Source: Phycisphaeraceae bacterium
GTDB lineage: Bacteria; Planctomycetota; Phycisphaerae; Phycisphaerales; Phycisphaeraceae
Length of the DNA: 64,000 nt
Assembly: GCA_002704825.1 (NCBI GenBank)
Contig: PAIY01000001.1
Coordinates: 1-64,000 of the forward strand
Reading direction: 5' to 3'
Every line of letters starts with the position of its first letter. The first letter of the stretch is position 1. Below are positions 1 to 64,000 of this stretch, piece after piece. The notes beneath the pieces were generated by a model. That model was not told where the DNA came from. It searched no databases and saw nothing but the letters and a program-made list of their open reading frames with translations. The position numbers and the translations under genes were made by a program.

Positions 1-1002
1 AGACATCCATTCGTCAAAGCCATTGTCGATGGGCTGTCGCATGAATGTGATGTGTCACCCAATAGTCAATGCCTCATTGCACTGAGCGGTGGTGCGGACT
101 CGGTGGCATTGCTACGGGGCATGCACGTGATTGCACAACGTCGCAAGTGGCAATTACATTTGGTCGTCGGACATGTACAGCATCACCTGCGGACCGATGC
201 CGAAGCCGATGCCCAATTCTGTGAAGCGTTGGCCAACCAACTGGATTTACCCTTCGAACGTCGGGATATTGCGATTGATCCAGCATTGGGGAATGTTGAG
301 GACATGGCTCGCCAGTTGCGCTATGATGCGTTGATCGACATGGCAAAACAGCATCAATGCACCCACATTGTCACCGCGCATCATGGCTTGGATCAATTGG
401 AGACGATGCTCATGCGACTGGTCCGCGGAACCTCGCTGCGTGGTTTGGGTGCCATGTCGTGGACGCGATCGTTGACCGATGACATCACGCTGATTCGCCC
501 GATGCTCAAAACCGATCACGCGATGGCAATGGCATTGCTCCAATCCATCCATCAACCATGGTGCGAGGATCAAACCAATACCGACACAACGCGGCTGCGG
601 GCTGCGATACGTCAGCGCGTGATCCCGGTATTGCTTGATTTGCGTGATGATTTGCCACAGCAGGTGGTTCAGACCGCCGACCAGTTGCGGCTGATTCAGG
701 CAATGCTCGATGAGCAATGCATGGATGCCATGCGGGCCTGCCAGGTCCGTGATGATACGGCTGGCGTGTACGTCCGGTACTGTCGCAAGCAGCTTCGGGA
801 ATTGCCACCTGCGATGCTGCAGATGGTGCTTCGTGCGATTCTCACGCAAGTTGGGGTCCGTCCTGACCGCCTTGGCGCCAAACAACTCTCACAATTTGGT
901 AAGATGCTCATTGATCAGGACGGGTCAGAGCGACAATTGATCAGGAGCCGTCATGTCAGCGTGTTGCTCAACCGCGATAACCTGACATGTAAACGGACTT
1001 GA
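1..1002 (+). CDS. tilS: tRNA(Ile)-lysidine synthase TilS, 5' end outside the window
   Basis: TilS uses ATP and lysine to convert the wobble C34 of tRNA-Ile(CAU) to lysidine in the cytoplasm, so that the tRNA reads AUA. The reading frame is open from base 1, and the first visible residues (HPFVKAIVDGL) resemble the helix that precedes the PP-loop in TilS, so the true start lies upstream. The internal GTG at 52 would remove that helix and is not the likely start. The ATP-pyrophosphatase PP-loop SGGADS is at visible residues 29-34, followed by VVGHVQHHLR and by TAHHGLDQLETMLMRLVRG, which is typical of the family. About 333 residues are visible, which is normal for a TilS with a modest C-terminal domain. 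The next gene follows about 50 bp downstream on the same strand. Confidence 0.93.
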   Translation, partial: RHPFVKAIVDGLSHECDVSPNSQCLIALSGGADSVALLRGMHVIAQRRKWQLHLVVGHVQHHLRTDAEADAQFCEALANQLDLPFERRDIAIDPALGNVEDMARQLRYDALIDMAKQHQCTHIVTAHHGLDQLETMLMRLVRGTSLRGLGAMSWTRSLTDDITLIRPMLKTDHAMAMALLQSIHQPWCEDQTNTDTTRLRAAIRQRVIPVLLDLRDDLPQQVVQTADQLRLIQAMLDEQCMDAMRACQVRDDTAGVYVRYCRKQLRELPPAMLQMVLRAILTQVGVRPDRLGAKQLSQFGKMLIDQDGSERQLIRSRHVSVLLNRDNLTCKRT

Positions 1003-1055
1003 TTCCCTCCCCTACGCGTCCTCAATAGACTTTAGACCATGGACTGCACAAGGAC

Positions 1056-2846
1056 TTGAGATTGAATACTGCCCAAGGCCCCTTTCGGCTTGCCGAACCT
1101 GTACTCGCTGACTCACGTCCCCATTGGGCCTGGATCGGCATGTTGTTTTTGTGTGCCATCCCCCTGCTGGTCTCACTGGGATTGCGCGACACCTGGCATA
1201 CCATGGAAAATGTCACACTCGCCAGCAGTACCGAAACCTTCCTGGCCCAACATGGTTGGCATGACATCCCCCAGCGCGATGACGCCTGGTACCTCCCGAC
1301 ATGGCGGGGCACGGCCAGACTCAATAAACCCCCACTGGCGGTCTGGCTGAACCTGCTGGCATGGTCGGACCTGACACCTGAACAAACCAACCCCAGGCAA
1401 CTGATGTACCGCGCCCGACTCGTCAGCGTCGTCGTCGGACTGATCATGCTCGGGGCAGTGTTCTGGCTGGGACTGACCGTAGGCAACGCACACACCGGAC
1501 TATTGGCAGCCTTTTTCGTCGGCACAACTTTGCTGTTCCAACGACAAGCCAGATTGGCGTCCTACGACATCCATCTGGCAAGCTTTGTCACCTTCTCTGT
1601 CGCTGCCGCCTGGTGGGCCATCGGACCACACCGACCACAGCGCGCCTTTGCCCTGTGGCGATACCTGCTGGGATGGATACTCTGTGGCGTGGGACTGGGT
1701 GCTGCCATCATGTCCAAGGGACCGCTGTCCTACATCCTGATGCTGCTGCCCTGTATCTGGTGTATCGCGTTTTACCGCAAGGATTGGCTGAAAAACGCCG
1801 GCGGGCTGCTCATCGGCCTACTGGTCGGGACCGGCATCGCTTTCCCGTGGTACTACCATATTTTCGTCAAGTTCCCCGGACTCTCCGAAGGGTTGGCAGG
1901 CGAGTATGCTGCACGTCGGCCGGAGTTCCAGTCGGTGTTCTACTATGTCGGACTGCTGGGCCTGGTCTGGCCGTGGACGGTGATTTTCTTTGGCGCATTG
2001 TTCCAACCGTGGGGTCTGGCCAAGGACAGCCGTCGCCGCCAACTGCTTTACGCATGGGGTTGGATGGCCTTGATTTTCATTTTCTTCTCGATCCCCGAAG
2101 CCAAGCAGCAGCGGTATATTCTGCCGATCATGCCGGCGGTGGGTCTGCTTTTTGGTGCCTTCTGGGTGGATCATCAACGCATCTCAGACAGTGGCCATGA
2201 AGACAAGGGTCTGAACTGGATTCGCATCCCGCATTGGATCATGCTCGCTGGCGCCCCGCTGGTCGTATTGGGGATCATGCTCGGCCATGATTGGATGCTG
2301 GAAAACGGCTATGAGAATATGGTGATTTTTGGCAAGGTCCATCCTGCTTTTGTCGCCCTGTGGTTGGTGCTATGCACCTGCATCACGGCATTGGGTGCGA
2401 TCAATCACTGGAAAAACAAACACCTCAAAGCCGGCTATCTCAATGCGATGTGGGCGCTGGTGTTCACCTCCATGATCCTGCATGCCTACTCCATCGGCCC
2501 GGACCAGGAACACCCTGTCTACTCGCAGGCCATCAAGTTCAACGAGACGGTCGAAGGGGCACCGGTTCGCTTCCTGCACATCAAGGAACGTCACGATGAA
2601 CTCAACGAGGAATTCGTCTTCTTCTCCATGCGTATCATCCATTCGATCACAGCTGATGGCTTAAAGGACTTCCTGACCGATCCGAACTATCCCAAGGATC
2701 AGCCCAAGTACATCATGGTGCTCGACAACGAGGAAGCCAGCAGCGTTCTCCGAAAAGCAGGACTCACCGAGGTGCTGGTGTTCAACCAGGATTACCACGA
2801 AGAATCCCCGATGCTCACCCATCTTTGGAAGTACAGCGGCAAGTGA
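1056..2846 (+). CDS. ArnT/PMT-type membrane glycosyltransferase
   Basis: This is a polytopic membrane protein of up to 596 residues. It resembles the dolichyl-phosphate-mannose mannosyltransferase / ArnT (GT39/GT83-like) superfamily, which moves a sugar from a polyprenyl-phosphate donor to a lipid or protein on the outer face of the inner membrane. An early acidic loop is followed by RLNKPPLAVWLN, the family-typical KPP motif near residue 90, and about ten hydrophobic segments follow up to residue 470. A hydrophilic periplasmic C-terminal domain covers residues 480-596. The start is uncertain: TTG at 1056 gives the longest product, and ATG at 1140 begins at the first membrane helix. It sits 53 bp after tilS and may be co-transcribed. 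The acceptor cannot be told from sequence. Confidence 0.8.
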   Translation: MRLNTAQGPFRLAEPVLADSRPHWAWIGMLFLCAIPLLVSLGLRDTWHTMENVTLASSTETFLAQHGWHDIPQRDDAWYLPTWRGTARLNKPPLAVWLNLLAWSDLTPEQTNPRQLMYRARLVSVVVGLIMLGAVFWLGLTVGNAHTGLLAAFFVGTTLLFQRQARLASYDIHLASFVTFSVAAAWWAIGPHRPQRAFALWRYLLGWILCGVGLGAAIMSKGPLSYILMLLPCIWCIAFYRKDWLKNAGGLLIGLLVGTGIAFPWYYHIFVKFPGLSEGLAGEYAARRPEFQSVFYYVGLLGLVWPWTVIFFGALFQPWGLAKDSRRRQLLYAWGWMALIFIFFSIPEAKQQRYILPIMPAVGLLFGAFWVDHQRISDSGHEDKGLNWIRIPHWIMLAGAPLVVLGIMLGHDWMLENGYENMVIFGKVHPAFVALWLVLCTCITALGAINHWKNKHLKAGYLNAMWALVFTSMILHAYSIGPDQEHPVYSQAIKFNETVEGAPVRFLHIKERHDELNEEFVFFSMRIIHSITADGLKDFLTDPNYPKDQPKYIMVLDNEEASSVLRKAGLTEVLVFNQDYHEESPMLTHLWKYSGK

Positions 2847-3118
2847 TTCAAGCGTGATCATGGCAGTGGTTTTACTGCTATACCAATCGTGAATATTCAC
2901 CGTCCGTCATTCCCGCCTGCGGACATGATGCACGTCGTTTTGAAAATTGAGCACCGGTGTTAACCAGGTACTCAACACGATAAAGTGCAACTGTAGTACG
3001 AATGACAAAATGCTCTATCTGTTTGTATCTGTGACAAAATGGCCTTGAACACAATGGACAACAACAATCACAAAACGCGATTGTTCACCAGTTTGGTTCA
3101 GGATTGAAAATCAGTGAT
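2847..3118. other. intergenic region between convergent genes with repeat fragments
   Basis: No coding potential was seen here. The stretch 2876-2990 contains TATACCAATC and, 70 bp later, TGAGCACCGG with a partner GGTACTC. The same two words occur in the element at 29967-30102, so this may be a decayed copy. A weak hairpin (AACAATC with GATTGTT, 3067-3091) precedes the end of rsfS and could act as its terminator on the minus strand, but there is no clear T-run. Confidence 0.4.
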
Positions 3119-3556
3119 TCACCGACGCGGGCGGGCGAATTCGACCTGCGGAGCATCGTCCCACATCATCTCGATGTCGTAATGCTCGCGCGTCGCTGCT
3201 TCAAACAGATGGACCACCACGTCCACAAGATCAACCACCAGCCAGGAAGTGTCTTGATCGACATCATCCCCCATGCGAGCAATATCGCGTTCCTTGGCAA
3301 GGACCTTGAGTTCACTACCCAGAGATTTGATCTGACGGTCGGACGTGCCGGTGGCAATGATGATGTAATCGGTGACCTGGCAGATGCCCTGGACATCGAA
3401 AATGATCACGTCTCCGCAGTGACGGTCTACGAGCAGCTGGGCCGCCTCAATGACAAACTCACGTAACACCTTGGAGAACCCTTCGTCTTCATAGCGACGG
3501 GGTAAGGCACGTGATTCGGACGGCTTGTGGCCTAATGCTTTGGTATCTGGGTCCAT
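3119..3556 (-). CDS. rsfS: ribosome silencing factor RsfS (Iojap family)
   Basis: RsfS binds L14 on the large ribosomal subunit and blocks subunit joining when nutrients are scarce. The product is 145 residues from the ATG at 3556. The core is FVIEAAQLLVDRHCGDVIIFD followed by TDYIIIATGTSDRQIKSL, and then WLVVDLVDVVVHLFEAATREHYDIE, the characteristic end of the family. The frame stays open to 3670 (other Met codons at 3634 and 3670), but the extra N-terminal residues look unlike the family and no Shine-Dalgarno sequence settles the choice. The gene is divergent from the alpha-galactosidase. The C-terminal DDAPQVEFARPRR tail is a short basic extension. Confidence 0.9.
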   Translation of the reverse strand: MDPDTKALGHKPSESRALPRRYEDEGFSKVLREFVIEAAQLLVDRHCGDVIIFDVQGICQVTDYIIIATGTSDRQIKSLGSELKVLAKERDIARMGDDVDQDTSWLVVDLVDVVVHLFEAATREHYDIEMMWDDAPQVEFARPRR

Positions 3557-3746
3557 GGGGAACAGGATACCGATATTCCGCAGAATTGAAAAACCGGCAC
3601 CTTGTTTTGACGTATCCCAATCCGACCAATGCATGTCATTTTCGCCCCGTTTGCAGGACGTCTCTGGCATCGGACGTCACAATCCTTTAACCTTTGCCCT
3701 CTGTTGCAAATTGGTAAATAAATCATCGCTAACGTGGAGTTCACCT

Positions 3747-5939
3747 GTGACCACCGACCTGACCGTACTGACTGCTGACCAACTGACCGCCGAGTTTGCT
3801 TTAGGCCAAACCGTTGCGATTTACCGTATCGATCCCGACTCACAACTGGTCAGTCTGATGCTGATCCCTGCGGCCAAGCGTGATCAGATGGTTGCCAAGC
3901 GTGAATTTCTGGATACGCATGAAGTCAAAATGCTCCCTGGTACCTGGAACAAGATGCCTGCCCAGAAGCCCGACTGCCTGGTGCAATTGCAACTGCGTCA
4001 CCTGCCTGGCCCCGGCGGATTTGCCCAAGGCATGACCATGCGCAACAATCCATCCGTCACCGGCCTGCGTCTGGAATCACAAACCGCAACTCAGGACGGT
4101 GACAAGCTGACCGTCACCACCGTGCTTGCCAACACCGACACGCCGATGCCTTATGCGTGTGAACATGTGTTGACTTGGCAGGAAGGTGACCGCTTTGCCA
4201 ACGTGCAGACCACGTTTATCAATCGCTCTGAAAAACAGGCGACGCTGGACATGCTCAGCAGTTTTTCACTCACGGGCATGACGCCGTTTGCAGTGGACGA
4301 TGCACCAGGTCGCCTGATGCTTCACCGCCTGCGTTCGATCTGGAGTAATGAAGGCCGCCTGGATTCGCAGGCCTTTGAAGAACTGCACATCGAGCCGACA
4401 TGGACCGGCCATGCCCCCATCTCCGAACGTTTTGGCACGATTGGTTCCATGCCCGTCCGCCAATTCTTCCCGTGGGTGGGTGTCGAGGATAAACAAGCCA
4501 ATGTGCTCTGGGGTGCACAACTTGCCATCGCTTCAAGCTGGCAGATCGAAGCCTACCGTCGCGGTGATGAAGTGAATCTTTCAGGCGGGATTGCCGACCG
4601 TGAATTTGGTCACTGGTTTAAGCATATCGCGTCCGGCCAATCCTTCGAAGCGCCCAAGGCAACCATCGCCACCGTCGTCGGTGATGTGGATGACCTTGGA
4701 CATGCGTTGACCCAATCCATGGTCCGCGCGGTGGACGAGCAACCTGCTGTCGAAGCGGACCTGCCGATCGTGTTTAACGAGTGGTGTACCAGTTGGGGTA
4801 AACCCACGCACGAAAACATGCTTGCCAACGCAGAGAAACTTGCGGACACCGATACGAAAATCATGGTCATCGACGCCGGCTGGACCAACCGCAAAAACCC
4901 CGAAGATGCACAGGAAAATGGGGACTGGAACGTCAACACCAAAAGCTTCCCCCAGGGTCTTGAAGGCATCAGCAAAGACCTGCGCGATCGCGGCATTCTC
5001 CCGGGGGTCTGGTTTGAATGGGAGGTGGCGACCATCGGTTCAGATGCATACGAAATGAACGATGCCCAGCTTCACCGTGATGGCATGGTTCTCACCGTCG
5101 GCACGCGTCACTTCTGGGACCTGCGAAACCCCAAAGCTCAGGACTACCTTGCAACCAAACTCATCAAGCAACTCAAAGATGCCAACATGGGCTATCTCAA
5201 GGTCGACTACAACGACACCATTGGTTTAGGTGTCGATGGTGCTGAATCGCTGGGCGAAGGTCTGCGTCAGCACGTGATCGCAGTGCAGGACTTCTTCCGT
5301 CGCATGCGTCGTGAACTGCCCGAATTGATCATCGAAAACTGCTCGTCCGGCGGTCATCGTCTTGAACCCTCCATGATGCAGATTTGTGCACAGGGTTCGT
5401 TCTCCGACGCACATGAGACCGTGGAGATTCCGATCGTTGCTGCCAACCTGCATCGCTGTATCCTGCCGCGTCAAAGTCAGATTTGGGCGGTGCTTCATCA
5501 GTGTGATGATGCCAAGCGTTTGAACTATTCGCTGACTGCCACGTTCCTTGGGCGCATGTGCCTCTCCGGTGACATCCATGAACTTGAAGATTGGCAACTG
5601 GAGATCGTCAAGCAATCCAACATCGCCTACCGCGATGCCCGCCCCATCATCAAGGATGGTATAAGCCGCATCCATCGTGACATGGGCTTAAGCTACCGCC
5701 ACCCCACCGGGTATCAGACCATCATCCGCCAGTCTGTTGATGGCAATGACCTGTTGATCGTCTCGCATCGCTTTGCAGACAAGCTCAACGCGACCGGCAG
5801 CATCACTCTGCCCGACGGCAACTGGAAAGTGAAAACCGACTTCGGCCAACCCGACCTCATGACCGTCACCGGCAACCAGCTAAGCATCAACCCCGCGCCG
5901 GAGTTCTGCGGGCAGGTATTGGTGCTGAGTAAGGCGTGA
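3747..5939 (+). CDS. GH36 alpha-galactosidase
   Basis: This is a 730-residue glycoside hydrolase of family 36 (clan GH-D) that releases terminal alpha-linked galactose. The GTG at 3747 is chosen because GGAG lies 7 bases upstream (3736-3739) and because the product then has the usual length. The N-terminal half is the beta-supersandwich domain. The TIM barrel begins near residue 330 (FNEWCTSWGKPTHE, then VIDAGW). The predicted nucleophile is Asp487 in YLKVDYND, and the predicted acid/base is Asp554 in GSFSDAHE, after the conserved NCSSGGHRLEP. A small beta-sandwich closes the protein. There is no signal peptide, so it is probably cytoplasmic and acts on imported oligosaccharides. Other GH36 specificities such as alpha-N-acetylgalactosaminidase cannot be excluded. 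Confidence 0.88.
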   Translation: MTTDLTVLTADQLTAEFALGQTVAIYRIDPDSQLVSLMLIPAAKRDQMVAKREFLDTHEVKMLPGTWNKMPAQKPDCLVQLQLRHLPGPGGFAQGMTMRNNPSVTGLRLESQTATQDGDKLTVTTVLANTDTPMPYACEHVLTWQEGDRFANVQTTFINRSEKQATLDMLSSFSLTGMTPFAVDDAPGRLMLHRLRSIWSNEGRLDSQAFEELHIEPTWTGHAPISERFGTIGSMPVRQFFPWVGVEDKQANVLWGAQLAIASSWQIEAYRRGDEVNLSGGIADREFGHWFKHIASGQSFEAPKATIATVVGDVDDLGHALTQSMVRAVDEQPAVEADLPIVFNEWCTSWGKPTHENMLANAEKLADTDTKIMVIDAGWTNRKNPEDAQENGDWNVNTKSFPQGLEGISKDLRDRGILPGVWFEWEVATIGSDAYEMNDAQLHRDGMVLTVGTRHFWDLRNPKAQDYLATKLIKQLKDANMGYLKVDYNDTIGLGVDGAESLGEGLRQHVIAVQDFFRRMRRELPELIIENCSSGGHRLEPSMMQICAQGSFSDAHETVEIPIVAANLHRCILPRQSQIWAVLHQCDDAKRLNYSLTATFLGRMCLSGDIHELEDWQLEIVKQSNIAYRDARPIIKDGISRIHRDMGLSYRHPTGYQTIIRQSVDGNDLLIVSHRFADKLNATGSITLPDGNWKVKTDFGQPDLMTVTGNQLSINPAPEFCGQVLVLSKA

Positions 5940-5943
5940 ATTA

Positions 5944-6050
5944 ATTTCGGGATTTTGGATTTCGGATTTCGGATTTTGCCCAAACCTGCAAATGATCGCG
6001 AACAATTGCTTGCATCAATTCGAAATCCGAAATCCCGAAATCCGAAATTC
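5944..6050. repeat. inverted repeat with heptamer-repeat arms (GGATTTC type) upstream of ruvB
   Basis: The left arm (5944-5978) is built from near-tandem GGATTTC/GGGATTT units. The right arm (6018-6050) is the complement, built from GAAATCC units. The spacer is about 40 bp. A hairpin could form between the alpha-galactosidase stop and the ruvB start. Its design is the same as at 53342-53447, although the heptamer differs. Confidence 0.8.
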
Positions 6051-6065
6051 CTCTACAATACCCCC

Positions 6066-7109
6066 ATGGCCACGCAACGCATTATCACCGGCAGTGCACT
6101 CAATGACGCGGAAGAGAAGTTCAACTCCTCGCTGCGACCCACTTCGCTTAAGGAGTATGTCGGCCAGCCGCGACTTGCTCAGAAGTTGGAGATCACGCTG
6201 GCTGCGGTGCGTCAGCGTGGTGAACCCATGGAACATGTGCTGCTGCATGGCCCGCCCGGTTTGGGTAAGACCACGCTGTCTCACATCATTGCCAACGAGC
6301 TTGGGACGCATCTGACGGTCACCTCCGGCCCGGCGATGACCAAGCCCGGTGACCTCGTCGGTGTGTTAACCAAACTCCAGGCGCGTGATGTGCTTTTCAT
6401 TGACGAAATTCACCGACTGTCTCCGGTGATTGAAGAGTATCTTTACTCGGCGATGGAGGATTTTAAGATTGATGTCCCCATCGACTCGGGGATGCATGCC
6501 AAGGTGATCACGCTGCCACTTAAGCCGTTCACGCTCATCGGTGCGACCACGCGTGCAGGTTTACTCTCCGGGCCGATGCGATCGCGCTTTGGCATCACGC
6601 ATAACCTGGAGTTCTATTCCACCGACGATCTTTGCAGCATCATCGGTCGGTCCGCCAACCTCCTTGGACTTTCTGCTCCCAGTGAAGACGCCCTGCTTTC
6701 CATCGGCTCGCGCAGTCGGGGTACACCGCGTATCGCCAACCGCCTGCTGCGTCGCGTGCGTGACTATGCCCAGATCAAAACCAACAATCTCATCTCGCCT
6801 GCGGTGGTCGATGAAGCGTTGGCATTGGAAGGCATCGACGAACTGGGACTCGACGAACTGGACCGCAAATACATGACCATCATCGGCAAGGTTTACTCGG
6901 GCGGCCCCGTCGGACTTGAAGCCATTGCTGCAACACTCGGTGAAGACTCGGGCACGCTCGAAGACATGGTCGAACCGTACCTGTTGCAACTGGGCTTTCT
7001 CGCCCGAACACGCAAGGGCCGACAACTGACGCTGCGTGGCGCCCAACACATCAAGATCACCCTCCCCAACACCGCGGATCAAAACACGGATGAGGGTGAG
7101 TTGTTTTAA
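6066..7109 (+). CDS. ruvB: Holliday junction branch migration helicase RuvB
   Basis: RuvB is the hexameric AAA+ motor that drives Holliday-junction branch migration with RuvA. The product is 347 residues, the usual family length, when started at the ATG at 6066. The frame runs further upstream only through the repeat at 5944-6050, which is not coding. Visible motifs are RPTSLKEYVGQ near residue 24, Walker A GPPGLGKT at 62-69, Walker B LFIDEIHRL, sensor-1 LIGATTRAGLLSGPMRSRFG, and the winged-helix end YLLQLGFLARTRKGRQ. ruvA and ruvC are not in this window. The gene is followed by a long hairpin at 7117-7232. Confidence 0.97.
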   Translation: MATQRIITGSALNDAEEKFNSSLRPTSLKEYVGQPRLAQKLEITLAAVRQRGEPMEHVLLHGPPGLGKTTLSHIIANELGTHLTVTSGPAMTKPGDLVGVLTKLQARDVLFIDEIHRLSPVIEEYLYSAMEDFKIDVPIDSGMHAKVITLPLKPFTLIGATTRAGLLSGPMRSRFGITHNLEFYSTDDLCSIIGRSANLLGLSAPSEDALLSIGSRSRGTPRIANRLLRRVRDYAQIKTNNLISPAVVDEALALEGIDELGLDELDRKYMTIIGKVYSGGPVGLEAIAATLGEDSGTLEDMVEPYLLQLGFLARTRKGRQLTLRGAQHIKITLPNTADQNTDEGELF

Positions 7110-7116
7110 TTCCACC

Positions 7117-7232
7117 AAGAGCCGCACACGAAGTAAGCGGTTGTCTTGGGCGCCACCGGTGTACGTTCTGGCTTGCGTTGAGTTGAATTAAAAACAAAAT
7201 TGAAGACAACCGCTTACTTCGTGCGCGGCTCT
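7117..7232. terminator. long imperfect inverted repeat between convergent ruvB and the MocR gene
   Basis: The arms of about 32 bases (7117-7148 and about 7201-7232) match at all but one or two positions. They carry GAGCCGC, CACGAAGTAAGCGG and TTGTCTT on the left and the complement on the right, with a loop of about 50 bp. The element lies between two convergent genes, as expected for a bidirectional terminator. The arms are much longer than termination requires, so it may also be a dispersed repeat. Confidence 0.6.
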
Positions 7233-7250
7233 TTGAGACGACGACGACAC

Positions 7251-8693
7251 TTAACCCATCTGCGCCTTAACCAATTCACCAAGCGTCTTGATCGCCGCTT
7301 CGATCTTCTCTGACCAGACCAGGCCACAGTTGATGCGCATGCAGTTTTTGTATCGGCCTATGGCAGAGAAAATCTCGCCAGGCGCGATGCTGATGTCATG
7401 CTTGATCGCATCATGATGCAGCTTCATGGTGTCGACTTTGACCGACATCTGCACCCAGATGATGTAGCCGCCCTTGGGTCGGGTGATGCGTGTGCCTGCG
7501 GGGAAATACCGGGCGATGGCCTGGCGGAATTGGTCGACCTGTTTTTGATACCGCTTACGGAGTTTACGCAGGTGGTGGTCATAGCCGTGCTGTTCGAGAT
7601 AGGTTGCAACGAGCAATTGGGGCAAGGTCGCGCTGGCATGATCCGTGGTGAGTTTCAGGTCCATCACCTGCGCTTTGTACTTGCCCGGCACACACCACCC
7701 CACACGCAATCCCGGCGAAATCGTCTTGGAAAAGGAACCCAGCGTGATCACCGTCTGCCCGTCATCAAACGCGCGAAGTGAAACCGGACGCGTGCCGTCG
7801 AATGACAGGTCTCCGTAGATTTCGTCTTCGATAATCGTCACGTTGTACCTGCGTGCCAACTCAACCAGACGTTGCTTATTCTCCGATGGCATCAGTGTCC
7901 CAAGCGGATTGGGGAAGTTCGATGCCAAGAGGATCACGCGGATTTGTTTTTGCTGCATCGCGTTTTCCAACGCATCAAGGTCCATGCCGGTGTCGGGGTG
8001 CGTCGCTATTTCCTGCACCTTAAGTTTCATGCAACGGATCATGTCCAGGAAAAAGAAAAACGTCGGCGACTCGATGGCAACCACATCCCCCGGCTCGGTC
8101 ACCGCGCGAAGTGACAGCGAGATGGCCTCCGTCGCGCCCGTGGTCACGAGAATATCATCCGGATTCACCGAGCAACCCGAATCAATCAACCGCTTGGCAA
8201 TCTGACGACGCAACTCCAATCGACCGGGGGGAACAGCATAGTCATGTGCCTGTGGACCATACGTACGCGTGACTTGGCCAAAGAGCTTGTTGATCTTATC
8301 AATCGGCAGAACCTGACTGTCTGGCAATGCTGCTCCCAACTGCAACATCCCCGGCTGCGTCATGTCCTCTGCAATGCGCGCAGACAAACTGATTGCATCC
8401 AGTTCTTTGGGATACGGCGCATTGTCCGACGCGGTGGGAAGCTGTATCGACATCCTGGATTGGCGGACGTAATAACCCGACTGAGGCACAGCACGGATCA
8501 CCTGTTGATCCTCAAGCTTCCGATACGCCTGCATCACCGTCGACACACTCACCGACAATTGTTTGCACAACTGCCTCACGGATGGCAGACGTTCACCGGG
8601 TTGCAACGCACCGGATGTGATCATCTCCGAGACATGCGTTGCGACCTGTTCGTAAAGCAAACCTTGATCTGTTTGTTGACCGTTACGTTGCAT
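7251..8693 (-). CDS. MocR-type GntR regulator with PLP-aminotransferase-like domain
   Basis: This 480-residue fusion has an N-terminal GntR winged helix (residues 8-75: LYEQVATHVSEMI, GERLPSVRQLCKQLSVS, VSTVMQAYRKLE) and a fold-type I aminotransferase domain (about 110-475). The PLP-lysine region reads ITLGSFSKTISPGLRVGW, and upstream lies SNFPNPLGTLM followed by EDEIYGDL, where the Asp contacts the pyridine nitrogen. The ATG at 8693 begins directly before the DNA-binding domain; extending to 8882 adds residues unlike any regulator. MocR proteins such as PdxR and GabR sense PLP or its adducts and often control the divergent gene. Here that neighbour is a 45-aa ORF. A direct repeat in the shared promoter region (8727-8760) is a candidate binding site. 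Confidence 0.9.
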   Translation of the reverse strand: MQRNGQQTDQGLLYEQVATHVSEMITSGALQPGERLPSVRQLCKQLSVSVSTVMQAYRKLEDQQVIRAVPQSGYYVRQSRMSIQLPTASDNAPYPKELDAISLSARIAEDMTQPGMLQLGAALPDSQVLPIDKINKLFGQVTRTYGPQAHDYAVPPGRLELRRQIAKRLIDSGCSVNPDDILVTTGATEAISLSLRAVTEPGDVVAIESPTFFFFLDMIRCMKLKVQEIATHPDTGMDLDALENAMQQKQIRVILLASNFPNPLGTLMPSENKQRLVELARRYNVTIIEDEIYGDLSFDGTRPVSLRAFDDGQTVITLGSFSKTISPGLRVGWCVPGKYKAQVMDLKLTTDHASATLPQLLVATYLEQHGYDHHLRKLRKRYQKQVDQFRQAIARYFPAGTRITRPKGGYIIWVQMSVKVDTMKLHHDAIKHDISIAPGEIFSAIGRYKNCMRINCGLVWSEKIEAAIKTLGELVKAQMG

Positions 8694-8726
8694 GGACAGA
8701 TTGTAACCTTCAAAACACACCCCAAG

Positions 8727-8760
8727 CGAAACAGTTGTGACTGCAATGGACCGAAACAGT
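8727..8760. promoter_or_regulatory. candidate MocR operator: direct repeat CGAAACAGT
   Basis: CGAAACAGT occurs at 8727-8735 and again at 8752-8760 in the same orientation, with start points 25 bp apart. It lies in the divergent region between the MocR-type gene and the small ORF at 8862. MocR-family regulators such as GabR and PdxR are known to bind direct repeats, so autoregulation is plausible. This is inference from spacing and position. Confidence 0.45.
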
Positions 8761-8861
8761 GCAAAAAATCTCGCTGTTGCGCTGCAATAAACCGGCAACT
8801 GTGTCTGTTGGGTAAAGCAGTGATGACGATGATTGGGGCAATGAACAAGAAGGAGACAACG

Positions 8862-8999
8862 ATGACACAGATCCATTGCCACACATCGCGTGCCTTGGAC
8901 AAGCCCTCTCGAATCAGCCGATGCTTTGCTGCGATCAGACGATTTTTAACGGACTTTGCTCAGGGATTACACAGCTATCGCCGCCCACCGCATCTGTGA
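8862..8999 (+). CDS. small hypothetical protein, 45 aa, divergent from the MocR regulator
   Basis: The ATG at 8862 is preceded by AAGAAGGAGA with good spacing, a stronger Shine-Dalgarno sequence than most genes here have. The 45-residue product is basic and probably helical in its second half (ISRCFAAIRRFLTDFAQGL). It has no membrane segment and matches no family I recognise. Position and start signal support expression, and divergence from a MocR regulator suggests it is a target. Nothing in the sequence shows its function. Confidence 0.45.
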   Translation: MTQIHCHTSRALDKPSRISRCFAAIRRFLTDFAQGLHSYRRPPHL

Positions 9000-9094
9000 T
9001 TACCCCGTAATCAACAGGATCATGACCGTTTTTCTCGGATTCGGATATGGCAAAGCTGCGCTAAATCCGTCATGATGTCAGACTCAATTGTTTT

Positions 9095-10420
9095 GTGAGT
9101 ATGACGATGATCAAGCAAGAATTTGGTGATGGACGTGACTGGTTTCTGGAACACCGCTTTGGACTGTTTGTCCATTGGGGTCCCTACGCGATGCCCGGCT
9201 GGCATGAACAGATTCAGCAGCGCATGGGCATCAAGCGTGATGACTACGCACGCCAGATCGCCAGATTCGATCCGGTCGACTTTGATCCTGAACCCTGGCT
9301 GGACCTGATGCAGCAGGCCGGGATGACCTACATCGTCATCACCACCAAGCATCACGACGGATTCTGCATGTGGGATTCCAAACGCACCGACTTTAAAGTC
9401 ACGCGCAACGGCGGCCCGGATGCCCTGAAAACGCTGGCGGATGCCTGTCACGCACGCGGGATCAAACTCGGGCTTTACTACTCGGTTGTGGATTGGAAAC
9501 ATCCAGCGTATCCCAACCAAGGCCGACATCATGAACTGCCTTTGCAGGACGGTGACACGCCTGATGAGAACGTTTATCTGTCCTATCTCAAGGAGCAGAT
9601 TCGCGAGTTGTGCACTGGCTATGGTGATGTGAGTTACATCTGGTGGGACATGAATGTGCCGCAATGGGAAGACGAATCGATTCATGCGATGATCCGTGAG
9701 TTGCAGCCCGGATGCGTGATCAACGACCGTGGGTTTCATGACCGTGATGCAGTGGATCATTGGCAACAAGGCATCATTGCCACGCGCGAACGGGATTACA
9801 ATCCGGCATTGGGTGAGACGGATGATGTCATCAAGTTACCAACGGAAAGTTGCGACTCGCTGGATGCGTTGAGTTGGGGTTACAAGACCGATGCCGACTA
9901 CTACTCGCTTGCTTATCTCAAACGCAACATTGCAGAAAACATGGTCCGTGGGAACAATTACCTGCTCAACGTCGGCCCCGATGCCAAGGGCATCATCCCA
10001 CCACAACAGGTGGACATGCTCAGGCAGATCGGTGATTGGTATGAGAAGATCAAAGCCTGTTTCACGAATACGACACCTGTCACTGGGATGATCGAAAAAC
10101 CGGGCGTGTCCCTGATGCAAGCCAACGAGCCGACTGCTGATGGTGAATATGAATACTACGTCATCGTCACAGAGCCACTGAATTGTCGCGGCCTGCAGCT
10201 TCGGCCGATTGATGCTTCACCGCTATGGGTCAAGCTGCTTAACACCAGTGAGTACATGCAATGGGCGCGCGACATTGTCCCCAACGATGTGACGCACCCG
10301 TACCTGCGCATCCGCGAGATTCCCGTTGATGAGATGGCCGGTGATGTGCTGGTGTTCAAGATGCTGTTTGCCAAACCGCTGGAAGTTTCAACGCAGATGA
10401 ATACGGTTGAGAAGATTTGA
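9095..10420 (+). CDS. GH29 alpha-L-fucosidase
   Basis: This enzyme of family GH29 hydrolyses terminal alpha-L-fucose, a sugar common in algal fucans and glycoproteins. The product is 441 residues from GTG 9095; ATG 9101 would shorten it by two residues. Motifs are FGLFVHWGPYAMPGWHEQ near residue 23, YIVITTKHHDGFCMWDSK, and WWDMN with the predicted nucleophile Asp near residue 185. The barrel ends with NNYLLNVGPDAKGIIPP, also typical. There is no signal peptide. The C-terminal 100 residues form a small beta domain. It is followed by a hairpin with a T-run at 10436-10467. The neighbouring genes are not metabolically linked, so this is an isolated glycosidase. Confidence 0.92.
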   Translation: MSMTMIKQEFGDGRDWFLEHRFGLFVHWGPYAMPGWHEQIQQRMGIKRDDYARQIARFDPVDFDPEPWLDLMQQAGMTYIVITTKHHDGFCMWDSKRTDFKVTRNGGPDALKTLADACHARGIKLGLYYSVVDWKHPAYPNQGRHHELPLQDGDTPDENVYLSYLKEQIRELCTGYGDVSYIWWDMNVPQWEDESIHAMIRELQPGCVINDRGFHDRDAVDHWQQGIIATRERDYNPALGETDDVIKLPTESCDSLDALSWGYKTDADYYSLAYLKRNIAENMVRGNNYLLNVGPDAKGIIPPQQVDMLRQIGDWYEKIKACFTNTTPVTGMIEKPGVSLMQANEPTADGEYEYYVIVTEPLNCRGLQLRPIDASPLWVKLLNTSEYMQWARDIVPNDVTHPYLRIREIPVDEMAGDVLVFKMLFAKPLEVSTQMNTVEKI

Positions 10421-10435
10421 TGTAATGGAAATCGA

Positions 10436-10467
10436 GGCAACCCGTGCCGCGGGAGCGACACGGCTTT
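10436..10467 (+). repeat. NGGA-loop hairpin repeat, copy A, probable terminator of the fucosidase gene
   Basis: GGCAACC is followed by a stem CCGTGcCGC / GCGaCACGG closing a GGGA loop, then GGCTTTTT. This is the same family as the copies at 14312-14337, 14362-14393, 48421-48449 and 48487-48519. The stem plus T-run 15 bp after the fucosidase stop fits Rho-independent termination. Confidence 0.75.
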
Positions 10468-10483
10468 TTGCGAGGCATCACCA

Positions 10484-10999
10484 TCACGCGGTGAGTTCGG
10501 CGTAACGCTGCAGAAACAACTGCTCGGCTTTCTTTGGGGACAGCGGCTTGATCTTCATATCATCAAACGGCATGACCGGGATTTTCCAATCCATCGGCGG
10601 GACTTCCATCAAATCCCTGGCTTCGGTCATGAGCATTTGCTCGTCAGCCAAGCGTACTTCATCGGGCATCGGCATACTCAATTGATGCTGAGCCATGATC
10701 AACCCCAACAGGCGATCTTCCAAGTCCCTGAACTGGGGCATGTGACTTTTCACCGGGCGCGGCAGGTCCGTCAGATACGCTTCGGCAGCATCATGAAGCA
10801 AGCCCCACAATGCAAAAGCATCTGGCACCACTTCCGAGACATGCACGCTGTGCTGAGCGACGGAATAAAAGTCACTGCAATGACCATTGAACCGGCACTG
10901 CAGACTCAGGGCATGCGCGATGTCGCGGATGTCGATGATGCCCGGTTCTTCGCGTAATGGATAAAAGGCCTTGCCGGTGTAGGTTTGAATCCAGCTCAT
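10484..10999 (-). CDS. HD-domain phosphohydrolase, YfbR-like
   Basis: The product has 171 residues. A metal-dependent HD domain is shown by FYSVAQHSVHVSEVV (first His), LLHDAAEAYLTDLPRPVK (HD pair) and a later Asp in EVRLADEQMLMTEA. The nearest named relatives are the 5'-deoxynucleotidase YfbR and other HD hydrolases that act on nucleotides, but the substrate cannot be read from sequence. The start at 10999 is chosen because AAGGAG lies 9 bases upstream; the ATG at 11008 would have no spacing from that site. It is the last gene of a probable queD / antiporter / HD operon, 25 bp after the antiporter. Confidence 0.8.
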   Translation of the reverse strand: MSWIQTYTGKAFYPLREEPGIIDIRDIAHALSLQCRFNGHCSDFYSVAQHSVHVSEVVPDAFALWGLLHDAAEAYLTDLPRPVKSHMPQFRDLEDRLLGLIMAQHQLSMPMPDEVRLADEQMLMTEARDLMEVPPMDWKIPVMPFDDMKIKPLSPKKAEQLFLQRYAELTA

Positions 11000-11024
11000 C
11001 CGATGCATCTCCTTGTCCAGCGTA

Positions 11025-12140
11025 TCAAGCGTGGGTCGGACCCCCTGCGGTCAACACAAATTGCAAAACGACATAAGTCACATACAGGATCAACAGCGGG
11101 TATCCCATCCAGCGACTGAAGCTACCCTTGCGAATGGCCGTGAAAATGAAGAACAGGAACATCGAAGTCATCAGCAACATCGTCGGCAGATGCAGGTACA
11201 GGAAAATCTCAGGAATCCTTGCTGTGGGATCAATGATCGGCAATGACTTGGCCACTGCCGAAGCACCAATGACAAACAGCACGTTGAGAATGTCCGCACC
11301 AATCACATTGCCCACCAGCAACTCGCGATGTCCCTTGACGATCGAGGCAATGCCCACCGTTAACTCCGGCAGTGAGGTGCCCAGTGCAACAAGCGTTGCA
11401 GCGATGACCACATCCGGAACCCCCCAACGCGCTGCCATCACCGTTGCTGAACCCACCAGGAACCGGCTGGAGCAAATCACGATGGTGAGTCCCACCACCA
11501 ACATTAACACCAACAACCAGGCGGATCGCGACGCTGAGACTTCATGCTCATCAGCAGGCTTGTCCTTCAATTCCGCCATCTGGCAGGTCGGCAATGGGTG
11601 ATCCGTCTGCGGGCTTAATGCGACATGCTGCTTGGCCCACTTGATGCTGATGAACATGTAGACCGCCAGCATGACCAACAACACGGCACCAAAGGGTCGC
11701 GTGATCTGTGCTTGATCACCGTGAAACACCCAGGCAAAGTAACACAGGGATGCCAGAAGAAAATCACAACCGATCTTCACCCAGCCCTGACGCTTGAGAA
11801 CGAACTTGTCAGCGGGTAGCACGACCATGGCGCACCCGAGCCCGAAAATCAGGCCGGTGTCAGCAATGATGGAGCCCACCGCATTGCCCAGCGCCAAGCC
11901 GGCGTTACCGCCCCATGCCGCCATCACCGACACGGCAGTCTCCGGGCTGGTGGTCCCCAGTGAAACAATGGTCGCCCCCACGATCACCTTGGGAATGCCC
12001 ACGCGGTACGCCAAACCGGCAGCACCATCCACGAGCCAATCGGCCCCGCGGATGAGTACCCAGACGCTGCCCATGGCAACGAGGATCAACATGAACAACG
12101 GCATGGCCTGGAAGGCGCTATCGGGAATCAAATGTTCCAT
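11025..12140 (-). CDS. Na+/Ca2+ antiporter, CaCA superfamily (YrbG-like)
   Basis: This inner-membrane cation/Ca2+ exchanger has 371 residues from ATG 12140; a TTG at 12176 is an alternative. The two inverted alpha-repeats of the family are clear: VGATIVSLGTTSPETAVSV near residue 55 and AATLVALGTSLPELTVG near 265. Each is followed by a glycine-rich GNAVGSIIADTGLI or GNVIGADILNVLFV. About ten membrane helices are present, with a hydrophilic loop between the two halves. The gene lies about 40 bp after queD and 25 bp before the HD hydrolase gene, so one transcript is likely, although the three functions are not obviously connected. Confidence 0.88.
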   Translation of the reverse strand: MEHLIPDSAFQAMPLFMLILVAMGSVWVLIRGADWLVDGAAGLAYRVGIPKVIVGATIVSLGTTSPETAVSVMAAWGGNAGLALGNAVGSIIADTGLIFGLGCAMVVLPADKFVLKRQGWVKIGCDFLLASLCYFAWVFHGDQAQITRPFGAVLLVMLAVYMFISIKWAKQHVALSPQTDHPLPTCQMAELKDKPADEHEVSASRSAWLLVLMLVVGLTIVICSSRFLVGSATVMAARWGVPDVVIAATLVALGTSLPELTVGIASIVKGHRELLVGNVIGADILNVLFVIGASAVAKSLPIIDPTARIPEIFLYLHLPTMLLMTSMFLFFIFTAIRKGSFSRWMGYPLLILYVTYVVLQFVLTAGGPTHA

Positions 12141-12182
12141 GAAGTGGGATATCTCAACTAAAACAATGAAAAACAAACACGA

Positions 12183-12566
12183 TCAAGGCAGATAAACGGC
12201 AGTGCAACCGTCAGCTTCACCGACCGACACGCTGACCAGTGTAACGTGTTGGGGCAACCGTGATGCAATCTCGCAACCAAACCACCAGGCAACACGCTCA
12301 GCAGTCGGATTCACCGCCAACTTGCCCTGCTCGCCGGCAAAGGGTTTGACCTCATTGAGATGTCGGTTGTGGACTTTGCTGATCAGCTCATCGACCCAAC
12401 CTTCAAGCACGTGGAAATCCATCACCGTCTGGATCTCATCAAGCTCCTGAGACTGCACCGTCACCACCACCGGCCAGTTGTGACCATGCAGCGGTTCAAG
12501 CGAACCATCAGGTAATGCAATGGCATGACTTGCTGAAAAATTCTTTTCAATCTGTATCTGATACAT
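12183..12566 (-). CDS. queD: 6-carboxytetrahydropterin synthase (QueD/PTPS family)
   Basis: QueD converts 7,8-dihydroneopterin triphosphate to 6-carboxy-tetrahydropterin on the route to queuosine and other 7-deazapurines. The product has 127 residues from ATG 12566. Zinc ligands are visible in FSASHAIALP (first His) and LEPLHGHNW (HxH pair). NPTAERVAWW and VSVGEADGC carry the conserved C-terminal glutamate that binds the pterin. The catalytic Cys expected near residue 25 of canonical QueD is not evident, so a pterin synthase with a different product is possible. folE2, which supplies the precursor, lies 40 kb away in the same window. Confidence 0.85.
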   Translation of the reverse strand: MYQIQIEKNFSASHAIALPDGSLEPLHGHNWPVVVTVQSQELDEIQTVMDFHVLEGWVDELISKVHNRHLNEVKPFAGEQGKLAVNPTAERVAWWFGCEIASRLPQHVTLVSVSVGEADGCTAVYLP

Positions 12567-12762
12567 CAACCAACCCCAATCGTTATCAAACATCCCATTA
12601 TCCAATGAGATGCAGTATGGATCAAACTCATTTCAATGTCGGAATCAGACACAAAACCACTAGCATAATCGCAACGCCTCACAACCGTCTCTTGCAATCA
12701 TCCAACCAACTGCAATACTGGAAAACAACTTTGTCCGATTGCTTTGAGGGAGTCCTTCGATC

Positions 12763-14295
12763 ATGTCCGATACAACAGCCAAACGCCCCAACATTCTCTG
12801 GATCATGTCCGATCAACATAACGCATCCTGCATCGGTGCAGCAGGTCACCCCGATGTCAAAACGCCCAACCTCGATGCGCTGGCGGCAGACGGCGTGATG
12901 GCAACGCGGGCTTACTGCAACAATCCGATCTGTGGTCCATCACGCTGCTCCATGATCACCGGACTCTACCCGCATACCATCGGCATCACCGGCAACAACC
13001 TTTCAGACTGCCCCATCCCCAACCCCTTAACCCTGCCAACCCATCTACGAAATCTTGGCTACCAGACCGCCATGATTGGCAAGGGACATGAAGTGCTCAG
13101 CTGGGATCAGCAAGCCTACGAACACATCAGATACTGTGATTTAACCGATGCGGACCCCAGTGACCCACGCTCCGTGCATTATTTCCAGTACCTCGTCGAC
13201 CAGGGACTCGCCGATGACTTTGATCTTGGCTCCCTGCCCCCCAATCACCCCGGTTCCGGTATGAGAGGTTTTGTCAGTCAGATTCCTGCTGAGCATTGCG
13301 TTGAAACATGGACGGGTAACGAGTCGCTGGCATTTCTTGAAAACAAGGATGATGACAAACCCTTTTTCCTGAAAATGAGTTTCCAGCGCCCGCATGATCC
13401 GTATGCGCCTTCGCAAGAGCAGATGGGCCAGTATGATCCGGACAAGTTGAACCTGCCTGAGAATATCTGCGATTACCTTGAGAGACGTTTTGCAGGCAAG
13501 CCCCAGTTCCAGCAGGACTATGTCAATGCCGGTCAACGCGGCTATCCCTACCGCCCGTTGGATGAAGCGGATTTGAAACTGCAACTGTCCTATCACCTGA
13601 CCCTGATCACGGAAATCGATAAACAGATCGGCCGGGTCATTGATCACCTCAAGCAGACCGGCGAGTATGAGAACACCATTATTGTCTATCTGGCAGACCA
13701 TGGTGACTTTGCAGGTGAACACGGCCTGATGCTCAAAAACCTCGGGATTTACGAGTCGATTCACCGTGTCCCGATGATCTTCCATTACCCGGGTGGCCCG
13801 AAAAATCAGAAGGTCAACGGCTTGATGCAACTGGTGGATGTCTACCCGACGCTCTGCGACATGGCAGGCGTGCCAATCCCTGAACATTTGGATGGTGACA
13901 GCCGCGTCACCATGCTTAATGGCAAGGAGCCGGGGATGGATCACGTCGTCTGCGAATGGGACTTTGGCGGCAATGATCAGAGTACCGTCTTTGCAGTTCG
14001 CACCGAGCGCTATCGACTGGTTTATTATCTGGATCACCCGGATGATGGTGAATTTTACGATCACAACGAAGACCCCGGCGAGATCAACAACCTTTGGGCA
14101 ACTGAAGATGTCTCCATTCAGATGACGCGTATGCAATTGATCCAGTTGATTCTCAACCATGTCGGCCGATTCAAACGTGCCTGGTCCATTGCTGATGACC
14201 GCGCTGCCTTTGCCAAGTATCCCGACGCGCCGTCGTATCACATTCACAAATGGAAAATGAAGTGGAGCGAGGCCGTCGAAAAGGGTTTGGTTTAG
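12763..14295 (+). CDS. type I sulfatase (S1 family)
   Basis: This formylglycine-dependent sulfatase of 510 residues removes sulfate esters from carbohydrates. Asp17 and neighbouring residues in ILWIMSDQHN bind calcium. The Cys57-G-P-S-R motif is the site converted to formylglycine. IIVYLADHGDFAGEHG gives the second Asp-His metal pair, and the C-terminal YLDHPDDGEFYDHNEDPGEINN is common in the family. The start at 12763 has GAGGG nearby at 12746-12750. There is no clear signal peptide, so the location is uncertain. The gene is divergent from queD and followed by a doublet of repeat hairpins. No gene for a formylglycine-generating enzyme is in the window. Confidence 0.92.
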   Translation: MSDTTAKRPNILWIMSDQHNASCIGAAGHPDVKTPNLDALAADGVMATRAYCNNPICGPSRCSMITGLYPHTIGITGNNLSDCPIPNPLTLPTHLRNLGYQTAMIGKGHEVLSWDQQAYEHIRYCDLTDADPSDPRSVHYFQYLVDQGLADDFDLGSLPPNHPGSGMRGFVSQIPAEHCVETWTGNESLAFLENKDDDKPFFLKMSFQRPHDPYAPSQEQMGQYDPDKLNLPENICDYLERRFAGKPQFQQDYVNAGQRGYPYRPLDEADLKLQLSYHLTLITEIDKQIGRVIDHLKQTGEYENTIIVYLADHGDFAGEHGLMLKNLGIYESIHRVPMIFHYPGGPKNQKVNGLMQLVDVYPTLCDMAGVPIPEHLDGDSRVTMLNGKEPGMDHVVCEWDFGGNDQSTVFAVRTERYRLVYYLDHPDDGEFYDHNEDPGEINNLWATEDVSIQMTRMQLIQLILNHVGRFKRAWSIADDRAAFAKYPDAPSYHIHKWKMKWSEAVEKGLV

Positions 14296-14311
14296 GCGTA
14301 ATCAATATCAC

Positions 14312-14393
14312 AAAGCCGTGACTCTCCTGAGTCACGAATCGCAACACCGGTCACAACCCAAGGCAACCCGTGCCACGGGAGTGACACGGCTTT
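14312..14393. repeat. inverted doublet of NGGA-loop hairpins (copies B and C)
   Basis: Copy B (14312-14337) is on the minus strand: stem CGTGACTC / GAGTCACG around AGGA (read as TCCT on plus), ending AAAGCC. Copy C (14362-14393) is on the plus strand: GGCAACC, stem CCGTGcCAC / GTGaCACGG around GGGA, then GGCTTT. The two copies face each other across about 24 bp, a REPIN-like arrangement repeated at 48421-48519. The doublet sits downstream of the sulfatase and upstream of the SGNH hydrolase. Confidence 0.8.
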
Positions 14394-14491
14394 CTCAGGT
14401 GTCGAACGTCTCATGGTGAATGGGGTATGATGATTGGCTGTCCTGCAACCATTCAATTTTGACCCAAGCATTCGTTGAAAGACGCAACATC

Positions 14492-15148
14492 ATGCCCACA
14501 TCAAGTAAAGCACGCATCCTGCTCATCGGTGACAGTATCAGTGTCCAGTACACGCCCTACCTGCATTCGGCCTTGAAATCTCAGGTGACGTGGGTGGGTT
14601 TCAGTGAAGAAGAGCGTCTCAATGCCCTGACGGATCTGGATGTGCCACAGAATCTCAACTGCGGCGATTCATCACGTTCGCTGGGCATCATCACGGACAT
14701 GCTTGAAAAAACCAATGGGCAGATTGATCTGATCCTGGCCAACTGCGGTCTGCACGACATCAAGACCAACCCCCAAACCGGCGAAAAACAAATCCCGCTT
14801 CAAGACTACCAAGCCAATCTCAAACAGATTGTTGCAGTGGCAAAGTCACACAACGTCCCCATCGCATGGATGCGAACAACATTGGTCAATGCTGCCATTC
14901 ACAATAGCAAATGCTCGGACTTTCATCGCTATGAAAACGATCTGGATGCCTACAATGCTGCTGCCGATGCGATCATGACCCAAGCCGGATTCCAGGTCAT
15001 TGATCTGTGGCAATTCACCCGCCAACTCGGCGAAGACGAGCAGCTTTTCTGTGATCATGTGCATTATCAGGATTGGGTCCGCCAATGCCAGGGCGCTTTT
15101 CTGGCAGGCTACGTGCAGGCTTACTTGGCCAACGCTTCCAAAGCCTGA
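14492..15148 (+). CDS. SGNH/GDSL-family hydrolase
   Basis: The product has 218 residues from ATG 14492 and the fold of SGNH hydrolases, which include carbohydrate acetyl-esterases and lipases. Block I is LLIGDSIS with the catalytic Ser near residue 14. The Gly block appears around LNCGDSSRSLG. Block III is ANCGLHDIKTN, where the usual GxND is replaced by GLHD. Block V is CDHVHY with the Asp-x-x-His pair. A role in removing acetyl groups from algal polysaccharide is plausible but unproven. There is no signal peptide. Its 3' end overlaps the convergent gluconokinase gene by 28 bp. Confidence 0.82.
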   Translation: MPTSSKARILLIGDSISVQYTPYLHSALKSQVTWVGFSEEERLNALTDLDVPQNLNCGDSSRSLGIITDMLEKTNGQIDLILANCGLHDIKTNPQTGEKQIPLQDYQANLKQIVAVAKSHNVPIAWMRTTLVNAAIHNSKCSDFHRYENDLDAYNAAADAIMTQAGFQVIDLWQFTRQLGEDEQLFCDHVHYQDWVRQCQGAFLAGYVQAYLANASKA

Positions 15149-15606
15149 TGGATCACTTCATCCAATGGCAACGTGGCATCGACGGTGATGATCGGCATTT
15201 GATCCGTAGATTGTGGTTCTTCCCACGTGGCCAGCTGACTGTCCAACAGTGAAACGGGCATGAAATGTTCACGCTGCTGCATGCGCTTGATGAGCGTGTC
15301 ACGATCGGCCTTGAGATAGACGAGCTTCACATCATCCACGCCATTACAAAGCACCTGCCGATAGGACTGCTTCAGTGCCGAACAAGCCAGCACACAACCG
15401 CGTGTTTGTTTGAGATGCGTATTGAGTATTTCAAGCCACGGCCAACGGTCGGCATCTTCCAAGGCCTTGCCGGACTTCATTTTTTCGACATTGCACATGG
15501 GATGAAAATCATCCGCATCATCAAAGCGCAGACTCAGCGCCGTGGCAATGCCCTTACCAACCGCCGTTTTTCCGACACCTGAAACACCCATCACGATGAT
15601 ATGCAT
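15121..15606 (-). CDS. gntK: gluconokinase
   Basis: The 161-residue thermoresistant-type gluconokinase phosphorylates D-gluconate to 6-phosphogluconate for the pentose-phosphate or Entner-Doudoroff route. The Walker A motif GVSGVGKT is at residues 7-14. FDDADDFHP, VEKMKSGKALEDADRWPWL and VLACSALKQSYRQVL match the family closely, as does REHFMPVSLLDSQLATWEEP. The length is normal. No gluconate transporter or regulator lies next to it. The neighbours are a convergent SGNH hydrolase and the pseudopilin that ends the beta-helix operon. Confidence 0.93.
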   Translation of the reverse strand: MHIIVMGVSGVGKTAVGKGIATALSLRFDDADDFHPMCNVEKMKSGKALEDADRWPWLEILNTHLKQTRGCVLACSALKQSYRQVLCNGVDDVKLVYLKADRDTLIKRMQQREHFMPVSLLDSQLATWEEPQSTDQMPIITVDATLPLDEVIHQALEALAK

Positions 15607-15642
15607 GGGGACAGTATAACATAACTGACCAATTGTTCAGGA

Positions 15643-16350
15643 TTAATTGGGGTCCCAAATCGCCATGTCGTTACCCGCCCAGGTGACCGTACCATCAGCA
15701 CCATCAAGCAGGACTTCACGTGCAGGACGCTGGATGTGCCCATCGACATAAAGAATATTCAGACTCTGCCCCAGGTGATCATTCCCCACGCCCCGCCACG
15801 GCCAACTGCTATAGGTCACCGGCATCAGACACGGCGGGTAAGGCGCGCCGACTTTGCCTTCACCGATCATCAATTGCTTGTTGGGTTGGAGAATCTGCTC
15901 GATGCGTGCCGGACCGATGGCCGTACTCGGTGAGGAATCATTGGCTTTGCCAAACCAACCGTTGAAGGTGTATGGCGTCTTGTCCGTGTTGTAATCACCA
16001 TGCGTCGTCGGGCATCGCAACAGACTCAATTGTGATGCCATGTGGTACCGAAAGCCCTGCGCGCCGGAGATATAACCCAGTCGAGGTAACAACACCCACC
16101 AGCGATCGTCATTGATATTCCCCGTCCCCACGCTCGCCTTGATCATCGGCAAGGTATCATGGTTGTCCGCAGCATAAGACATGCATGCGATACCAATCTG
16201 TCTGAGATTACTGGCACAACTGATCGCCTGCGCACTCTTGCGCGCAGCCCCCAACGCTGGCAGGAGAATCGCAATGAGCAGGCTGATGATACTGATCACC
16301 ACCAGCAACTCAATGAGCGTAAAACCATCACGAGAATATCGGTCTTGCAT
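15643..16350 (-). CDS. pseudopilin-like protein with type IV prepilin leader (cassette 1)
   Basis: The product has 235 residues. A short basic leader ends in Gly before [16 protein letters not shown], the prepilin-peptidase site and N-methylated hydrophobic helix; Glu+5 is present. The helix continues into [22 protein letters not shown], then a globular domain ends with [13 protein letters not shown], the H-X9-DG-type ending typical of planctomycete proteins of this class. The ATG at 16350 has AAAGG 7 bases upstream; a TTG at 16356 is less likely. It lies 12 bp after the beta-helix gene as the last gene of a LacI / beta-helix / pseudopilin operon. Whether it assembles into a pseudopilus or anchors the enzyme is unknown. 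Confidence 0.85.
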
Positions 16351-16362
16351 GTTCAACCTTTC

Positions 16363-18708
16363 TCAAGGTAACAGTCGAATCTGATCAATGGCCACCACAC
16401 CCGATGTCGCACCGAGGATCAAACTCAAAATCTGACTTGATGACCCAGTCGGTAGCGGCACGCGGATTTCAACCCAGCGGCCGGGAGTCGGACGGTCTGT
16501 GAGCCTGGTGATGTGTACGGTTTGGGATGACGCACCGGCCAATCGCGCACCGGTGTCCGGATCGATGGAGAGAACCTGTTTGGGAAGTTCAATCACATCA
16601 CGATCAAAACCAAACCCACTGCCCCGGTATTGCCCGACCTGCGTCTGGATGGCAAGGAACATCTGCGAAGGTGTCTGCTGCGGGTCCAGCCAAACCAACG
16701 CACTGAGTATGCGATAGCCGGAGGTTGAAACAGGCGATCCGCAGTCAAGTCCGGTTAATCGCAGCGTATCCTTCTCAGCAATCAACTTCGCACACAACGC
16801 ACCGCTGGCAGGTTTGGGATTCACAGCTTCCCACAGCCAGAACCGTCGCGGGTCTGATGCATGATTCGAGCAATCCATCGACATCAACCCGGCTGGCAAT
16901 GCATCATCAATCAACACACCATCTTGCTGGGGAGCAATCGTCACTGGCGAAGTTTGGCCGCGTTGATTGACCGACTCATAAGCGCCAAGATCCCATCGAC
17001 GTTGACGGTTGATCCCTGCCAGATCAATCGACGCATCGAACATGGGCGGTGCCCACGCTTGCCCGAAACCGACACTGGCATCACGGGCAGGACTGTCCGA
17101 ACCGATCTGATAATTCTCAACGGATGCATCAATGAAACGCGGGTCAGCATGCACGCTGTGCGTATCAAGCCCGGTCTGATCCTGCCATGTTTTCAACTCA
17201 TCAAACGCTGGCAGGAATCCGGTGTACGTCCCACCCATGTGCATCTGCACCGGACCTCCAAATCGGTAATAGCAGTTGTAATCACTGTTGAGTTTGAAGG
17301 TGACTTTGTCCGTGCGACCAACCACAGGGAATTGCAAGGACACGTCATAGGCCGTGAGATTGTTGTAGAAAATATTGTTGATGACGTTGATGTTATCCAG
17401 CGTCCGACCACCCCCCAGTTTCTTGGCACCGCGCGGGACACCGCCTGCCTGCACCGCAGCAAAACCCTTGTTACCGACGAAGGTGTTATTGAAAATTTCG
17501 ACCGCAGAGGATGCCATGACGATGATGCCGTTACCGTCATTACCAGCGATGAGATTGTTGTAAATGAGAACATTGCGGCTGGTTTCGATTTTGATGCCTG
17601 CCACATCCAGATGACGAATCTTGCCCTGGACCATTTGCGTTGCACGGTTATTGAGAATGCGGTTATTGCGGATGACGATCTGCCCGCCGGTATCCGACCA
17701 ATCGAACCAGACACCTGGCCCCCAGTTGTCACTGATCAGACATTTCTCGATCGTGCCATACGCATCGGGAATGAGTTTAAGACCACCACAATGCCAACCC
17801 AGATATTGGCGGTGCCCGTTGTTGGTGATGGTGCAGCCGGAGACAAGCCACGGAGATCGCGGGCTGGCATCGACACCGGTGTTGCCCATGTTGGCAATGG
17901 TGGAGTTAATGAGTTTGGTGTTACGTCCCATCATCACGCCACGGAAATCGCCCCACTGGATATCACAGTTTTCAATCAACCCGTCATTGCCGACGGTGAC
18001 CATGGTGTAGTTGTAGGGTTTTTCAATCTCGGGCGTGGAGGAGTTGGCATGACGGAAGGTCAGATTTTTCACTGCGACATAACGCACGGTCGCGCGGTGT
18101 GCAGGACGGATGATGTAATCACGCACGCCTGCTTCGATCACGTGGTCATTGGGATCACTGGAATCGGTTAACCAGACAGACATGGTCTGCTGGGTTGTGT
18201 CATAGTAGAACGAACCTGCAAACAGATCCGAAACATCCCTGCCGATGACAACGCGACGCGCCATACCGTCTTCGACATCACCGATGACCTGTTGGCTGCC
18301 GACCTGTTTGAGCACTTTGCCATCGACGTAGACCTGCTGTGATGCGGTGGGCCAGTTGTCATGCTGCCAGACATTGGCGTTGACTTTTTTCCAGCCGGTA
18401 AGGACGTTTGAGCCTTTAAGGACAGGCTTTTCGTCACCATAGGCGGTGATGGTGGTCATCTGATCCGGCGTGCCTGAGTGTTTGGGCAACAGTGTGATGC
18501 GTTGGCGATAAACCCCTTCACGCAGGTAAACCGTACCCCCCGACCCGGCCATGTCCAATGCCTGATTGATGTCAGCAACAGGATCAATGAGACTGCCAGA
18601 CGCTTGTTTTTTCCCATCGGGTGAAACGTAGACCTCTGCAGCCGATGCGACGATGCTCATGACCAATGTCAGCGATAACACCAACATGATGTGTTGTTTC
18701 AAACGCAT
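16363..18708 (-). CDS. secreted right-handed beta-helix protein, putative polysaccharide-active enzyme (cassette 1)
   Basis: This 781-residue exported protein has a signal peptide (residues 1-23, hydrophobic core IMLVLSLTLVMSIVA, cut near SAA). A DUF1565-type start, VYVSPDGKKQASGSLIDP, with TVYLREGVYRQRITL leads into a parallel beta-helix over residues 45-560. Its rungs are rich in NNG and NN turns (ISDNWGPGVWFDWSDTGGQ, NVLIYNNLIAGNDGNGI). A C-terminal beta-sandwich of about 170 residues resembles a carbohydrate-binding domain. Such proteins include polysaccharide lyases and some glycosidases, but catalytic residues cannot be assigned. It lies 34 bp after the LacI gene and 12 bp before the pseudopilin. 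Confidence 0.8.
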   Translation of the reverse strand: MRLKQHIMLVLSLTLVMSIVASAAEVYVSPDGKKQASGSLIDPVADINQALDMAGSGGTVYLREGVYRQRITLLPKHSGTPDQMTTITAYGDEKPVLKGSNVLTGWKKVNANVWQHDNWPTASQQVYVDGKVLKQVGSQQVIGDVEDGMARRVVIGRDVSDLFAGSFYYDTTQQTMSVWLTDSSDPNDHVIEAGVRDYIIRPAHRATVRYVAVKNLTFRHANSSTPEIEKPYNYTMVTVGNDGLIENCDIQWGDFRGVMMGRNTKLINSTIANMGNTGVDASPRSPWLVSGCTITNNGHRQYLGWHCGGLKLIPDAYGTIEKCLISDNWGPGVWFDWSDTGGQIVIRNNRILNNRATQMVQGKIRHLDVAGIKIETSRNVLIYNNLIAGNDGNGIIVMASSAVEIFNNTFVGNKGFAAVQAGGVPRGAKKLGGGRTLDNINVINNIFYNNLTAYDVSLQFPVVGRTDKVTFKLNSDYNCYYRFGGPVQMHMGGTYTGFLPAFDELKTWQDQTGLDTHSVHADPRFIDASVENYQIGSDSPARDASVGFGQAWAPPMFDASIDLAGINRQRRWDLGAYESVNQRGQTSPVTIAPQQDGVLIDDALPAGLMSMDCSNHASDPRRFWLWEAVNPKPASGALCAKLIAEKDTLRLTGLDCGSPVSTSGYRILSALVWLDPQQTPSQMFLAIQTQVGQYRGSGFGFDRDVIELPKQVLSIDPDTGARLAGASSQTVHITRLTDRPTPGRWVEIRVPLPTGSSSQILSLILGATSGVVAIDQIRLLP

Positions 18709-18742
18709 GGAATGTCTTTCTTTGGCTGTCGAACAAACTGTC

Positions 18743-19771
18743 TTACTTAACCAACCTGCCACAACTGCGGCCTTGATACATCGTCATGGGGACGATGACC
18801 GAGGGCATAGGCTTGCGACATGAAGGTGGTGTATTGATTTTTTCCAGCAGCATGTCCGCCGCCGCTTTGGCGACGCCCTGGTGATCATGCTGCATATGCG
18901 TGAGTAACATGCCGTGATAGCTCTCAGGCGAATTGCAACTCAGTAGTGCCAGCGAAAGGTCTTTGGCAACTTCAAGTCCCAACCGTTCAGCCGCCTGGAT
19001 GAATGCCACCGCCGAACCATCACCGTAATGCACGATGGCTGTAGGACGATCCGGCGTGTCAAGGACCTGAAGCGCGGTTTGGAGCAAGGTATCACCGGGG
19101 ATTTTCTGACCGGTCAGACAACGTGGATTCAAACCGGCCTGACGCATGGCATGTTCATAGCCCTGCTGCCGGAGTTCACCGCTGTAGTGCGTATCCGATG
19201 CATCGTAGCTGGCATTGATGTGCAGAATCCGGCGGTGTCCCAGCCAGAGCAAATGCTCGGTCAAGGTCACCGCTGCTGCAAAGTCATCATGACGCACACA
19301 GTCTTCTTCCTGCATCACGTTCAGCCACACCGCGGGCAACTTCGAACGCTTGAGAAGCTCGGAGAGTGACTGTGGAATCTGCTTGGCAATGTTGACCAGC
19401 AAGCCATCGGAATGCGACTCACTGAGCATCTTGGGCAGGTTGGCAGGATCGGCCAATTGCTCATCGGTCGCACGGCAGAAAGTCAGGTTCTGCTTGCGGT
19501 CTTCCAGTGCCTCATAAATCGCATCAAGCATCGGGACTGGCAGGTAACTGCGTTTGGCGTGGGCACTGTGCAGAAGACCGATACTCCCGAAGCGCCCCTG
19601 CCGCATGATGCGTGCTGAAGCGTTGGGACGGTAACCATATTTTTCCGCAGCTTTGAGGATCTGACTGCGCGTTTTTTCGTTGAGTCGATTATGCCCGGAC
19701 TTGAATGCCAATGACACGGACACCTGACTGACACCGATTTTCTGAGCCAATTGGGCCTGTGTAATGGGCAT
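18743..19771 (-). CDS. LacI-family transcriptional regulator (cassette 1)
   Basis: The product has 342 residues. The LacI helix-turn-helix is at residues 3-25 (TQAQLAQKIGVSQVSVSLAF), followed by the hinge region KAAEKYGYRPNASARIMRQG. A periplasmic-binding-protein-like sugar sensor of about 280 residues follows. The start at 19771 is preceded by GGGAG at good spacing, and longer starts add nothing recognisable. It heads an operon with the beta-helix protein and pseudopilin, and is divergent from a sulfatase. An operator-like palindrome centred on ACGT sits 24 bp upstream (19795-19808). It probably represses both directions until a sugar derived from the substrate binds. Confidence 0.9.
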   Translation of the reverse strand: MPITQAQLAQKIGVSQVSVSLAFKSGHNRLNEKTRSQILKAAEKYGYRPNASARIMRQGRFGSIGLLHSAHAKRSYLPVPMLDAIYEALEDRKQNLTFCRATDEQLADPANLPKMLSESHSDGLLVNIAKQIPQSLSELLKRSKLPAVWLNVMQEEDCVRHDDFAAAVTLTEHLLWLGHRRILHINASYDASDTHYSGELRQQGYEHAMRQAGLNPRCLTGQKIPGDTLLQTALQVLDTPDRPTAIVHYGDGSAVAFIQAAERLGLEVAKDLSLALLSCNSPESYHGMLLTHMQHDHQGVAKAAADMLLEKINTPPSCRKPMPSVIVPMTMYQGRSCGRLVK

Positions 19772-19794
19772 GAAAACTCCCTGAAAACAGCTAC

Positions 19795-19808
19795 GTTTTA
19801 CGTATAAC
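19795..19808. promoter_or_regulatory. LacI-type operator-like palindrome between cassette 1 and the sulfatase
   Basis: GTTTTACGTATAAC is a 14-bp pseudo-palindrome with a central ACGT, and it matches its own complement at 12 of 14 positions. LacI-family operators have a central CG in an AT-rich palindrome. It lies between the divergent LacI gene (start 19771) and the sulfatase (start 19959), a place where it could repress the regulator and possibly its neighbour. This is inference from form and position. Confidence 0.5.
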
Positions 19809-19958
19809 TTACACATCATTAAAGACCGCCATTCTGAAAAAGTCAATAGCGCACGTTAAAAATGATCAAAATAGGCCCGTAGCGTTTTCGATCCTTGACG
19901 TTGCGATCCTAAAAGTTACAGTCAATGGCTTGAAAGTCACGCGCCCAAAGGAGCCACG

Positions 19959-21305
19959 ATGTCCACCACCAGCAAGCAGCCCAACTTCCTGTTTCTGTTC
20001 CCCGATCAATGGCGTTGGGATTGGTTAGCCTGTGCCGGGTATGACATCCCGGTCAAGACGCCCAACATCGACAAGCTTGCTGCCCGCGGGATGCGCTTTA
20101 CGCAATGCCGCACCAACTCACCGGTGTGTGCGCCGGCGCGTGCAGCGTTGGCAACGGGGATGCGGTATCAGAACTGTGGCGTACCAGGAAATGGTTTTAA
20201 TCTCGACACCACCCGCGACACCTTCTTCAAACACCTGCGTAACAGCGGTTATCGTGTCGCGGCATCAGGCAAGACCGACCTGCAGAAACATGGCAAATGG
20301 AAGGGACTTGACGGCTGGACCACCGCCATGGGACAACTGGGTTTTACGCAGGCCGTGAATCAAGCAGGCAAACACGATGCGGTGAACGCCGGCACGCAAA
20401 GTCCGGTTGACCCCTACATGAACCACCTGCACCAACATGGCTTGGCACAGGTGCATGCTGATGACTATCACCGTCGGGGCAAAATTCTGCGCGAAGGTGC
20501 GATCGGCCCGGATCTGAAAATTGATGCTACGCCTTCACCCTTTGACAGTGATCATCACACGGATGATTTCTGCGGACGTGCTGCCCGGAAATTCCTGCAG
20601 GACTGGGCGGTCAGTGAGCCTTGGCATCTGTGGGTCAACTTCCCCGGCCCGCATGAACCCTACGATCCGACGGTGGCGCAGTTGGCGGTCTATGACGGCG
20701 TGGACTTCCCGTTACCCGTCCAACCCGGTCCGGTCGACAACGACCATCAAGCCATCCGACGGGCCTATGCTGCGATGATCACCGGCATTGATGATTGGGT
20801 GGGCAAGCTCGTTGCAGAAATCGAACGTCGTGGCGAAATGGAGAACACCTACATCATCTTCACCTCCGATCATGGCGAGATGCTTGGCGATCATGGTCGC
20901 TGGAACAAGGCTATTGCCAACGAGCCGTCGGTGCACGTGCCGTTGGTTGTTGCGGGGCCGGGTATTGAAGCGGGGACACAATGCGATGCATTGGTCGAAC
21001 TCATCGATCTTGCAGCAACGATCACCGAATTGGCCCAGCTTCAGGTCCCCGAAGAATGGGAAGCCCGGTCCATCCGCAAGCAACTGCTCGAAGATCCCAA
21101 GGCAACACATCGTGATATTCAAATCAGTGCGCTTAAGGATTGGAAGCTCATCTTCGACGGACAGTACAAACTGGTGGTCACCCAAGAGCAACCGGATCAA
21201 CTTTACGATTTGATTGCTGACGAAAATGAATGCACCAATCTGGCGGAGCAGTTGCCTGATGTGGTGGCCAAGCTCAAAGCGCGTCTGGAAAAAGAATACG
21301 CATAA
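19959..21305 (+). CDS. type I sulfatase (S1 family), divergent from cassette 1
   Basis: This 448-residue sulfatase has Cys57 in the C-A-P-A-R motif for formylglycine, preceded by the metal-binding FLFLFPDQWRWD. The second metal motif is YIIFTSDHGEMLGDHGRWNK. LIFDGQYKLVV and YDLIADENECTNLA near the end are family-typical. The Shine-Dalgarno sequence AAAGGAG (19946-19952) supports the start. There is no signal peptide by eye. Shared regulatory DNA with the LacI regulator suggests it acts on the same sulfated polysaccharide as the beta-helix protein. Confidence 0.92.
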   Translation: MSTTSKQPNFLFLFPDQWRWDWLACAGYDIPVKTPNIDKLAARGMRFTQCRTNSPVCAPARAALATGMRYQNCGVPGNGFNLDTTRDTFFKHLRNSGYRVAASGKTDLQKHGKWKGLDGWTTAMGQLGFTQAVNQAGKHDAVNAGTQSPVDPYMNHLHQHGLAQVHADDYHRRGKILREGAIGPDLKIDATPSPFDSDHHTDDFCGRAARKFLQDWAVSEPWHLWVNFPGPHEPYDPTVAQLAVYDGVDFPLPVQPGPVDNDHQAIRRAYAAMITGIDDWVGKLVAEIERRGEMENTYIIFTSDHGEMLGDHGRWNKAIANEPSVHVPLVVAGPGIEAGTQCDALVELIDLAATITELAQLQVPEEWEARSIRKQLLEDPKATHRDIQISALKDWKLIFDGQYKLVVTQEQPDQLYDLIADENECTNLAEQLPDVVAKLKARLEKEYA

Positions 21306-21335
21306 AAAAAGACAGCGACGGATACATCGCTGCCT
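21304..21335 (-). terminator. Rho-independent terminator of the hybrid-kinase operon
   Basis: Read on the minus strand, a stem GCAGCGA / TCGCTGT with an 8-base loop is followed by seven T. It begins 25 bp after the hybrid kinase stop and touches the stop of the convergent sulfatase. Confidence 0.75.
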
Positions 21336-21360
21336 TGATGTGTTTGATGGATGGCCTGGT

Positions 21361-23481
21361 TTAATAGGCAGAGGCACGGTTACACAGATCAACCAGGGCA
21401 TCGACCTGTTTACGGATCTCCTCGAGTTGTGCTTCCTGATGCAGCAAAGCTTCAACCTGCGCAGCCTGCTCGGTGATGGGGCCGAACCCGTAACCCCCTG
21501 CTGAGCCTTTGACCTGGTGCGCCAGTGTGCGAAGGACATCCAGTTGTTCTGAGGCACAGGCGCTGGAGATCGCTGCAGCGCGCTGAGGTAGATTCATCAC
21601 ATAGTCTTCAACCAGTTCCGCCATATCCGGATCACCTGCAAAGTCACTGACCAGGGGTGATTTGGAAGCGAGGTCGGGTTTCTGGGGTGCGTCTGCAGCA
21701 TTGGCGACTGGCGATTCGGTGGCATGCTTGACGATGATCTGCACAAGCTTCTCACGGTTGATGGGCTTACAGGTGTAATCATCACAGCCGGCATCAAGAC
21801 AGCGTTTGCGATCCGATTCCATGGCATTGGCGGTGAGACTGATGATCTTGCCGGTGTACCCGGATTGCCGGAGTTTTTGAGTTGCTGCCAAACCATCAAG
21901 AACCGGCATCTGCATGTCCATGAGAATGACGTGATAGGGATTGCCTTGCTGCAGCGCATCGGTTGCCTTGTCAAAAGCAATCTGGCCGTTCTCAGCAATG
22001 TCCACTTTCATCGAAGCCATTTTCAAGACCAGCGAGATGAGATTCTGATTGTCCGGTCCGTCTTCAGCAAGCAGGACACGAATGGTGCCTACGGATGACT
22101 GGGGTGTTGACATGGTTTGGGTTCCTTCCATCTGCTTGGATGCAGGCGTATTCTCAGAATTGGATACGGGTTTGGGTTGGGCAGGAATATGATTGGGGAT
22201 GGTTAAGGTGAAGGTTGATCCTTTACCCGGACGACTGGTTGCAGCCAGGTCTCCGCCGAGTCGTTTGGCCAATTGCTTACTGATGGTCAATCCCAGGCCG
22301 GTGCCACCAAAACGCCGCGTGGTTGAGATATCAGCTTGCGTAAAGGGCGCAAAGATTTTTTCCAGTTGATCTTCAGCCATTCCGATGCCCGTGTCGATCA
22401 CATCGATCTTCAACCAATCCGGTTTATTGGGTTTGGTCACCATTCCCATCTTGATATGAATGTGACCTGACTCGGTGAATTTGACGGCATTGCCCAGCAG
22501 GTTGGTGAGAATCTGTCTGACGCGTGTCGGATCAGAGTAAACCACGCTGGGCATCTCCGTGAGATACTGCACATCCAGACACAAATCCTTTTCCTGCGCA
22601 CTGGGCTTAAGCACCGCAATCATCTCATCAACCATCTCAACGGGACTCAGTGGCATGCGTTCGATCTGTAACTTGCCTGATTCGATCTTGGACAAATCCA
22701 GAATGTCATTGACGATGGCAAGCAAATGCTGGGAATTCCGCTGAATGACCGAAACCCAGTTACTGACTTCCGGGCTGAGCTGGGTATCCATCACCAATTC
22801 CGAATAACCAATGATGGCAGTTAACGGCGTTCGGATTTCATGACTCATGTTGGCCAGAAACAGACTCTTGGTCTGGTTGGCCTGCTCTGCATAAAGCAGC
22901 GCATCCTTGAGATCTTTGGAGCGCTCGGTCACCAGTTTTTCAAGACGTTCATTCTGCCTGGCACCTTCGGCCAGTGAGTCAATGAGTACCTGGTGATACG
23001 TTGACTGCAAGGTCAATCGTTCTGACTGCAGTTGCCGGACACGCCGCTGAGAGACATCGGCACGCTTACTGAGCATGATGTGCTTGAGCACAAAATCCGC
23101 AGCAGGAATCAAATCGGTATAACAAGGTTTGTTGATCAAATCGCCATCGACTTTGCGATCCAGCAAAGCAAACAGGTCTCCCTGGTCATTGGTTACCAGT
23201 TGAAATACGGTGTAATCCACATCGCGTAAACGCACCAGGCTCATTTGATCCTCGACATGCGTTTGTTCAAAAGGCTTGCTCAAATGCATCAGGTCATGCT
23301 TGGTGAAGCGCTGGGTTGCAAAACAACTGGCGGTGATTGTTTTCCCGGAATCCAATGTCCAAAGCGCCGTCGGGGCGAGCCATTGCGCCTGTTGCATCAA
23401 CCATAACAGCGCACCGGACTGATCCACCGGCGTGGTATTGCCGTTAAACAGCATATCCAATGTCTGGTTGATCTTATTCAT
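21361..23481 (-). CDS. hybrid histidine kinase with receiver and HPt domains
   Basis: This soluble sensor kinase of 706 residues has, in order, an N-terminal GAF-like sensor (1-150), a coiled coil (160-205), and a HisKA domain with the phospho-His in [16 protein letters not shown] (near 215). Next comes an HATPase_c domain with N-box [12 protein letters not shown]1 DTGIGM and G2 [12 protein letters not shown] receiver follows (about 455-575; [10 protein letters not shown], acceptor Asp in [12 protein letters not shown], Lys in CKPINREK). The HPt domain is near 620-700 ([14 protein letters not shown]). The full phosphorelay is therefore in one chain. There is no membrane helix, so it senses a cytoplasmic signal. 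The gene overlaps the upstream HDOD gene by 8 bp. Confidence 0.93.
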
Positions 23482-24409
23482 GGCTGCTTGGCATTCCTGA
23501 TCGGATCAGTTCGCGATTAAGTTTGATTTCTGCAGACAAATCGTCGTTGATCACCTGCAGATCCGTGGTACTCAGATTCAGTTGCTCCATGGACCATTGA
23601 TTCGCGGTGACGAGTTGGTGTCCAATGGAAGACCAGCCACGCAGCGTGCAAACCAGGTTTGCCAAATCGACACATGCCAGAACCCGCGTGTGTTGCCCGT
23701 TGTAACGATCCACCTGATGGTGATAACGAATCGCATCATGCAACGGCTCGGCCAACTCCCATTCATCGGCGATGCGGGCACCGAGCATGGTATGGTCATA
23801 GCCCAGACGTCCCTGTTCGACGAGCGCCAGATTCACACCTGCATGTTCGGGGAAATGATTCATCATCTGGGTGAACGTGTTGTGTTCATACTGGTCAATG
23901 AGAATAATGCCGATGTCGTGAAGCAGCCCCGCCAGATAGACCCCTTCAAACTCAGGCAATTCACAGCGTGCTGCGATCATGCGTGAGCAGATGGCCACCG
24001 CCACCATATGTCGCCAGAGTTTAGCGCGGACATATTTACCACAACTGTGATTGTGCTTAAAGACACTTGCAACGGATGCCGTCATCGCCAGATCACGCAA
24101 CTGGGCATAACCGAGCATGCACACCGCACGATGAAGATTGGTCACCGGGTGCGTCAAGCCATAAGCCGATGAGTTCACACAGCGCATCACACGCGAGGTC
24201 ATCACCGGGTCGGTCGCAAGCACATTGCACAACTGCTGCGGTTGTGCATTGGGATCCTGGGAAAGTCGAATGAGCTTCAACGCGATGTGCGGCAGCGTGG
24301 AGACTTCCTTGATATGACAGACCATGCGCTCCAGCGCGGTATTCACAGGCTTCGTGGCATCCGCTTTGGAAACGCTGTTCTGTCCGGGTTGTCTTCTGGC
24401 AGTATGCAT
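23474..24409 (-). CDS. HDOD-domain signalling protein with intact HD motif
   Basis: The product is 311 residues. The HDOD domain (about 40-240) begins with [18 protein letters not shown] and contains [13 protein letters not shown] and an intact [21 protein letters not shown] proteins are non-enzymatic or poorly characterised relatives of HD hydrolases that act in bacterial signalling and motility networks. The C-terminal 60 residues are helical. Translation is probably coupled to the hybrid kinase through the 8-bp overlap, and the upstream gene is a second HDOD protein 36 bp away. Confidence 0.87.
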
Positions 24410-24445
24410 AACAATTCAAGCCCCCGCCTTACTCCATTAAGGTGT

Positions 24446-25429
24446 TCACGATTCACTGATCCCAAGGCTTTCCTGCATGGTCAAGTGATCGATAATCAGA
24501 GAGGCAAGAGCCTGTCCGGATTCGACCATGATTTTCTGATGAAATGCCTGTTGTGATTCCCACGACCCCAGATCCACTTCGAAGATTTTGCCGATCTGCC
24601 GCAACTCACTGCGCAGGACACCCAGATCGTTTTCGACATGCTTCTGATCAATCCCCAGACGCGGCAAGCCATCCGCAAGCCACGCACTGGCATCCGATGC
24701 ATCAAGTCCGGCAATGCGAGCGCCCAATACTTCGACACAGCGGTAACGCAAATATGTTTCATCACGACCGCCAGCCAGTAAGGCACGCAAGCCTTCACCC
24801 ATCACATCTGGACAACCCATCGCTTCGAGTGTCCATAATGACACCTGTGTATGGATGACATTTAAATCCATCATTTCACGGCGATTCAATGACATCGGTC
24901 GAAGGCGGGCACCCAGAACCCGGTGATAAGCCTGTCCCAAACCGGCCCAAAGCACGATCGCGCCCAGACCAAGAATAAGACCACCGACCAGGTGATCGGG
25001 ATTGTCATCCGTCTGCTGACCCAGTTGGCTGGCGATGTAGTTGTTGGCAACGCCGCAGGCAATCACCCAACGCCACAAATCCTTGCGACGCGGCAGTTGA
25101 CCTTCAGCACTGAGTAACGGGCCGGTGAGCATCACGCTGAGCATCAGGTTACTGACCTGACGAAGCCCCAGAACCTGCACAGCACGTTGAATGGATTGGA
25201 TGGCAACCCCGTCACGACGACGGACCATGTTGGCTATCCCAACAACGCGCGTCGCCACATACGGATCACCCTTGAGCATTTCAGCAATCACCTGGAAGTC
25301 GGCGTTGGGGGACTTGAGCGCATCAAGCACCTTGTTGCAGACACCGGTATTGAGCACACGTGAGAGATTGCGCTCCAGCTGCTGCGCCGTCCAGGCTTGG
25401 TCAATGGTTGGCAGGCCGTGTTGAATCAT
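24446..25429 (-). CDS. HDOD-domain signalling protein with degenerate HD motif
   Basis: The 327-residue HDOD protein has the family pattern AEMLKGDPYVATRVVGIANM and VQVLGLRQVSNLMLSVML, but the HD position reads LILGLGAIVLWAGLG with no His-Asp pair. It is therefore unlikely to be a metal hydrolase and more likely a protein-interaction module. Its stop lies 36 bp before the next HDOD gene, and its start overlaps the upstream HD-GYP stop by 4 bp (ATGA), which indicates translational coupling. The pairing of an intact and a degenerate HDOD protein in one operon is notable. Confidence 0.82.
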   Translation of the reverse strand: MIQHGLPTIDQAWTAQQLERNLSRVLNTGVCNKVLDALKSPNADFQVIAEMLKGDPYVATRVVGIANMVRRRDGVAIQSIQRAVQVLGLRQVSNLMLSVMLTGPLLSAEGQLPRRKDLWRWVIACGVANNYIASQLGQQTDDNPDHLVGGLILGLGAIVLWAGLGQAYHRVLGARLRPMSLNRREMMDLNVIHTQVSLWTLEAMGCPDVMGEGLRALLAGGRDETYLRYRCVEVLGARIAGLDASDASAWLADGLPRLGIDQKHVENDLGVLRSELRQIGKIFEVDLGSWESQQAFHQKIMVESGQALASLIIDHLTMQESLGISES

Positions 25430-26715
25430 CGGATACCTCCAGCAGTGTTGACCGGGAAATCAAGATCGAGCGTATCAAGCAACGCAACCGAATCCATGCG
25501 ACGCTTGGCATCACGAACGCGTGAAGCGCTGGCTACGGTCTGTAAAAGTTCGTCATCAGGGATCGACAGAAAGACCTCCGCCAATTCCGGATCAAACTGC
25601 GTGCCGGCACAACGGTGGATTTCTTCACGCGCCACATTCATGTCCAAACCGCGACGATAAGGTCGGTCGGATGTCATGGCATCATAGGTATCGGCAATGG
25701 CTGCAACGCGCGAAAGTAACGGAATGTCATCGCCACCCAAACCGTCGGGATAACCTTTGCCATCAATGCGTTCATGATGCCAGCGGACAATCGGTGCAGC
25801 TTTGGCCAACTGAGGGATATGCGCGATGATCTGATGTCCGACCACAGGATGTGGCTTCATCTGATCGAACTCATCTTTGGTCAACGGCAGCGGCTTGCGC
25901 AGAATCGCATCGGGGACCGCAATTTTGCCAATGTCATGAAGCAAACCACCAATACGCAGCGTTGCCAGATCACTGCGATCAAGACCGGCATGACGGGCAA
26001 GCATCATCGAGTACGCCGTCACGCGTTCGACATGACCACCGGTATAGGGATCACGCGATTCAATCGCCAATGCCATCGCCACCACCACGTCGACGATCAT
26101 GTTGCTTAACGTCTCAAGCAGGCGCACATTCTCACAGGCCAATGTCGTGTGATGAAGCAGTGATTGCACCAGGCGAATCTGCTGACTGTCCACCGCATTG
26201 GTGTTCTCAGGCAGACAGTAACAAAGCACGCCCATGACATAGTGATCAGAACACATACTCATGGCAACGAAATGTTCATCACCCTTGGTCGGATCGTAAT
26301 GCGGCATGACCAACGGTTGATCCGGATTCACTTCCAACACACGCTGGGCAAGGTCCTGGACTTCCAATGGCAGAGATTCGTAGGCAGGCTGCGATTCATC
26401 CAGAGAATAGATATCGCGGATTTCACTTTTTGAGTTGGGTTCGATAAGCCAGATGCGTTTGGCATGCGTCAGTGTTTTGACTTCTTCAAGCAAGTCCCCC
26501 ATCACCTGTTTGTAGCTACGGTGCTGGGTAAGCATGTCGGCAACGCGATTGAGTTGAGCCAGTTCACGCAGGTAATTGATATTGGCGCGGACGACATCAT
26601 CTCGCTGTGTTTCAAGGGAGTTGACCTGTTTGACGAGTGCCTCGACCTGCTGATCAAGCGATTCGTTCTGCGCACTGCAAACAAGGTTATCGGCTGTCGG
26701 TTCCGGGCGATCCAA
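25426..26715 (-). CDS. HD-GYP domain protein, probable cyclic-di-GMP phosphodiesterase
   Basis: The 429-residue protein has an N-terminal coiled coil (about 15-60), a GAF-like sensor (65-205) and an HD-GYP domain (215-400). HD-GYP motifs are complete: HVERVTAYSMMLARH, LLHDIGKIAVPD, HPVVGHQII, RWHHERIDGKGYPDGL and IADTYDAMTSDRPYR. HD-GYP enzymes hydrolyse cyclic di-GMP to GMP. The start is TTG at 26715, which I take because no better codon precedes the coiled coil. It is the first gene of a four-gene minus-strand operon that runs to 21361. Confidence 0.9.
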   Translation of the reverse strand: MDRPEPTADNLVCSAQNESLDQQVEALVKQVNSLETQRDDVVRANINYLRELAQLNRVADMLTQHRSYKQVMGDLLEEVKTLTHAKRIWLIEPNSKSEIRDIYSLDESQPAYESLPLEVQDLAQRVLEVNPDQPLVMPHYDPTKGDEHFVAMSMCSDHYVMGVLCYCLPENTNAVDSQQIRLVQSLLHHTTLACENVRLLETLSNMIVDVVVAMALAIESRDPYTGGHVERVTAYSMMLARHAGLDRSDLATLRIGGLLHDIGKIAVPDAILRKPLPLTKDEFDQMKPHPVVGHQIIAHIPQLAKAAPIVRWHHERIDGKGYPDGLGGDDIPLLSRVAAIADTYDAMTSDRPYRRGLDMNVAREEIHRCAGTQFDPELAEVFLSIPDDELLQTVASASRVRDAKRRMDSVALLDTLDLDFPVNTAGGIR

Positions 26716-26964
26716 TACAAACCTGCTTTCAAAATAAAGAGACGCTAGCCCGACATTTTCAATCGGATGTTCTTTACGGTGTCTTTATGCACGTTTGGGT
26801 ACATCTGTAGAGAAAGGCAAAACTCTCAAACCTATCGGACAGTAACAGGGGATATAAAAGGTGAAAATGTCACTCGACATTAAGTTCCTTACGACAAAAG
26901 TCGATTTTAGATTTGTATCCAAATCAATCATCGCGAAGTAATTTGCAACAGCTGAGACATAATC

Positions 26965-27390
26965 ATGCCACAAACTCAATGCATCCTTCTGGCAGATGAC
27001 GAACCGCATATTCTCCTGGCATTGGAGTACATGTCGCGGACACTCGACCATGTCACTGTGATGACGGCCAGCGATGGTCCGACTGCCGTGAAGCTTGCCA
27101 TTGAAAACAAACCCTCACTGGTGCTCATGGATGTGATGATGCCCGGCATTGATGGCTACACCGCCTGTGCAACCATCCGTAAGGCATGGGCTGAAAACGA
27201 CCACCAGGGCAACATCTGGTTTATCACCGCGCGTTCATCGAACATGGATAACGAACATGCCCACAGCGTCGGTGCCGACCGTATCGTCCACAAGCCGTTT
27301 GACCCGGACAAACTTCTGAAAATGATGCAGGAACATCTCGCATCGTTTCAAACCACAGCATCCATCCACCGGCGGGAGTCAGCACGTTGA
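26965..27390 (+). CDS. single-domain response regulator (CheY-like)
   Basis: This 141-residue free receiver domain has the acidic pair in ILLADDEPH, the phospho-acceptor Asp in LVLMDVMMPGIDGY, Thr in WFITARSS, and Lys in VHKPFDPDKL. There is no output domain, so it passes phosphate or binds a partner. It starts the plus-strand operon that is divergent from the HD-GYP operon and overlaps the next gene by 4 bp. A likely partner is the hybrid kinase HPt domain or the degenerate kinase at 29180. Confidence 0.92.
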   Translation: MPQTQCILLADDEPHILLALEYMSRTLDHVTVMTASDGPTAVKLAIENKPSLVLMDVMMPGIDGYTACATIRKAWAENDHQGNIWFITARSSNMDNEHAHSVGADRIVHKPFDPDKLLKMMQEHLASFQTTASIHRRESAR

Positions 27391-29183
27391 ATCAGGCAGA
27401 TGCCAAAACTTCAAACAGCACCACCGAGAGTCAAGCGCTGGGCCATATTCTCATGGCGGATGATGATCAGCAGACCTGTACGGCGTTGTCGTATGTCCTC
27501 AAGCACCTGGGTTTTGAAGTCACCTCGGTCAACAATGGACGTGATCTGATTCAGCATGCCATGGAATCGACCTACGATCTTGCCATCATTGACGTGCGCA
27601 TGCCGATCCTTGATGGCATGACCACTTTGGCAGCACTCAAACGCAACCCGATGACCCAAAAGCTGCCTGTCATCCTCATGAGCAAATACACCTCTGCGGA
27701 GGTCTCAAGTAAAAGTAAAGCCTTGGGCGCAGCGGACATTCTCACCAAGGGTGATCTGAAACTGGATGATCTGAAAGCCAAGATCGTCAGCGCCCTTGGC
27801 TATGAATCCCGCGACATCAAAGCCCCTGAAAAGAATCTGCCAGAAAGTCACGACGAAGCCGTGAGTGAATCACCCGCTGCCCAAATGGGTCAAACCGATC
27901 CATGGACACAGGCAGCCTCCTCCATCGCAGCCTGTACATCCACTGAGACGCGTGCTGCGGTTGAGATATCCCACTTGTATCTGATTTTTGAGCAGATCAA
28001 ACAGGAGGTTCGCAAGCTAGGCCAAGACCAGGTCCGCCAGTGCATTCGACTCATTGAAATGGACCCCGGGGCGATGTGCTGCGTGCTGCAGTATGTCAAT
28101 GCAGGCGTGGAAGATCCGGACCAAATCATCATCAGTGTCCGCAAGGCCGTGGAAAACCTTGGTGTGGAAACGGTGCGCAAGATCATTCTGAACATGCCCA
28201 CGCGCCCGGATGATCCGGTGACCCACCCGTGGATGATTCACTGGTGGCGTCATGCCATTGCCACCGCCCATTTGGCTGCCGTGATTGGCCCAAGTGTGGG
28301 GATTGACGCGGATGAAGCGCGCGTCATGGGTCTGCTTCACGACATCGGCCGACTGCAATTAATCAACAGTGAAATCGGTCACAGTGTGATTCGTACGTAT
28401 GACGTGGCACGCAATGTGGTTCTGCCGATCACGGCCTGTGAACAGATCATGCTCGGTGTTGATCATCTTGAACTTGGTGCTGAGTTCTGCCAAACGCATG
28501 GCCTGCCTGAGTCCGTGAGTATGGCCTGTATTACGCATGAATTGACCAACGCGTTGCGTGATCGACTCTCCGAGGAAGATGCGCTGCGCAGTGCTATGCT
28601 CTGTGCCTGTGATCAGATCGCCAACGCGTCGGGGTTCTACGCGCTGCCGGGGATTGACCTGCGTCCGCTTCCCGCTGAGGCAAGCACTTTCCTGGCACCG
28701 GTTCAGGCACAGGTTGAAAATGCTTTGGCGCAAGCTCAGGCCGACATGCACTGGTGGCTGGGCAAGAACGCCCCCGCGATGTTTCATGCCAAGGTTGATA
28801 TCACCGGCATTAATGTCGCGTTGATCACCTCGTTTAACAATCACTGGAATCCCTACCGCCGCGCCATGACACTGGCGGGTGGCAATGTCCTGAGTTTCCC
28901 GCATCTGCAGAATGTTTCGGATCACATGACACGACCGGATATCGTTGTGATTGATCAGACGGCAACCAGCGTGCATTCGGACGTGGAACATCTGCAGTTG
29001 ATCACACAGCGTTTTGAATCCATTCCGATCCTGCTGCTGGCTCAACGTTCAGACGAAGCGGACATGCTCATTGAGCAGAAGCATTGGTCAATGCATCTGT
29101 ACGACAGTCCGATCCGTGCCAACTCGTTGCTGCAGGCCATTCGCAAACTCACTGCAAATCCCAATGGAGGGCAGGAATCATGA
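27387..29183 (+). CDS. response regulator with receiver, HDOD and second degenerate receiver-like domain
   Basis: The product is 598 residues. The N-terminal receiver (about 18-140) has HILMADDDQQ, acceptor Asp in LAIIDVRMPILDG and Ser-Lys in ILMSKYTS. A linker of about 45 residues follows. The HDOD domain (190-400) has VRKAVENLGVETVRKIILN and an intact LLHDIGRLQLIN. The C-terminal 130 residues look like a receiver that has lost its acidic pair (VALITSFNN in place of DD) but keeps an Asp in DIVVIDQT. Overlaps of 4 bp with both neighbours show tight coupling. Phosphorylation of the first receiver presumably controls the HDOD output. Confidence 0.85.
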   Translation: MNQADAKTSNSTTESQALGHILMADDDQQTCTALSYVLKHLGFEVTSVNNGRDLIQHAMESTYDLAIIDVRMPILDGMTTLAALKRNPMTQKLPVILMSKYTSAEVSSKSKALGAADILTKGDLKLDDLKAKIVSALGYESRDIKAPEKNLPESHDEAVSESPAAQMGQTDPWTQAASSIAACTSTETRAAVEISHLYLIFEQIKQEVRKLGQDQVRQCIRLIEMDPGAMCCVLQYVNAGVEDPDQIIISVRKAVENLGVETVRKIILNMPTRPDDPVTHPWMIHWWRHAIATAHLAAVIGPSVGIDADEARVMGLLHDIGRLQLINSEIGHSVIRTYDVARNVVLPITACEQIMLGVDHLELGAEFCQTHGLPESVSMACITHELTNALRDRLSEEDALRSAMLCACDQIANASGFYALPGIDLRPLPAEASTFLAPVQAQVENALAQAQADMHWWLGKNAPAMFHAKVDITGINVALITSFNNHWNPYRRAMTLAGGNVLSFPHLQNVSDHMTRPDIVVIDQTATSVHSDVEHLQLITQRFESIPILLLAQRSDEADMLIEQKHWSMHLYDSPIRANSLLQAIRKLTANPNGGQES

Positions 29184-29959
29184 ACATGCTCTCTCAAATT
29201 CAGGCCCCCGCAATCGACAATCAACCACCACAGATTTGGCAGGATCACGCGCACCTGGCGTACTGCTTTGCCCGTCATGCCCGACATGATCTGGCCAACG
29301 TGCATTGTGCTTTAGGGATGCTTGAGATGGTCGAACAGATTCAGGCCGACCATCCCGATATGCCGCTGCCTGAGGAGTTGAATCTCGATACCATCCGCAC
29401 CAAAGCACGGCAGGATGTCAAGAAAGTCATCAGCATCTCCAATGATCTGATCCTGCTCAGCCAGGCTGCTTCGACCTACGCCTATCAGCCTGTGCAAAGT
29501 ATCTCCCTTGGTTCACTGATTAATCAAAACATTGTAGAACGGCTAGACAGCCAGCAACCGCGTCCTGATCAACTCATCACAGACACCATCAACACACAGG
29601 TCGTTGCAATGGGAGACATGCTCGGTGTCGCGCTGTGTGCGTTTTACTGTCAGTGGACGCCCTGGTCACAGGACCATCACAACGCTGCCAAGTCGGTGGT
29701 CAAACAGGACGGTCATGAATTGACGATGCATATTCCTGCAGACAACATCGATGTTCTCATGCAGTTTGCCTTCCAACTGGCTAACGCTCAACAGGATGCC
29801 CCGTTGGACACGCCACTCAACCAACACCTCACCACTTCCACAGGCACGATGGCTTTATGGCTCGCACGCCACATTCTTATTATCCATGGTGGTGCAGTGA
29901 GTATCGACGAGAACGCACCGGAAAACGGTGTGACCATCTGCCTGCCGACTGTTGCTTAA
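29180..29959 (+). CDS. degenerate histidine kinase or ChpT-like phosphotransferase
   Basis: The product is 259 residues from ATG 29180, which overlaps the upstream stop (ATGA) and has GGAGGGCAGGA just before it. A DHp-like helix carries ARHDLANVHCALGMLEMVE, which resembles an H-box of the His-Asp-Leu-x-Asn type. The C-terminal half resembles HATPase_c (ALWLARHILIIHGGAVSIDENAP), but the N-box and the G1 box (DxGxG) are not recognisable. That pattern fits a histidine phosphotransferase such as ChpT or Spo0B better than an active kinase. It could relay phosphate between the hybrid kinase and the two receivers encoded just upstream. Confidence 0.65.
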   Translation: MNMLSQIQAPAIDNQPPQIWQDHAHLAYCFARHARHDLANVHCALGMLEMVEQIQADHPDMPLPEELNLDTIRTKARQDVKKVISISNDLILLSQAASTYAYQPVQSISLGSLINQNIVERLDSQQPRPDQLITDTINTQVVAMGDMLGVALCAFYCQWTPWSQDHHNAAKSVVKQDGHELTMHIPADNIDVLMQFAFQLANAQQDAPLDTPLNQHLTTSTGTMALWLARHILIIHGGAVSIDENAPENGVTICLPTVA

Positions 29960-29966
29960 TGGGTCT

Positions 29967-30102
29967 CAATACCAATCCTGTTCTTAACGCGTGCTTGAAT
30001 GAGCACCGGATGTGAATCTGGTGCCCGTTGTGTCAACGTTGCTCCATGGGGCACCCGGTGCTCAATGAATTCAAACGCACGAGTGGTAAATGGGATTGGT
30101 AT
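29967..30102. repeat. imperfect inverted-repeat element, about 136 bp
   Basis: The ends are ATACCAATCC and GGATTGGTAT. Internal matching blocks are GAGCACCGG against CCGGTGCTC and TTGAAT against ATTCAA. It fills the space between the convergent signalling operon and a sulfatase gene. A related fragment lies at 2876-2990. It has no coding capacity and could be a non-autonomous mobile element (MITE-like) or a terminator. Confidence 0.55.
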
Positions 30103-30112
30103 AACAGAGAGC

Positions 30113-31570
30113 TCAAAGCTGCCAGCGATAACCGGCATTCTCATATTCACCCACGGCATCCGGGCCGAATCCCAACGCGGCACAACGTTGACGCAGTGAT
30201 GTTAACACGGCTGCATACTCGGGCTTGTTGATCAGATTCACACACTCGGTCGGATCGACTGCCAGATCAAAGAGCACTTCGGTCATCTCATCAGCAGACA
30301 TGTTCTCGTAATACTGATACTTCAAGCTGCCTTGCTTGATCATCAACTCACCGCCACGGAATTGGCTGATCGATTCATCATCCCAATCCGAAACCCAACC
30401 GTCGGACTGCATCAGTGGGAATAAACTCCGCGAGTCCAGGCCACGCCCAAACACCGTGTCTTCCTGCTGGGGTAACGGCACATCGGCCATCTGGCAGATC
30501 GTGGTAAACAGGTCACAGGTGTTGACGTTCTGATTAACAAAACGCGTCTTACCCGGCTGCATCCCCCACTGATCTCTGACGGACCTGGGAGGCCGGATCA
30601 TCAGCGGGACACGCGCGGAATGCTCGTAGAATTTACTCTTGGACCACGTGCCGTGTTGCCCGAGCATCGAACCGTGATCGGCAGTGAAGATGATCCACCA
30701 ATCGTCGATATCCTGGCCGACGTGTTTGAGGTCCGCGATCACCTTGCCGTAGTCTTCGTCGATCTCCTCAACCATCCCGTAGTATGCTGCGGTGGCTTTA
30801 CGGACATCGCGTTCGGTGATGCCATCTTTGCCGACGACTGCACTGCCACGGTTGAGTGCCTGATGTTCAAAATCGTTATCTTCAACATAAATCGGCACAC
30901 GGTTGAGATAGTAGTTGATCTTCTCTTCGGTGGTGAGGTAAGGCAGATGCGGTCGGTTAAAGCTGACCTTCAAAAGCAGCGGTTGATTGGCGCAGGGCTT
31001 GTCGGCATAGACGTCGTTGTAGTGATGTTCGATAAACGGCTTGACGCCTGCCAGCGCGTGTGCGTCACGGTCATGCGTGTAACGACCATGCCCCACGCCG
31101 CTGCGGACCACCTCGCCTGCTTCATCGCGACTGCGATAACTGGAGGGATGACGAAATGCTTTGAAGCTCTCATCATCTCGGCCCGGGATGTATTTGGGTT
31201 CGACATTCATGTCCGAACCAATGCGCGTCGTCCATCCCTGCATCTGATCCGGCCCATCGTGATGCAACTTACCAGCACAGACCGCTGCGTAACCAAACTG
31301 CGACAACCGCTTGGCGAAGGTCATGGAAAACGGTGGCAGGTCGTCACCATATTTCTCAGCTTTACAGGTTCGAGGTAACTGCCCTGCTGCAATGCATTGA
31401 CGTGATGGAATGCAGATCGGGCTGGGGGTGTAGGCGTTGTTAAACACCACCGCGTCCCTGGCAAGGTCATCGAGAACCGGTGTCCGAACCACGTCATTGC
31501 CTGTGAAACCCAGGACATCAGGCCGGTGTTCGTCACTCATCAAAAACAATATATTGGGGTGCTTGGACAT
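30113..31570 (-). CDS. type I sulfatase (S1 family)
   Basis: This 485-residue sulfatase has Cys53 in C-I-P-S-R, the metal motif ILFLMSDEHRPD near residue 8, and WWIIFTADHGSMLGQHG for the second metal pair. LMIKQGSLKYQYY and FDLAVDPTECVNLINKP are the usual C-terminal blocks. ATG 31570 begins directly before the core, and earlier starts add non-family residues. It is monocistronic, bounded by a terminator at 31591-31636 upstream and an inverted-repeat element downstream. The three sulfatases in this window differ in sequence around the active site, so they probably differ in substrate. Confidence 0.92.
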   Translation of the reverse strand: MSKHPNILFLMSDEHRPDVLGFTGNDVVRTPVLDDLARDAVVFNNAYTPSPICIPSRQCIAAGQLPRTCKAEKYGDDLPPFSMTFAKRLSQFGYAAVCAGKLHHDGPDQMQGWTTRIGSDMNVEPKYIPGRDDESFKAFRHPSSYRSRDEAGEVVRSGVGHGRYTHDRDAHALAGVKPFIEHHYNDVYADKPCANQPLLLKVSFNRPHLPYLTTEEKINYYLNRVPIYVEDNDFEHQALNRGSAVVGKDGITERDVRKATAAYYGMVEEIDEDYGKVIADLKHVGQDIDDWWIIFTADHGSMLGQHGTWSKSKFYEHSARVPLMIRPPRSVRDQWGMQPGKTRFVNQNVNTCDLFTTICQMADVPLPQQEDTVFGRGLDSRSLFPLMQSDGWVSDWDDESISQFRGGELMIKQGSLKYQYYENMSADEMTEVLFDLAVDPTECVNLINKPEYAAVLTSLRQRCAALGFGPDAVGEYENAGYRWQL

Positions 31571-31590
31571 GACTTTGAATGTACCTGCGT

Positions 31591-31636
31591 AAAAACAAAC
31601 CGCAAGGTATTTGTGAGCCAAACACCTTGCGGTTTT
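31591..31636 (-). terminator. Rho-independent terminator downstream of the sugar isomerase
   Basis: A perfect 12-bp stem, AAACCGCAAGGT (31597-31608) with ACCTTGCGGTTT (31624-31635), is followed on the minus strand by GTTTTTACG. It ends transcription coming from the isomerase gene before the sulfatase start at 31570. Confidence 0.7.
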
Positions 31637-31760
31637 ATCGTTTTCTTCTCAATACTTACGCTTATTGGTCATCACCATTGCGCGAGTTGCTGAATCCGTC
31701 GAAACTTTTTTTCGGTTCCAATCTTGATTTTGATTTCAATATCGCAAGCGTGATGCAAAA

Positions 31761-31782
31761 CGCGCTAAACCGCAAGCGGTTT
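31761..31782. repeat. short palindromic repeat CGCGCT-AAACCGCAAGCGGTTT, copy 1
   Basis: AAACCGCAAGCGGTTT is a near-perfect palindrome preceded by CGCGCT. The same unit occurs at 62926-62947 and 63758-63778. This copy lies 10 bp after the isomerase stop on the minus strand. Confidence 0.8.
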
Positions 31783-31791
31783 GAAGGCGTA

Positions 31792-32829
31792 TCAGCGATC
31801 GAACTGGCCGTCGAAGGCGATGTCCGATGGTTTGAAGTCCACGCTGCGGACAAAGTCGGCGGCTTCGGTGGCACCGTGTTCGCGGTCCATGCGGCTGTCT
31901 TCCCATTCGACACTCAACGGGCCCTGGTACCCCATGTCGTTGAGCGCGACGATGATTTCCTCGAAGTTCACATCGCCATGACCAAGGCTGCGAAAGTCCC
32001 AGAAACGACGTGCATCAGCAAAGTCGGTATGACCGCCGAAAACGCCGACGTCACCATTTCCGTGTCCCCACCAGACGTCCTTCATGTGACAGTGGTAAAT
32101 GCGATCACCGAAGGTGCGGATAAACTTGACGTAGTCGACGCCCTGGTAGGCAAGGTGTGACGGATCGTAGTTGAAGCCAAACCGTTTGTGACCCTTGACT
32201 GCCTTGATGGCGCGTTCCGCTGAGGCAATGTCAAAAGCGATTTCAGTGGGATGAACTTCCAAAGCGAAGTTCACGTTGAGCTTGTCGAAGGCATTGAGAA
32301 TCGGGGTAAAACGCTTGGCAAAATCGACGAAGCCCTTTTCCCAGTATGCCTGGTCGGTTGGCGGGAAGGCATAGATGCTGTGCCAGATGCTCGAACCAGT
32401 GAAGCCGTTGACCACAGCAGGCTTGCGCCCCCATGTGGTCCCGTCCTTGGGCTTGGCGTCCATGAACTTACGGGCGGCCTTGGCGGTGGTGATCATTTCC
32501 TTGGCAGCACGCTTGCGCACGCCTTCGGGTTCACCGTCCCCCCAGACATATTCCGGCAGGATGCATTTGTGACGTTCATCGATGTTGTCACAGATCGCCT
32601 GGCCGACAAGGTGAGCGCTGATGGCATAGCTCGTCAGGCCGTTGTCCATGAGGACTTCCCATTTCTGCTGACAATACTTTTTGCTTTTGGCAGCTTGCTG
32701 GACGTCAAAGTGATCGCCCCAGCAGGCCAGTTCCAGGCCGTCATAGCCGAATTCGGCGGCTTTAGCGCAGAGTGTTTCAAAGGGCAAGTCCGCCCATTGA
32801 CCGGTAAAAAGGGTGACTGGTCGTGCCAT
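31792..32829 (-). CDS. sugar phosphate isomerase/epimerase (xylose isomerase-like TIM barrel)
   Basis: The 345-residue AP-endonuclease-2/xylose-isomerase-like barrel begins [16 protein letters not shown], followed by [16 protein letters not shown]. Metal-binding positions are suggested by [41 protein letters not shown] and [15 protein letters not shown]. These match the E-D-H-E arrangement of the family. Members include inosose isomerases, hydroxypyruvate isomerase and epimerases, so the substrate is open. The start has AGGAG about 10 bases upstream. The gene is monocistronic and its direct neighbours give no pathway hint. Confidence 0.85.
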
Positions 32830-32921
32830 ATCCTGTATCTCCTGAGATGCAATACAATCGTTTGTTTACGGAACAAGACGATAGTTTGGTCTTTTAGCGA
32901 TGACTTTGCAAGGCCATGTGC

Positions 32922-35021
32922 TCAGGATTTGGAAATGTTTGGGTGGTTGGGGATGCTCAGGCTGCATTCCAGGCCGTTTTCGGTGAACGAAAAATCGACG
33001 GTGCCGTTCATTTCGTATTCGACCAGGCCCTTGATGAGCTTCATGCCGGTCCCGGGTTGATGCGATCCATCACAGCAGCCACACTCGCGCGGGCAGTCCT
33101 CGCGCCAGAAAAGCTTGACCACCTGTCCCTCGGGCATGGCCTGAACTTCCCAAGTGACACGAACCGAGCCGTCAGGGTTTTTCAAAGCGCCGTACTTCAT
33201 GGCATTGGTCAGTAACTCATGCAGCGTCATGCTCAATGGCGATGACAAACGCGGCAGCAACTTCACCGGCGGACCTGCGACGCGAATATGTTCGTGATTC
33301 ACCTCACACCCAAGAATCAATTCCACCAATTGATGAATGCTGGTCCCTGCCCATTTCTCCTTGGCCAACACTTCATGCGCCCGAGCCAGGGCATGAAGTC
33401 GGCCGGTGTAGACCTTCTGGAAAGTCTTGATGTCATCGGTTGAGCGCACGGTTTGGGAGCAGAGTGCCAACACGGTCGCCAAAACATTCTTAACGCGGTG
33501 GTCCAATTCATTGACAAGCAGTTGCTGTCGCTCATTGGCATTGACACGTTCGGTCACATCGGTCTGGATACTGATAAAGTGAGTGATCTGACCGCCTTGA
33601 TCATGCATCGGTGCAACGATCATTTCGACCCAGAACTGCGAACCGTCTTTGCGATAGTTGCGCACAAGCACTTCGGACTGAGTTTGATGTTTGATGGCTT
33701 GACGCAGCTTGTTGATACCGGGCTGATTGCTGTCATCCCGATGCATGAATCGCATATTCTTACCAATGATTTCAGATGATTTGTAACCACTGATTTTCTC
33801 GAAAGCGGGATTGACATACACCGCGGGATTGTCCGGCTGCTTGGGATCGGTAATGGCAATACCATAAGGGGCAGACTCAATGGCTTTATTGAGCAGCTTC
33901 AAATTCTGCAGTGTCTTGGCAAGATCGGTGATGTCACGCCCTGTTGCCTGAATCAAAGTCAGCGTCCCCTCATCGTCATAAAATGCGCGGGATTTCCAAC
34001 TGATCAAACACACGCCCAGGGATGGGTGAATGATGGCGATATCGTCCTGGGACACATTGTTCTCAGGGGTGAAACGATCGACGATTTTTCGCAGATGATC
34101 CAATTCACGGAACATGAAAAATCGATGCAAACCTTCACCAATAAGCTGTTCGCGTGACACTCCCAGAAATTTGCAGAATGCCTGATTGACGAATGTGATT
34201 TCAATGCTGGGGGTGAAACGAATAATCAGTTCCGTCTGATCTTCGACAATCTGCTGATAGAACTCTTTACTTGCATGCACCTCTTGAAGCATGGATTCAC
34301 GTTGATTGATTTCCCGGTGCAGATTGGAACACAATTCATCGATACGCTGGGCAATAATATCCAGCTCATCCGGATGCGTTGGATGTCGGGCAAGGCGCTG
34401 CCATCCCATGGGCAGATTCAGGTTGTTGATATTGATCTGCTTGAGATGATGTGCCATGTAAGACAGATAACGCGTCACACTCAAACGAAAGATCGAAAAA
34501 TACAGCCCCGACAAAAGCAACATGAACAACAGCGAGAAGCCGAGAAAATAAACCGATTCCTCATGCATGGCCTTGCGTATCGCATCATAGGTCACATGAA
34601 CGGTCAACGTGCCTGCAGGCTCTTCGGACATGTATCCTTTGGGCCAAGGCAAGGTATATCTCCGAACGTCGTCATAGGCACTGGATGCATCGCCGATCTC
34701 AATCACACGTTCATTACCCGGGATTTTCGAATCGACCTTCACATACGAAATGCTGGAAAACTCCGACACCACGCGCAGAAACAGGTACAACTCAAGGTGA
34801 TTATCATCCCTGGCTTCGGTGGCAACGGCCTGCAAAAAACCATTCTCAATCAACTGCAACTGGTCTGCCACGGTCCTGAAAAAAAGATTGCGTACATGAA
34901 AGTAATGAATCACAAAACTCACACCGGCCAATGCAATGCTGCATAACACGACGTACAACAGAACCCGTCGGGAGAGTCCGGCATACTTTGGTGATGAATT
35001 ATCCAGTGTTGTCTGATTCAT
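32922..35021 (-). CDS. membrane-bound PAS-HWE histidine kinase
   Basis: The 699-residue sensor kinase has a membrane helix at about 20-42, a periplasmic sensor to about 150 and a second helix (VYFLGFSLLFMLLLSGLYF, about 160-180). A HAMP-like linker, then PAS domain 1 (250-370) and PAS domain 2 with PAC (375-490) follow. The H-box is LVNELDHRVKNVLATVLAL. The N-box HELLTNAMKYGAL contains the extra His, and WRED is the W-x-E signature that together define the HWE family. No receiver gene is adjacent, so it is an orphan kinase; HWE kinases often control general stress responses. Confidence 0.92.
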   Translation of the reverse strand: MNQTTLDNSSPKYAGLSRRVLLYVVLCSIALAGVSFVIHYFHVRNLFFRTVADQLQLIENGFLQAVATEARDDNHLELYLFLRVVSEFSSISYVKVDSKIPGNERVIEIGDASSAYDDVRRYTLPWPKGYMSEEPAGTLTVHVTYDAIRKAMHEESVYFLGFSLLFMLLLSGLYFSIFRLSVTRYLSYMAHHLKQININNLNLPMGWQRLARHPTHPDELDIIAQRIDELCSNLHREINQRESMLQEVHASKEFYQQIVEDQTELIIRFTPSIEITFVNQAFCKFLGVSREQLIGEGLHRFFMFRELDHLRKIVDRFTPENNVSQDDIAIIHPSLGVCLISWKSRAFYDDEGTLTLIQATGRDITDLAKTLQNLKLLNKAIESAPYGIAITDPKQPDNPAVYVNPAFEKISGYKSSEIIGKNMRFMHRDDSNQPGINKLRQAIKHQTQSEVLVRNYRKDGSQFWVEMIVAPMHDQGGQITHFISIQTDVTERVNANERQQLLVNELDHRVKNVLATVLALCSQTVRSTDDIKTFQKVYTGRLHALARAHEVLAKEKWAGTSIHQLVELILGCEVNHEHIRVAGPPVKLLPRLSSPLSMTLHELLTNAMKYGALKNPDGSVRVTWEVQAMPEGQVVKLFWREDCPRECGCCDGSHQPGTGMKLIKGLVEYEMNGTVDFSFTENGLECSLSIPNHPNISKS

Positions 35022-35221
35022 ATGCAGCCGGGGCCAGCCGATGCTCAGCGTCTCTTGCGCCCTGCTAACCCACTGGACATACTTTACTCAGGCAGCGTTC
35101 CCATGTCACCATCGATCTGTCATGTGCCTCAGGCAACCCCATTGGCTGAACATCAAACGAACCTTGATCAACAATGAAAATCGGACTGTAAGGCTCAAAA
35201 AACGCTTTAAAACCAGATCTG

Positions 35222-38167
35222 TCAAGGCGACAGCGGGTCGACAAAATGAGATATGCGAAGCTCACGGATCAACCCCTGATAGTACATGGCAGCATCCGGT
35301 CCCCAGCCACCAAGTGTGAAGTCCGTTAACGGCCACCAGCCCGTCCGGTTCAACGGCGCACTCACCGGCGCCGCATCACCCACCTGCAATGACAGATTTT
35401 CGAAATCGTAACTGAGCTTGATCGTCGTCCATTGATCCAACGGCACGGTGCCCTTGGCTGTCACCGACCTGTCTGTGAAATAAGGTGCTTCGTCGTAGGT
35501 CATCTGGGAACGATAGGTCGCGGTGACGCCCTGCTCCTCCAACACCAGATCCACCGTGCCGGGATAAGCATTGTGACTGTGGATCAGGTATTGCTTTTTC
35601 TGTGTGGTCGGCTTGATCTGTAACTGGATGGTGAACGCCCCTTGTGATGGGATGCTCTCGGTTGGGAAGTGACAGTATGTCGTCCTGCCATCAAAAAACA
35701 GGTAGTCCACGCCATCGTCTTTGACCCACTGCGGTGAAGCATTGACGCTCTGCTGGGGCAATCGTGTTCGCTGCAAGGCACCGCCATAGGACCAGCCCCC
35801 CGCCAACGTCCCCTGCCAACGCTTGCCTGCTTGCGTATTGAGTACCCCCGAATGCGCCGGATCAAACGCATAGTCCAACACCGGGCAACGCGACGCCAAC
35901 ACCTGTACGGGGATCATCTGCTGCTGCGTCTGTGAATAGACCTGCAACGTCCGCTTCTGCGAACCACCACGTAGCGGCATCACCACCGGATCACTGCTGG
36001 CGATGTTGCCGCTGCGCGTGATCAACCGAACCTGGTAAACCGAACCTTCATTGCGTGGTGTGAACCGTTTGGTAAATCCCAACACCGGCTTGTCATTGGG
36101 CAATGGGATATCCAAAGCGCGATCCGCCAACTCAACAACCATTTTCAAATTGCCATCGTAGTTTTTCACGAACTGCCGCTGCTGGATCAAATCCGATATC
36201 CGAATGGACTCATTGAATTTGTTGGATCGCACATGCAACACCGCGCGGTCTTTGTGATCAATATTGATCACCGCACCACGTCGGTTGAAATTACTCTTCC
36301 AATTCATCTTGATCGGTGGCGTGGTTTCCCATCGTGATTCACGGGCACTGCGAATCCGCAGCCGGTCTTCAAAGTAGGTGATGTTGCCATGCTCGACATC
36401 CACTTCCAATGCCAATGGCTTGATCTCATCCTTGGAACCATAGGACAAATGCACCAACACCTCATCGTCATTCGTCTCAAGCTCCCCGGTCACATCATGG
36501 GCATAAACCACGATGTCATCCTCGAGCACTTCCAGGTAACGAATCGGATCATCCTTGCTCGCTGCCCAGACATCCAACGATAGCGCCTTGCCATCATCAA
36601 GTAATGTCGGCGTGACTTTCAGTGCATAATCACGGGGCATATCCCGCAGGCATCGCTTGATACACAGTCGATTCCGATTCCACGTGGTGTTCAATCGCGT
36701 CACCGGCAAGCCGGTTTTGATTTCCAATATCTGCCCGCCCTGTGTCATGCGCAACTCCGGCTTGAGGGTCCGGCAATCAGCTAACAACTCCGAGGGAATC
36801 TCGATGCGATGCTCCGTTAATGTTGCTGCATCAAATTCAAACGCAGCTTGCTCATGCACCACCTTGCCCGATTCGTCTTTGATCACACAACGCACCGTGT
36901 ATGGGTGATGCGTTGTTGTATCAGGCACGTTGAGTAACTCCACGTAATACGTCTGACCAAGCATGATCTGAGCACGAGCCGAAACAATGAGATTGGGGAT
37001 CGCGGTATCATCACCTTCCATTGGTTCAAAGCGACCGGGGTGTTTGAGCTGCTGCATGGTGTAGCGCATGATCCGTTGCGTGGATTGGCTGCGATTGACC
37101 GTCGGTTCCAGGCAGGTGTTTTCGTTGTACTCGTTCCACTCAGGCATCACGACAAAGTCCGTGCCACTGTTTAGCGCGATGTCCAGGCTTTGGCGCAGCG
37201 CACGTGTGCCGTTCTCCAACTGCGTGCCACCGGCAATGTGATTGACATACCCCAGCGAGGCACTGAGTCCAAGCAATTTACCTTGGGCGTTGGGTTCATT
37301 GAGCAATCCCATGTACAACGGCACGATGAAGTTGCGGTAAAAGTCCACATCCAACTGGTTCTCCAGATTGTCGATGTGATTGGCATTGTTCATGAGAATG
37401 CCATCGCAGACATCCAGATAGCTTCGGATGTGCGCCTGCACGGCTTTGAGTTCATCTACTGGAACCTTGCCTGCATTTTTGTGATACTCATAAATGAAGC
37501 GTGGCCAGTTGTTGAGTTGGATGCCTTTGGGTTGGCCGATGGAGGCAACAAACAAAAACCGGTCCCCAACACGCTTGCGCAGAATCTCCAGGAAGGTGGC
37601 AACGTCTTGCGGTGAGACATAATCCGTGCTGTAGGATGCCAGTAAAACCTTGTCTCCAACCCGTGCAGCCGACTTGGAAGTGATGTACCGATTGAGTACC
37701 GGTTCGAAGATATCCGCTGCTTTTTCCGGGCCTTTTTGCAGGACGTTGCCGATGACACTTAGCAGCAACCTGCCACCGGTCTTCTCGAAATTCAGGTCTG
37801 CCACATCAATCATGTTCCGGAAGTTTTCTTCGTGAATGCTCCCGTGATAAAGCATCGAAAAACCATCCACATCATAGCTGGCAGCGATCTCCATCTGACG
37901 TTTGTTATTCTGGATGATCATGTTGATCGTGTCCGCTGTATCTAGCGAGCGATCGTAAAACAGCGGGCGATCGATCCATTCGTACTCGGCGAAGTTCTGG
38001 AAAAAATTGCGATACAGGTTGTAGATATTGCGAATGCGCGGGAAGACCAACGGGCGTTCCAACACCGCTTTGCGTTGCACATGGGGCAAGGACACTGGCG
38101 TCTGATCATCTGCTGCCAAAGCAGGCGTGGTCAACAAAAGGGATAGGCATAACAGTCGCTTGAACAT
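35222..38167 (-). CDS. secreted GH71/GH99-like glycoside hydrolase with C-terminal LamG-like domain (cassette 2)
   Basis: The 981-residue exported protein has a signal peptide (1-19, cut at ALA-AD). A TIM-barrel domain resembling GH71 or GH99 enzymes covers about 30-390: EIAASYDVDGFSMLYHG, GDKVLLASYSTDYVSP and FVVMPEWNEYNENTCLEP. Several beta-sandwich domains follow, and a concanavalin-like LamG domain lies at about 790-975 (VDYLFFDGRTTYCHFP). It is a paralogue of the protein at 40430. AGGAAG precedes the start. It ends the operon with a GntR regulator and a pseudopilin. The substrate is probably an algal or bacterial polysaccharide, but linkage specificity cannot be read from the sequence. 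Confidence 0.75.
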   Translation of the reverse strand: MFKRLLCLSLLLTTPALAADDQTPVSLPHVQRKAVLERPLVFPRIRNIYNLYRNFFQNFAEYEWIDRPLFYDRSLDTADTINMIIQNNKRQMEIAASYDVDGFSMLYHGSIHEENFRNMIDVADLNFEKTGGRLLLSVIGNVLQKGPEKAADIFEPVLNRYITSKSAARVGDKVLLASYSTDYVSPQDVATFLEILRKRVGDRFLFVASIGQPKGIQLNNWPRFIYEYHKNAGKVPVDELKAVQAHIRSYLDVCDGILMNNANHIDNLENQLDVDFYRNFIVPLYMGLLNEPNAQGKLLGLSASLGYVNHIAGGTQLENGTRALRQSLDIALNSGTDFVVMPEWNEYNENTCLEPTVNRSQSTQRIMRYTMQQLKHPGRFEPMEGDDTAIPNLIVSARAQIMLGQTYYVELLNVPDTTTHHPYTVRCVIKDESGKVVHEQAAFEFDAATLTEHRIEIPSELLADCRTLKPELRMTQGGQILEIKTGLPVTRLNTTWNRNRLCIKRCLRDMPRDYALKVTPTLLDDGKALSLDVWAASKDDPIRYLEVLEDDIVVYAHDVTGELETNDDEVLVHLSYGSKDEIKPLALEVDVEHGNITYFEDRLRIRSARESRWETTPPIKMNWKSNFNRRGAVINIDHKDRAVLHVRSNKFNESIRISDLIQQRQFVKNYDGNLKMVVELADRALDIPLPNDKPVLGFTKRFTPRNEGSVYQVRLITRSGNIASSDPVVMPLRGGSQKRTLQVYSQTQQQMIPVQVLASRCPVLDYAFDPAHSGVLNTQAGKRWQGTLAGGWSYGGALQRTRLPQQSVNASPQWVKDDGVDYLFFDGRTTYCHFPTESIPSQGAFTIQLQIKPTTQKKQYLIHSHNAYPGTVDLVLEEQGVTATYRSQMTYDEAPYFTDRSVTAKGTVPLDQWTTIKLSYDFENLSLQVGDAAPVSAPLNRTGWWPLTDFTLGGWGPDAAMYYQGLIRELRISHFVDPLSP

Positions 38168-38230
38168 ATCAACTTCCTGTTTTTAGAGAATTCATTGAAT
38201 CGTGTTTTTATGGAATATCTTTACATCTCG

Positions 38231-38246
38231 TCCCGCCTGCGCGGGA
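38231..38246. repeat. short hairpin in the pseudopilin-to-enzyme gap of cassette 2
   Basis: TCCCGC and GCGGGA flank a 4-base loop, followed by AATGACG, in the 153-bp gap between the pseudopilin stop and the GH71-like start. It is not followed by a T-run on the minus strand. It could attenuate or process the operon mRNA. Confidence 0.5.
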
Positions 38247-38320
38247 ATGACGATTCTCTTCAGCGTACATATCGAATAACAATTGGCTTCATGACTCAAA
38301 AGACAGGGAAATGAAGCAGA

Positions 38321-38995
38321 TCACTGGGTCAGGTTCATTTCGTCTGCGGTGATGTTCTGGCGTCCGCCGCAGTGTCCGTCGACGTAGAGCATGTTGGCAT
38401 TCTGGTTGGGGTGAATGTATCCGACACGGTCGGCGATGGTTGAGGCATTCGTGCCGTAAAAAAACGAGCCGACTTCCGGACCACTGGACATGTCCATGAT
38501 CCACATGGCAACGGAAGGTTTAACGACCGAAGCGACTTTCTTGGGATGGGTACTTGGGTAGTTGTAGGACAGGAAATAGTTCGTGCCATAACTCCAATGG
38601 CGCCAGGTTCGGGTGGAGCCTTGAATCTGATCGGAGTGATCGGGGCAGCCGTTGATGGTGCTCCCGGCACGTGTCCACTTTGCCAGATCAATGCCTGAGA
38701 AGTAGATGGAACGGACATAGTTGGTATGCCAGTTCCAGGGTCGACTGTCGGTACCTGATTCGTAGGTTGTATTGCCATGTGGCCAGAAATAATCATGAGC
38801 ATCGCTGGCATAAGCTGCGGTGACAATGCCCCATTGATGCAGGTTACTCAGACACTGCGAATTGCGGGCTGCTTTGCGCGCTGAGCCCAATGCCGGGAGC
38901 AGGATGGAAATCAACAGGGAGATGATCGAGATGACCACCAACAGTTCGATGAGGGTGAAGGCTTTAACGTGTTGAGTTGGAGACGTGCGTGCCAC
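38321..38995 (-). CDS. pseudopilin-like protein with type IV prepilin leader (cassette 2)
   Basis: The 224-residue product has a 14-residue leader that ends Val-Lys-Ala before [16 protein letters not shown], so the residue before the cut is Ala and not the usual Gly. GTG 38995 is chosen because GGAG lies 8 bases upstream and because the leader then has the normal length. The helix continues [22 protein letters not shown]. The globular part ends with [14 protein letters not shown]. It lies between the GntR regulator (61 bp) and the GH71-like gene (153 bp). A role in exporting or displaying that enzyme is inferred from the repeated gene order. Confidence 0.83.
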
Positions 38996-39056
38996 GGGGA
39001 AAGCTCCTGTTGCAAACATGGTTAATCATCAACGACTGAATCAGACAGCGCCTCGT

Positions 39057-40151
39057 TCAGGTGGTTTGGCCCTGCTCGATGGCTGCGGTAAAGCGAACCT
39101 GCTGCTGGTCATCCAGACCGAGCATCAAGCTGTAAAGCAAATCAAAAGCGCCCTGACAGATTTCGTCCATATCAAATTGGGCTTTGGTGAAATCCAACGG
39201 GAAGTCGAGATGGACCCCACGCGTTGCATGGGTGACGACTTTGAGTTGGGCGGGTGATTGAATCTGCAATTCGCGCATGGCTTTGCCGACGCCCAGCGTG
39301 GTCTGGTCATTACTGATGATCAAACCATCGAACGCATTGTCGCGTTGCCAAAGCTGCATCATCGCCTGGTATCCGTCCTGCGGGGTCAGGCAATCCGGGA
39401 GCACCAGCTCGGTGTCAATCAGCGGCATCGCTTGGAGCAGATCCGCTTTGAAACAGAGCTGACCTTTGGCGTTGGGCAAAAATGTCCGGCCTTCGATAAC
39501 CGAGGAGTTGGCCATCAACGCGATCCGCTGACAGCCCCTGGCAACGAGGTGTTCATATGCCTGGCTCACCACCGTGTTCATATCCAGATACGCCGGATGC
39601 AGGTAGCGGTCCGAGTCGATCGTGCTGAAGCTGACCACCGGAACGCCACGCGATTTGAGTTCCTGCTGAAAGTCATCCAGACCTGCCATGGCAAGGACAC
39701 CCGCAGCGTGATGCCAGATGGTGGACTGTGGTTCGAGGCTGCTGATAAATGCATCACCCCGCTGGCCATGTCCCAGCAAATGAATCGGGCGCATGTTCTT
39801 GGCCTTGACCGTCTTCATCAGCGACTCAAGCAACGTGTGGTAATACGCAGCCAACTCCGGGTTGGCAAAGTGCATCGTGTCGAACACCACCATCACCTGC
39901 CCGCGACAGACATCACGGTGAATGTACGTCCCACGCGAGGTCTGGCGATCCAACAGCATCTCCGATTCAAGCACCGCCATGGCCTTGTTGATCGTCGATA
40001 AATTGACGCCAAATGTCGTCGCCAACTCACGCTCGGGCGGCAGGCGGTCTCCTGCAACCAATTGCCCACGGCGGATTTGCGTACGAAAATGCTCGCGGAT
40101 CTGACTGATCTTCGACGCGGCATCGGCTTGACGATGAATGGTTTGACTCAT
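39057..40151 (-). CDS. GntR-type regulator with LacI-like sugar-binding domain (cassette 2)
   Basis: The 364-residue AraR-like fusion has a GntR winged helix at residues 10-78 (SKISQIREHFRTQIRRGQL, AGDRLPPERELATTFGV, STINKAMAVLESEMLLDRQ). A periplasmic-binding-protein-like effector domain follows (about 80-360). The paralogue at 44394 matches it along its full length. ATG 40151 is used; a TTG at 40172 would place the operator inside the gene. Two TTGATnnnATCAA palindromes begin 9 bp upstream, so the protein probably represses its own cassette. The ligand is likely a sugar from the polysaccharide attacked by the GH71-like enzyme. Confidence 0.88.
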   Translation of the reverse strand: MSQTIHRQADAASKISQIREHFRTQIRRGQLVAGDRLPPERELATTFGVNLSTINKAMAVLESEMLLDRQTSRGTYIHRDVCRGQVMVVFDTMHFANPELAAYYHTLLESLMKTVKAKNMRPIHLLGHGQRGDAFISSLEPQSTIWHHAAGVLAMAGLDDFQQELKSRGVPVVSFSTIDSDRYLHPAYLDMNTVVSQAYEHLVARGCQRIALMANSSVIEGRTFLPNAKGQLCFKADLLQAMPLIDTELVLPDCLTPQDGYQAMMQLWQRDNAFDGLIISNDQTTLGVGKAMRELQIQSPAQLKVVTHATRGVHLDFPLDFTKAQFDMDEICQGAFDLLYSLMLGLDDQQQVRFTAAIEQGQTT

Positions 40152-40159
40152 GGTTAAAC

Positions 40160-40186
40160 TTGATCCAATCAAATTGATCCAATCAA
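40160..40186. promoter_or_regulatory. duplicated operator TTGATnnnATCAA upstream of the cassette 2 regulator
   Basis: Two copies of TTGATCCAATCAA lie at 40160-40172 and 40174-40186, offset by 14 bp, directly upstream of the start at 40151. The paralogous regulator has the same pair with different central bases at 45502-45529. Conservation of the arms with variable centres supports an operator for the two GntR paralogues. Confidence 0.7.
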
Positions 40187-40233
40187 ATCATAGCGCGCTC
40201 TGACACCAAGTCAACGCTCAATCGTCAGAGAGA

Positions 40234-40271
40234 ATAAAAAATCCCACCCGAGCCTGTTGAAGCCAAGGTGG
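40234..40271 (-). terminator. Rho-independent terminator of cassette 3
   Basis: On the minus strand, CCCACC and GGGTGGG enclose a 17-base loop and are followed by ATTTTTTATT. It lies about 160 bp after the GH71-like stop at 40430 and just before the cassette 2 operators, so it insulates the two cassettes. Confidence 0.7.
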
Positions 40272-40354
40272 GAGGGTGGGTTGTTGGTTTGAGAATATCT
40301 CGTGGGCGTGGTTTGGAAACGTTCAATCACCCACGCGAAAATCTCATCGCAGGT

Positions 40355-40376
40355 CCCTGGGGTTAAAACCCCAGGG
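40355..40376. repeat. palindromic repeat CCCTGGGG-TTAAAA-CCCCAGGG
   Basis: The arms CCCTGGGG and CCCCAGGG surround an AT-rich centre, followed by CTTT. A related element with CCCGGGGG arms lies at 50672-50694. It is located between cassette 3 and cassette 2. Confidence 0.7.
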
Positions 40377-40429
40377 CTTTAATGTGCATGCGGGGATGTG
40401 TTTTGAAACGTGTGACGCTCAAACGCGCA

Positions 40430-42925
40430 TCACTTCCATAGCGGCAGCATCTGGACGCGCTGATAGCTTTCCTGAACTTGCTTTGCGGTCAAGGCACCGC
40501 TGACCACGTGCATGCGCAGCATGTTGCCAACAAATCCCCCTGAGACGTCGATGTCGTCAATCTCTTTGCTGACACTGTCGACGATGTTCCCGCCGATGTT
40601 ACAACGTTCGGTACTTCGCGTGCCTTGACAGGGTCGTTGACTTTGGAGTTGGCCATTGAGATACATCGACAGCTTCGCACCGTCATACGTCACCACCGCG
40701 TGATACACCTGCCCTGCCTGGAGTTTGCTTTGAGATGTGATTTTGACATGCGGGTTGGGGTGACTTCGCTGGGCTGGCAGGCGTCGGGCTTCGAGCAAGC
40801 CATCGGGTCGAATGATCACACTCAACTGGGCTCCACGCTGGTAGCAGATCACGCTGGTCTGATCCACGGCATGGGGCTTGATGACCACATCCACACTCAT
40901 CGGCCCGTTGGGCGCGTAGGCCAGTGGTGCGCTGAGGACCTGCTTGCCATCGAGTTTAAGCCAGCGGAGATTGTTCTCACCTGCATCAAATGTCAGCTTG
41001 CCTTTGCCCATCAACTTGGCGGGTGCTTCATGGCCGGACCAGTCTTCGAACGCGGTCTGGTTCTTGCCTTGCGGCACGAAGGACCAGAGCACACTGGTGT
41101 CATCATAAGGCGTTGACGGTGTCGACCAGACCGTCGGCGCGTAAGCCCATTTGCCATCTGCAAACTGGACCACTGCTGCGTAATAGTCTTCCCCATCGCG
41201 CGACATGGGCTTACGCCAATCACAGTACGCAGTCGGCGCTTTGGGATCACGCTTGCGCAGCACGATGGGCCGATCCCCCTGCCCCGGACTCACGGCTTCT
41301 GCACCGCTCATATCCAACGGTGCAAGAAAGCGCAGCAGGTGTCCGTTGCGCATGGATGAGACTTCCGCCTTGTCCGCATCATCACCGGTGACCTTGTAAT
41401 CAACCATGCGAATGCCTTCGTGCAAGGTCAATTCACCTGCCGCACCATCCACTCCGTTGACCAGCATGCGTAGCGACCGTGAAGCGTCTGCCAACCGATG
41501 TAACGGTACGTTGTAATACAACTGGTCGGTATAACTCACCCCGCGCACCACCGCGATGTCCGGGAGGTTGGCATATTCAAGCTGCTTCCCATCAGCAAGC
41601 TCCAACGATGCACGCACACGAATCACGCGCGAACGCTGGCGATCAACACCGTCTTCAAAAGTCCACAACCAGGGCTTTAACTCGGTGAGTTCCAGCCAAT
41701 CGCTTTGCTTTTGAGCAATGCGTTTGTTGGCACCATCAAGTAATGTCACCGTCACTTTTGCCTTGCCCGAAACATTGCTTGCAGGTAACGGCAAGAACTC
41801 CACGCGAACAGGCTCCGCGCCACTGAGTGTCTTGCGGTACGACAACACCGATTGGGGCAAACCGTCATCCGAAGCAGGTATCGCCCGGTCGTAATACCGC
41901 GCAAGGTATCGCTGGCTGATCTCCATGCGGGATGTGAGTTGACTGTAGGTGCAACTCAGCGAGGTGGATTCGTGATAGTCATTCCATGTACTCCACTGCA
42001 AAAAGTCCGGCTTCTGTTCCAACGTTTTTTCCCAGACGCTGCGTAGAAACCCGGTATGACGCGGTGAAATGAAATTGCGATTGTTGGGGCGATCACTCAG
42101 ATAACCAGGCCAGATCGTACCCCCGACATAGCGCCCTGTTTTTTGTGTTGGGTAAGCCTTGCGCAGCGAAGTGACCATACCTGTTGCGGCTTCAAGGCCT
42201 GATGCGCCGAAGTTGTAAGCACCGTCAAAAAGTTCGCCGTAACCTTCGGTTTCCTGAGGTTTGAATCGACCATACAACGCGGGCAAAAGTCCGCCGTGTT
42301 CATAGATCCAAAACGGCTTGAATCCTGCTGCATGCACCTGGTCGATGACCATTTTCCAATCCGCTGCACTGCGGGCATTGGCACCGTAGAACATCAAGAC
42401 CGGCCGCCCCTCGATTTTCAAATGACGGGGGTGATCGCCCACTTCTTTGAGATATTCAATCAGACCGGAGGCCAAAAACGCAGGGTCTTTGCGGGACTTA
42501 CCACCCTTGGTTTCGAAGAAGGGCGCGATCCTGAAATGGGCAGGCAGGTTAAAGTGATCCGCCGCTTTGAGCATGCTGCGTGTGATCCCGATCTGACGCT
42601 TGAAATGCGATTCCTCGAAAAACAGGAAGTCGGCGAGCATGCAATCCCAACCGTGATCTGCGAGCAGTTTGAGTTCGTTGCCATAAGCGACAACGTTACG
42701 CATATCCTGATTGGGATACGAGCCATCGCGATCAAGCAGACTCATCACGGGGAAGTCCGTCGGATGTCCGATGCCTGAGGAGTTGTATGTCGTTGGCAGC
42801 CATCCCATGTAAGAGACCATCGACACCTTAGGCAGTTGCGCCTTGTCCTGTGCATGCGTATTGCCGACTGCAAGACAGACAGACATCAGAACCGCGAGAC
42901 AAATTGAGAGACGTTGAATGAACAT
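40430..42925 (-). CDS. secreted GH71/GH99-like glycoside hydrolase with C-terminal LamG-like domain (cassette 3)
   Basis: The 831-residue exported protein has a signal peptide (1-25, cut near THA-QD). A TIM-barrel domain resembling GH71/GH99 covers about 30-350: GNELKLLADHGWDCMLADF, GRPVLMFYGANARSAADWK and FLQWSTWNDYHESTSLS. The last motif aligns with WNEYNENTCLEP of the paralogue at 35222. Middle beta-sandwich domains follow, and a LamG-like domain lies at about 650-820 (VDVVIKPHAVDQTSVICY, AKLSMYLNGQLQSQ). It is the last gene of cassette 3, 60 bp after the pseudopilin, and is followed by a terminator at 40234. The substrate is not determinable. Confidence 0.75.
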   Translation of the reverse strand: MFIQRLSICLAVLMSVCLAVGNTHAQDKAQLPKVSMVSYMGWLPTTYNSSGIGHPTDFPVMSLLDRDGSYPNQDMRNVVAYGNELKLLADHGWDCMLADFLFFEESHFKRQIGITRSMLKAADHFNLPAHFRIAPFFETKGGKSRKDPAFLASGLIEYLKEVGDHPRHLKIEGRPVLMFYGANARSAADWKMVIDQVHAAGFKPFWIYEHGGLLPALYGRFKPQETEGYGELFDGAYNFGASGLEAATGMVTSLRKAYPTQKTGRYVGGTIWPGYLSDRPNNRNFISPRHTGFLRSVWEKTLEQKPDFLQWSTWNDYHESTSLSCTYSQLTSRMEISQRYLARYYDRAIPASDDGLPQSVLSYRKTLSGAEPVRVEFLPLPASNVSGKAKVTVTLLDGANKRIAQKQSDWLELTELKPWLWTFEDGVDRQRSRVIRVRASLELADGKQLEYANLPDIAVVRGVSYTDQLYYNVPLHRLADASRSLRMLVNGVDGAAGELTLHEGIRMVDYKVTGDDADKAEVSSMRNGHLLRFLAPLDMSGAEAVSPGQGDRPIVLRKRDPKAPTAYCDWRKPMSRDGEDYYAAVVQFADGKWAYAPTVWSTPSTPYDDTSVLWSFVPQGKNQTAFEDWSGHEAPAKLMGKGKLTFDAGENNLRWLKLDGKQVLSAPLAYAPNGPMSVDVVIKPHAVDQTSVICYQRGAQLSVIIRPDGLLEARRLPAQRSHPNPHVKITSQSKLQAGQVYHAVVTYDGAKLSMYLNGQLQSQRPCQGTRSTERCNIGGNIVDSVSKEIDDIDVSGGFVGNMLRMHVVSGALTAKQVQESYQRVQMLPLWK

Positions 42926-42985
42926 ATGAAACCTTGTTTGTTTTGTTGAATTGCAGTTGGATTGATCACGAACGTAAGCAAGGCA

Positions 42986-43648
42986 TCAGAACTGATTCCA
43001 GATGACACCAGTTGACGGCAACGCTTCCTTCCGGGCAGCGGCATGTCCATCGACATAGAAAATATTGGTCGCCCCCAGATGTCGGAAGGCCTGATTGGCA
43101 GTCCCGGTCGATCCGGTTTCGGTGTAGTTACTGCCAGTGGTATAGCCTGTGGCAGACAGGTCATTGGTTGAGTTGTTGACCACGTCCACAAAAAACAGCG
43201 TTTTGCCATGGAAGCGAATATCGCCAAGCCGTTTTGATTTTTTACCAAACAGATCGAATCGGCAGATCATGTAACTCATGCCGTAGTTACCTTGTTTGAA
43301 AAAGTAACGTTCGTCCGTCGCGGTGCAATCCAGATGTTCATAGCCAACGATGTAAGCTTCAAGCCAGGATTGCTCATTGCCGGACATCCCTGCTGGTTCG
43401 ACAAACCAGATCGGCTTATCAATCCCGGGGACATACTCACGAAAATCGTTGGCATACATGGGTAATGCCAGGCCCAACTGTTTCAGTGACGTCAGGCATT
43501 GCACCGCACGCGCACTCTTGCGAGCCGATGCCAATGCGGGCAAAAGGATGGAGATGAGCATGGCAATGATCGAGATGACCACCAACAACTCAATGAGTGT
43601 AAAGCCGTGAAGACTGGTTTGTGTTGACGTTTGTTTGCGAAGGATCAT
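42986..43648 (-). CDS. pseudopilin-like protein with type IV prepilin leader (cassette 3)
   Basis: The 220-residue product has a leader of 15 residues that ends in Gly before [18 protein letters not shown], with Glu+5. It continues [22 protein letters not shown]. The globular domain ends with [14 protein letters not shown], the H-X9-DG-like ending. ATG 43648 is preceded by GGAG at 6 bases. The open frame extends upstream into the neighbouring gene in another frame, but that part is not coding. It lies 22 bp after the secreted protein gene and 60 bp before the GH71-like gene. Confidence 0.85.
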
Positions 43649-43670
43649 GATGATCTCCAGTGCAGAAGGA

Positions 43671-44351
43671 TCAAGGTTGAACGAGCAAACGCTCAATGGA
43701 CCATGTGGCTTGCGGGCCGTGGATGTTGCTTTGGTCGATGTGCAGCAGGTGTTGGCCGACGAGGTTGGCAGGCTCAGCGAGTGTGCCTTGCGAGCTGTTG
43801 GACTTATCTGCTGCACGCATGAGTTTGTGGTCGGACGGGTCATCAGTGCAGAGGACCTTCCAATCCTTGCCGTCGATGGCAAAGCCGATGTAGCTTCCGA
43901 CGGGGAACAAGCGATCGCGGTCGAAGGGATAGGAGTCCCAGACTTTCTTGCCGTCAATGAAGAAGCGGACGACTTCCTTGTTGACGGATCGGTTGATACT
44001 GAGGGTGGCGACCTTGTCCCCGAGACTGAATTTGTAGGCATTAAACAGGTCTTTTTTCGTTGCCTTGCCATGATCGTAAGGACCGACCTGCATCAGAAAC
44101 ACCACACGATTGGCTGAGAGATTGACCGGTGAGATGGATTGCATTTTGACGCCGGGTCGGAAGCGCATGTCGTAGTTGTGTGCGAGAACCAGCTTACCGC
44201 CTTCGACTTTGGCGGTCGCGTCTTTGGGTGCCTGCGCCTGCCAACGTTGAGCCAAGTCCGACGGGGAGTCGAACTCTTCAGTCATGGGTTGGGCGTCAAG
44301 CGAACTCACGCCAAGCAGGCATATGACAACTGATGCAACAAGTCGATGCAT
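43671..44351 (-). CDS. small secreted beta-sandwich protein (cassette 3)
   Basis: The 226-residue product has a signal peptide (1-20, [18 protein letters not shown]). The mature part resembles a concanavalin-like (LamG or DUF1080-type) sandwich: [34 protein letters not shown] and [19 protein letters not shown]. Such domains bind or cleave glycans, but no catalytic residue is evident. GGAAGG precedes ATG 44351. It occurs only in this cassette, between the regulator (42 bp) and the pseudopilin (22 bp), and may be an accessory binding protein for the GH71-like enzyme. Confidence 0.7.
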
Positions 44352-44393
44352 AAGTCTTCCTTCCAGATGTAAAAACAAAACAAGTTAAAAAGT

Positions 44394-45500
44394 CTATGTC
44401 GTACTGCCTTGTTTGATGGCAGCTTTGATCATCAATCGATCCGCATCACGCTCACCGATCATCAACCGGTAAAGCAAACCAAAAGCGCCGCGACAGATCC
44501 GATTCAGATCGTATTGGCAGCGCGTAAAGTTGATCGGGAAGTCACGGTCTACGCCTTGAGTGGCATGGGTCACGAGTTTGAGTTGGTCCGGTGTTGCGAT
44601 CATCAAATCACGCACCGCCTTGCCGACGCCCATCGCCGTGTTGTCGTCAGAGACAATCACGCCATCGGGTCGATCCTCACCATGCCACAAATCGCACATC
44701 GCTTCATAGCCCTGTTCGGCAGTCCGACAACAGGCTTTGACGAGCTTGGGATTCACAGGCAAACCGAGTTTGGAAAGCTCATCATAAAACTGAGGCTGAT
44801 ACGAAGACCGCCCCAGGAAGTCGGCCTCGAAGGTTTGGCTATCGGTGGCGATGTTGAAGATCAAAGCGATATTGCGACAGCCGCGATCCATCAGGTGCTT
44901 GTAGGACTTGACCATCAGGCCATGCATATCCATGACCACCGGATGATGCCCCTGAGTCCTGTAGGTGGTCAACGTGACCGCAGGGACACCTTTGTCTTTG
45001 AGGGTATCTTCGAACGTCTCAAGCCCTGCCATGGCAAGGATGCCTGCCGCCTGATTCCAGATTGTGGAGTTGGGTTCGAGACTGTCAATGAAATCATCAC
45101 CGGGCTCACCGTATCCCAGGATGTGCGTTGGGCGCATATTGTGCGATTTAACCTCGGTGGTCAAAGATTGGAGTAATTGATGGTAAAAACGTGCCAATTC
45201 TGGTACCGCAAAGTGACAGGTGTCAAAAACGACCAGAATCTGGCCGCGTGAAGCGTCGGGATGAATGTATGTCCCGCGCGATGCCTGGCGATCCAGCAGC
45301 ATCTCCGACTCGAGTCCGGCCATGGCCTTGTTGACGGTGAGTAAACTCACCCCGAACTGGTCGGCAAGCTGGCGTTCGGGCGGGAGTCGGTCCCCTGCCA
45401 CGAGTTTGCCTTTGCGGATCTGCGTCCGGAAGTGTGCCTGGATCAGGTCGATCTTGGAGGCCGTTTCGGGTTGTCGGGTGAGTGTTCGCGTCATGACCAT
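44394..45500 (-). CDS. GntR-type regulator with LacI-like sugar-binding domain (cassette 3)
   Basis: The 368-residue paralogue of the regulator at 39057 has the GntR winged helix at residues 13-80 (SKIDLIQAHFRTQIRKGKL, AGDRLPPERQLADQFGV, VNKAMAGLESEMLLDRQ) and a periplasmic-binding-protein-like domain after it. The recognition helices of the two proteins differ only slightly, in line with the nearly identical operators. Alternative starts are ATG 45500 and ATG 45494. The operators begin within 2 bp of the start, so binding would block transcription or translation of the cassette. It heads the four-gene cassette that runs to 40430. Confidence 0.88.
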   Translation of the reverse strand: MVMTRTLTRQPETASKIDLIQAHFRTQIRKGKLVAGDRLPPERQLADQFGVSLLTVNKAMAGLESEMLLDRQASRGTYIHPDASRGQILVVFDTCHFAVPELARFYHQLLQSLTTEVKSHNMRPTHILGYGEPGDDFIDSLEPNSTIWNQAAGILAMAGLETFEDTLKDKGVPAVTLTTYRTQGHHPVVMDMHGLMVKSYKHLMDRGCRNIALIFNIATDSQTFEADFLGRSSYQPQFYDELSKLGLPVNPKLVKACCRTAEQGYEAMCDLWHGEDRPDGVIVSDDNTAMGVGKAVRDLMIATPDQLKLVTHATQGVDRDFPINFTRCQYDLNRICRGAFGLLYRLMIGERDADRLMIKAAIKQGSTT

Positions 45501-45501
45501 C

Positions 45502-45529
45502 TTGATTTAATCAAATTTGATTTAATCAA
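45502..45529. promoter_or_regulatory. duplicated operator TTGATnnnATCAA upstream of the cassette 3 regulator
   Basis: TTGATTTAATCAA occurs at 45502-45514 and 45517-45529, offset by 15 bp, directly at the regulator start. It has the same arms as the sites at 40160-40186. The 230 bp further upstream contain no gene and only the fliN terminator. Confidence 0.7.
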
Positions 45530-45673
45530 ATATTAGGCGCCGGATCGGGCGGGTCAAGTGGGCTCAAGAAAATTCGTGAGATTGACGATTTGGGGCGTGG
45601 CCGGGGTGTCTGCATACAGTGGATTTATGCCCGCGTACCGCCACCTGTGAGATGGACTTTCAGTCCCTGCGCA

Positions 45674-45712
45674 ACAAAAACCCCACAGACCAGCTCCGGT
45701 GATCTGTGGGGT
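45674..45712 (-). terminator. Rho-independent terminator of fliN
   Basis: On the minus strand, a GC-rich stem built from CCCCACAGA and TCTGTGGGG is followed by TTTTTGTTG. It lies 48 bp after the fliN stop at 45760. Confidence 0.8.
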
Positions 45713-45759
45713 AGCATCTTGTCAGACATTTTTTATGTTAACTGTTTTTCAACAGTGAT

Positions 45760-46029
45760 TTAGCCGCCACCCATCGCTTTGACGATATCGGTTGCCGAAC
45801 CGACATTCGTCACGGAGAAGCCAAAATTTTCGCCGACTTTCACCGCGACCCCCGTGCCGATTTTGATGTTGTTGATCAACAGATCAAGCTCTTCTTCAGC
45901 ACTCTTGTTGAGCTCCAGTATCGCACCGGGACACAGCGTCAGCACATCGTCCATGGCCACTTTCTGCTGGCCAACCTGCACGATCACGGGCACGGTGAGA
46001 TTCAAAATGGTTTTGACATCCGTCGGCAT
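45760..46029 (-). CDS. fliN: flagellar motor switch protein FliN (SpoA domain)
   Basis: The 89-residue SpoA-domain protein has LNLTVPVIVQVGQQKVAMDDVL, followed by LCPGAILELNKSAEEELDLLIN and GTGVAVKVGENFGFSVTNV, the pattern of FliN. FliN forms the lower ring of the flagellar C-ring and takes part in switching. The length fits a minimal FliN without an N-terminal extension. No other flagellar gene is nearby, and the gene is monocistronic with its own terminator, so it is an orphan locus. A type III secretion SctQ fragment is the alternative, but the short length and context favour FliN. Confidence 0.88.
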   Translation of the reverse strand: MPTDVKTILNLTVPVIVQVGQQKVAMDDVLTLCPGAILELNKSAEEELDLLINNIKIGTGVAVKVGENFGFSVTNVGSATDIVKAMGGG

Positions 46030-46128
46030 ATACCCAACCTATCGGCGATTGAGGGGGATGGAGATTAAGTGTTTGGCGAAAACCTGATTTTGTGCGTAAA
46101 CCACTTAAAAATCAGCATTAATATTTCA

Positions 46129-46159
46129 ACCACAGAGACACAGAGGCACAGAGCCCGAA
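46129..46159. repeat. tandem octamer repeat CACAGAGn, single arm
   Basis: Three near-identical CACAGAG units of period 8 are followed by CCCGAA. This is the same sequence as the left arm at 47825-47855, on the other side of trpE. A small hairpin (TCACTG with CAGTGA) lies at 46182-46198, just after the trpE stop. Confidence 0.75.
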
Positions 46160-46233
46160 AAAGAGTTTTTGTCTGTCTTGATCACTGTATATCAGTGACT
46201 CGGTGGTAAAACCATGTGTTAACTGATGTTGAC

Positions 46234-47799
46234 TCACCGGCCAAAGGCTTCAGAGGCGATCTTCACGGCTTTGGCCATCGCGGCAGCTTTGTTGACGGTT
46301 TCCTGGTGTTCGGCATCGGGATCGGAGTCCGCAACAATGCCTGCTCCGACCTGGATGTAGACATTCCACTGGCCGTCCTCGCGGGGCATGACCACCATCG
46401 TCCGCAGCGCCAGCGCCATGTCCATATTGCCTGCAAAGTCCGCGTACCCCACGGCACCGGCGTAGGGTCCGCGGCGGGTGGGCTCCATGTCGTCAATGAT
46501 CTGCATCGCACGCACCTTGGGGGCGCCGCTGACGGTTCCAACCGGTAACGCCATCTGCAAAGCATCCCAGCAGGTGCAGTCATCGCGCAGCTTGCCGGTG
46601 ACGGTGGAACTGATGTGCATGACATGGCTGTAGCGTTCGACATTCATGATGCGTGGCAACTCAATCGTCCCGGGCTCTGCCACACGTCCAACGTCGTTAC
46701 GCCCCAGGTCCACGAGCATGATGTGTTCGGATTGGTCCTTGGGATCAGCGAGGAGTTCTTCTTCCAACGCCTTGTCTTGTTCTTCGGTTTTGCCGCGGTG
46801 ACGCGTCCCTGCCAGCGGTCGGTTGGTGACCACGCCATCCTGTACTCTGCATAAAATCTCCGGCGAAGCACCCACGAGGATGCAGCCTTGGATCTGCATG
46901 TAAAACATGTACGGCGAAGGATTGACCACGCGCAAGGCACGGTAGATATCAAACGGGTCCGCATCACAGACCAGATCAAATCGCTGAGAGGGGACGAACT
47001 GGAAAATGTCGCCTGCCATGATGAACTCTTTGCCATCGACGACACATTTTTGATAACCACCTTCGCCCATGTTGCTCGCAGGCATCGGGGGTGGCGGGGA
47101 TTCCAGATCGATATCTCCAGCAGGCAATTCCTGGCCTGCAAAAGTCACCGCTGGTGTTTCCATGCGTTCGACGAGATCTTCAAGTCGATCGTTGGCTTCC
47201 TGGTAACCATCATCCAACGAGTCATACATCGCAGGTTCGACATGCGTCACGACCAACACGCATTTCTGCACGTTGTCGAAGATCACCATGTCCTTGTAAA
47301 GCTGCATGTGAATGTCGGGAATGTTGCGGTCATCCTCAGGCGGATTGGGCAGTTTCTCACCTTCGAGATACCGCACCGCATCATAGGTCACGCACCCCAC
47401 CCAGCCGCCAGTGAAATCAGGCAAACCGGGGACGCGAATGGTCTTGTACGATTCGGAATAGTTGGCTAAATCACGCAGCGGGTCCGGGCATTCATAGCTT
47501 CGCGAGTTGGCGGGATTTTCGTGATCCAGATACTTCACGGTGTTGCGACGGGCAATGACCTGTGCAGCAGGATTGGTGCCAAGGAAGCTGTAGCGTCCCT
47601 GTCGATCACCGCCGATGACGGACTCGAGCAGGAAGCTCGGGGCCATGCGTTCATCGGGTCGGACCAGGCGTCGGTAAGCCAGCACAGGCGTGAGTTGGTC
47701 GCTCATCAGGCGACGGAAAACCGGGATCACCTGCCCGGGCGCGGTGGCCTGCCTGGCAAGGTCAGTAAACGTTTTGAAGTCGGGGATGTTCTTGGGCAT
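46234..47799 (-). CDS. trpE: anthranilate synthase component I
   Basis: TrpE makes anthranilate from chorismate, with ammonia supplied by TrpG, the first step of tryptophan synthesis. The 521-residue product has normal length. LLES at residues 57-60 is the tryptophan feedback site. The chorismate-binding half is complete: FQFVPSQRF, NPSPYMFYM, RPLAGTRHRGKT, ELLADPKDQSEHIMLVDLGRNDVGRV, DALQMALPVGTVSGAPKVRAM and GAVGYADFAGNMD. trpG is not adjacent. CACAGAG repeats flank the gene on both sides (46129 and 47825), so it stands alone. Aminodeoxychorismate synthase (PabB) is less likely because the Trp site is intact. Confidence 0.94.
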   Translation of the reverse strand: MPKNIPDFKTFTDLARQATAPGQVIPVFRRLMSDQLTPVLAYRRLVRPDERMAPSFLLESVIGGDRQGRYSFLGTNPAAQVIARRNTVKYLDHENPANSRSYECPDPLRDLANYSESYKTIRVPGLPDFTGGWVGCVTYDAVRYLEGEKLPNPPEDDRNIPDIHMQLYKDMVIFDNVQKCVLVVTHVEPAMYDSLDDGYQEANDRLEDLVERMETPAVTFAGQELPAGDIDLESPPPPMPASNMGEGGYQKCVVDGKEFIMAGDIFQFVPSQRFDLVCDADPFDIYRALRVVNPSPYMFYMQIQGCILVGASPEILCRVQDGVVTNRPLAGTRHRGKTEEQDKALEEELLADPKDQSEHIMLVDLGRNDVGRVAEPGTIELPRIMNVERYSHVMHISSTVTGKLRDDCTCWDALQMALPVGTVSGAPKVRAMQIIDDMEPTRRGPYAGAVGYADFAGNMDMALALRTMVVMPREDGQWNVYIQVGAGIVADSDPDAEHQETVNKAAAMAKAVKIASEAFGR

Positions 47800-47824
47800 G
47801 GTATGGCTCTATATCAATTTTTTA

Positions 47825-47915
47825 AACCACAGAGGCACAGAGTCACAGAGCCCGAATTAAGACAAGAGCCAATCGCCTTGATTGTTTTTCTCTGTGTCTC
47901 TGTGTCTCTGTGGTT
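47825..47915. repeat. inverted repeat with CACAGAG octamer arms
   Basis: The left arm (47825-47855) has three CACAGAG units and ends CCCGAA. The right arm (47886-47915) is the complement, with TCTCTGTG units. The spacer of 30 bp is AT-rich. It fills the gap between trpE and the upstream small gene. Confidence 0.8.
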
Positions 47916-47945
47916 CATCATGCCTTGATTGGATTCAAAAAAAGT

Positions 47946-48347
47946 TCACTCGTCATCCAGCGAATCGGGGAGCATCTCCGCCTTTTCGCCTTTGGCTGTT
48001 TTCTCAGCGTGTTTCTTGACCCATGTTTCCCAGCTCTTGCCTGCAGCTGCATCCTTGCCGGTGAAATGGATCCTGGCAATCTGACTGTAGGGCACCACGA
48101 ATTGATCATCGGTGCCCTTGGGCCACATCCGCGCGATCGGCGGGTTGTCCGTCGGACGGCGGTCATAGAGATAGCCTTCGACCTGCGAGCCATCGAGCAA
48201 TTCCAGGATCACGTCCCCGCGATAGTCCACCGCCTGGGCAATGATCGCATCGACATTCTCTGCCTGGCTGCAGTCCAGCGTCTTGCCTTGCAGAGAAGGC
48301 GCTTCGTCGGTCACATCGGATGTCTGAGGCATGTCATTCATGGTCAT
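47946..48347 (-). CDS. hypothetical protein, 133 aa, Sm-like beta core
   Basis: I do not recognise the family. The product is cytoplasmic and acidic at its ends. A central segment of about 60 residues, YRGDVILELLDGSQVEGYLYD and FVVPYSQIARIHFTG, resembles a small Sm-like or SH3-like beta barrel. The C-terminal KSWETWVKKHAEKTAKGEKAE is a charged helix. It lies on the same strand as trpE but is separated by the 47825-47915 repeat, and the next gene is divergent. Conserved position near trpE in relatives would be informative. Confidence 0.65.
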   Translation of the reverse strand: MTMNDMPQTSDVTDEAPSLQGKTLDCSQAENVDAIIAQAVDYRGDVILELLDGSQVEGYLYDRRPTDNPPIARMWPKGTDDQFVVPYSQIARIHFTGKDAAAGKSWETWVKKHAEKTAKGEKAEMLPDSLDDE

Positions 48348-48420
48348 AGTGTAATTGAGGTCATGATCCTAAGCGAACCGGAAAGATCTGGTGTTGATGG
48401 TCGACATGGAAGACTCATCC

Positions 48421-48519
48421 AAAGCCGTGTCCCTCCCGAGGCACGGGTGTATGACGCGCGTTGTGAGACGTGACAACCGGTATCAAGGCAACCCGTACCT
48501 CAGGAGAGGTACGGCTTTT
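48421..48519. repeat. inverted doublet of NGGA-loop hairpins (copies D and E)
   Basis: Copy D (48421-48449, minus strand) ends AAAGCC on plus and encloses GGGA (TCCC on plus). Copy E (48487-48519, plus strand) has GGCAACC, a perfect 9-bp stem CCGTACCTC with GAGGTACGG around AGGA, then GGCTTTT. The two face each other across about 38 bp, as in the 14312-14393 doublet. Confidence 0.8.
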
Positions 48520-48624
48520 GGGGAACCAGAAGGTGATGATCAATATCACAAGCTACATAACGGTTACACCCCAAGAAATCTCACCAACGCCCCTTGACTG
48601 TTCCCGAATCGCGCCTAGGATTAA

Positions 48625-48661
48625 ATTAAACGTTACATTAAACTTCATTAAACGATACATT
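48625..48661 (+). promoter_or_regulatory. direct-repeat operator ATTAAACGwTACATT upstream of the cassette 4 regulator
   Basis: ATTAAACGTTACATT (48625-48639) and ATTAAACGATACATT (48647-48661) are offset by 22 bp, about two helical turns. Each contains a TAAACG-centred half-palindrome of LacI type. The second copy ends 6 bp before the ATG at 48668, so binding should affect the regulator's own transcription. Confidence 0.6.
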
Positions 48662-48667
48662 TCAAAC

Positions 48668-49762
48668 ATGCCAACCACGCTCAAACAAGTCGCCCAGGCC
48701 GCCCGGTGTTCCGTCGCTGTGGCTTCGAAAGTGCTCAACAATGCCAAGGGCAATGTCGTCGTGAGCAATGAAACCTCCGACCGCGTCCGCAAGATCGCTC
48801 AGCAGATGGGTTACCGCCCCAACCATGTCGCCCGGTCACTGGTCAGCCGGACCACCAAAACCATTGGTCTGTTCATCTGGCAGGAAGGCCCCTTCTCGGG
48901 GATCAGCCAGGACTACGAAGCGAACATGATTGCTGGTATCGACGAGGTCACCCGTCAGCGTGGCTATGACACGATGCTGCTCAATGCTTCGGGGGATGAT
49001 CCCTTGGGCAACTGCATCGACAAGTGTCGCCAGGGTCGCTTTGACGGGTTGATTCTGCTTCGGACACCTGAGGATGAGAAGTGGCTGAATCAGTTGGCCA
49101 AGCACATGCCCCATGTCGTTGCCATCAACACGCTTTGTGAAGCGCCGCAGACCGATGTTGCCATCTTCGATCATCACATGGCATGCAAACTCGCGCTGGA
49201 ACATCTCATGTCACTGGGCCATCGCAAGATCGGTTTCATCGGCAACACGCGCCCGATCCATTCAGGCTCAGCGCGACGTGACATCGGTCTGGAGCAACGC
49301 CAACTCGGATTCATCAAGGCAGCCAAGGTGCTTGGACTTCAAATCGACGAACGCTGGATTTTCGACACCCAATGGAAGCAGTATGTCCCCAAACCCGGCG
49401 AGGATTTCATCTGCCAGGAAGGACACATGGCGGTCCAATGGTTTGAATCACTGGACAACAAACCGACAGCCTATATCGGCGGTGTATTCCGTTCTGCCAT
49501 CGGTGCGATCCAACGGTGCCAACAAATGGGCTTAAGCGTCCCTGATCAACGCAGCATCGTGGGCATTGGTGATCGGGAATGGTGCAAGTTCATCACCCCG
49601 CCATTGACCACGATCAGCAACTCACTGACGCCCATTGGTCACTGGGCTGCAACACGTTTGATTGATCGGATCGAACACAAAGCTCATGCCACCCAAGGTG
49701 TCCGCCAGGTCTTTGCACCGCAGTTGATTCTCCGTCAATCGACCGGCCCGTGCGACGCCTGA
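48668..49762 (+). CDS. LacI-family transcriptional regulator (cassette 4)
   Basis: The 364-residue product has its helix-turn-helix at residues 3-26 ([20 protein letters not shown]) and hinge [19 protein letters not shown], which are canonical LacI features. The sugar-binding domain includes [33 protein letters not shown] and [10 protein letters not shown]. It heads the plus-strand cassette of pseudopilin and beta-helix protein, 34 bp before the pseudopilin start. ATG 48668 begins directly at the DNA-binding domain. It is only distantly related to the LacI regulator at 18743. Confidence 0.92.
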
Positions 49763-49796
49763 TTTGAATTTGATTGTTACTGACAAAGGATTGAAC

Positions 49797-50585
49797 ATGC
49801 GCAACCTCAACCGTCCAACGCCTGTTACCAACAGTCGGTGCATCTCCGGCTTTACGCTCATTGAGTTGCTGGTGGTGATCTCGATCATTGCCTTGCTTAT
49901 TGCGATTCTCCTGCCGTCACTTGCTGCAGCGCGTGAGTCGGCGCGGTCGATCAAGTGTGGTGCCAACCAACGCCAGATCGGCGTGGCCATCATGGCTTAT
50001 GTCGGTGACTTTGCAGACTACCTGCCGCCGGTGCGCGACACGGCGGTGGACCTGACCACGTGGGACTGGGCCATCCGTTCGTACCTGAACATCAACGATA
50101 CCAACGACCCGGGCACCATCATTTTTTACTGTGAATCCGAAGACATCTCAGCGGATAATCCTGACAGCAGTCGCCCCACCCGATCCTATGGCTATAACCA
50201 TGCCATCGGCCAGGACGGGACCAACGGCAAAGTCCCGCGGACACTCACCGACTTCACCACCGGTTATGCCAACCCTAACCGCTCACTGCTCATTGCTGAC
50301 ATGGGCATCAGCACCATGAATAACCATGCCATCGGTCGCCGCTATGGTGGGAATCTCACCCCCTTCAAGACCGACGAAATCTTCATGTACAGCAACGGCA
50401 ATGATGTCGTCGAACCCAATGAAAACCGACTGCGTCACGGCCAAGGCAGAGATGCACTCAACGCACTCTACATCGACGGACATGTCGAACGACGCAACGA
50501 TCCGACATTCATGGCAAACGGCAGCGGCCCCCAACTGGCCAATCTCGAAGACCTGAACATCTGGTACTGGAACTGGCCCCAATAA
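49797..50585 (+). CDS. pseudopilin-like protein with type IV prepilin leader (cassette 4)
   Basis: The 262-residue product has a leader of about 18 residues that ends Ser-Gly before [18 protein letters not shown]. It continues [22 protein letters not shown]. The globular part ends [16 protein letters not shown], again the H-X9-DG-type ending. AAAGGA at 49785-49790 precedes ATG 49797. It lies 34 bp after the LacI gene and 156 bp before the beta-helix gene. The C-terminal extension after the DG motif (about 35 residues, ending WYWNWPQ) is longer than in cassette 2. Confidence 0.85.
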
Positions 50586-50671
50586 ATCCCACGTCCCCCG
50601 AAAGTTTCCTTCGAGCATTGCTCTGACATAAACCTTAAAGCCACGTCATAACAATACATCACCACCTAAAG

Positions 50672-50694
50672 CCCGGGGGTTTTAACCCCCGGGG
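50672..50694. repeat. palindrome CCCGGGGG-TTTTAA-CCCCCGGGG in the pseudopilin-to-enzyme gap of cassette 4
   Basis: Strong GC arms surround a TTTTAA centre. It lies 86 bp after the pseudopilin stop and 48 bp before the beta-helix start. It is related to the element at 40355-40376. No T-run follows on the plus strand, so it is not a classical terminator. Confidence 0.7.
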
Positions 50695-50741
50695 TGACTT
50701 GATGAAGAACACAAAAAATCCCGCATCACGAAAGCCCCCAT

Positions 50742-52256
50742 ATGTTCAAACGCACACTGATCTGTTTACTCATCCTGACCCTCCCCACAGTCACCCTGGC
50801 TGACGCCATCATCCCCGAGCATGGCAAGTACTCCACAGCCTATCAGTCCGACTGGAGCAAGCTGCCCACCGGTGATATCACCGGCAAGCGAGATCTATCC
50901 AACATCCAATTCAAGGAAGTCATCGGCGAAGAATCACGCATCAAGTTTGCCAACCAGGACACCGTCCATCTCAAGGACATTCACTATAAACTCCGTTGGC
51001 AAAATCCCACCGACAAGTACAACAACACGTTGATCTACATTGCCAACGTCAAAAAGGTGATTCTCGAAAACATCGACGTGATCAATCTCGACCCGGATTA
51101 CAAGGCCTATCACAGCATTCTCATCGAAGGGGCAGACGAAGTGATCGTGCGCAACTGCTACTTCGCAGGCACCGTCCAAAGCTATCACCTGCGCATGGAA
51201 GGCTGTGGCGATATCCTCATCGAGAACGTCGAAATCGCGGGCGTGCAATATGACAATCGCCCGACGCATCGCTTAGGTGGTGGCATCTTCATCAACAACG
51301 GCGCATCAGGTCGAGGTGGCATCAACAACACCGGCCTGCGTGCTGAACATCCGCGCCTTCCCGGTTGGCAGGTGATTCAGAACTGTTACATCCATGACAA
51401 CTCGCAGGACGATGATCACCGCCGCAATCAGGACGGCATTCTCATACACGCACCATCGCATGGCCTGCTGTTTAACACCGTCGTTGAAAACTGGCTGCGC
51501 CCCAGCGGTGACTCTGCGTTTGACCTGGGATTCAGACGCGTCGAACCCGAGTATCAGGACCGGACATTCCGCGTGGAGCGTAACGTGATCCGCAACTGCA
51601 CCTTCCTCAAAACACCGGGGCACGGCACGGGTCCCAACACGTTGCTCCTGGCAAACAACATCCTCATCAACTGCACCATCGGAGACTACCACGGCGGTGG
51701 CGGGGACAATCGCTATGTCCACAACACGTTTATTTACGACTTGAATCAAGCCCCCGAAGCACTGCGTGGTTTGGCTCAACGTGGTTCGCAGGGATTCAGC
51801 TGTCTATGGAGCTTTGCAGGTAGAACCTTTTATCACAACAATCTGGTCTATCGACCTGAGAGCAAAAACTTTTTCATGTTCTACATGAACGCTCAGGGTG
51901 ATCAACGCAAGTATCGTCAGGTGTATGCGGACAACAATGTCTATGCCATCGCGCCGTTGGAAAGTGCCTACCTGCGGAGTGCCAATGACGGTTTGAAACT
52001 TCAGACCTTTGCTGATTGGCAGAAGGACACGGCACAGGATGGTGCGAGTCAACTCGTCGAACCCGCTGCGGTCCCGTTCGTCAGTTATACCAGCGGTGAC
52101 TTTGACCTGACGCACAATCCCTGGCCCGGCGTCGCACCGCTGCATGACAAGAAAGTCGAAGGCGTGCTGCTGGACGTGTATCAGGATTTCAATGGCACCC
52201 CCCGTGATAAAAAGCATCCGACTGTCGGGGCGTTTGAAGCACCGGTTAAGCGTTGA
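50742..52256 (+). CDS. secreted right-handed beta-helix protein, putative polysaccharide-active enzyme (cassette 4)
   Basis: The 504-residue exported protein has a signal peptide (1-20, LICLLILTLPTVTLA, cut before DA). The beta-helix spans about 85-420: TLIYIANVKKVILENIDVIN, HSILIEGADEVIVRNCYFAG and NTLLLANNILINCTIGDYHG. The DGILIHAPSHG and HDNSQDDDHRRNQDG stretch carries acidic and basic residues that could form a lyase or hydrolase site, but I cannot assign them. The C-terminal end FNGTPRDKKHPTVGAFE is common in secreted planctomycete beta-helix proteins. It closes the LacI / pseudopilin / enzyme cassette. Confidence 0.8.
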   Translation: MFKRTLICLLILTLPTVTLADAIIPEHGKYSTAYQSDWSKLPTGDITGKRDLSNIQFKEVIGEESRIKFANQDTVHLKDIHYKLRWQNPTDKYNNTLIYIANVKKVILENIDVINLDPDYKAYHSILIEGADEVIVRNCYFAGTVQSYHLRMEGCGDILIENVEIAGVQYDNRPTHRLGGGIFINNGASGRGGINNTGLRAEHPRLPGWQVIQNCYIHDNSQDDDHRRNQDGILIHAPSHGLLFNTVVENWLRPSGDSAFDLGFRRVEPEYQDRTFRVERNVIRNCTFLKTPGHGTGPNTLLLANNILINCTIGDYHGGGGDNRYVHNTFIYDLNQAPEALRGLAQRGSQGFSCLWSFAGRTFYHNNLVYRPESKNFFMFYMNAQGDQRKYRQVYADNNVYAIAPLESAYLRSANDGLKLQTFADWQKDTAQDGASQLVEPAAVPFVSYTSGDFDLTHNPWPGVAPLHDKKVEGVLLDVYQDFNGTPRDKKHPTVGAFEAPVKR

Positions 52257-52296
52257 AGTGTCTTCTAACAGTTTGGCTCATCGAACCACCTGTCTT

Positions 52297-52470
52297 TACC
52301 ACAAGACACGAAGAGTACGAAGGACATAAAGCAAGGCAAAAGCCAATTCATTTGGATTAAAAAAACAGAGAACACATTGACCTCGTCTCGTGAGATCGGT
52401 GTGTTCTCTGTCTTTATATTCTGTTTGTCTTGTCTTCGTGAACTTCGTGCTCTTCGTGTCCTTCGTGGTT
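52297..52470. repeat. nested inverted repeat with nonamer-repeat arms (CGAAG type)
   Basis: The outer arms (52297-52328 and 52424-52470) are tandem nonamers built on CACGAAG / CTTCGTG and complement each other. A perfect inner 12-bp pair ACAGAGAACACA (52365-52376) and TGTGTTCTCTGT (52400-52411) forms a second hairpin. It lies between the convergent beta-helix gene and folE2 and could end transcription from both sides. Confidence 0.75.
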
Positions 52471-52498
52471 AAAACCAATCGCACGATAAACCGGCACC

Positions 52499-53323
52499 TC
52501 AACACACGCCAAAGTCGTCGGCTTCCTTGTCCTTTTCAATAAAGGCATAGGCATTGTGGTTGTGGATGGACTCGAAGTTTTCGCTGGTGATCTGGTACCA
52601 CTTGATGCGGTTTTCAGCATCGAGCATCACAGCCAAATCGCGGACGATGTCTTCGACGAACTTGGGATTGTCGTAGGCTTTCTCGGTGACCCATTTTTCA
52701 TCGGGGCGTTTGAGTACGGAGAAGACGGGTGAGCTTGCTGCCTTTTCAACGATCTCGAAAACTTCTTCGATCCACATTTTCTTGCCAGCCGCAAAGCGCA
52801 CACGGGCTTCAATGTGGCAGCGTTGGTTGTGTGCGCCGTATTCGGAGATTTCCTTGGAGCAGGGGCACAATGATTTACCGGGCACCTTCACGCCCATGAT
52901 GAAATCGCTCTTGGCACCGGCGACGGCTTCGAAGGTCACTTCCAGGTCCAGCAGGCTCGGCGAACCGGTCACAGGGGCCTTCTTGTGGATGAAGTACGGG
53001 AAGGTCAGAAACAGGTGAGCTTCCTCCGCTTCGAGGCGTTCCTTGATGTCACGGGCGACGTTCATGATCTGGTCGGACCGCATGCACTCGTTGTGCTTGT
53101 TAAGCACTTCCAGGAAGCGGGACATGTGCGTGCCCTTCTGGTAGTGCGGCAGGCCGACATACATATTGACCTTGGCGACCGTGTTCTGAACATTGCCGGT
53201 CGCTGGGCAATGGAGACTGATGGGATAGGTGATGTCCTTGACGCCGACCTTGTCGATGGCAACGCGGCGGGAATCGGAAGAGCCTTGCACATCAGGCATG
53301 GCAGCAGAGTTGTTGGCGGTCAT
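52499..53323 (-). CDS. folE2: GTP cyclohydrolase FolE2 (type IB)
   Basis: FolE2 converts GTP to 7,8-dihydroneopterin triphosphate, the first step towards folate and queuosine, and tolerates zinc limitation better than FolE. The 274-residue product has the family motifs YPISLHCPATG, LPHYQKGTHMSRFLEVLN, TFPYFIHKKAPVTG, GVKVPGKSLCPCSKEIS (catalytic Cys) and GAHNQRCHIEARV. ATG 53323 begins before a normal N-terminus; further upstream is the repeat at 53342. The enzyme supplies the substrate of the queD product encoded at 12183. It is monocistronic. Confidence 0.94.
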   Translation of the reverse strand: MTANNSAAMPDVQGSSDSRRVAIDKVGVKDITYPISLHCPATGNVQNTVAKVNMYVGLPHYQKGTHMSRFLEVLNKHNECMRSDQIMNVARDIKERLEAEEAHLFLTFPYFIHKKAPVTGSPSLLDLEVTFEAVAGAKSDFIMGVKVPGKSLCPCSKEISEYGAHNQRCHIEARVRFAAGKKMWIEEVFEIVEKAASSPVFSVLKRPDEKWVTEKAYDNPKFVEDIVRDLAVMLDAENRIKWYQITSENFESIHNHNAYAFIEKDKEADDFGVC

Positions 53324-53341
53324 GACGTATCCTTCAAAATC

Positions 53342-53447
53342 AGGGATTAGTGATTTGGGATTAGGGATTAGAAAGAAAGGCAATCATCCAGCCAATGACT
53401 GGCTTTGCCTTTGTCCCTAATCCCTAATCCCAAATCCCTAATCACTC
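53342..53447. repeat. inverted repeat with GGGATTA heptamer arms upstream of folE2
   Basis: The left arm (53342-53371) has GGGATTA-type units of period 7 (GGGATTA, GTGATTT, GGGATTA, GGGATTA). The right arm (53415-53447) has the complementary TCCCTAA units, with the variant unit in a different position. The spacer is 43 bp. The rest of the gap to hsp20 (53448-53639) shows no gene and must contain the promoters. Confidence 0.8.
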
Positions 53448-53639
53448 ACCATAAAAAATCCCCAAGAGAAACACTTTAACGCATCTTGACGGTTCAAACC
53501 ACCCACTTGCAGGAGATATTCCCGGTATTGCGAACTAGAGAATGCCGGTTTAATGGGTTATAACAGATGGCAAACCATGCCAACCCCCAACGCTTACGCG
53601 GCCTGCCCGTTGGATTGCTGTTGGGAACTGGAGAAGGAT

Positions 53640-54089
53640 ATGAACAGCGAAACGGATACACAAACCACGCCATCCATGGAGCTTAACGCACCAGACGATC
53701 CCACCGGCAAGAGCAACTGCAGCCAGGGCCCCGGCGGGAGTTGGAAGTGGCGCAGCGGGGATTTCAATCCCAATGACAGTTGGGCGCCCACCGTCAATGT
53801 TTACCAGATGTCCCGTCGCGTGGAAGTCTGCATTGATATTTCGGGCATGGACATGAGCAAGATCGACTTACAGATTCAAAGTCAGACCCTGATGATCCGT
53901 GGTGTGCGTCAGGCACCTGACCCCCGTCGAACGACTGACGAGACATGCAAGATTCTGTGTATGGAAATCGATCACGGGCCGTTTTGCAAAGAAGTCCCGC
54001 TGCCGGATCCGATCGACACCTACCGGATCATGACACGGTACACCGACGGGTATTTGTGGGTGACCTTGCCGTTGCGATCGCAGGGGTGA
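53640..54089 (+). CDS. small heat-shock protein, Hsp20/alpha-crystallin family
   Basis: The 149-residue product is an ATP-independent holdase for unfolding proteins. The alpha-crystallin domain runs from about 50 to 145: WAPTVNVYQMSRRVEVCIDISGMDMSKIDL, LMIRGVRQAPDP and ITRYTDGYLWVTLPL. EIDHGPFCKEVPLPDPID matches the beta-turn before the last strands. ATG 53640 has GGAGAAGG directly before it and gives the usual length; the frame is open to 53553 but lacks such a site. There is no clear C-terminal I-x-I motif. The N-terminal arm is Ser/Gly-rich. It lies 64 bp upstream of lon, a common stress-gene pairing. Confidence 0.85.
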   Translation: MNSETDTQTTPSMELNAPDDPTGKSNCSQGPGGSWKWRSGDFNPNDSWAPTVNVYQMSRRVEVCIDISGMDMSKIDLQIQSQTLMIRGVRQAPDPRRTTDETCKILCMEIDHGPFCKEVPLPDPIDTYRIMTRYTDGYLWVTLPLRSQG

Positions 54090-54153
54090 GTTTGCTCGCA
54101 GCAACTTAGGGCATTGAGAAATAAAACAAGAACCTTCCGGGCTGGAATAAAAC

Positions 54154-56628
54154 GTGAACCAAGATAGAACGCCAATCGTGAATTTTGTGGATGAAGAAGG
54201 CAATATGCACTCAGAAGTGATCGACGTGCCACTGGACCCTGATTCAGTGGATGATCAAGGTAATTTCAAGATTCCCAGCAAGCTGCCGGTTTTGCCGATC
54301 CGTGGCGTGGTGATGTTCCCCGGCACGGTGATGCCTTTGGGGATCGGTCGGCCCAAGAGTCGGAAGATGCTTGAAGAATGCCTGCCGCACTCCAAGATCA
54401 TCGCGCTGGTGACCCAGCACGAAGAGGAACAGGAAGACCCCGGCATTGATGATCTCTACACCGTGGGGACGGCTGCCATCGTCGTGAAAATGATGAATGA
54501 GCCGGACGACACCATCTCGCTGTTGGTGCATGGTCTGGGGCGCATCAAGATCAAGAAGTTCGAGCAGTCTGAGCCCTACTTCGTCTGTCGTCACGAACCG
54601 ATCAACGAACAGCCGGGCACAGGCAAGAAATTCTTCGCAGGTGTCGAACAACTCCGCGAACAGGCCCGCCAACTCATCGAGCTTGCGCCCAACGCGCCGG
54701 ATCAGGCAGTCAACGTCCTGTTGAACATCGACAACCCAAGCAATCTGGCGGACTTCCTGGGTGCGAACCTGAATCTGGATGTGCAACAGAAGCAGGACCT
54801 TTTGGAAGAACGTGATGTTGCCAAGCGCATCCGCCTGGTGCATCAGCATGTGTCCGCCCAACTGGAAATCCTCAAGCTTCAGCAGAAGATTCAGGAAGAT
54901 GTCCATTCGAGTATCGGTGAGACCCAACGCAAGATTTTCCTGCGTGAACAACTCAAAGCCATCCAGAACGAACTGGGTGAAGGTGCCGACGGCTACTCCG
55001 ACACCACGCTCATCGAGTTGCGTAACCGCATTGAAGAAGCCAACCCGCCGGAGAAGGCAATGGCTGATGCGATCAAGGAACTGGATCGTTTGGAATCGAT
55101 CCCACCTGCATCGCCTGAGTATTCGATGATTCTCTCGTATCTGGAACTGGTTGCGGACCTGCCTTGGCAAAAGGCAAGCAAGGACAACCTGGATCTGGAG
55201 CGCGCTCAGAAAGTCCTCGACCGTGATCACTATGGTTTGGACAAGGTCAAGCGTCGCCTGATTGAATATCTTGCTGTGCGTAAACTCAACCCCACCGGTC
55301 GCGGGCCGATCCTCTGCCTCGTCGGACCTCCGGGCGTGGGCAAGACATCACTTGGACATTCCGTTGCCGATGCACTTGGCCGTGAGTTTGTGCGCATGAG
55401 TTTTGGTGGCATTCGTGATGAAGCGGAAATCCGCGGACACCGTCGAACCTACATCGGCGCGATGCCCGGGCGTATCGTGCAGGAACTCAAACGCGCGGGG
55501 ACCAACAATCCCGTGATGATGCTTGATGAAATCGACAAGCTCGGCGCGGACTTCCGTGGTGACCCGGCATCGGCATTACTTGAAGTCCTCGACCCAAGAC
55601 AGAACAACGCGTTTGTGGATCGGTATCTTGATTTGCCGTTTGATTTGTCGCAGGTGATTTTCATCTGTACCGCCAACTACCTGGAGAACATCCCGCCTGC
55701 GTTGCGTGACCGTATGGAGATCATTGATATCCCCGGCTACACCGACAATGACAAACTCCAGATTGCCAGGAAGTATCTCGTCCCAAGACAGCTTGAAGAA
55801 AACGGCTTGCAGAAGTCCAAGTGTAAATGGAATATCAAAGCCATCCGCAAGACGATTGAAGACTACACCCGTGAAGCAGGCGTGCGTGATCTGGAACGTC
55901 AGATTGGTTCGGTGTGTCGCAGCATTGCAGCCACCGTTGCCAAGGTAAAAAGGAAGTCCACCAAGGTGATCTCCGTCGATGAGGCAGCGGTGCGTGAACA
56001 TTTGGGACCGGAAAAACACTTCCGTGAAATGGATGACCGGACCAAGATCCCCGGCGTGGTCGTCGGCCTGGCCTACACTGCTGTAGGTGGTGAGATTCTC
56101 TTCATCGAAACCACCAGTTACCCCGGTAGTGGCAAGATCACCATCACCGGCCAACTCGGTGATGTCATGAAGGAATCGGCCTCCGCAGCATTGAGTCTGC
56201 TTAAGAGTCGGACATCGCAGCTTGGTATTGATATCAAGAAGCTCGACGAACTTGATCTGCATATTCACGTCCCTGCAGGAGCAGTCCCCAAGGATGGCCC
56301 GTCTGCTGGCGTGTCGATGTTCACGTCATTGGTGTCGTTGCTGTTGAACTTGCCGGTGAAGCAGCACCTTGCCATGACCGGTGAGATCACGCTTCGTGGC
56401 CTGGTGTTACCCATTGGGGGTGTCAAAGAAAAATCGTTGGCCGCATCACGCGTCGGCGTCAAGACCATCATCATGCCCAAGCACAACGAACGTGACCTTG
56501 AAGAGGTTGACCCGCAGGTCAAGAAGAAGTGTGAGTTCGTTTTCGTTGAGAATGTGGATGAACTGCTGAATGTCGCTTTCGGCGAAGCTGCACTTAAGCG
56601 TGCGATTGCTGCAAAGCATAAGTCGTAA
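54154..56628 (+). CDS. lon: ATP-dependent protease Lon
   Basis: This AAA+ serine protease of 824 residues degrades misfolded and regulatory proteins. The LonA N-terminal domain is present (LPVLPIRGVVMFPGTVMPL near residue 42). The coiled region is at 240-340 (LREQLKAIQNELGEG). Walker A GPPGVGKTS is near residue 390, Walker B is MMLDEIDKLG, and Arg finger and sensor motifs follow. The protease domain has catalytic Ser in PKDGPSAGVS (near 717) and Lys in GGVKEKSLAASR (near 760). GTG 54154 is the likely start. The acidic N-terminal extension of about 40 residues before the core is longer than in E. coli Lon. It follows hsp20 and probably shares stress regulation. Confidence 0.97.
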   Translation: MNQDRTPIVNFVDEEGNMHSEVIDVPLDPDSVDDQGNFKIPSKLPVLPIRGVVMFPGTVMPLGIGRPKSRKMLEECLPHSKIIALVTQHEEEQEDPGIDDLYTVGTAAIVVKMMNEPDDTISLLVHGLGRIKIKKFEQSEPYFVCRHEPINEQPGTGKKFFAGVEQLREQARQLIELAPNAPDQAVNVLLNIDNPSNLADFLGANLNLDVQQKQDLLEERDVAKRIRLVHQHVSAQLEILKLQQKIQEDVHSSIGETQRKIFLREQLKAIQNELGEGADGYSDTTLIELRNRIEEANPPEKAMADAIKELDRLESIPPASPEYSMILSYLELVADLPWQKASKDNLDLERAQKVLDRDHYGLDKVKRRLIEYLAVRKLNPTGRGPILCLVGPPGVGKTSLGHSVADALGREFVRMSFGGIRDEAEIRGHRRTYIGAMPGRIVQELKRAGTNNPVMMLDEIDKLGADFRGDPASALLEVLDPRQNNAFVDRYLDLPFDLSQVIFICTANYLENIPPALRDRMEIIDIPGYTDNDKLQIARKYLVPRQLEENGLQKSKCKWNIKAIRKTIEDYTREAGVRDLERQIGSVCRSIAATVAKVKRKSTKVISVDEAAVREHLGPEKHFREMDDRTKIPGVVVGLAYTAVGGEILFIETTSYPGSGKITITGQLGDVMKESASAALSLLKSRTSQLGIDIKKLDELDLHIHVPAGAVPKDGPSAGVSMFTSLVSLLLNLPVKQHLAMTGEITLRGLVLPIGGVKEKSLAASRVGVKTIIMPKHNERDLEEVDPQVKKKCEFVFVENVDELLNVAFGEAALKRAIAAKHKS

Positions 56629-56662
56629 GACTCAATAACACATGGCGTATACATGCGCAGCA

Positions 56663-56738
56663 TTTAGCCGCATCACTTGTGATGCGCTTCGCGGCGTGCG
56701 CGATGATACGATCGCGCATCACAAGTAATGCGGCTAAA
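56663..56738. terminator. 25-bp-arm hairpin between lon and the convergent small gene
   Basis: The left arm (56663-56687) begins TTTAGCCGCAT and ends GATGCGC. The right arm (56714-56738) is its complement at 24 of 25 positions, with a 26-base loop. It lies 35 bp after the lon stop and 30 bp before the stop of the convergent gene, so it may terminate both. Confidence 0.7.
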
Positions 56739-56767
56739 TACTAAAGCAAGATCGATCTGGGTGTATC

Positions 56768-57040
56768 TCACTTACCCAGACGATCAAATGCCGCAGCATA
56801 TTTGCGGATGACAATCTGGTAGTGCGTATTCTCAGCGACGGCACGAAGCAGTCCCTGGATGAGAGTGAGTTGTTTTTCGAAAGGACCGTCCGCTGCATTT
56901 TCCGACATTTTTTCGGTCATGTTCAGCAGGTTGCCGATGCGTCCTTCGTCGGTGCCACCGGATTGCATGTGGTCACGCAGTTCAGCCAGCTCTTCGCGGA
57001 GCATGGTCATGTGAGATTCAGTGATCATTCCATCGCTCAT
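56768..57040 (-). CDS. small helical hypothetical protein, 90 aa
   Basis: I do not recognise this family. The product from ATG 57040 is 90 residues, almost all predicted helix and charged: MTMLREELAELRDHMQSGG, IGNLLNMTEKMSENAADGP and QLTLIQGLLRAVAENTHYQI. It could be a small coiled-coil or helical-bundle protein that binds a partner. The frame is open to 57154, but those residues lack the helical character. It lies convergent to lon and divergent from a 545-bp non-coding stretch that precedes acnA. Confidence 0.6.
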   Translation of the reverse strand: MSDGMITESHMTMLREELAELRDHMQSGGTDEGRIGNLLNMTEKMSENAADGPFEKQLTLIQGLLRAVAENTHYQIVIRKYAAAFDRLGK

Positions 57041-57585
57041 GTTCAAGGCCTTCCATGTCAGTTGCCGTGCTTCTGGACCTAAGCAAAACTTCCTGACCAA
57101 AGCTAACCCGTGTTTGGATGCGAGCCAGCGAATTCCGAATAACCCTTTCAACAAAACGGACGTTGGTTGGGTTTGTAGCGGTTAGGCAATCCGGCGATTG
57201 TGAATTATGTTCATTCTACTCAAATAACGTTAAAGTCCACCGGAAAATTGCATTGAAAGTTGAACAATGTTCAGTTTTTACGGGCTATTTTCTTATCGGA
57301 CGTCTGGCCCCAAAGTCCAAGGCACAGCACAGCGAAGCCTTGGCTATCAACCCCGGCCATTCTCCCCATCGATCTCGCTCTTCGCTGCGCTCAGCCCCGG
57401 GCTTGAGCAGTTTACAACACGGTGCACATTTATCGCTTCAATGGTTAAAAATGTCTTGTTATCAGGTGTTTGTGACGTTGCTGCGACGCTTTGCCAGTCG
57501 AAATCTCAGGCGATTCATGCTAAGATTTGCCTTCTGCACGGTTCAAATGACCTGACAAATTGACTCCAAAATCAAGAGGCTATCC
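57041..57585. other. 545-bp stretch without a convincing gene, upstream of acnA
   Basis: Two open frames of about 100-145 codons cross it, but their composition, lack of start signals and lack of family features argue against coding. A perfect 7-bp stem CCAAGGC / GCCTTGG (57317-57323 and 57337-57343) sits in a locally GC-rich patch at 57304-57415 that is flanked by AT-rich DNA. It should hold promoters for acnA and the small divergent gene, and could hide a small RNA. A weak GAGG at 57571-57574 precedes acnA. Confidence 0.5.
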
Positions 57586-60357
57586 ATGGCAAACCCCCGC
57601 GAAACCGCAAAACAGACGCTTAGCACGCCGTTGGGCGACAAGACCATCTACAACCTGAGCACCCTCGGTGACCAGGTCAACAAGCTGCCTTACTCGATCA
57701 AGGTGCTGCTCGAAGCGGTTCTCCGCAATGTCGACGAATATGTTTACACCTCCGATCACGTCAACGCCTTGGCCAACTATGACGCCAAGAACGTCGGCGA
57801 AGTGGAAATCCCCTTCATGCCCGGTCGCGTGGTGTTGCAGGACTTCACCGGCGTGCCTGCCGTCGTGGACCTGGCTGCCATGCGTGCGGGGATCGTCCGC
57901 ATGACCGGCAACGAAGCCGATGCCGCAAAGGTCAACCCGCTGGTGCCCTGCGATCTGGTCATTGACCACTCCGTGCAGGTCGACGCCTTTGGCAGTGACG
58001 TTGCTCTGACCATCAACTCCGAGAAGGAATTTGAGCGTAACAACGAACGCTACGAATTCCTCAAGTGGGGTCAGCAGGCATTCAAAAACTTCCGCGTGGT
58101 TCCCCCTGCCACCGGCATCGTTCACCAGATCAACCTCGAATACCTTGCCAAAGGTGTTTGGGACAACGGTGACACGCTGTATCCCGACTCACTCGTTGGC
58201 ACCGACAGTCACACCACCATGATCAACGGCCTGGGCGTCGTCGGTTGGGGTGTGGGCGGTATCGAAGCCGAAGCCATCATGCTCGGCCAACCCATTTTCA
58301 TGCTCATCCCCGAAGTGGTTGGCATCAAGCTCACCGGCAAACTCACCGAAGGCGTCACCGCTACCGACCTGGTCCTTCGCATCACCCAGATGCTCCGAGC
58401 CCACGGCGTGGTCGGCAAGTTCTGCGAGTTCCACGGCCCCGGTCTTGCGAACATGACTTTGGCTAACCGTGCAACCATCGCCAACATGGCCCCGGAATAT
58501 GGTGCGACGCTGGGCTTCTTCCCCATCGATGATCAGACCCTCGACTACATGAAACTCACCGGCCGCGATGAAAAACTCATTGCCACCGTCGAGCAGTACT
58601 GCAAGGCCAACGGCTTCTGGCGTGATGACAATAACCAGGCGGTCTACACCGACGAACTGGAACTGGACATGTCCACCGTTGTTCCCGCGCTCTCAGGCCC
58701 CAAGCGTCCGCAGGACCGCATCGACCTCACCGACATGCAGCCCAAGTGGAAGGAAACGCTGGCAAGCTTCGGTCGCTCCACCGGCGCCAACGCCGCAGCT
58801 AGCATGGACTCCGAAGGAGGCACCGCCGTCCTCGAAGCCGAGCCGCAAACCGGTGTGGAAGTCGAATACGACGGCCAGACTTTCACCCTCAAGGACGGCG
58901 ACGTCTGCATCGCAGCCATCACCTCCTGCACCAACACCTCCAACCCCGACGTGATGATCGCTGCCGGTCTTGTTGCCAAGAAAGCCAACGCCCTTGGCCT
59001 CACCCGTAAGCCGTGGGTCAAGACCTCCATGGCACCGGGTTCCAAGGTCGTCACCGACTACTACGAAAAGGCACAGCTTTGGGACGATCTCAATGCACTG
59101 GGCTTTAACCTCGTCGGCTACGGATGCACCACCTGCATCGGTAACTCCGGCCCGCTGCCCGAACCGATCTCCAAGGCGATTAACGAAAACAACCTCGTCG
59201 CCTGCTCGGTGCTTTCAGGTAACCGTAACTTCGAAGGCCGAATCGGCCCGGACATCAAGGCCAACTACCTTGCTTCCCCGCCGCTGGTCGTTGCCTACGC
59301 CATCGCAGGCACGGTCAATATCGACCTGAAAAATGATCCCCTTGCCACCGACAAGGATGGCAAGCCGGTCTACCTCAAGGACATCTGGCCCGCTCAATCC
59401 GAAGTCGACGAACTGGTCAAAACCTGCGTGACTCGTGAACAGTTTGAAACCCAGTATGCTGACACCTTCGCTGGTTCCAAGGAATGGCAGGCGATTCAGT
59501 CTTCCACCGGTGCGTTGTACGAATGGAACGAGAAGTCCACTTACGTTCAGGAACCGCCGTTCTTCGTAGGTCTCACCCCTGACGTCAAACCGATCGCCCC
59601 GATCTCCGGTGCACGCTGCTTGGCCAAACTTGCTGACTCGGTCACCACCGACCACATCAGCCCCGCAGGTGCGATCAAGCGTCACACCCCTGCTGCCAAG
59701 TATCTGGATGACAACGGCGTGCCCGTGTCGATGTACAACTCCTTCGGCTCACGCCGTGGTAACGACCGCGTCATGACCCGTGGTACCTTCGCCAACATCC
59801 GCGTCAAAAACCAACTCGCCCCCGGCACCGAAGGCGGTTACACCGTCGACTTCACCGGCAAAGAGCCCGTCAACCCCTACAACGACCCGGCAGTTGGTCA
59901 GGATGCACCCGGTGGCAAGGTCAGCTTCATCTATGACGCCGTCCAAAACTACAAGGAAGCAGGCACTCCGCTGGTTGTCCTCGCTGGCATCGACTACGGC
60001 ATGGGTTCCAGCCGCGACTGGGCTGCCAAAGGCACCTTCCTGCTGGGTGTCAAAGCCGTCATCGCCAAGAGCTATGAACGCATCCACCGTTCCAACCTCG
60101 TGGGCATGGGCGTGCTTCCGTTGCAGTACAAGGACGGACAGGACGCTGACAGCCTCGGCCTCACCGGCACCGAGACGTTTGACATCGCCATCGACGATGC
60201 GGTCAAGCCCCGCCAGGACATCAAAGTCATCGCCACCAAGGACGACGGCAGCAAAGTCGAGTTCACCACCCAATGTCGCATCGACACCCCCGTGGAAGTC
60301 GACTACTACCGCAACGGCGGCATCCTGCATACCGTGCTGCGGAACATGGCCAAGTAA
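57586..60357 (+). CDS. acnA: aconitate hydratase AcnA
   Basis: This 4Fe-4S enzyme of the TCA cycle interconverts citrate and isocitrate. The 923-residue product matches the AcnA/IRP1 type in length. Fe-S cysteines are in [13 protein letters not shown] and [15 protein letters not shown]. Substrate-binding motifs include [53 protein letters not shown] and [16 protein letters not shown], followed by [15 protein letters not shown]. It is monocistronic and ends with a clear terminator at 60402. Codons are strongly biased to C-ending forms compared with its neighbours, in line with high expression. Confidence 0.97.
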
Positions 60358-60401
60358 GACAATCACGCGACACATAATCAAGTCGCAGTGACAAGCAAAA
60401 C

Positions 60402-60443
60402 AAAAACGCTGATATGCACATCGTGTATGTCAGCGTTTTTTTT
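60402..60443 (+). terminator. Rho-independent terminator of acnA
   Basis: AAAAACGCTGA (60402-60412) pairs with TCAGCGTTTTT (from 60430), and the run continues to eight T. It lies 45 bp after the acnA stop. Confidence 0.85.
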
Positions 60444-60458
60444 GTGATATTTGAACAC

Positions 60459-60497
60459 GACGTTAAGTCGTGTACGCAGAGATACACGACTTCGTCG
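60459..60497. repeat. hairpin at the left edge of the RAYT element
   Basis: AAGTCGTGTA (60465-60474) and TACACGACTT (60483-60492) form a perfect 10-bp stem with an 8-base loop; flanking GACG/CGTC extends it with mismatches. It lies directly outside the left outer REP-like repeat and has no counterpart on the right. Confidence 0.6.
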
Positions 60498-60498
60498 C

Positions 60499-61194
60499 GT
60501 CAGCAGCACGCAGTGCTGCAGCTATTGTGTTACAAGATTGCACTCACGAAATCACAAACATAATAGCAGCGTCAAACTGTCTTCACGATAGCTGCGATAC
60601 TGCGTGTCGCTGATGCCTTGTTCAAAGTGTGTGCTCGATTTTCAAACCATTTCTCACCTTGATGCTTCGGAATGTACTCCGACATCAGATAATCGAAATG
60701 CTTTCGATCCTTCACACGTTTGCGACTGCCTGCACGTGCGAACCGTTGTTGCTTGTGTACACCATTGAGTTGATAGGCTAATGCACGTTTGAGTCGTTGT
60801 CGCAGTGCATCCCATGTACGTTCATCTGCCCAACTCACCAGAATGTGCAGATGTGTTGCGTCAGTTCCTATTCCATGTACTCGCAGCTCAAGTATTTTTG
60901 CTGCTTGAAGTGTCGCGTGAATCATGCAACTTTGAGCATTGCGATCAAACCTTACGTCACGTTGTTTCATCTGTTGTTTGTAGGTGTCTGCAAGATTGAT
61001 ATTGCGTGCTTGAATGCCTTGCTGATCGCGCCTTACAAAACCACGTTGACGATCAGGCAACCATGTGCCATAAGCGTGAAATGTGAAGAAGTAACATGGC
61101 ATACTCACAGATTAAGACATCAGCGACACGCAGTATCGCAGCTATTGAGACTACGCAAAGATAAACAATAGCTGCAGCACTGCGTGCTGCTGAC
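60499..61194. mobile_element. RAYT transposase flanked by nested perfect inverted REP-like repeats
   Basis: The outer repeat is a perfect 29-bp inverted pair at 60499-60527 and 61166-61194. It begins GTCAGCAGCACGCAGTGC and is itself foldable (GCAGCAC with GTGCTGC). The inner repeat is a perfect 28-bp inverted pair at 60588-60615 and 61118-61145. It is similar to the outer one (CAGCTAT end, GCAGTATCGCAG). On each side the outer and inner copies face each other, so each flank is a REPIN-like doublet. The enclosed gene encodes a Y1-type transposase, and its 3' end lies inside the left inner repeat. Confidence 0.8.
60572..61108 (-). CDS. REP-associated tyrosine transposase (Y1/IS200-like domain)
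   Basis: The 178-residue single-strand DNA transposase of the IS200/RAYT superfamily begins CYFFTFHAYGTWLPDRQRG, as in the RAYT-like group. The HUH metal motif reads ATHLHILVSW (His-Leu-His). The candidate catalytic Tyr lies in FDYLMSEYIPKHQGEKW. The last 15 residues (KASATRSIAAIV) are encoded by the left inner REP-like repeat. The gene ends 10 bp before the start of that region's partner spacer and begins 10 bp before the right inner repeat. It may mobilise its own flanking repeats and any matching REPINs in the genome. Confidence 0.85.
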   Translation of the reverse strand: MSMPCYFFTFHAYGTWLPDRQRGFVRRDQQGIQARNINLADTYKQQMKQRDVRFDRNAQSCMIHATLQAAKILELRVHGIGTDATHLHILVSWADERTWDALRQRLKRALAYQLNGVHKQQRFARAGSRKRVKDRKHFDYLMSEYIPKHQGEKWFENRAHTLNKASATRSIAAIVKTV

Positions 61195-61235
61195 ACTGCG
61201 AGGCAGTTTATTGCGTCATCAAATCGCTCTCATAC

Positions 61236-62849
61236 TCACACCGACCCCGGATCGCGATCCAGTGACTGTTCGAGTGTGAGATTGTCATCCGTTGTCTTGC
61301 TCGTGTAGTGCAACACCATCATGATCGCTGCTGCTGCAAGGTACACCCAGGCGAACTCGGAGGCGACCATGTAACGCATCTTGCCATCGCCGTCGAACAT
61401 CGGCGCAAAGACGTTTGCGACATTGCCATCCACCCATTCAAAAGCATGGATCACGCCTGTTGCAGAAAGCACTGCAGCAGCAACGGTCCATGCAGCAGCC
61501 TTGTTGAGTTTGCGGTCGATGATGAATGCGAGAATCGTTGCATAAAGCAGACTCGTCACCAAGAAACCCTGACTCAGCGAGATAATGCCTTCCAGATAGA
61601 CGCCCGACTGCTTGAGTGGTTCCATGGCTTGGGTGAGGGTTTTGCCCCCGAGCATCAAACACGGTTTAACCAGAATGTCCAACGCCCATGCAGCAAAGGC
61701 GGGGATCAAACCAAACGCGACAGCCATGGTGTGTGCTTTGGGAACCGCAGCAAAAGCCTGTGCGGTGATGATGATCCCGATCCACAGCAGAATCCCGAGC
61801 ATCACTTCGACCGGGACCCACTGCTGGATAAACGTCATCGCGCCGGTGAAGCAGACGATGGCGATGGCAATACCATTGAGCACGCTGTAGCCAGCACGAG
61901 CGCCCATGGCTTTCCAGCCGGGGTGTCCGATGTAGATGGTGGTCGGGAAGGTTGAACCAAACAGGGATGCGATGATCGACCCGATGCCGTTGACCAGTAA
62001 GCTGGAGCGTGTGGGGAATTGGTCACCTGCTGCTTCCGCTGACTCAAGATTCTGTAACGAACCGATGATGTTAAAAAGTCCCATTGGGAAGATGATGGAC
62101 ATGTACTGCCAACCTGCGGGATTGGAGAGGAATCCCAGTAGCGTTGTGGCCGTCTGCCTGGGGGGATAAAAGCCGATATCACCTGCAGCCTGGGCAGGTG
62201 TCCAATCCGTGAGATTCATGGCTTTGAGTCCCCAGGCGATCAGGACACCAACCACAATCGCAACAAGACCGGCAGGCAAACCAATCGGCAATTTCATTCG
62301 TGATGCATAGGCAATGAGAATGATCAACATCGGCAGCAGCGCGATCTCCGGCGATGCGTAAAGCTGGAAGATGAAGTTCATGCTGATGAAGGTAATCGCG
62401 ACACCGGCCAAGGCAGAAAGCAGACCCGCACGCGGTGTGTGTTTGCGAAGCCAATCCCCGATGAAGGCGCCGCCGGTTTCCATGAGCCCACTGAAAAAGC
62501 AGGCAAAGAGTCCGACTTTCCAGGTCAGGTCTGCGTCATTGGTTTGATGATAGACGGGGACCATGACCAGGAAGATGTAGGCGATCATGCTTGGCGTGTT
62601 AATGCCATAGGGCAGCGCGGTGATGTCATTGCGGCCGGTCTTTTTCATCAGTGACCAGGCTTGATAGGCGTAGAACAAATTGCCAATCAAAATGGAAATC
62701 GCTGCCCCGGGAAGGATGTAGCCGTTAACGAGTTCTGCTGGGAGTTTGCAGACATAGATGCACAAGGTTTGGATGAGCATCAGTTGAAGCATGTTGTCAA
62801 TGAACAGACCAAAGAAGCCGTCAATATCACCACGAACGAAGTATTTCAC
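61236..62849 (-). CDS. AzgA-type purine permease (NCS2 superfamily)
   Basis: The 537-residue membrane transporter has about 12-14 helices. It begins MKYFVRGDIDGFFGLFIDNM, and RNDITALPYGINTPSMIAYIF and NLESAEAAGDQFPTRSSLLVNG match the AzgA branch of NCS2 transporters. FGSTFPTTIYIGHPGWKAMGAR carries the second half-site. AzgA proteins import adenine, guanine or hypoxanthine, driven by H+ symport. GTG 62849 is the start. The C-terminal tail (SKTTDDNLTLEQSLDRDPGSV) is cytoplasmic. No purine catabolic gene is adjacent. Confidence 0.85.
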   Translation of the reverse strand: MKYFVRGDIDGFFGLFIDNMLQLMLIQTLCIYVCKLPAELVNGYILPGAAISILIGNLFYAYQAWSLMKKTGRNDITALPYGINTPSMIAYIFLVMVPVYHQTNDADLTWKVGLFACFFSGLMETGGAFIGDWLRKHTPRAGLLSALAGVAITFISMNFIFQLYASPEIALLPMLIILIAYASRMKLPIGLPAGLVAIVVGVLIAWGLKAMNLTDWTPAQAAGDIGFYPPRQTATTLLGFLSNPAGWQYMSIIFPMGLFNIIGSLQNLESAEAAGDQFPTRSSLLVNGIGSIIASLFGSTFPTTIYIGHPGWKAMGARAGYSVLNGIAIAIVCFTGAMTFIQQWVPVEVMLGILLWIGIIITAQAFAAVPKAHTMAVAFGLIPAFAAWALDILVKPCLMLGGKTLTQAMEPLKQSGVYLEGIISLSQGFLVTSLLYATILAFIIDRKLNKAAAWTVAAAVLSATGVIHAFEWVDGNVANVFAPMFDGDGKMRYMVASEFAWVYLAAAAIMMVLHYTSKTTDDNLTLEQSLDRDPGSV

Positions 62850-62925
62850 GTTTTTGAACCTTGCGATTTGAACCTGCGGGCGTGTCGAAAAATGGATGAG
62901 GTGTATGGTAGCAGGTTCGTATTGT

Positions 62926-62947
62926 CGCGCTAAACCGCAAGCGGTTT
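62926..62947. repeat. short palindromic repeat CGCGCT-AAACCGCAAGCGGTTT, copy 2
   Basis: It is identical over 22 bp to the copy at 31761-31782. It lies 3 bp after the stop of the PHP phosphoesterase gene on the minus strand. Confidence 0.8.
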
Positions 62948-62949
62948 GA

Positions 62950-63708
62950 TCAAAGCAAATGCGAGAGGATCAATTGTCGGGGGGCATCGACGGTGAAGTG
63001 ATCGAGCAGTTGGTTGCCATACTCGGTCAAGACAATTTTCATGCCATCGAACCGGCTGGGGATGCTCTGGGGTTTGTGCATGTCCATGGCCATGAGTTTG
63101 TATTTCTGGTTCTCAATGTAGCGTCGGGAAAGTTGATCGGGTTCGTAGCCTTCCTCGCCGGTGATCGGCAGGAAATTGCCTTGCAACCAGACCCCCATAT
63201 CAAGGAGTTGGTCGAGGCCGTCGGGCTGATCCCAGCAGCATCGCATACGTTCGGGATGTGCCAGGATCGGCTGATAGCCCTGATCAAGGAACCACTGGAT
63301 GACGGTGGGAAACCAGTCGGGCCAGATATCCGCCCAGTGATCCATGAGGACACAGTTGGAACCGGCAAGCGTGGGGACGCCGTGTTCGGTTAACCAATCT
63401 GGCATGTTCTCCTGGAGATTGATTTCCCCGCCGGGCCAGAGGGTGTATTCAATATTGCGGTTGACCAATTCAATTCGCAGGTTTTCGACCCAGCGGATGA
63501 TGTTCTCACGCGTGTTGTCGGGGAACATATTCGGGATGATGTGTGGTGTGCAGATCGAGCCAGTATAGCCTGCTTCCTTGAGTTGACGGATGCAGTCGAT
63601 GCATTGGTTGACGTCTTCACAACCGTCATCAATACGTGGAAGTAAATGGCTGTGTATATCAATGCGACCCAGTTGCGGAACCGGTGGTAGATACAGTGGC
63701 GTACTCAT
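62950..63708 (-). CDS. PHP-domain phosphoesterase, CpsB/YwqE-like
   Basis: The 252-residue product has the PHP metal motif IDIHSHLLPRIDDGCED at residues 14-31, then SICTPHIIPNMFPDN, WPGGEINLQENMP and QPILAHPERMRCCW, which together supply His and Glu/Asp ligands. The closest named type is CpsB/YwqE, manganese-dependent tyrosine phosphatases linked to capsule or exopolysaccharide control, and the family length fits. No tyrosine kinase or capsule locus is adjacent, so the substrate is uncertain. The last part (AMDMHKPQSIPSRFDGM) is typical of the family. Confidence 0.8.
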   Translation of the reverse strand: MSTPLYLPPVPQLGRIDIHSHLLPRIDDGCEDVNQCIDCIRQLKEAGYTGSICTPHIIPNMFPDNTRENIIRWVENLRIELVNRNIEYTLWPGGEINLQENMPDWLTEHGVPTLAGSNCVLMDHWADIWPDWFPTVIQWFLDQGYQPILAHPERMRCCWDQPDGLDQLLDMGVWLQGNFLPITGEEGYEPDQLSRRYIENQKYKLMAMDMHKPQSIPSRFDGMKIVLTEYGNQLLDHFTVDAPRQLILSHLL

Positions 63709-63757
63709 GGTGAGATTGTATCAGGTGTGCGTGGATTGGTGTGTTGTGGCGATCCAT

Positions 63758-63778
63758 CGCGCTAAACCGCAAGCGGTT
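63758..63778. repeat. short palindromic repeat CGCGCT-AAACCGCAAGCGGTT, copy 3
   Basis: It matches the copies at 31761 and 62926 over 21 bp. It lies between the terminator at 63851 and the PHP gene start at 63708. Confidence 0.75.
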
Positions 63779-63850
63779 GACTGTCCGAAGGCGATTGAGG
63801 GGGAACTTCTGGTGTGTCTTGTGGGGAGAACTCCGGGGGCGGGGGCGCAT

Positions 63851-63889
63851 AAAAAAAGGACTCGATCTTGCCGAAGCGAGATCGAGCCC
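63851..63889 (-). terminator. Rho-independent terminator of the gene entering from the right edge
   Basis: On the minus strand, GGGCTCGATCT and AGATCGAGTCC form the stem around a GCTTCGGC-type loop, followed by TTTTTTT. It lies 52 bp after the stop at 63941. Confidence 0.85.
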
Positions 63890-63940
63890 TGAGGTTGGCA
63901 CGAGCTATATAGTCTTTATCGCGTCAGTGAGCACAAAGGC

Positions 63941-64000
63941 TCAATAGCTCATGCTGATACCAAAAGTACCGATGACTTCAAAGTCGTCGCCGGAGCCAAC
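63941..64000 (-). CDS. C-terminal end of an outer-membrane beta-barrel protein, partial
   Basis: The last 19 residues of a minus-strand gene enter from the right edge: DDFEVIGTFGISMSY and then TGA. Alternating hydrophobic residues with a terminal Tyr (FGISMSY) form the C-terminal strand signature that the BAM machinery recognises in outer-membrane barrels. The downstream terminator at 63851-63889 supports a real gene end. The family cannot be named from this fragment. Confidence 0.6.
   Translation of the reverse strand, partial: VGSGDDFEVIGTFGISMSY

Follow-up and report, generated by a model that had tools for sequence, protein, structure and literature searches.

A RAYT gene flanked by two inverted REPINs in a Phycisphaeraceae bacterium: a very probable REPtron with ATAG-footed REPs

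Several systems pair a RAYT gene with dispersed REP repeats. In the Pseudomonas REPIN-RAYT system, the RAYT lies beside inverted REP doublets, REPs are dispersed in extragenic DNA, and a genome carries several RAYTs, each with its own REP type (Bertels and Rainey 2011, PMC3116915). In the E. coli REPtron (TnpA-REP group 2; 4er8), REPINs are built from two REP subtypes (compare Y and Z of BIMEs), the stem has a mismatch near the foot (a C-G pair, then T.T), and a CT dinucleotide occupies a fixed place beside the REP (PMC8266576). TnpA-REP of E. coli and Stenotrophomonas cuts at CT beside the REP. The GTAG foot is essential in E. coli, and in Stenotrophomonas a change of its first base lowered cleavage less than changes at the other bases (PMC8266576). 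Published tyrosine motifs are Y---Q in class 1, YI..NP in class 2 and Y----Q in class 3 (PMC6006769). TnpAY1 class 3 comprises RAYT-like genes of Planctomycetes and Acidobacteria with atypical hairpins that lack GTAG, have a CnGA foot and are sometimes present in high copy (Quentin 2018, PMC6006769). In Rhodopirellula baltica, several tyrosine-transposase genes of one planctomycete (RAYTs and TIRYTs) have their own flanking repeats; that survey groups REPs by GTAG or CGTC tags, and its main text names no ATAG-tagged family (Rocco 2013, PMC3733652). Since planctomycete REPs and RAYTs are already published (PMC6006769, PMC3733652), a planctomycete host alone is not novel. The sequence-only reading of the present locus had stressed a complete, symmetric planctomycete case; the case is real, but its novelty does not lie in the taxon.

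The locus resembles these systems in its architecture. Within the window, which is the whole 64-kb stretch of DNA analysed, a RAYT gene lies between two REP doublets, and in each doublet the TAG feet of the two units point toward one another (Table 1). The REP unit is a 25-nt hairpin, TAGCTGC-NNNNN-NNN-NNNNN-GCTGA (ATAGCTGC-stem-loop-stem-GCTGA), with a mismatch near the foot as in E. coli. Its generic pattern matches the window exactly four times, always at the element, and shuffles expect 0.00. At the window RAYT, the CT tail is found on the inner REPs and the second hairpin on the outer ones. The sequence-only reading was right that both pairs of arms are perfect and that the inner arms span 28 bp, but the outer arms measure 30 bp and not 29. 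Its view of each side as an inverted doublet (REPIN form) is also correct; on the right side, 61120-61147 and 61166-61193 are 82% complementary. It also had the left inner arm encoding the protein C-terminus. The last codons do run through the REP in the window, but the frame of the ortholog in the congener G003 ends just before the REP, so that the REP-encoded tail, which has low confidence in the structural model, is a local extension and not a family feature. A Pfam search with the permease-like neighbour gave no match. Rfam returned sub-threshold matches to long-hairpin microRNA families only, rejected as chance matches to the REPIN foldback.

Table 1. Features of the RAYT element and its neighbours (window coordinates)
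Feature	Position	Strand	Remarks
RAYT (TnpA-REP-like HUH/Y1) gene	60572..61102	-	176 aa from conserved ATG
RAYT, longer start	60572-61108	-	upstream GTG at 61108; 178 aa, open frame
RAYT residues			H84-x-H86, catalytic-candidate Y143, H147
Outer inverted arms	60499-60528 / 61165-61194		perfect reverse complements, 30 bp (direct sequence reading)
Inner inverted arms	60588-60615 / 61118-61145		perfect, 28 bp (direct sequence reading)
Left outer REP	60500..60524	-	TAGCTGCAGCACTGCGTGCTGCTGA; A-type stem
Left inner REP	60589..60613	+	TAGCTGCGATACTGCGTGTCGCTGA; G-type stem; overlaps RAYT 3' end
Right inner REP	61120..61144	-	G-type stem; identical to left inner REP
Right outer REP	61169..61193	+	A-type stem; identical to left outer REP
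Second short hairpin	60485..60499	.	immediately outside left outer REP; CGCGACGAAGTCGTG on - strand
Second short hairpin	61194..61209	.	immediately outside right outer REP; CACTGCGAGGCAGTTT
TGCCTTG tail of left inner REP	60614..60620	+	candidate CT cleavage site
TGTCTTA tail of right inner REP	61113..61119	-	candidate CT cleavage site
acnA (aconitase)	57586-60357		neighbour on one side of element
Permease-like gene	61236-62849		neighbour on other side; named from sequence

Recognition of the protein required a family alignment, as the single window sequence was insufficient: searched alone against Pfam, NCBIfam and PDB sequences, it gave nothing useful, whereas 19 of 24 family members match Pfam Y1_Tnp. 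H84, H86, W91, H135, Y143 and H147 are kept across 24 aligned homologs, and the invariance of H84, H86 and Y143 shows that an HUH motif and a single catalytic-candidate tyrosine are present. Position 120, a nearly invariant tryptophan in the homologs, is arginine in the window protein. The predicted fold (AF2, pLDDT 90.5) matches TnpA-REP and IS200/IS605 TnpA. The top Foldseek match is a complex of TnpA-REP with a REP hairpin (4er8, E 3e-5), which aligns over 126 residues of the HUH/Tyr fold (Z 11.2, rmsd 2.7), and the IS608/ISDra2 enzymes align with Z 13-14 over about 100 residues. In contrast, sequence identity to E. coli TnpA-REP is about 10%, and the tyrosine motif of the family is Y-L-P-x-H (YIPKH in the window protein), as opposed to YIHYNP in E. 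coli and Y----Q in class 3. This motif is absent from all 12 TnpAY1 subclasses in Table 1 of PMC6006769, and because it fits none of them, the window RAYT is left outside published subclasses 1.1-2.8 and 3. Of 61 genomes sampled across the genus, family and order, 18 contain relatives at E<=1e-8, and when 294 genomes of the phylum were searched with a profile, matches stronger than 1e-30 came from the order only. A relative of 220-231 aa, with HUH replaced by YLQ, has matches in all four genus members (G000:C190:332 (L003), L092, G001 942477 and G003 C26:30637). It looks conserved but non-catalytic, and a search for inverted-repeat flanks at this gene found none.

The order acnA, RAYT, permease occupies the same site in the congeners G001 and G003 as in the source genome (G000), so the RAYT is vertically inherited. 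The RAYT orthologs are 57% identical to the window protein, and the neighbouring genes are much better conserved (about 81-91% in G003). With dN of 0.31-0.34 and dS of 1.15-1.61, dN/dS is about 0.2-0.3, a ratio that indicates purifying selection. The conserved site, the identity and this ratio together show a gene that kept its position while evolving fast under constraint. The full element is single-copy, and its next relative in the genome is 33% identical. The sequence-only reading had proposed to check whether the RAYT is single-copy and vertically inherited, and both hold. The same reading took the perfect arms as a sign of recent activity or strong selection; they do not show recent movement of the unit as a whole, which kept its position while its REP stems changed.

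REPs matching those at the RAYT are dispersed through the genome. A short REP core has 86 matches genome-wide against 1 in the reversed control, and the matching REPs number about 80. A stem-free frame pattern gives 78, 82, 42 and 73 matches in four genus members (controls 11, 17, 3 and 10) and 0-8 in each of 33 other relatives. Among 152 REPs gathered from two genomes, inner positions form Watson-Crick pairs in 290/305 and 301/320 cases, whereas shuffling the arms among REPs gives 227 and 255 on average and at most 251 and 270, a pattern indicating that the stems covary. Because this collection was partly chosen by stem pairing, the stem-free counts serve as the unbiased evidence. By simple ORF calls, 5/70 and 7/62 REPs lie within ORFs, compared with 84-87% of random positions; REPs sit at gene 3' ends. 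Divergent gene pairs enclose only 1/62 and 0/54 REPs (elsewhere 21/91 and 21/106, same ORF calls), as expected if elements are purged from promoters. The commonest stems among 61 anchored REPs are exact GACAC (21) and ATCAC (13), and the RAYT-locus type AGCAC is seldom seen in the rest of the genome. The foot begins with A (ATAG) in 68/75 and 56/68 REPs, so the family departs from the canonical 5' GT[AG]G foot. GTAG does not define all REPtrons, however, since it is also missing from subclass 2.6 and class 3 (PMC6006769), and ATAG is plausible as a working guide because the first base of GTAG matters least in Stenotrophomonas (PMC8266576). At G000:C127:37447 and C160:13986, the REP loop is replaced by TTCCGGGGGC, which matches another repeat, CCCCCGGAAGT, that recurs at several places in the genus; in these two REPs, one repeat may have inserted into another.

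The genome-wide search for doublets that the sequence-only reading called for finds about 13 facing (inverted) REP doublets in G000, and G003 has 8-10. The inverted doublet is thus a recurring unit. Only about a third of the REPs (25/78) face a partner, however, and most are singlets, in contrast to Pseudomonas, where doublets dominate; such dominance is typical of REPINs but not universal. In nearly all doublets, one arm has a G-initial stem (GACAC/GATAC) and the other an A-initial stem, comparable to the two subtypes of E. coli. Two further differences from Pseudomonas are the ATAG at the start of the REPs and a second 15-nt hairpin, free to vary, that they often carry. This hairpin directly follows GCTGA in 24/79 REPs of G000 (1.5 expected), nearly always with a 6-bp stem and a 3-nt loop, and its stems are diverse (AACTGC, AACCGC, CACGTT, GAGAGC, TTGAGC, CGCGAC, TGCATC and others). 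Another set of REPs has a TGYCTT tail, and in 18/78 and 16/68 REPs its CTT starts exactly at base four (about 1 expected). Because TnpA-REP of E. coli and Stenotrophomonas cuts at CT, the CT in this tail is a candidate cleavage site. A fixed REPIN polarity that would put the second hairpin at one end and the CT tail at the opposite end was rejected, as it fails for some doublets. About six further pairs in G003 stand back to back, with feet outward and starts 48-51 bp apart (among them C17:36463, C20:9152, C26:36879, C70:51161 and C80:6774); back-to-back pairs of the window REP type were not found in G000.

One RAYT gene accompanies each REP type in this genome, with four RAYTs and four unrelated REP families. 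The second RAYT (G000:C116:5826, L002), the 33% relative, is flanked by GCACCGGGTTAACACCCGGTGC, which has 112 matches genome-wide (0 in the control), largely as doublets 48-49 bp apart. A class-3-like RAYT (G000:C114:53795, L004) has the motif YTLNEQ, which fits the class 3 motif better than that of the window RAYT does (PMC6006769); CGCTTACTTCGTGCGCGGCTCTT has 53 copies (0 in the control), and one of its doublets falls in the window at 7119-7231. The fourth Y1 gene (G000:C129:15567, L005; Pfam Y1_Tnp) has flanks of CACCGCGGCTCGCCTGA-type repeats with 56 matches (0 in the control). Across 25 homologous RAYT loci, each has its own REP, and all 25 have hairpin flanks of 7-11 bp with different stems and usually an (A)TAG foot.

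Taken together, the element is very probably a REPtron, consisting of one domesticated HUH/tyrosine transposase-like gene, two inverted REPINs and about 80 dispersed matching REPs. Inverted REPs flank the RAYT and are also scattered through the rest of the genome, and the gene has been inherited without transposing. We infer REP cleavage and mobility by the window RAYT. The protein would bind the single-stranded, hairpin-folded REP by its 5' ATAG foot and stem-loop geometry and would cut the nearby CT through Tyr143. REP or REPIN units would then be copied or moved in trans, and those that survive would lie mostly downstream of genes. The RAYT itself stays in place and is maintained through vertical descent, as has been proposed for other RAYTs. 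The singlet excess, the ATAG foot and the rarity of the RAYT-locus stem AGCAC count against the REPtron reading. The W120R change and the read-through into the REP also leave room for decay of any present-day activity.

Decay would be a state of the REPtron: a RAYT that has begun to lose its function, and REPs left over as fossils of past activity. The loss of W120 at a nearly invariant site, an ORF that runs into a REP and the missing Pfam hit of the protein alone suggest that it could be losing activity, and the predominance of singlets and the scarcity of RAYT-type stems in the population agree with this. We consider this state unlikely but worth keeping in view, given that HUH, Y143 and H147 are intact, dN/dS is well below 1, and exact GACAC and ATCAC stems are so frequent among the anchored REPs.

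A different explanation sees in the dispersed repeats mainly structural signals of RNA or DNA (terminators, hairpins at mRNA 3' ends) that selection keeps in place; the RAYT would then be incidental, or no more than their historical source. The gene 3'-end location favors this, and comparison with G003, which the sequence-only reading had suggested for closely related strains, bears on it in both directions. From 1.2 Mb of G003 sampled, 16/65 G000 REP sites lie in orthologous intervals, of which 6 have a clear REP in both genomes and 10 in G000 only. Matches scoring 11-12 were left out, as about as many occur in the reversed control and they are treated as chance; counting them, shared REPs are 8. 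At shared sites, both stem arms may change together with pairing kept, as in ATCAC/GTGAT to GACAC/GTGTC (C141:25961). Such persistence would suit a structural signal, but paired changes could also come from replacement by conversion or template switching. The commonest variants are species-specific (many ATTGC/GTTGC stems in G001, GACAC-AAC-GTGTC in G002), which fits amplification after speciation, and orthologous sites can be empty. REPs of the TAGCCGC..GCTGG class are more numerous in the two genomes that carry the second RAYT of the genus (L084, L069), with 21 and 13 matches, than in the two in which this RAYT was not detected (6 and 1), and each homologous RAYT has its own REP. Selection in place as the main explanation is therefore improbable. 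Clean insertion boundaries were not readable at the empty sites, as intergenic DNA is too diverged; one partial exception is G000:C12:11932 (L127), where a 16-bp inverted repeat (AGATCGTTTTCAAATT / AATTTGAAAACGATCT) encloses a doublet that has second hairpins at either side; this doublet adjoins 94-98% conserved DNA, and its G003 site is empty.

An ordinary IS200/IS605-type insertion sequence with elaborate subterminal hairpins, the whole 0.7-kb element moving as a unit, could account for the IS608/ISDra2-like fold and for arms identical in mirror image like element ends, but it is contradicted by a single copy in place of several near-identical ones, by the same site in three congeners and by ends that occur about 80 times without the gene, and it is very unlikely. 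The identification as a REPIN-RAYT system from sequence alone holds, since the repeats are not confined to one place and the full element is not repeated.

Within the REPtron reading, the departures from canonical REPtrons are the ATAG foot, the Y-L-P-x-H motif, the second variable hairpin and the singlet excess. They may mark a separate RAYT subclass of this Phycisphaerae-type order, a tentative proposal that we hold at somewhat below even confidence. Its Y-L-P-x-H protein would read a constant ATAG foot and hairpin geometry while the stem sequence drifts freely, so that each species would run its own REP dialect, and REPs at orthologous sites would alter both arms without moving. The second hairpin and the CT tail would mark two kinds of unit boundary. 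RAYT/REP biology is extended to a lineage with 25 comparable loci, each with its own hairpin; with the foot constant and the stem variable, these loci amount to a natural experiment on which features the protein reads. REP turnover can be measured in the genus too, from its pairs of shared and empty sites. If confirmed, the ATAG foot and the YLPxH site would provide a test of the guide-sequence model for the choice of cleavage site (A3G4 against CT).
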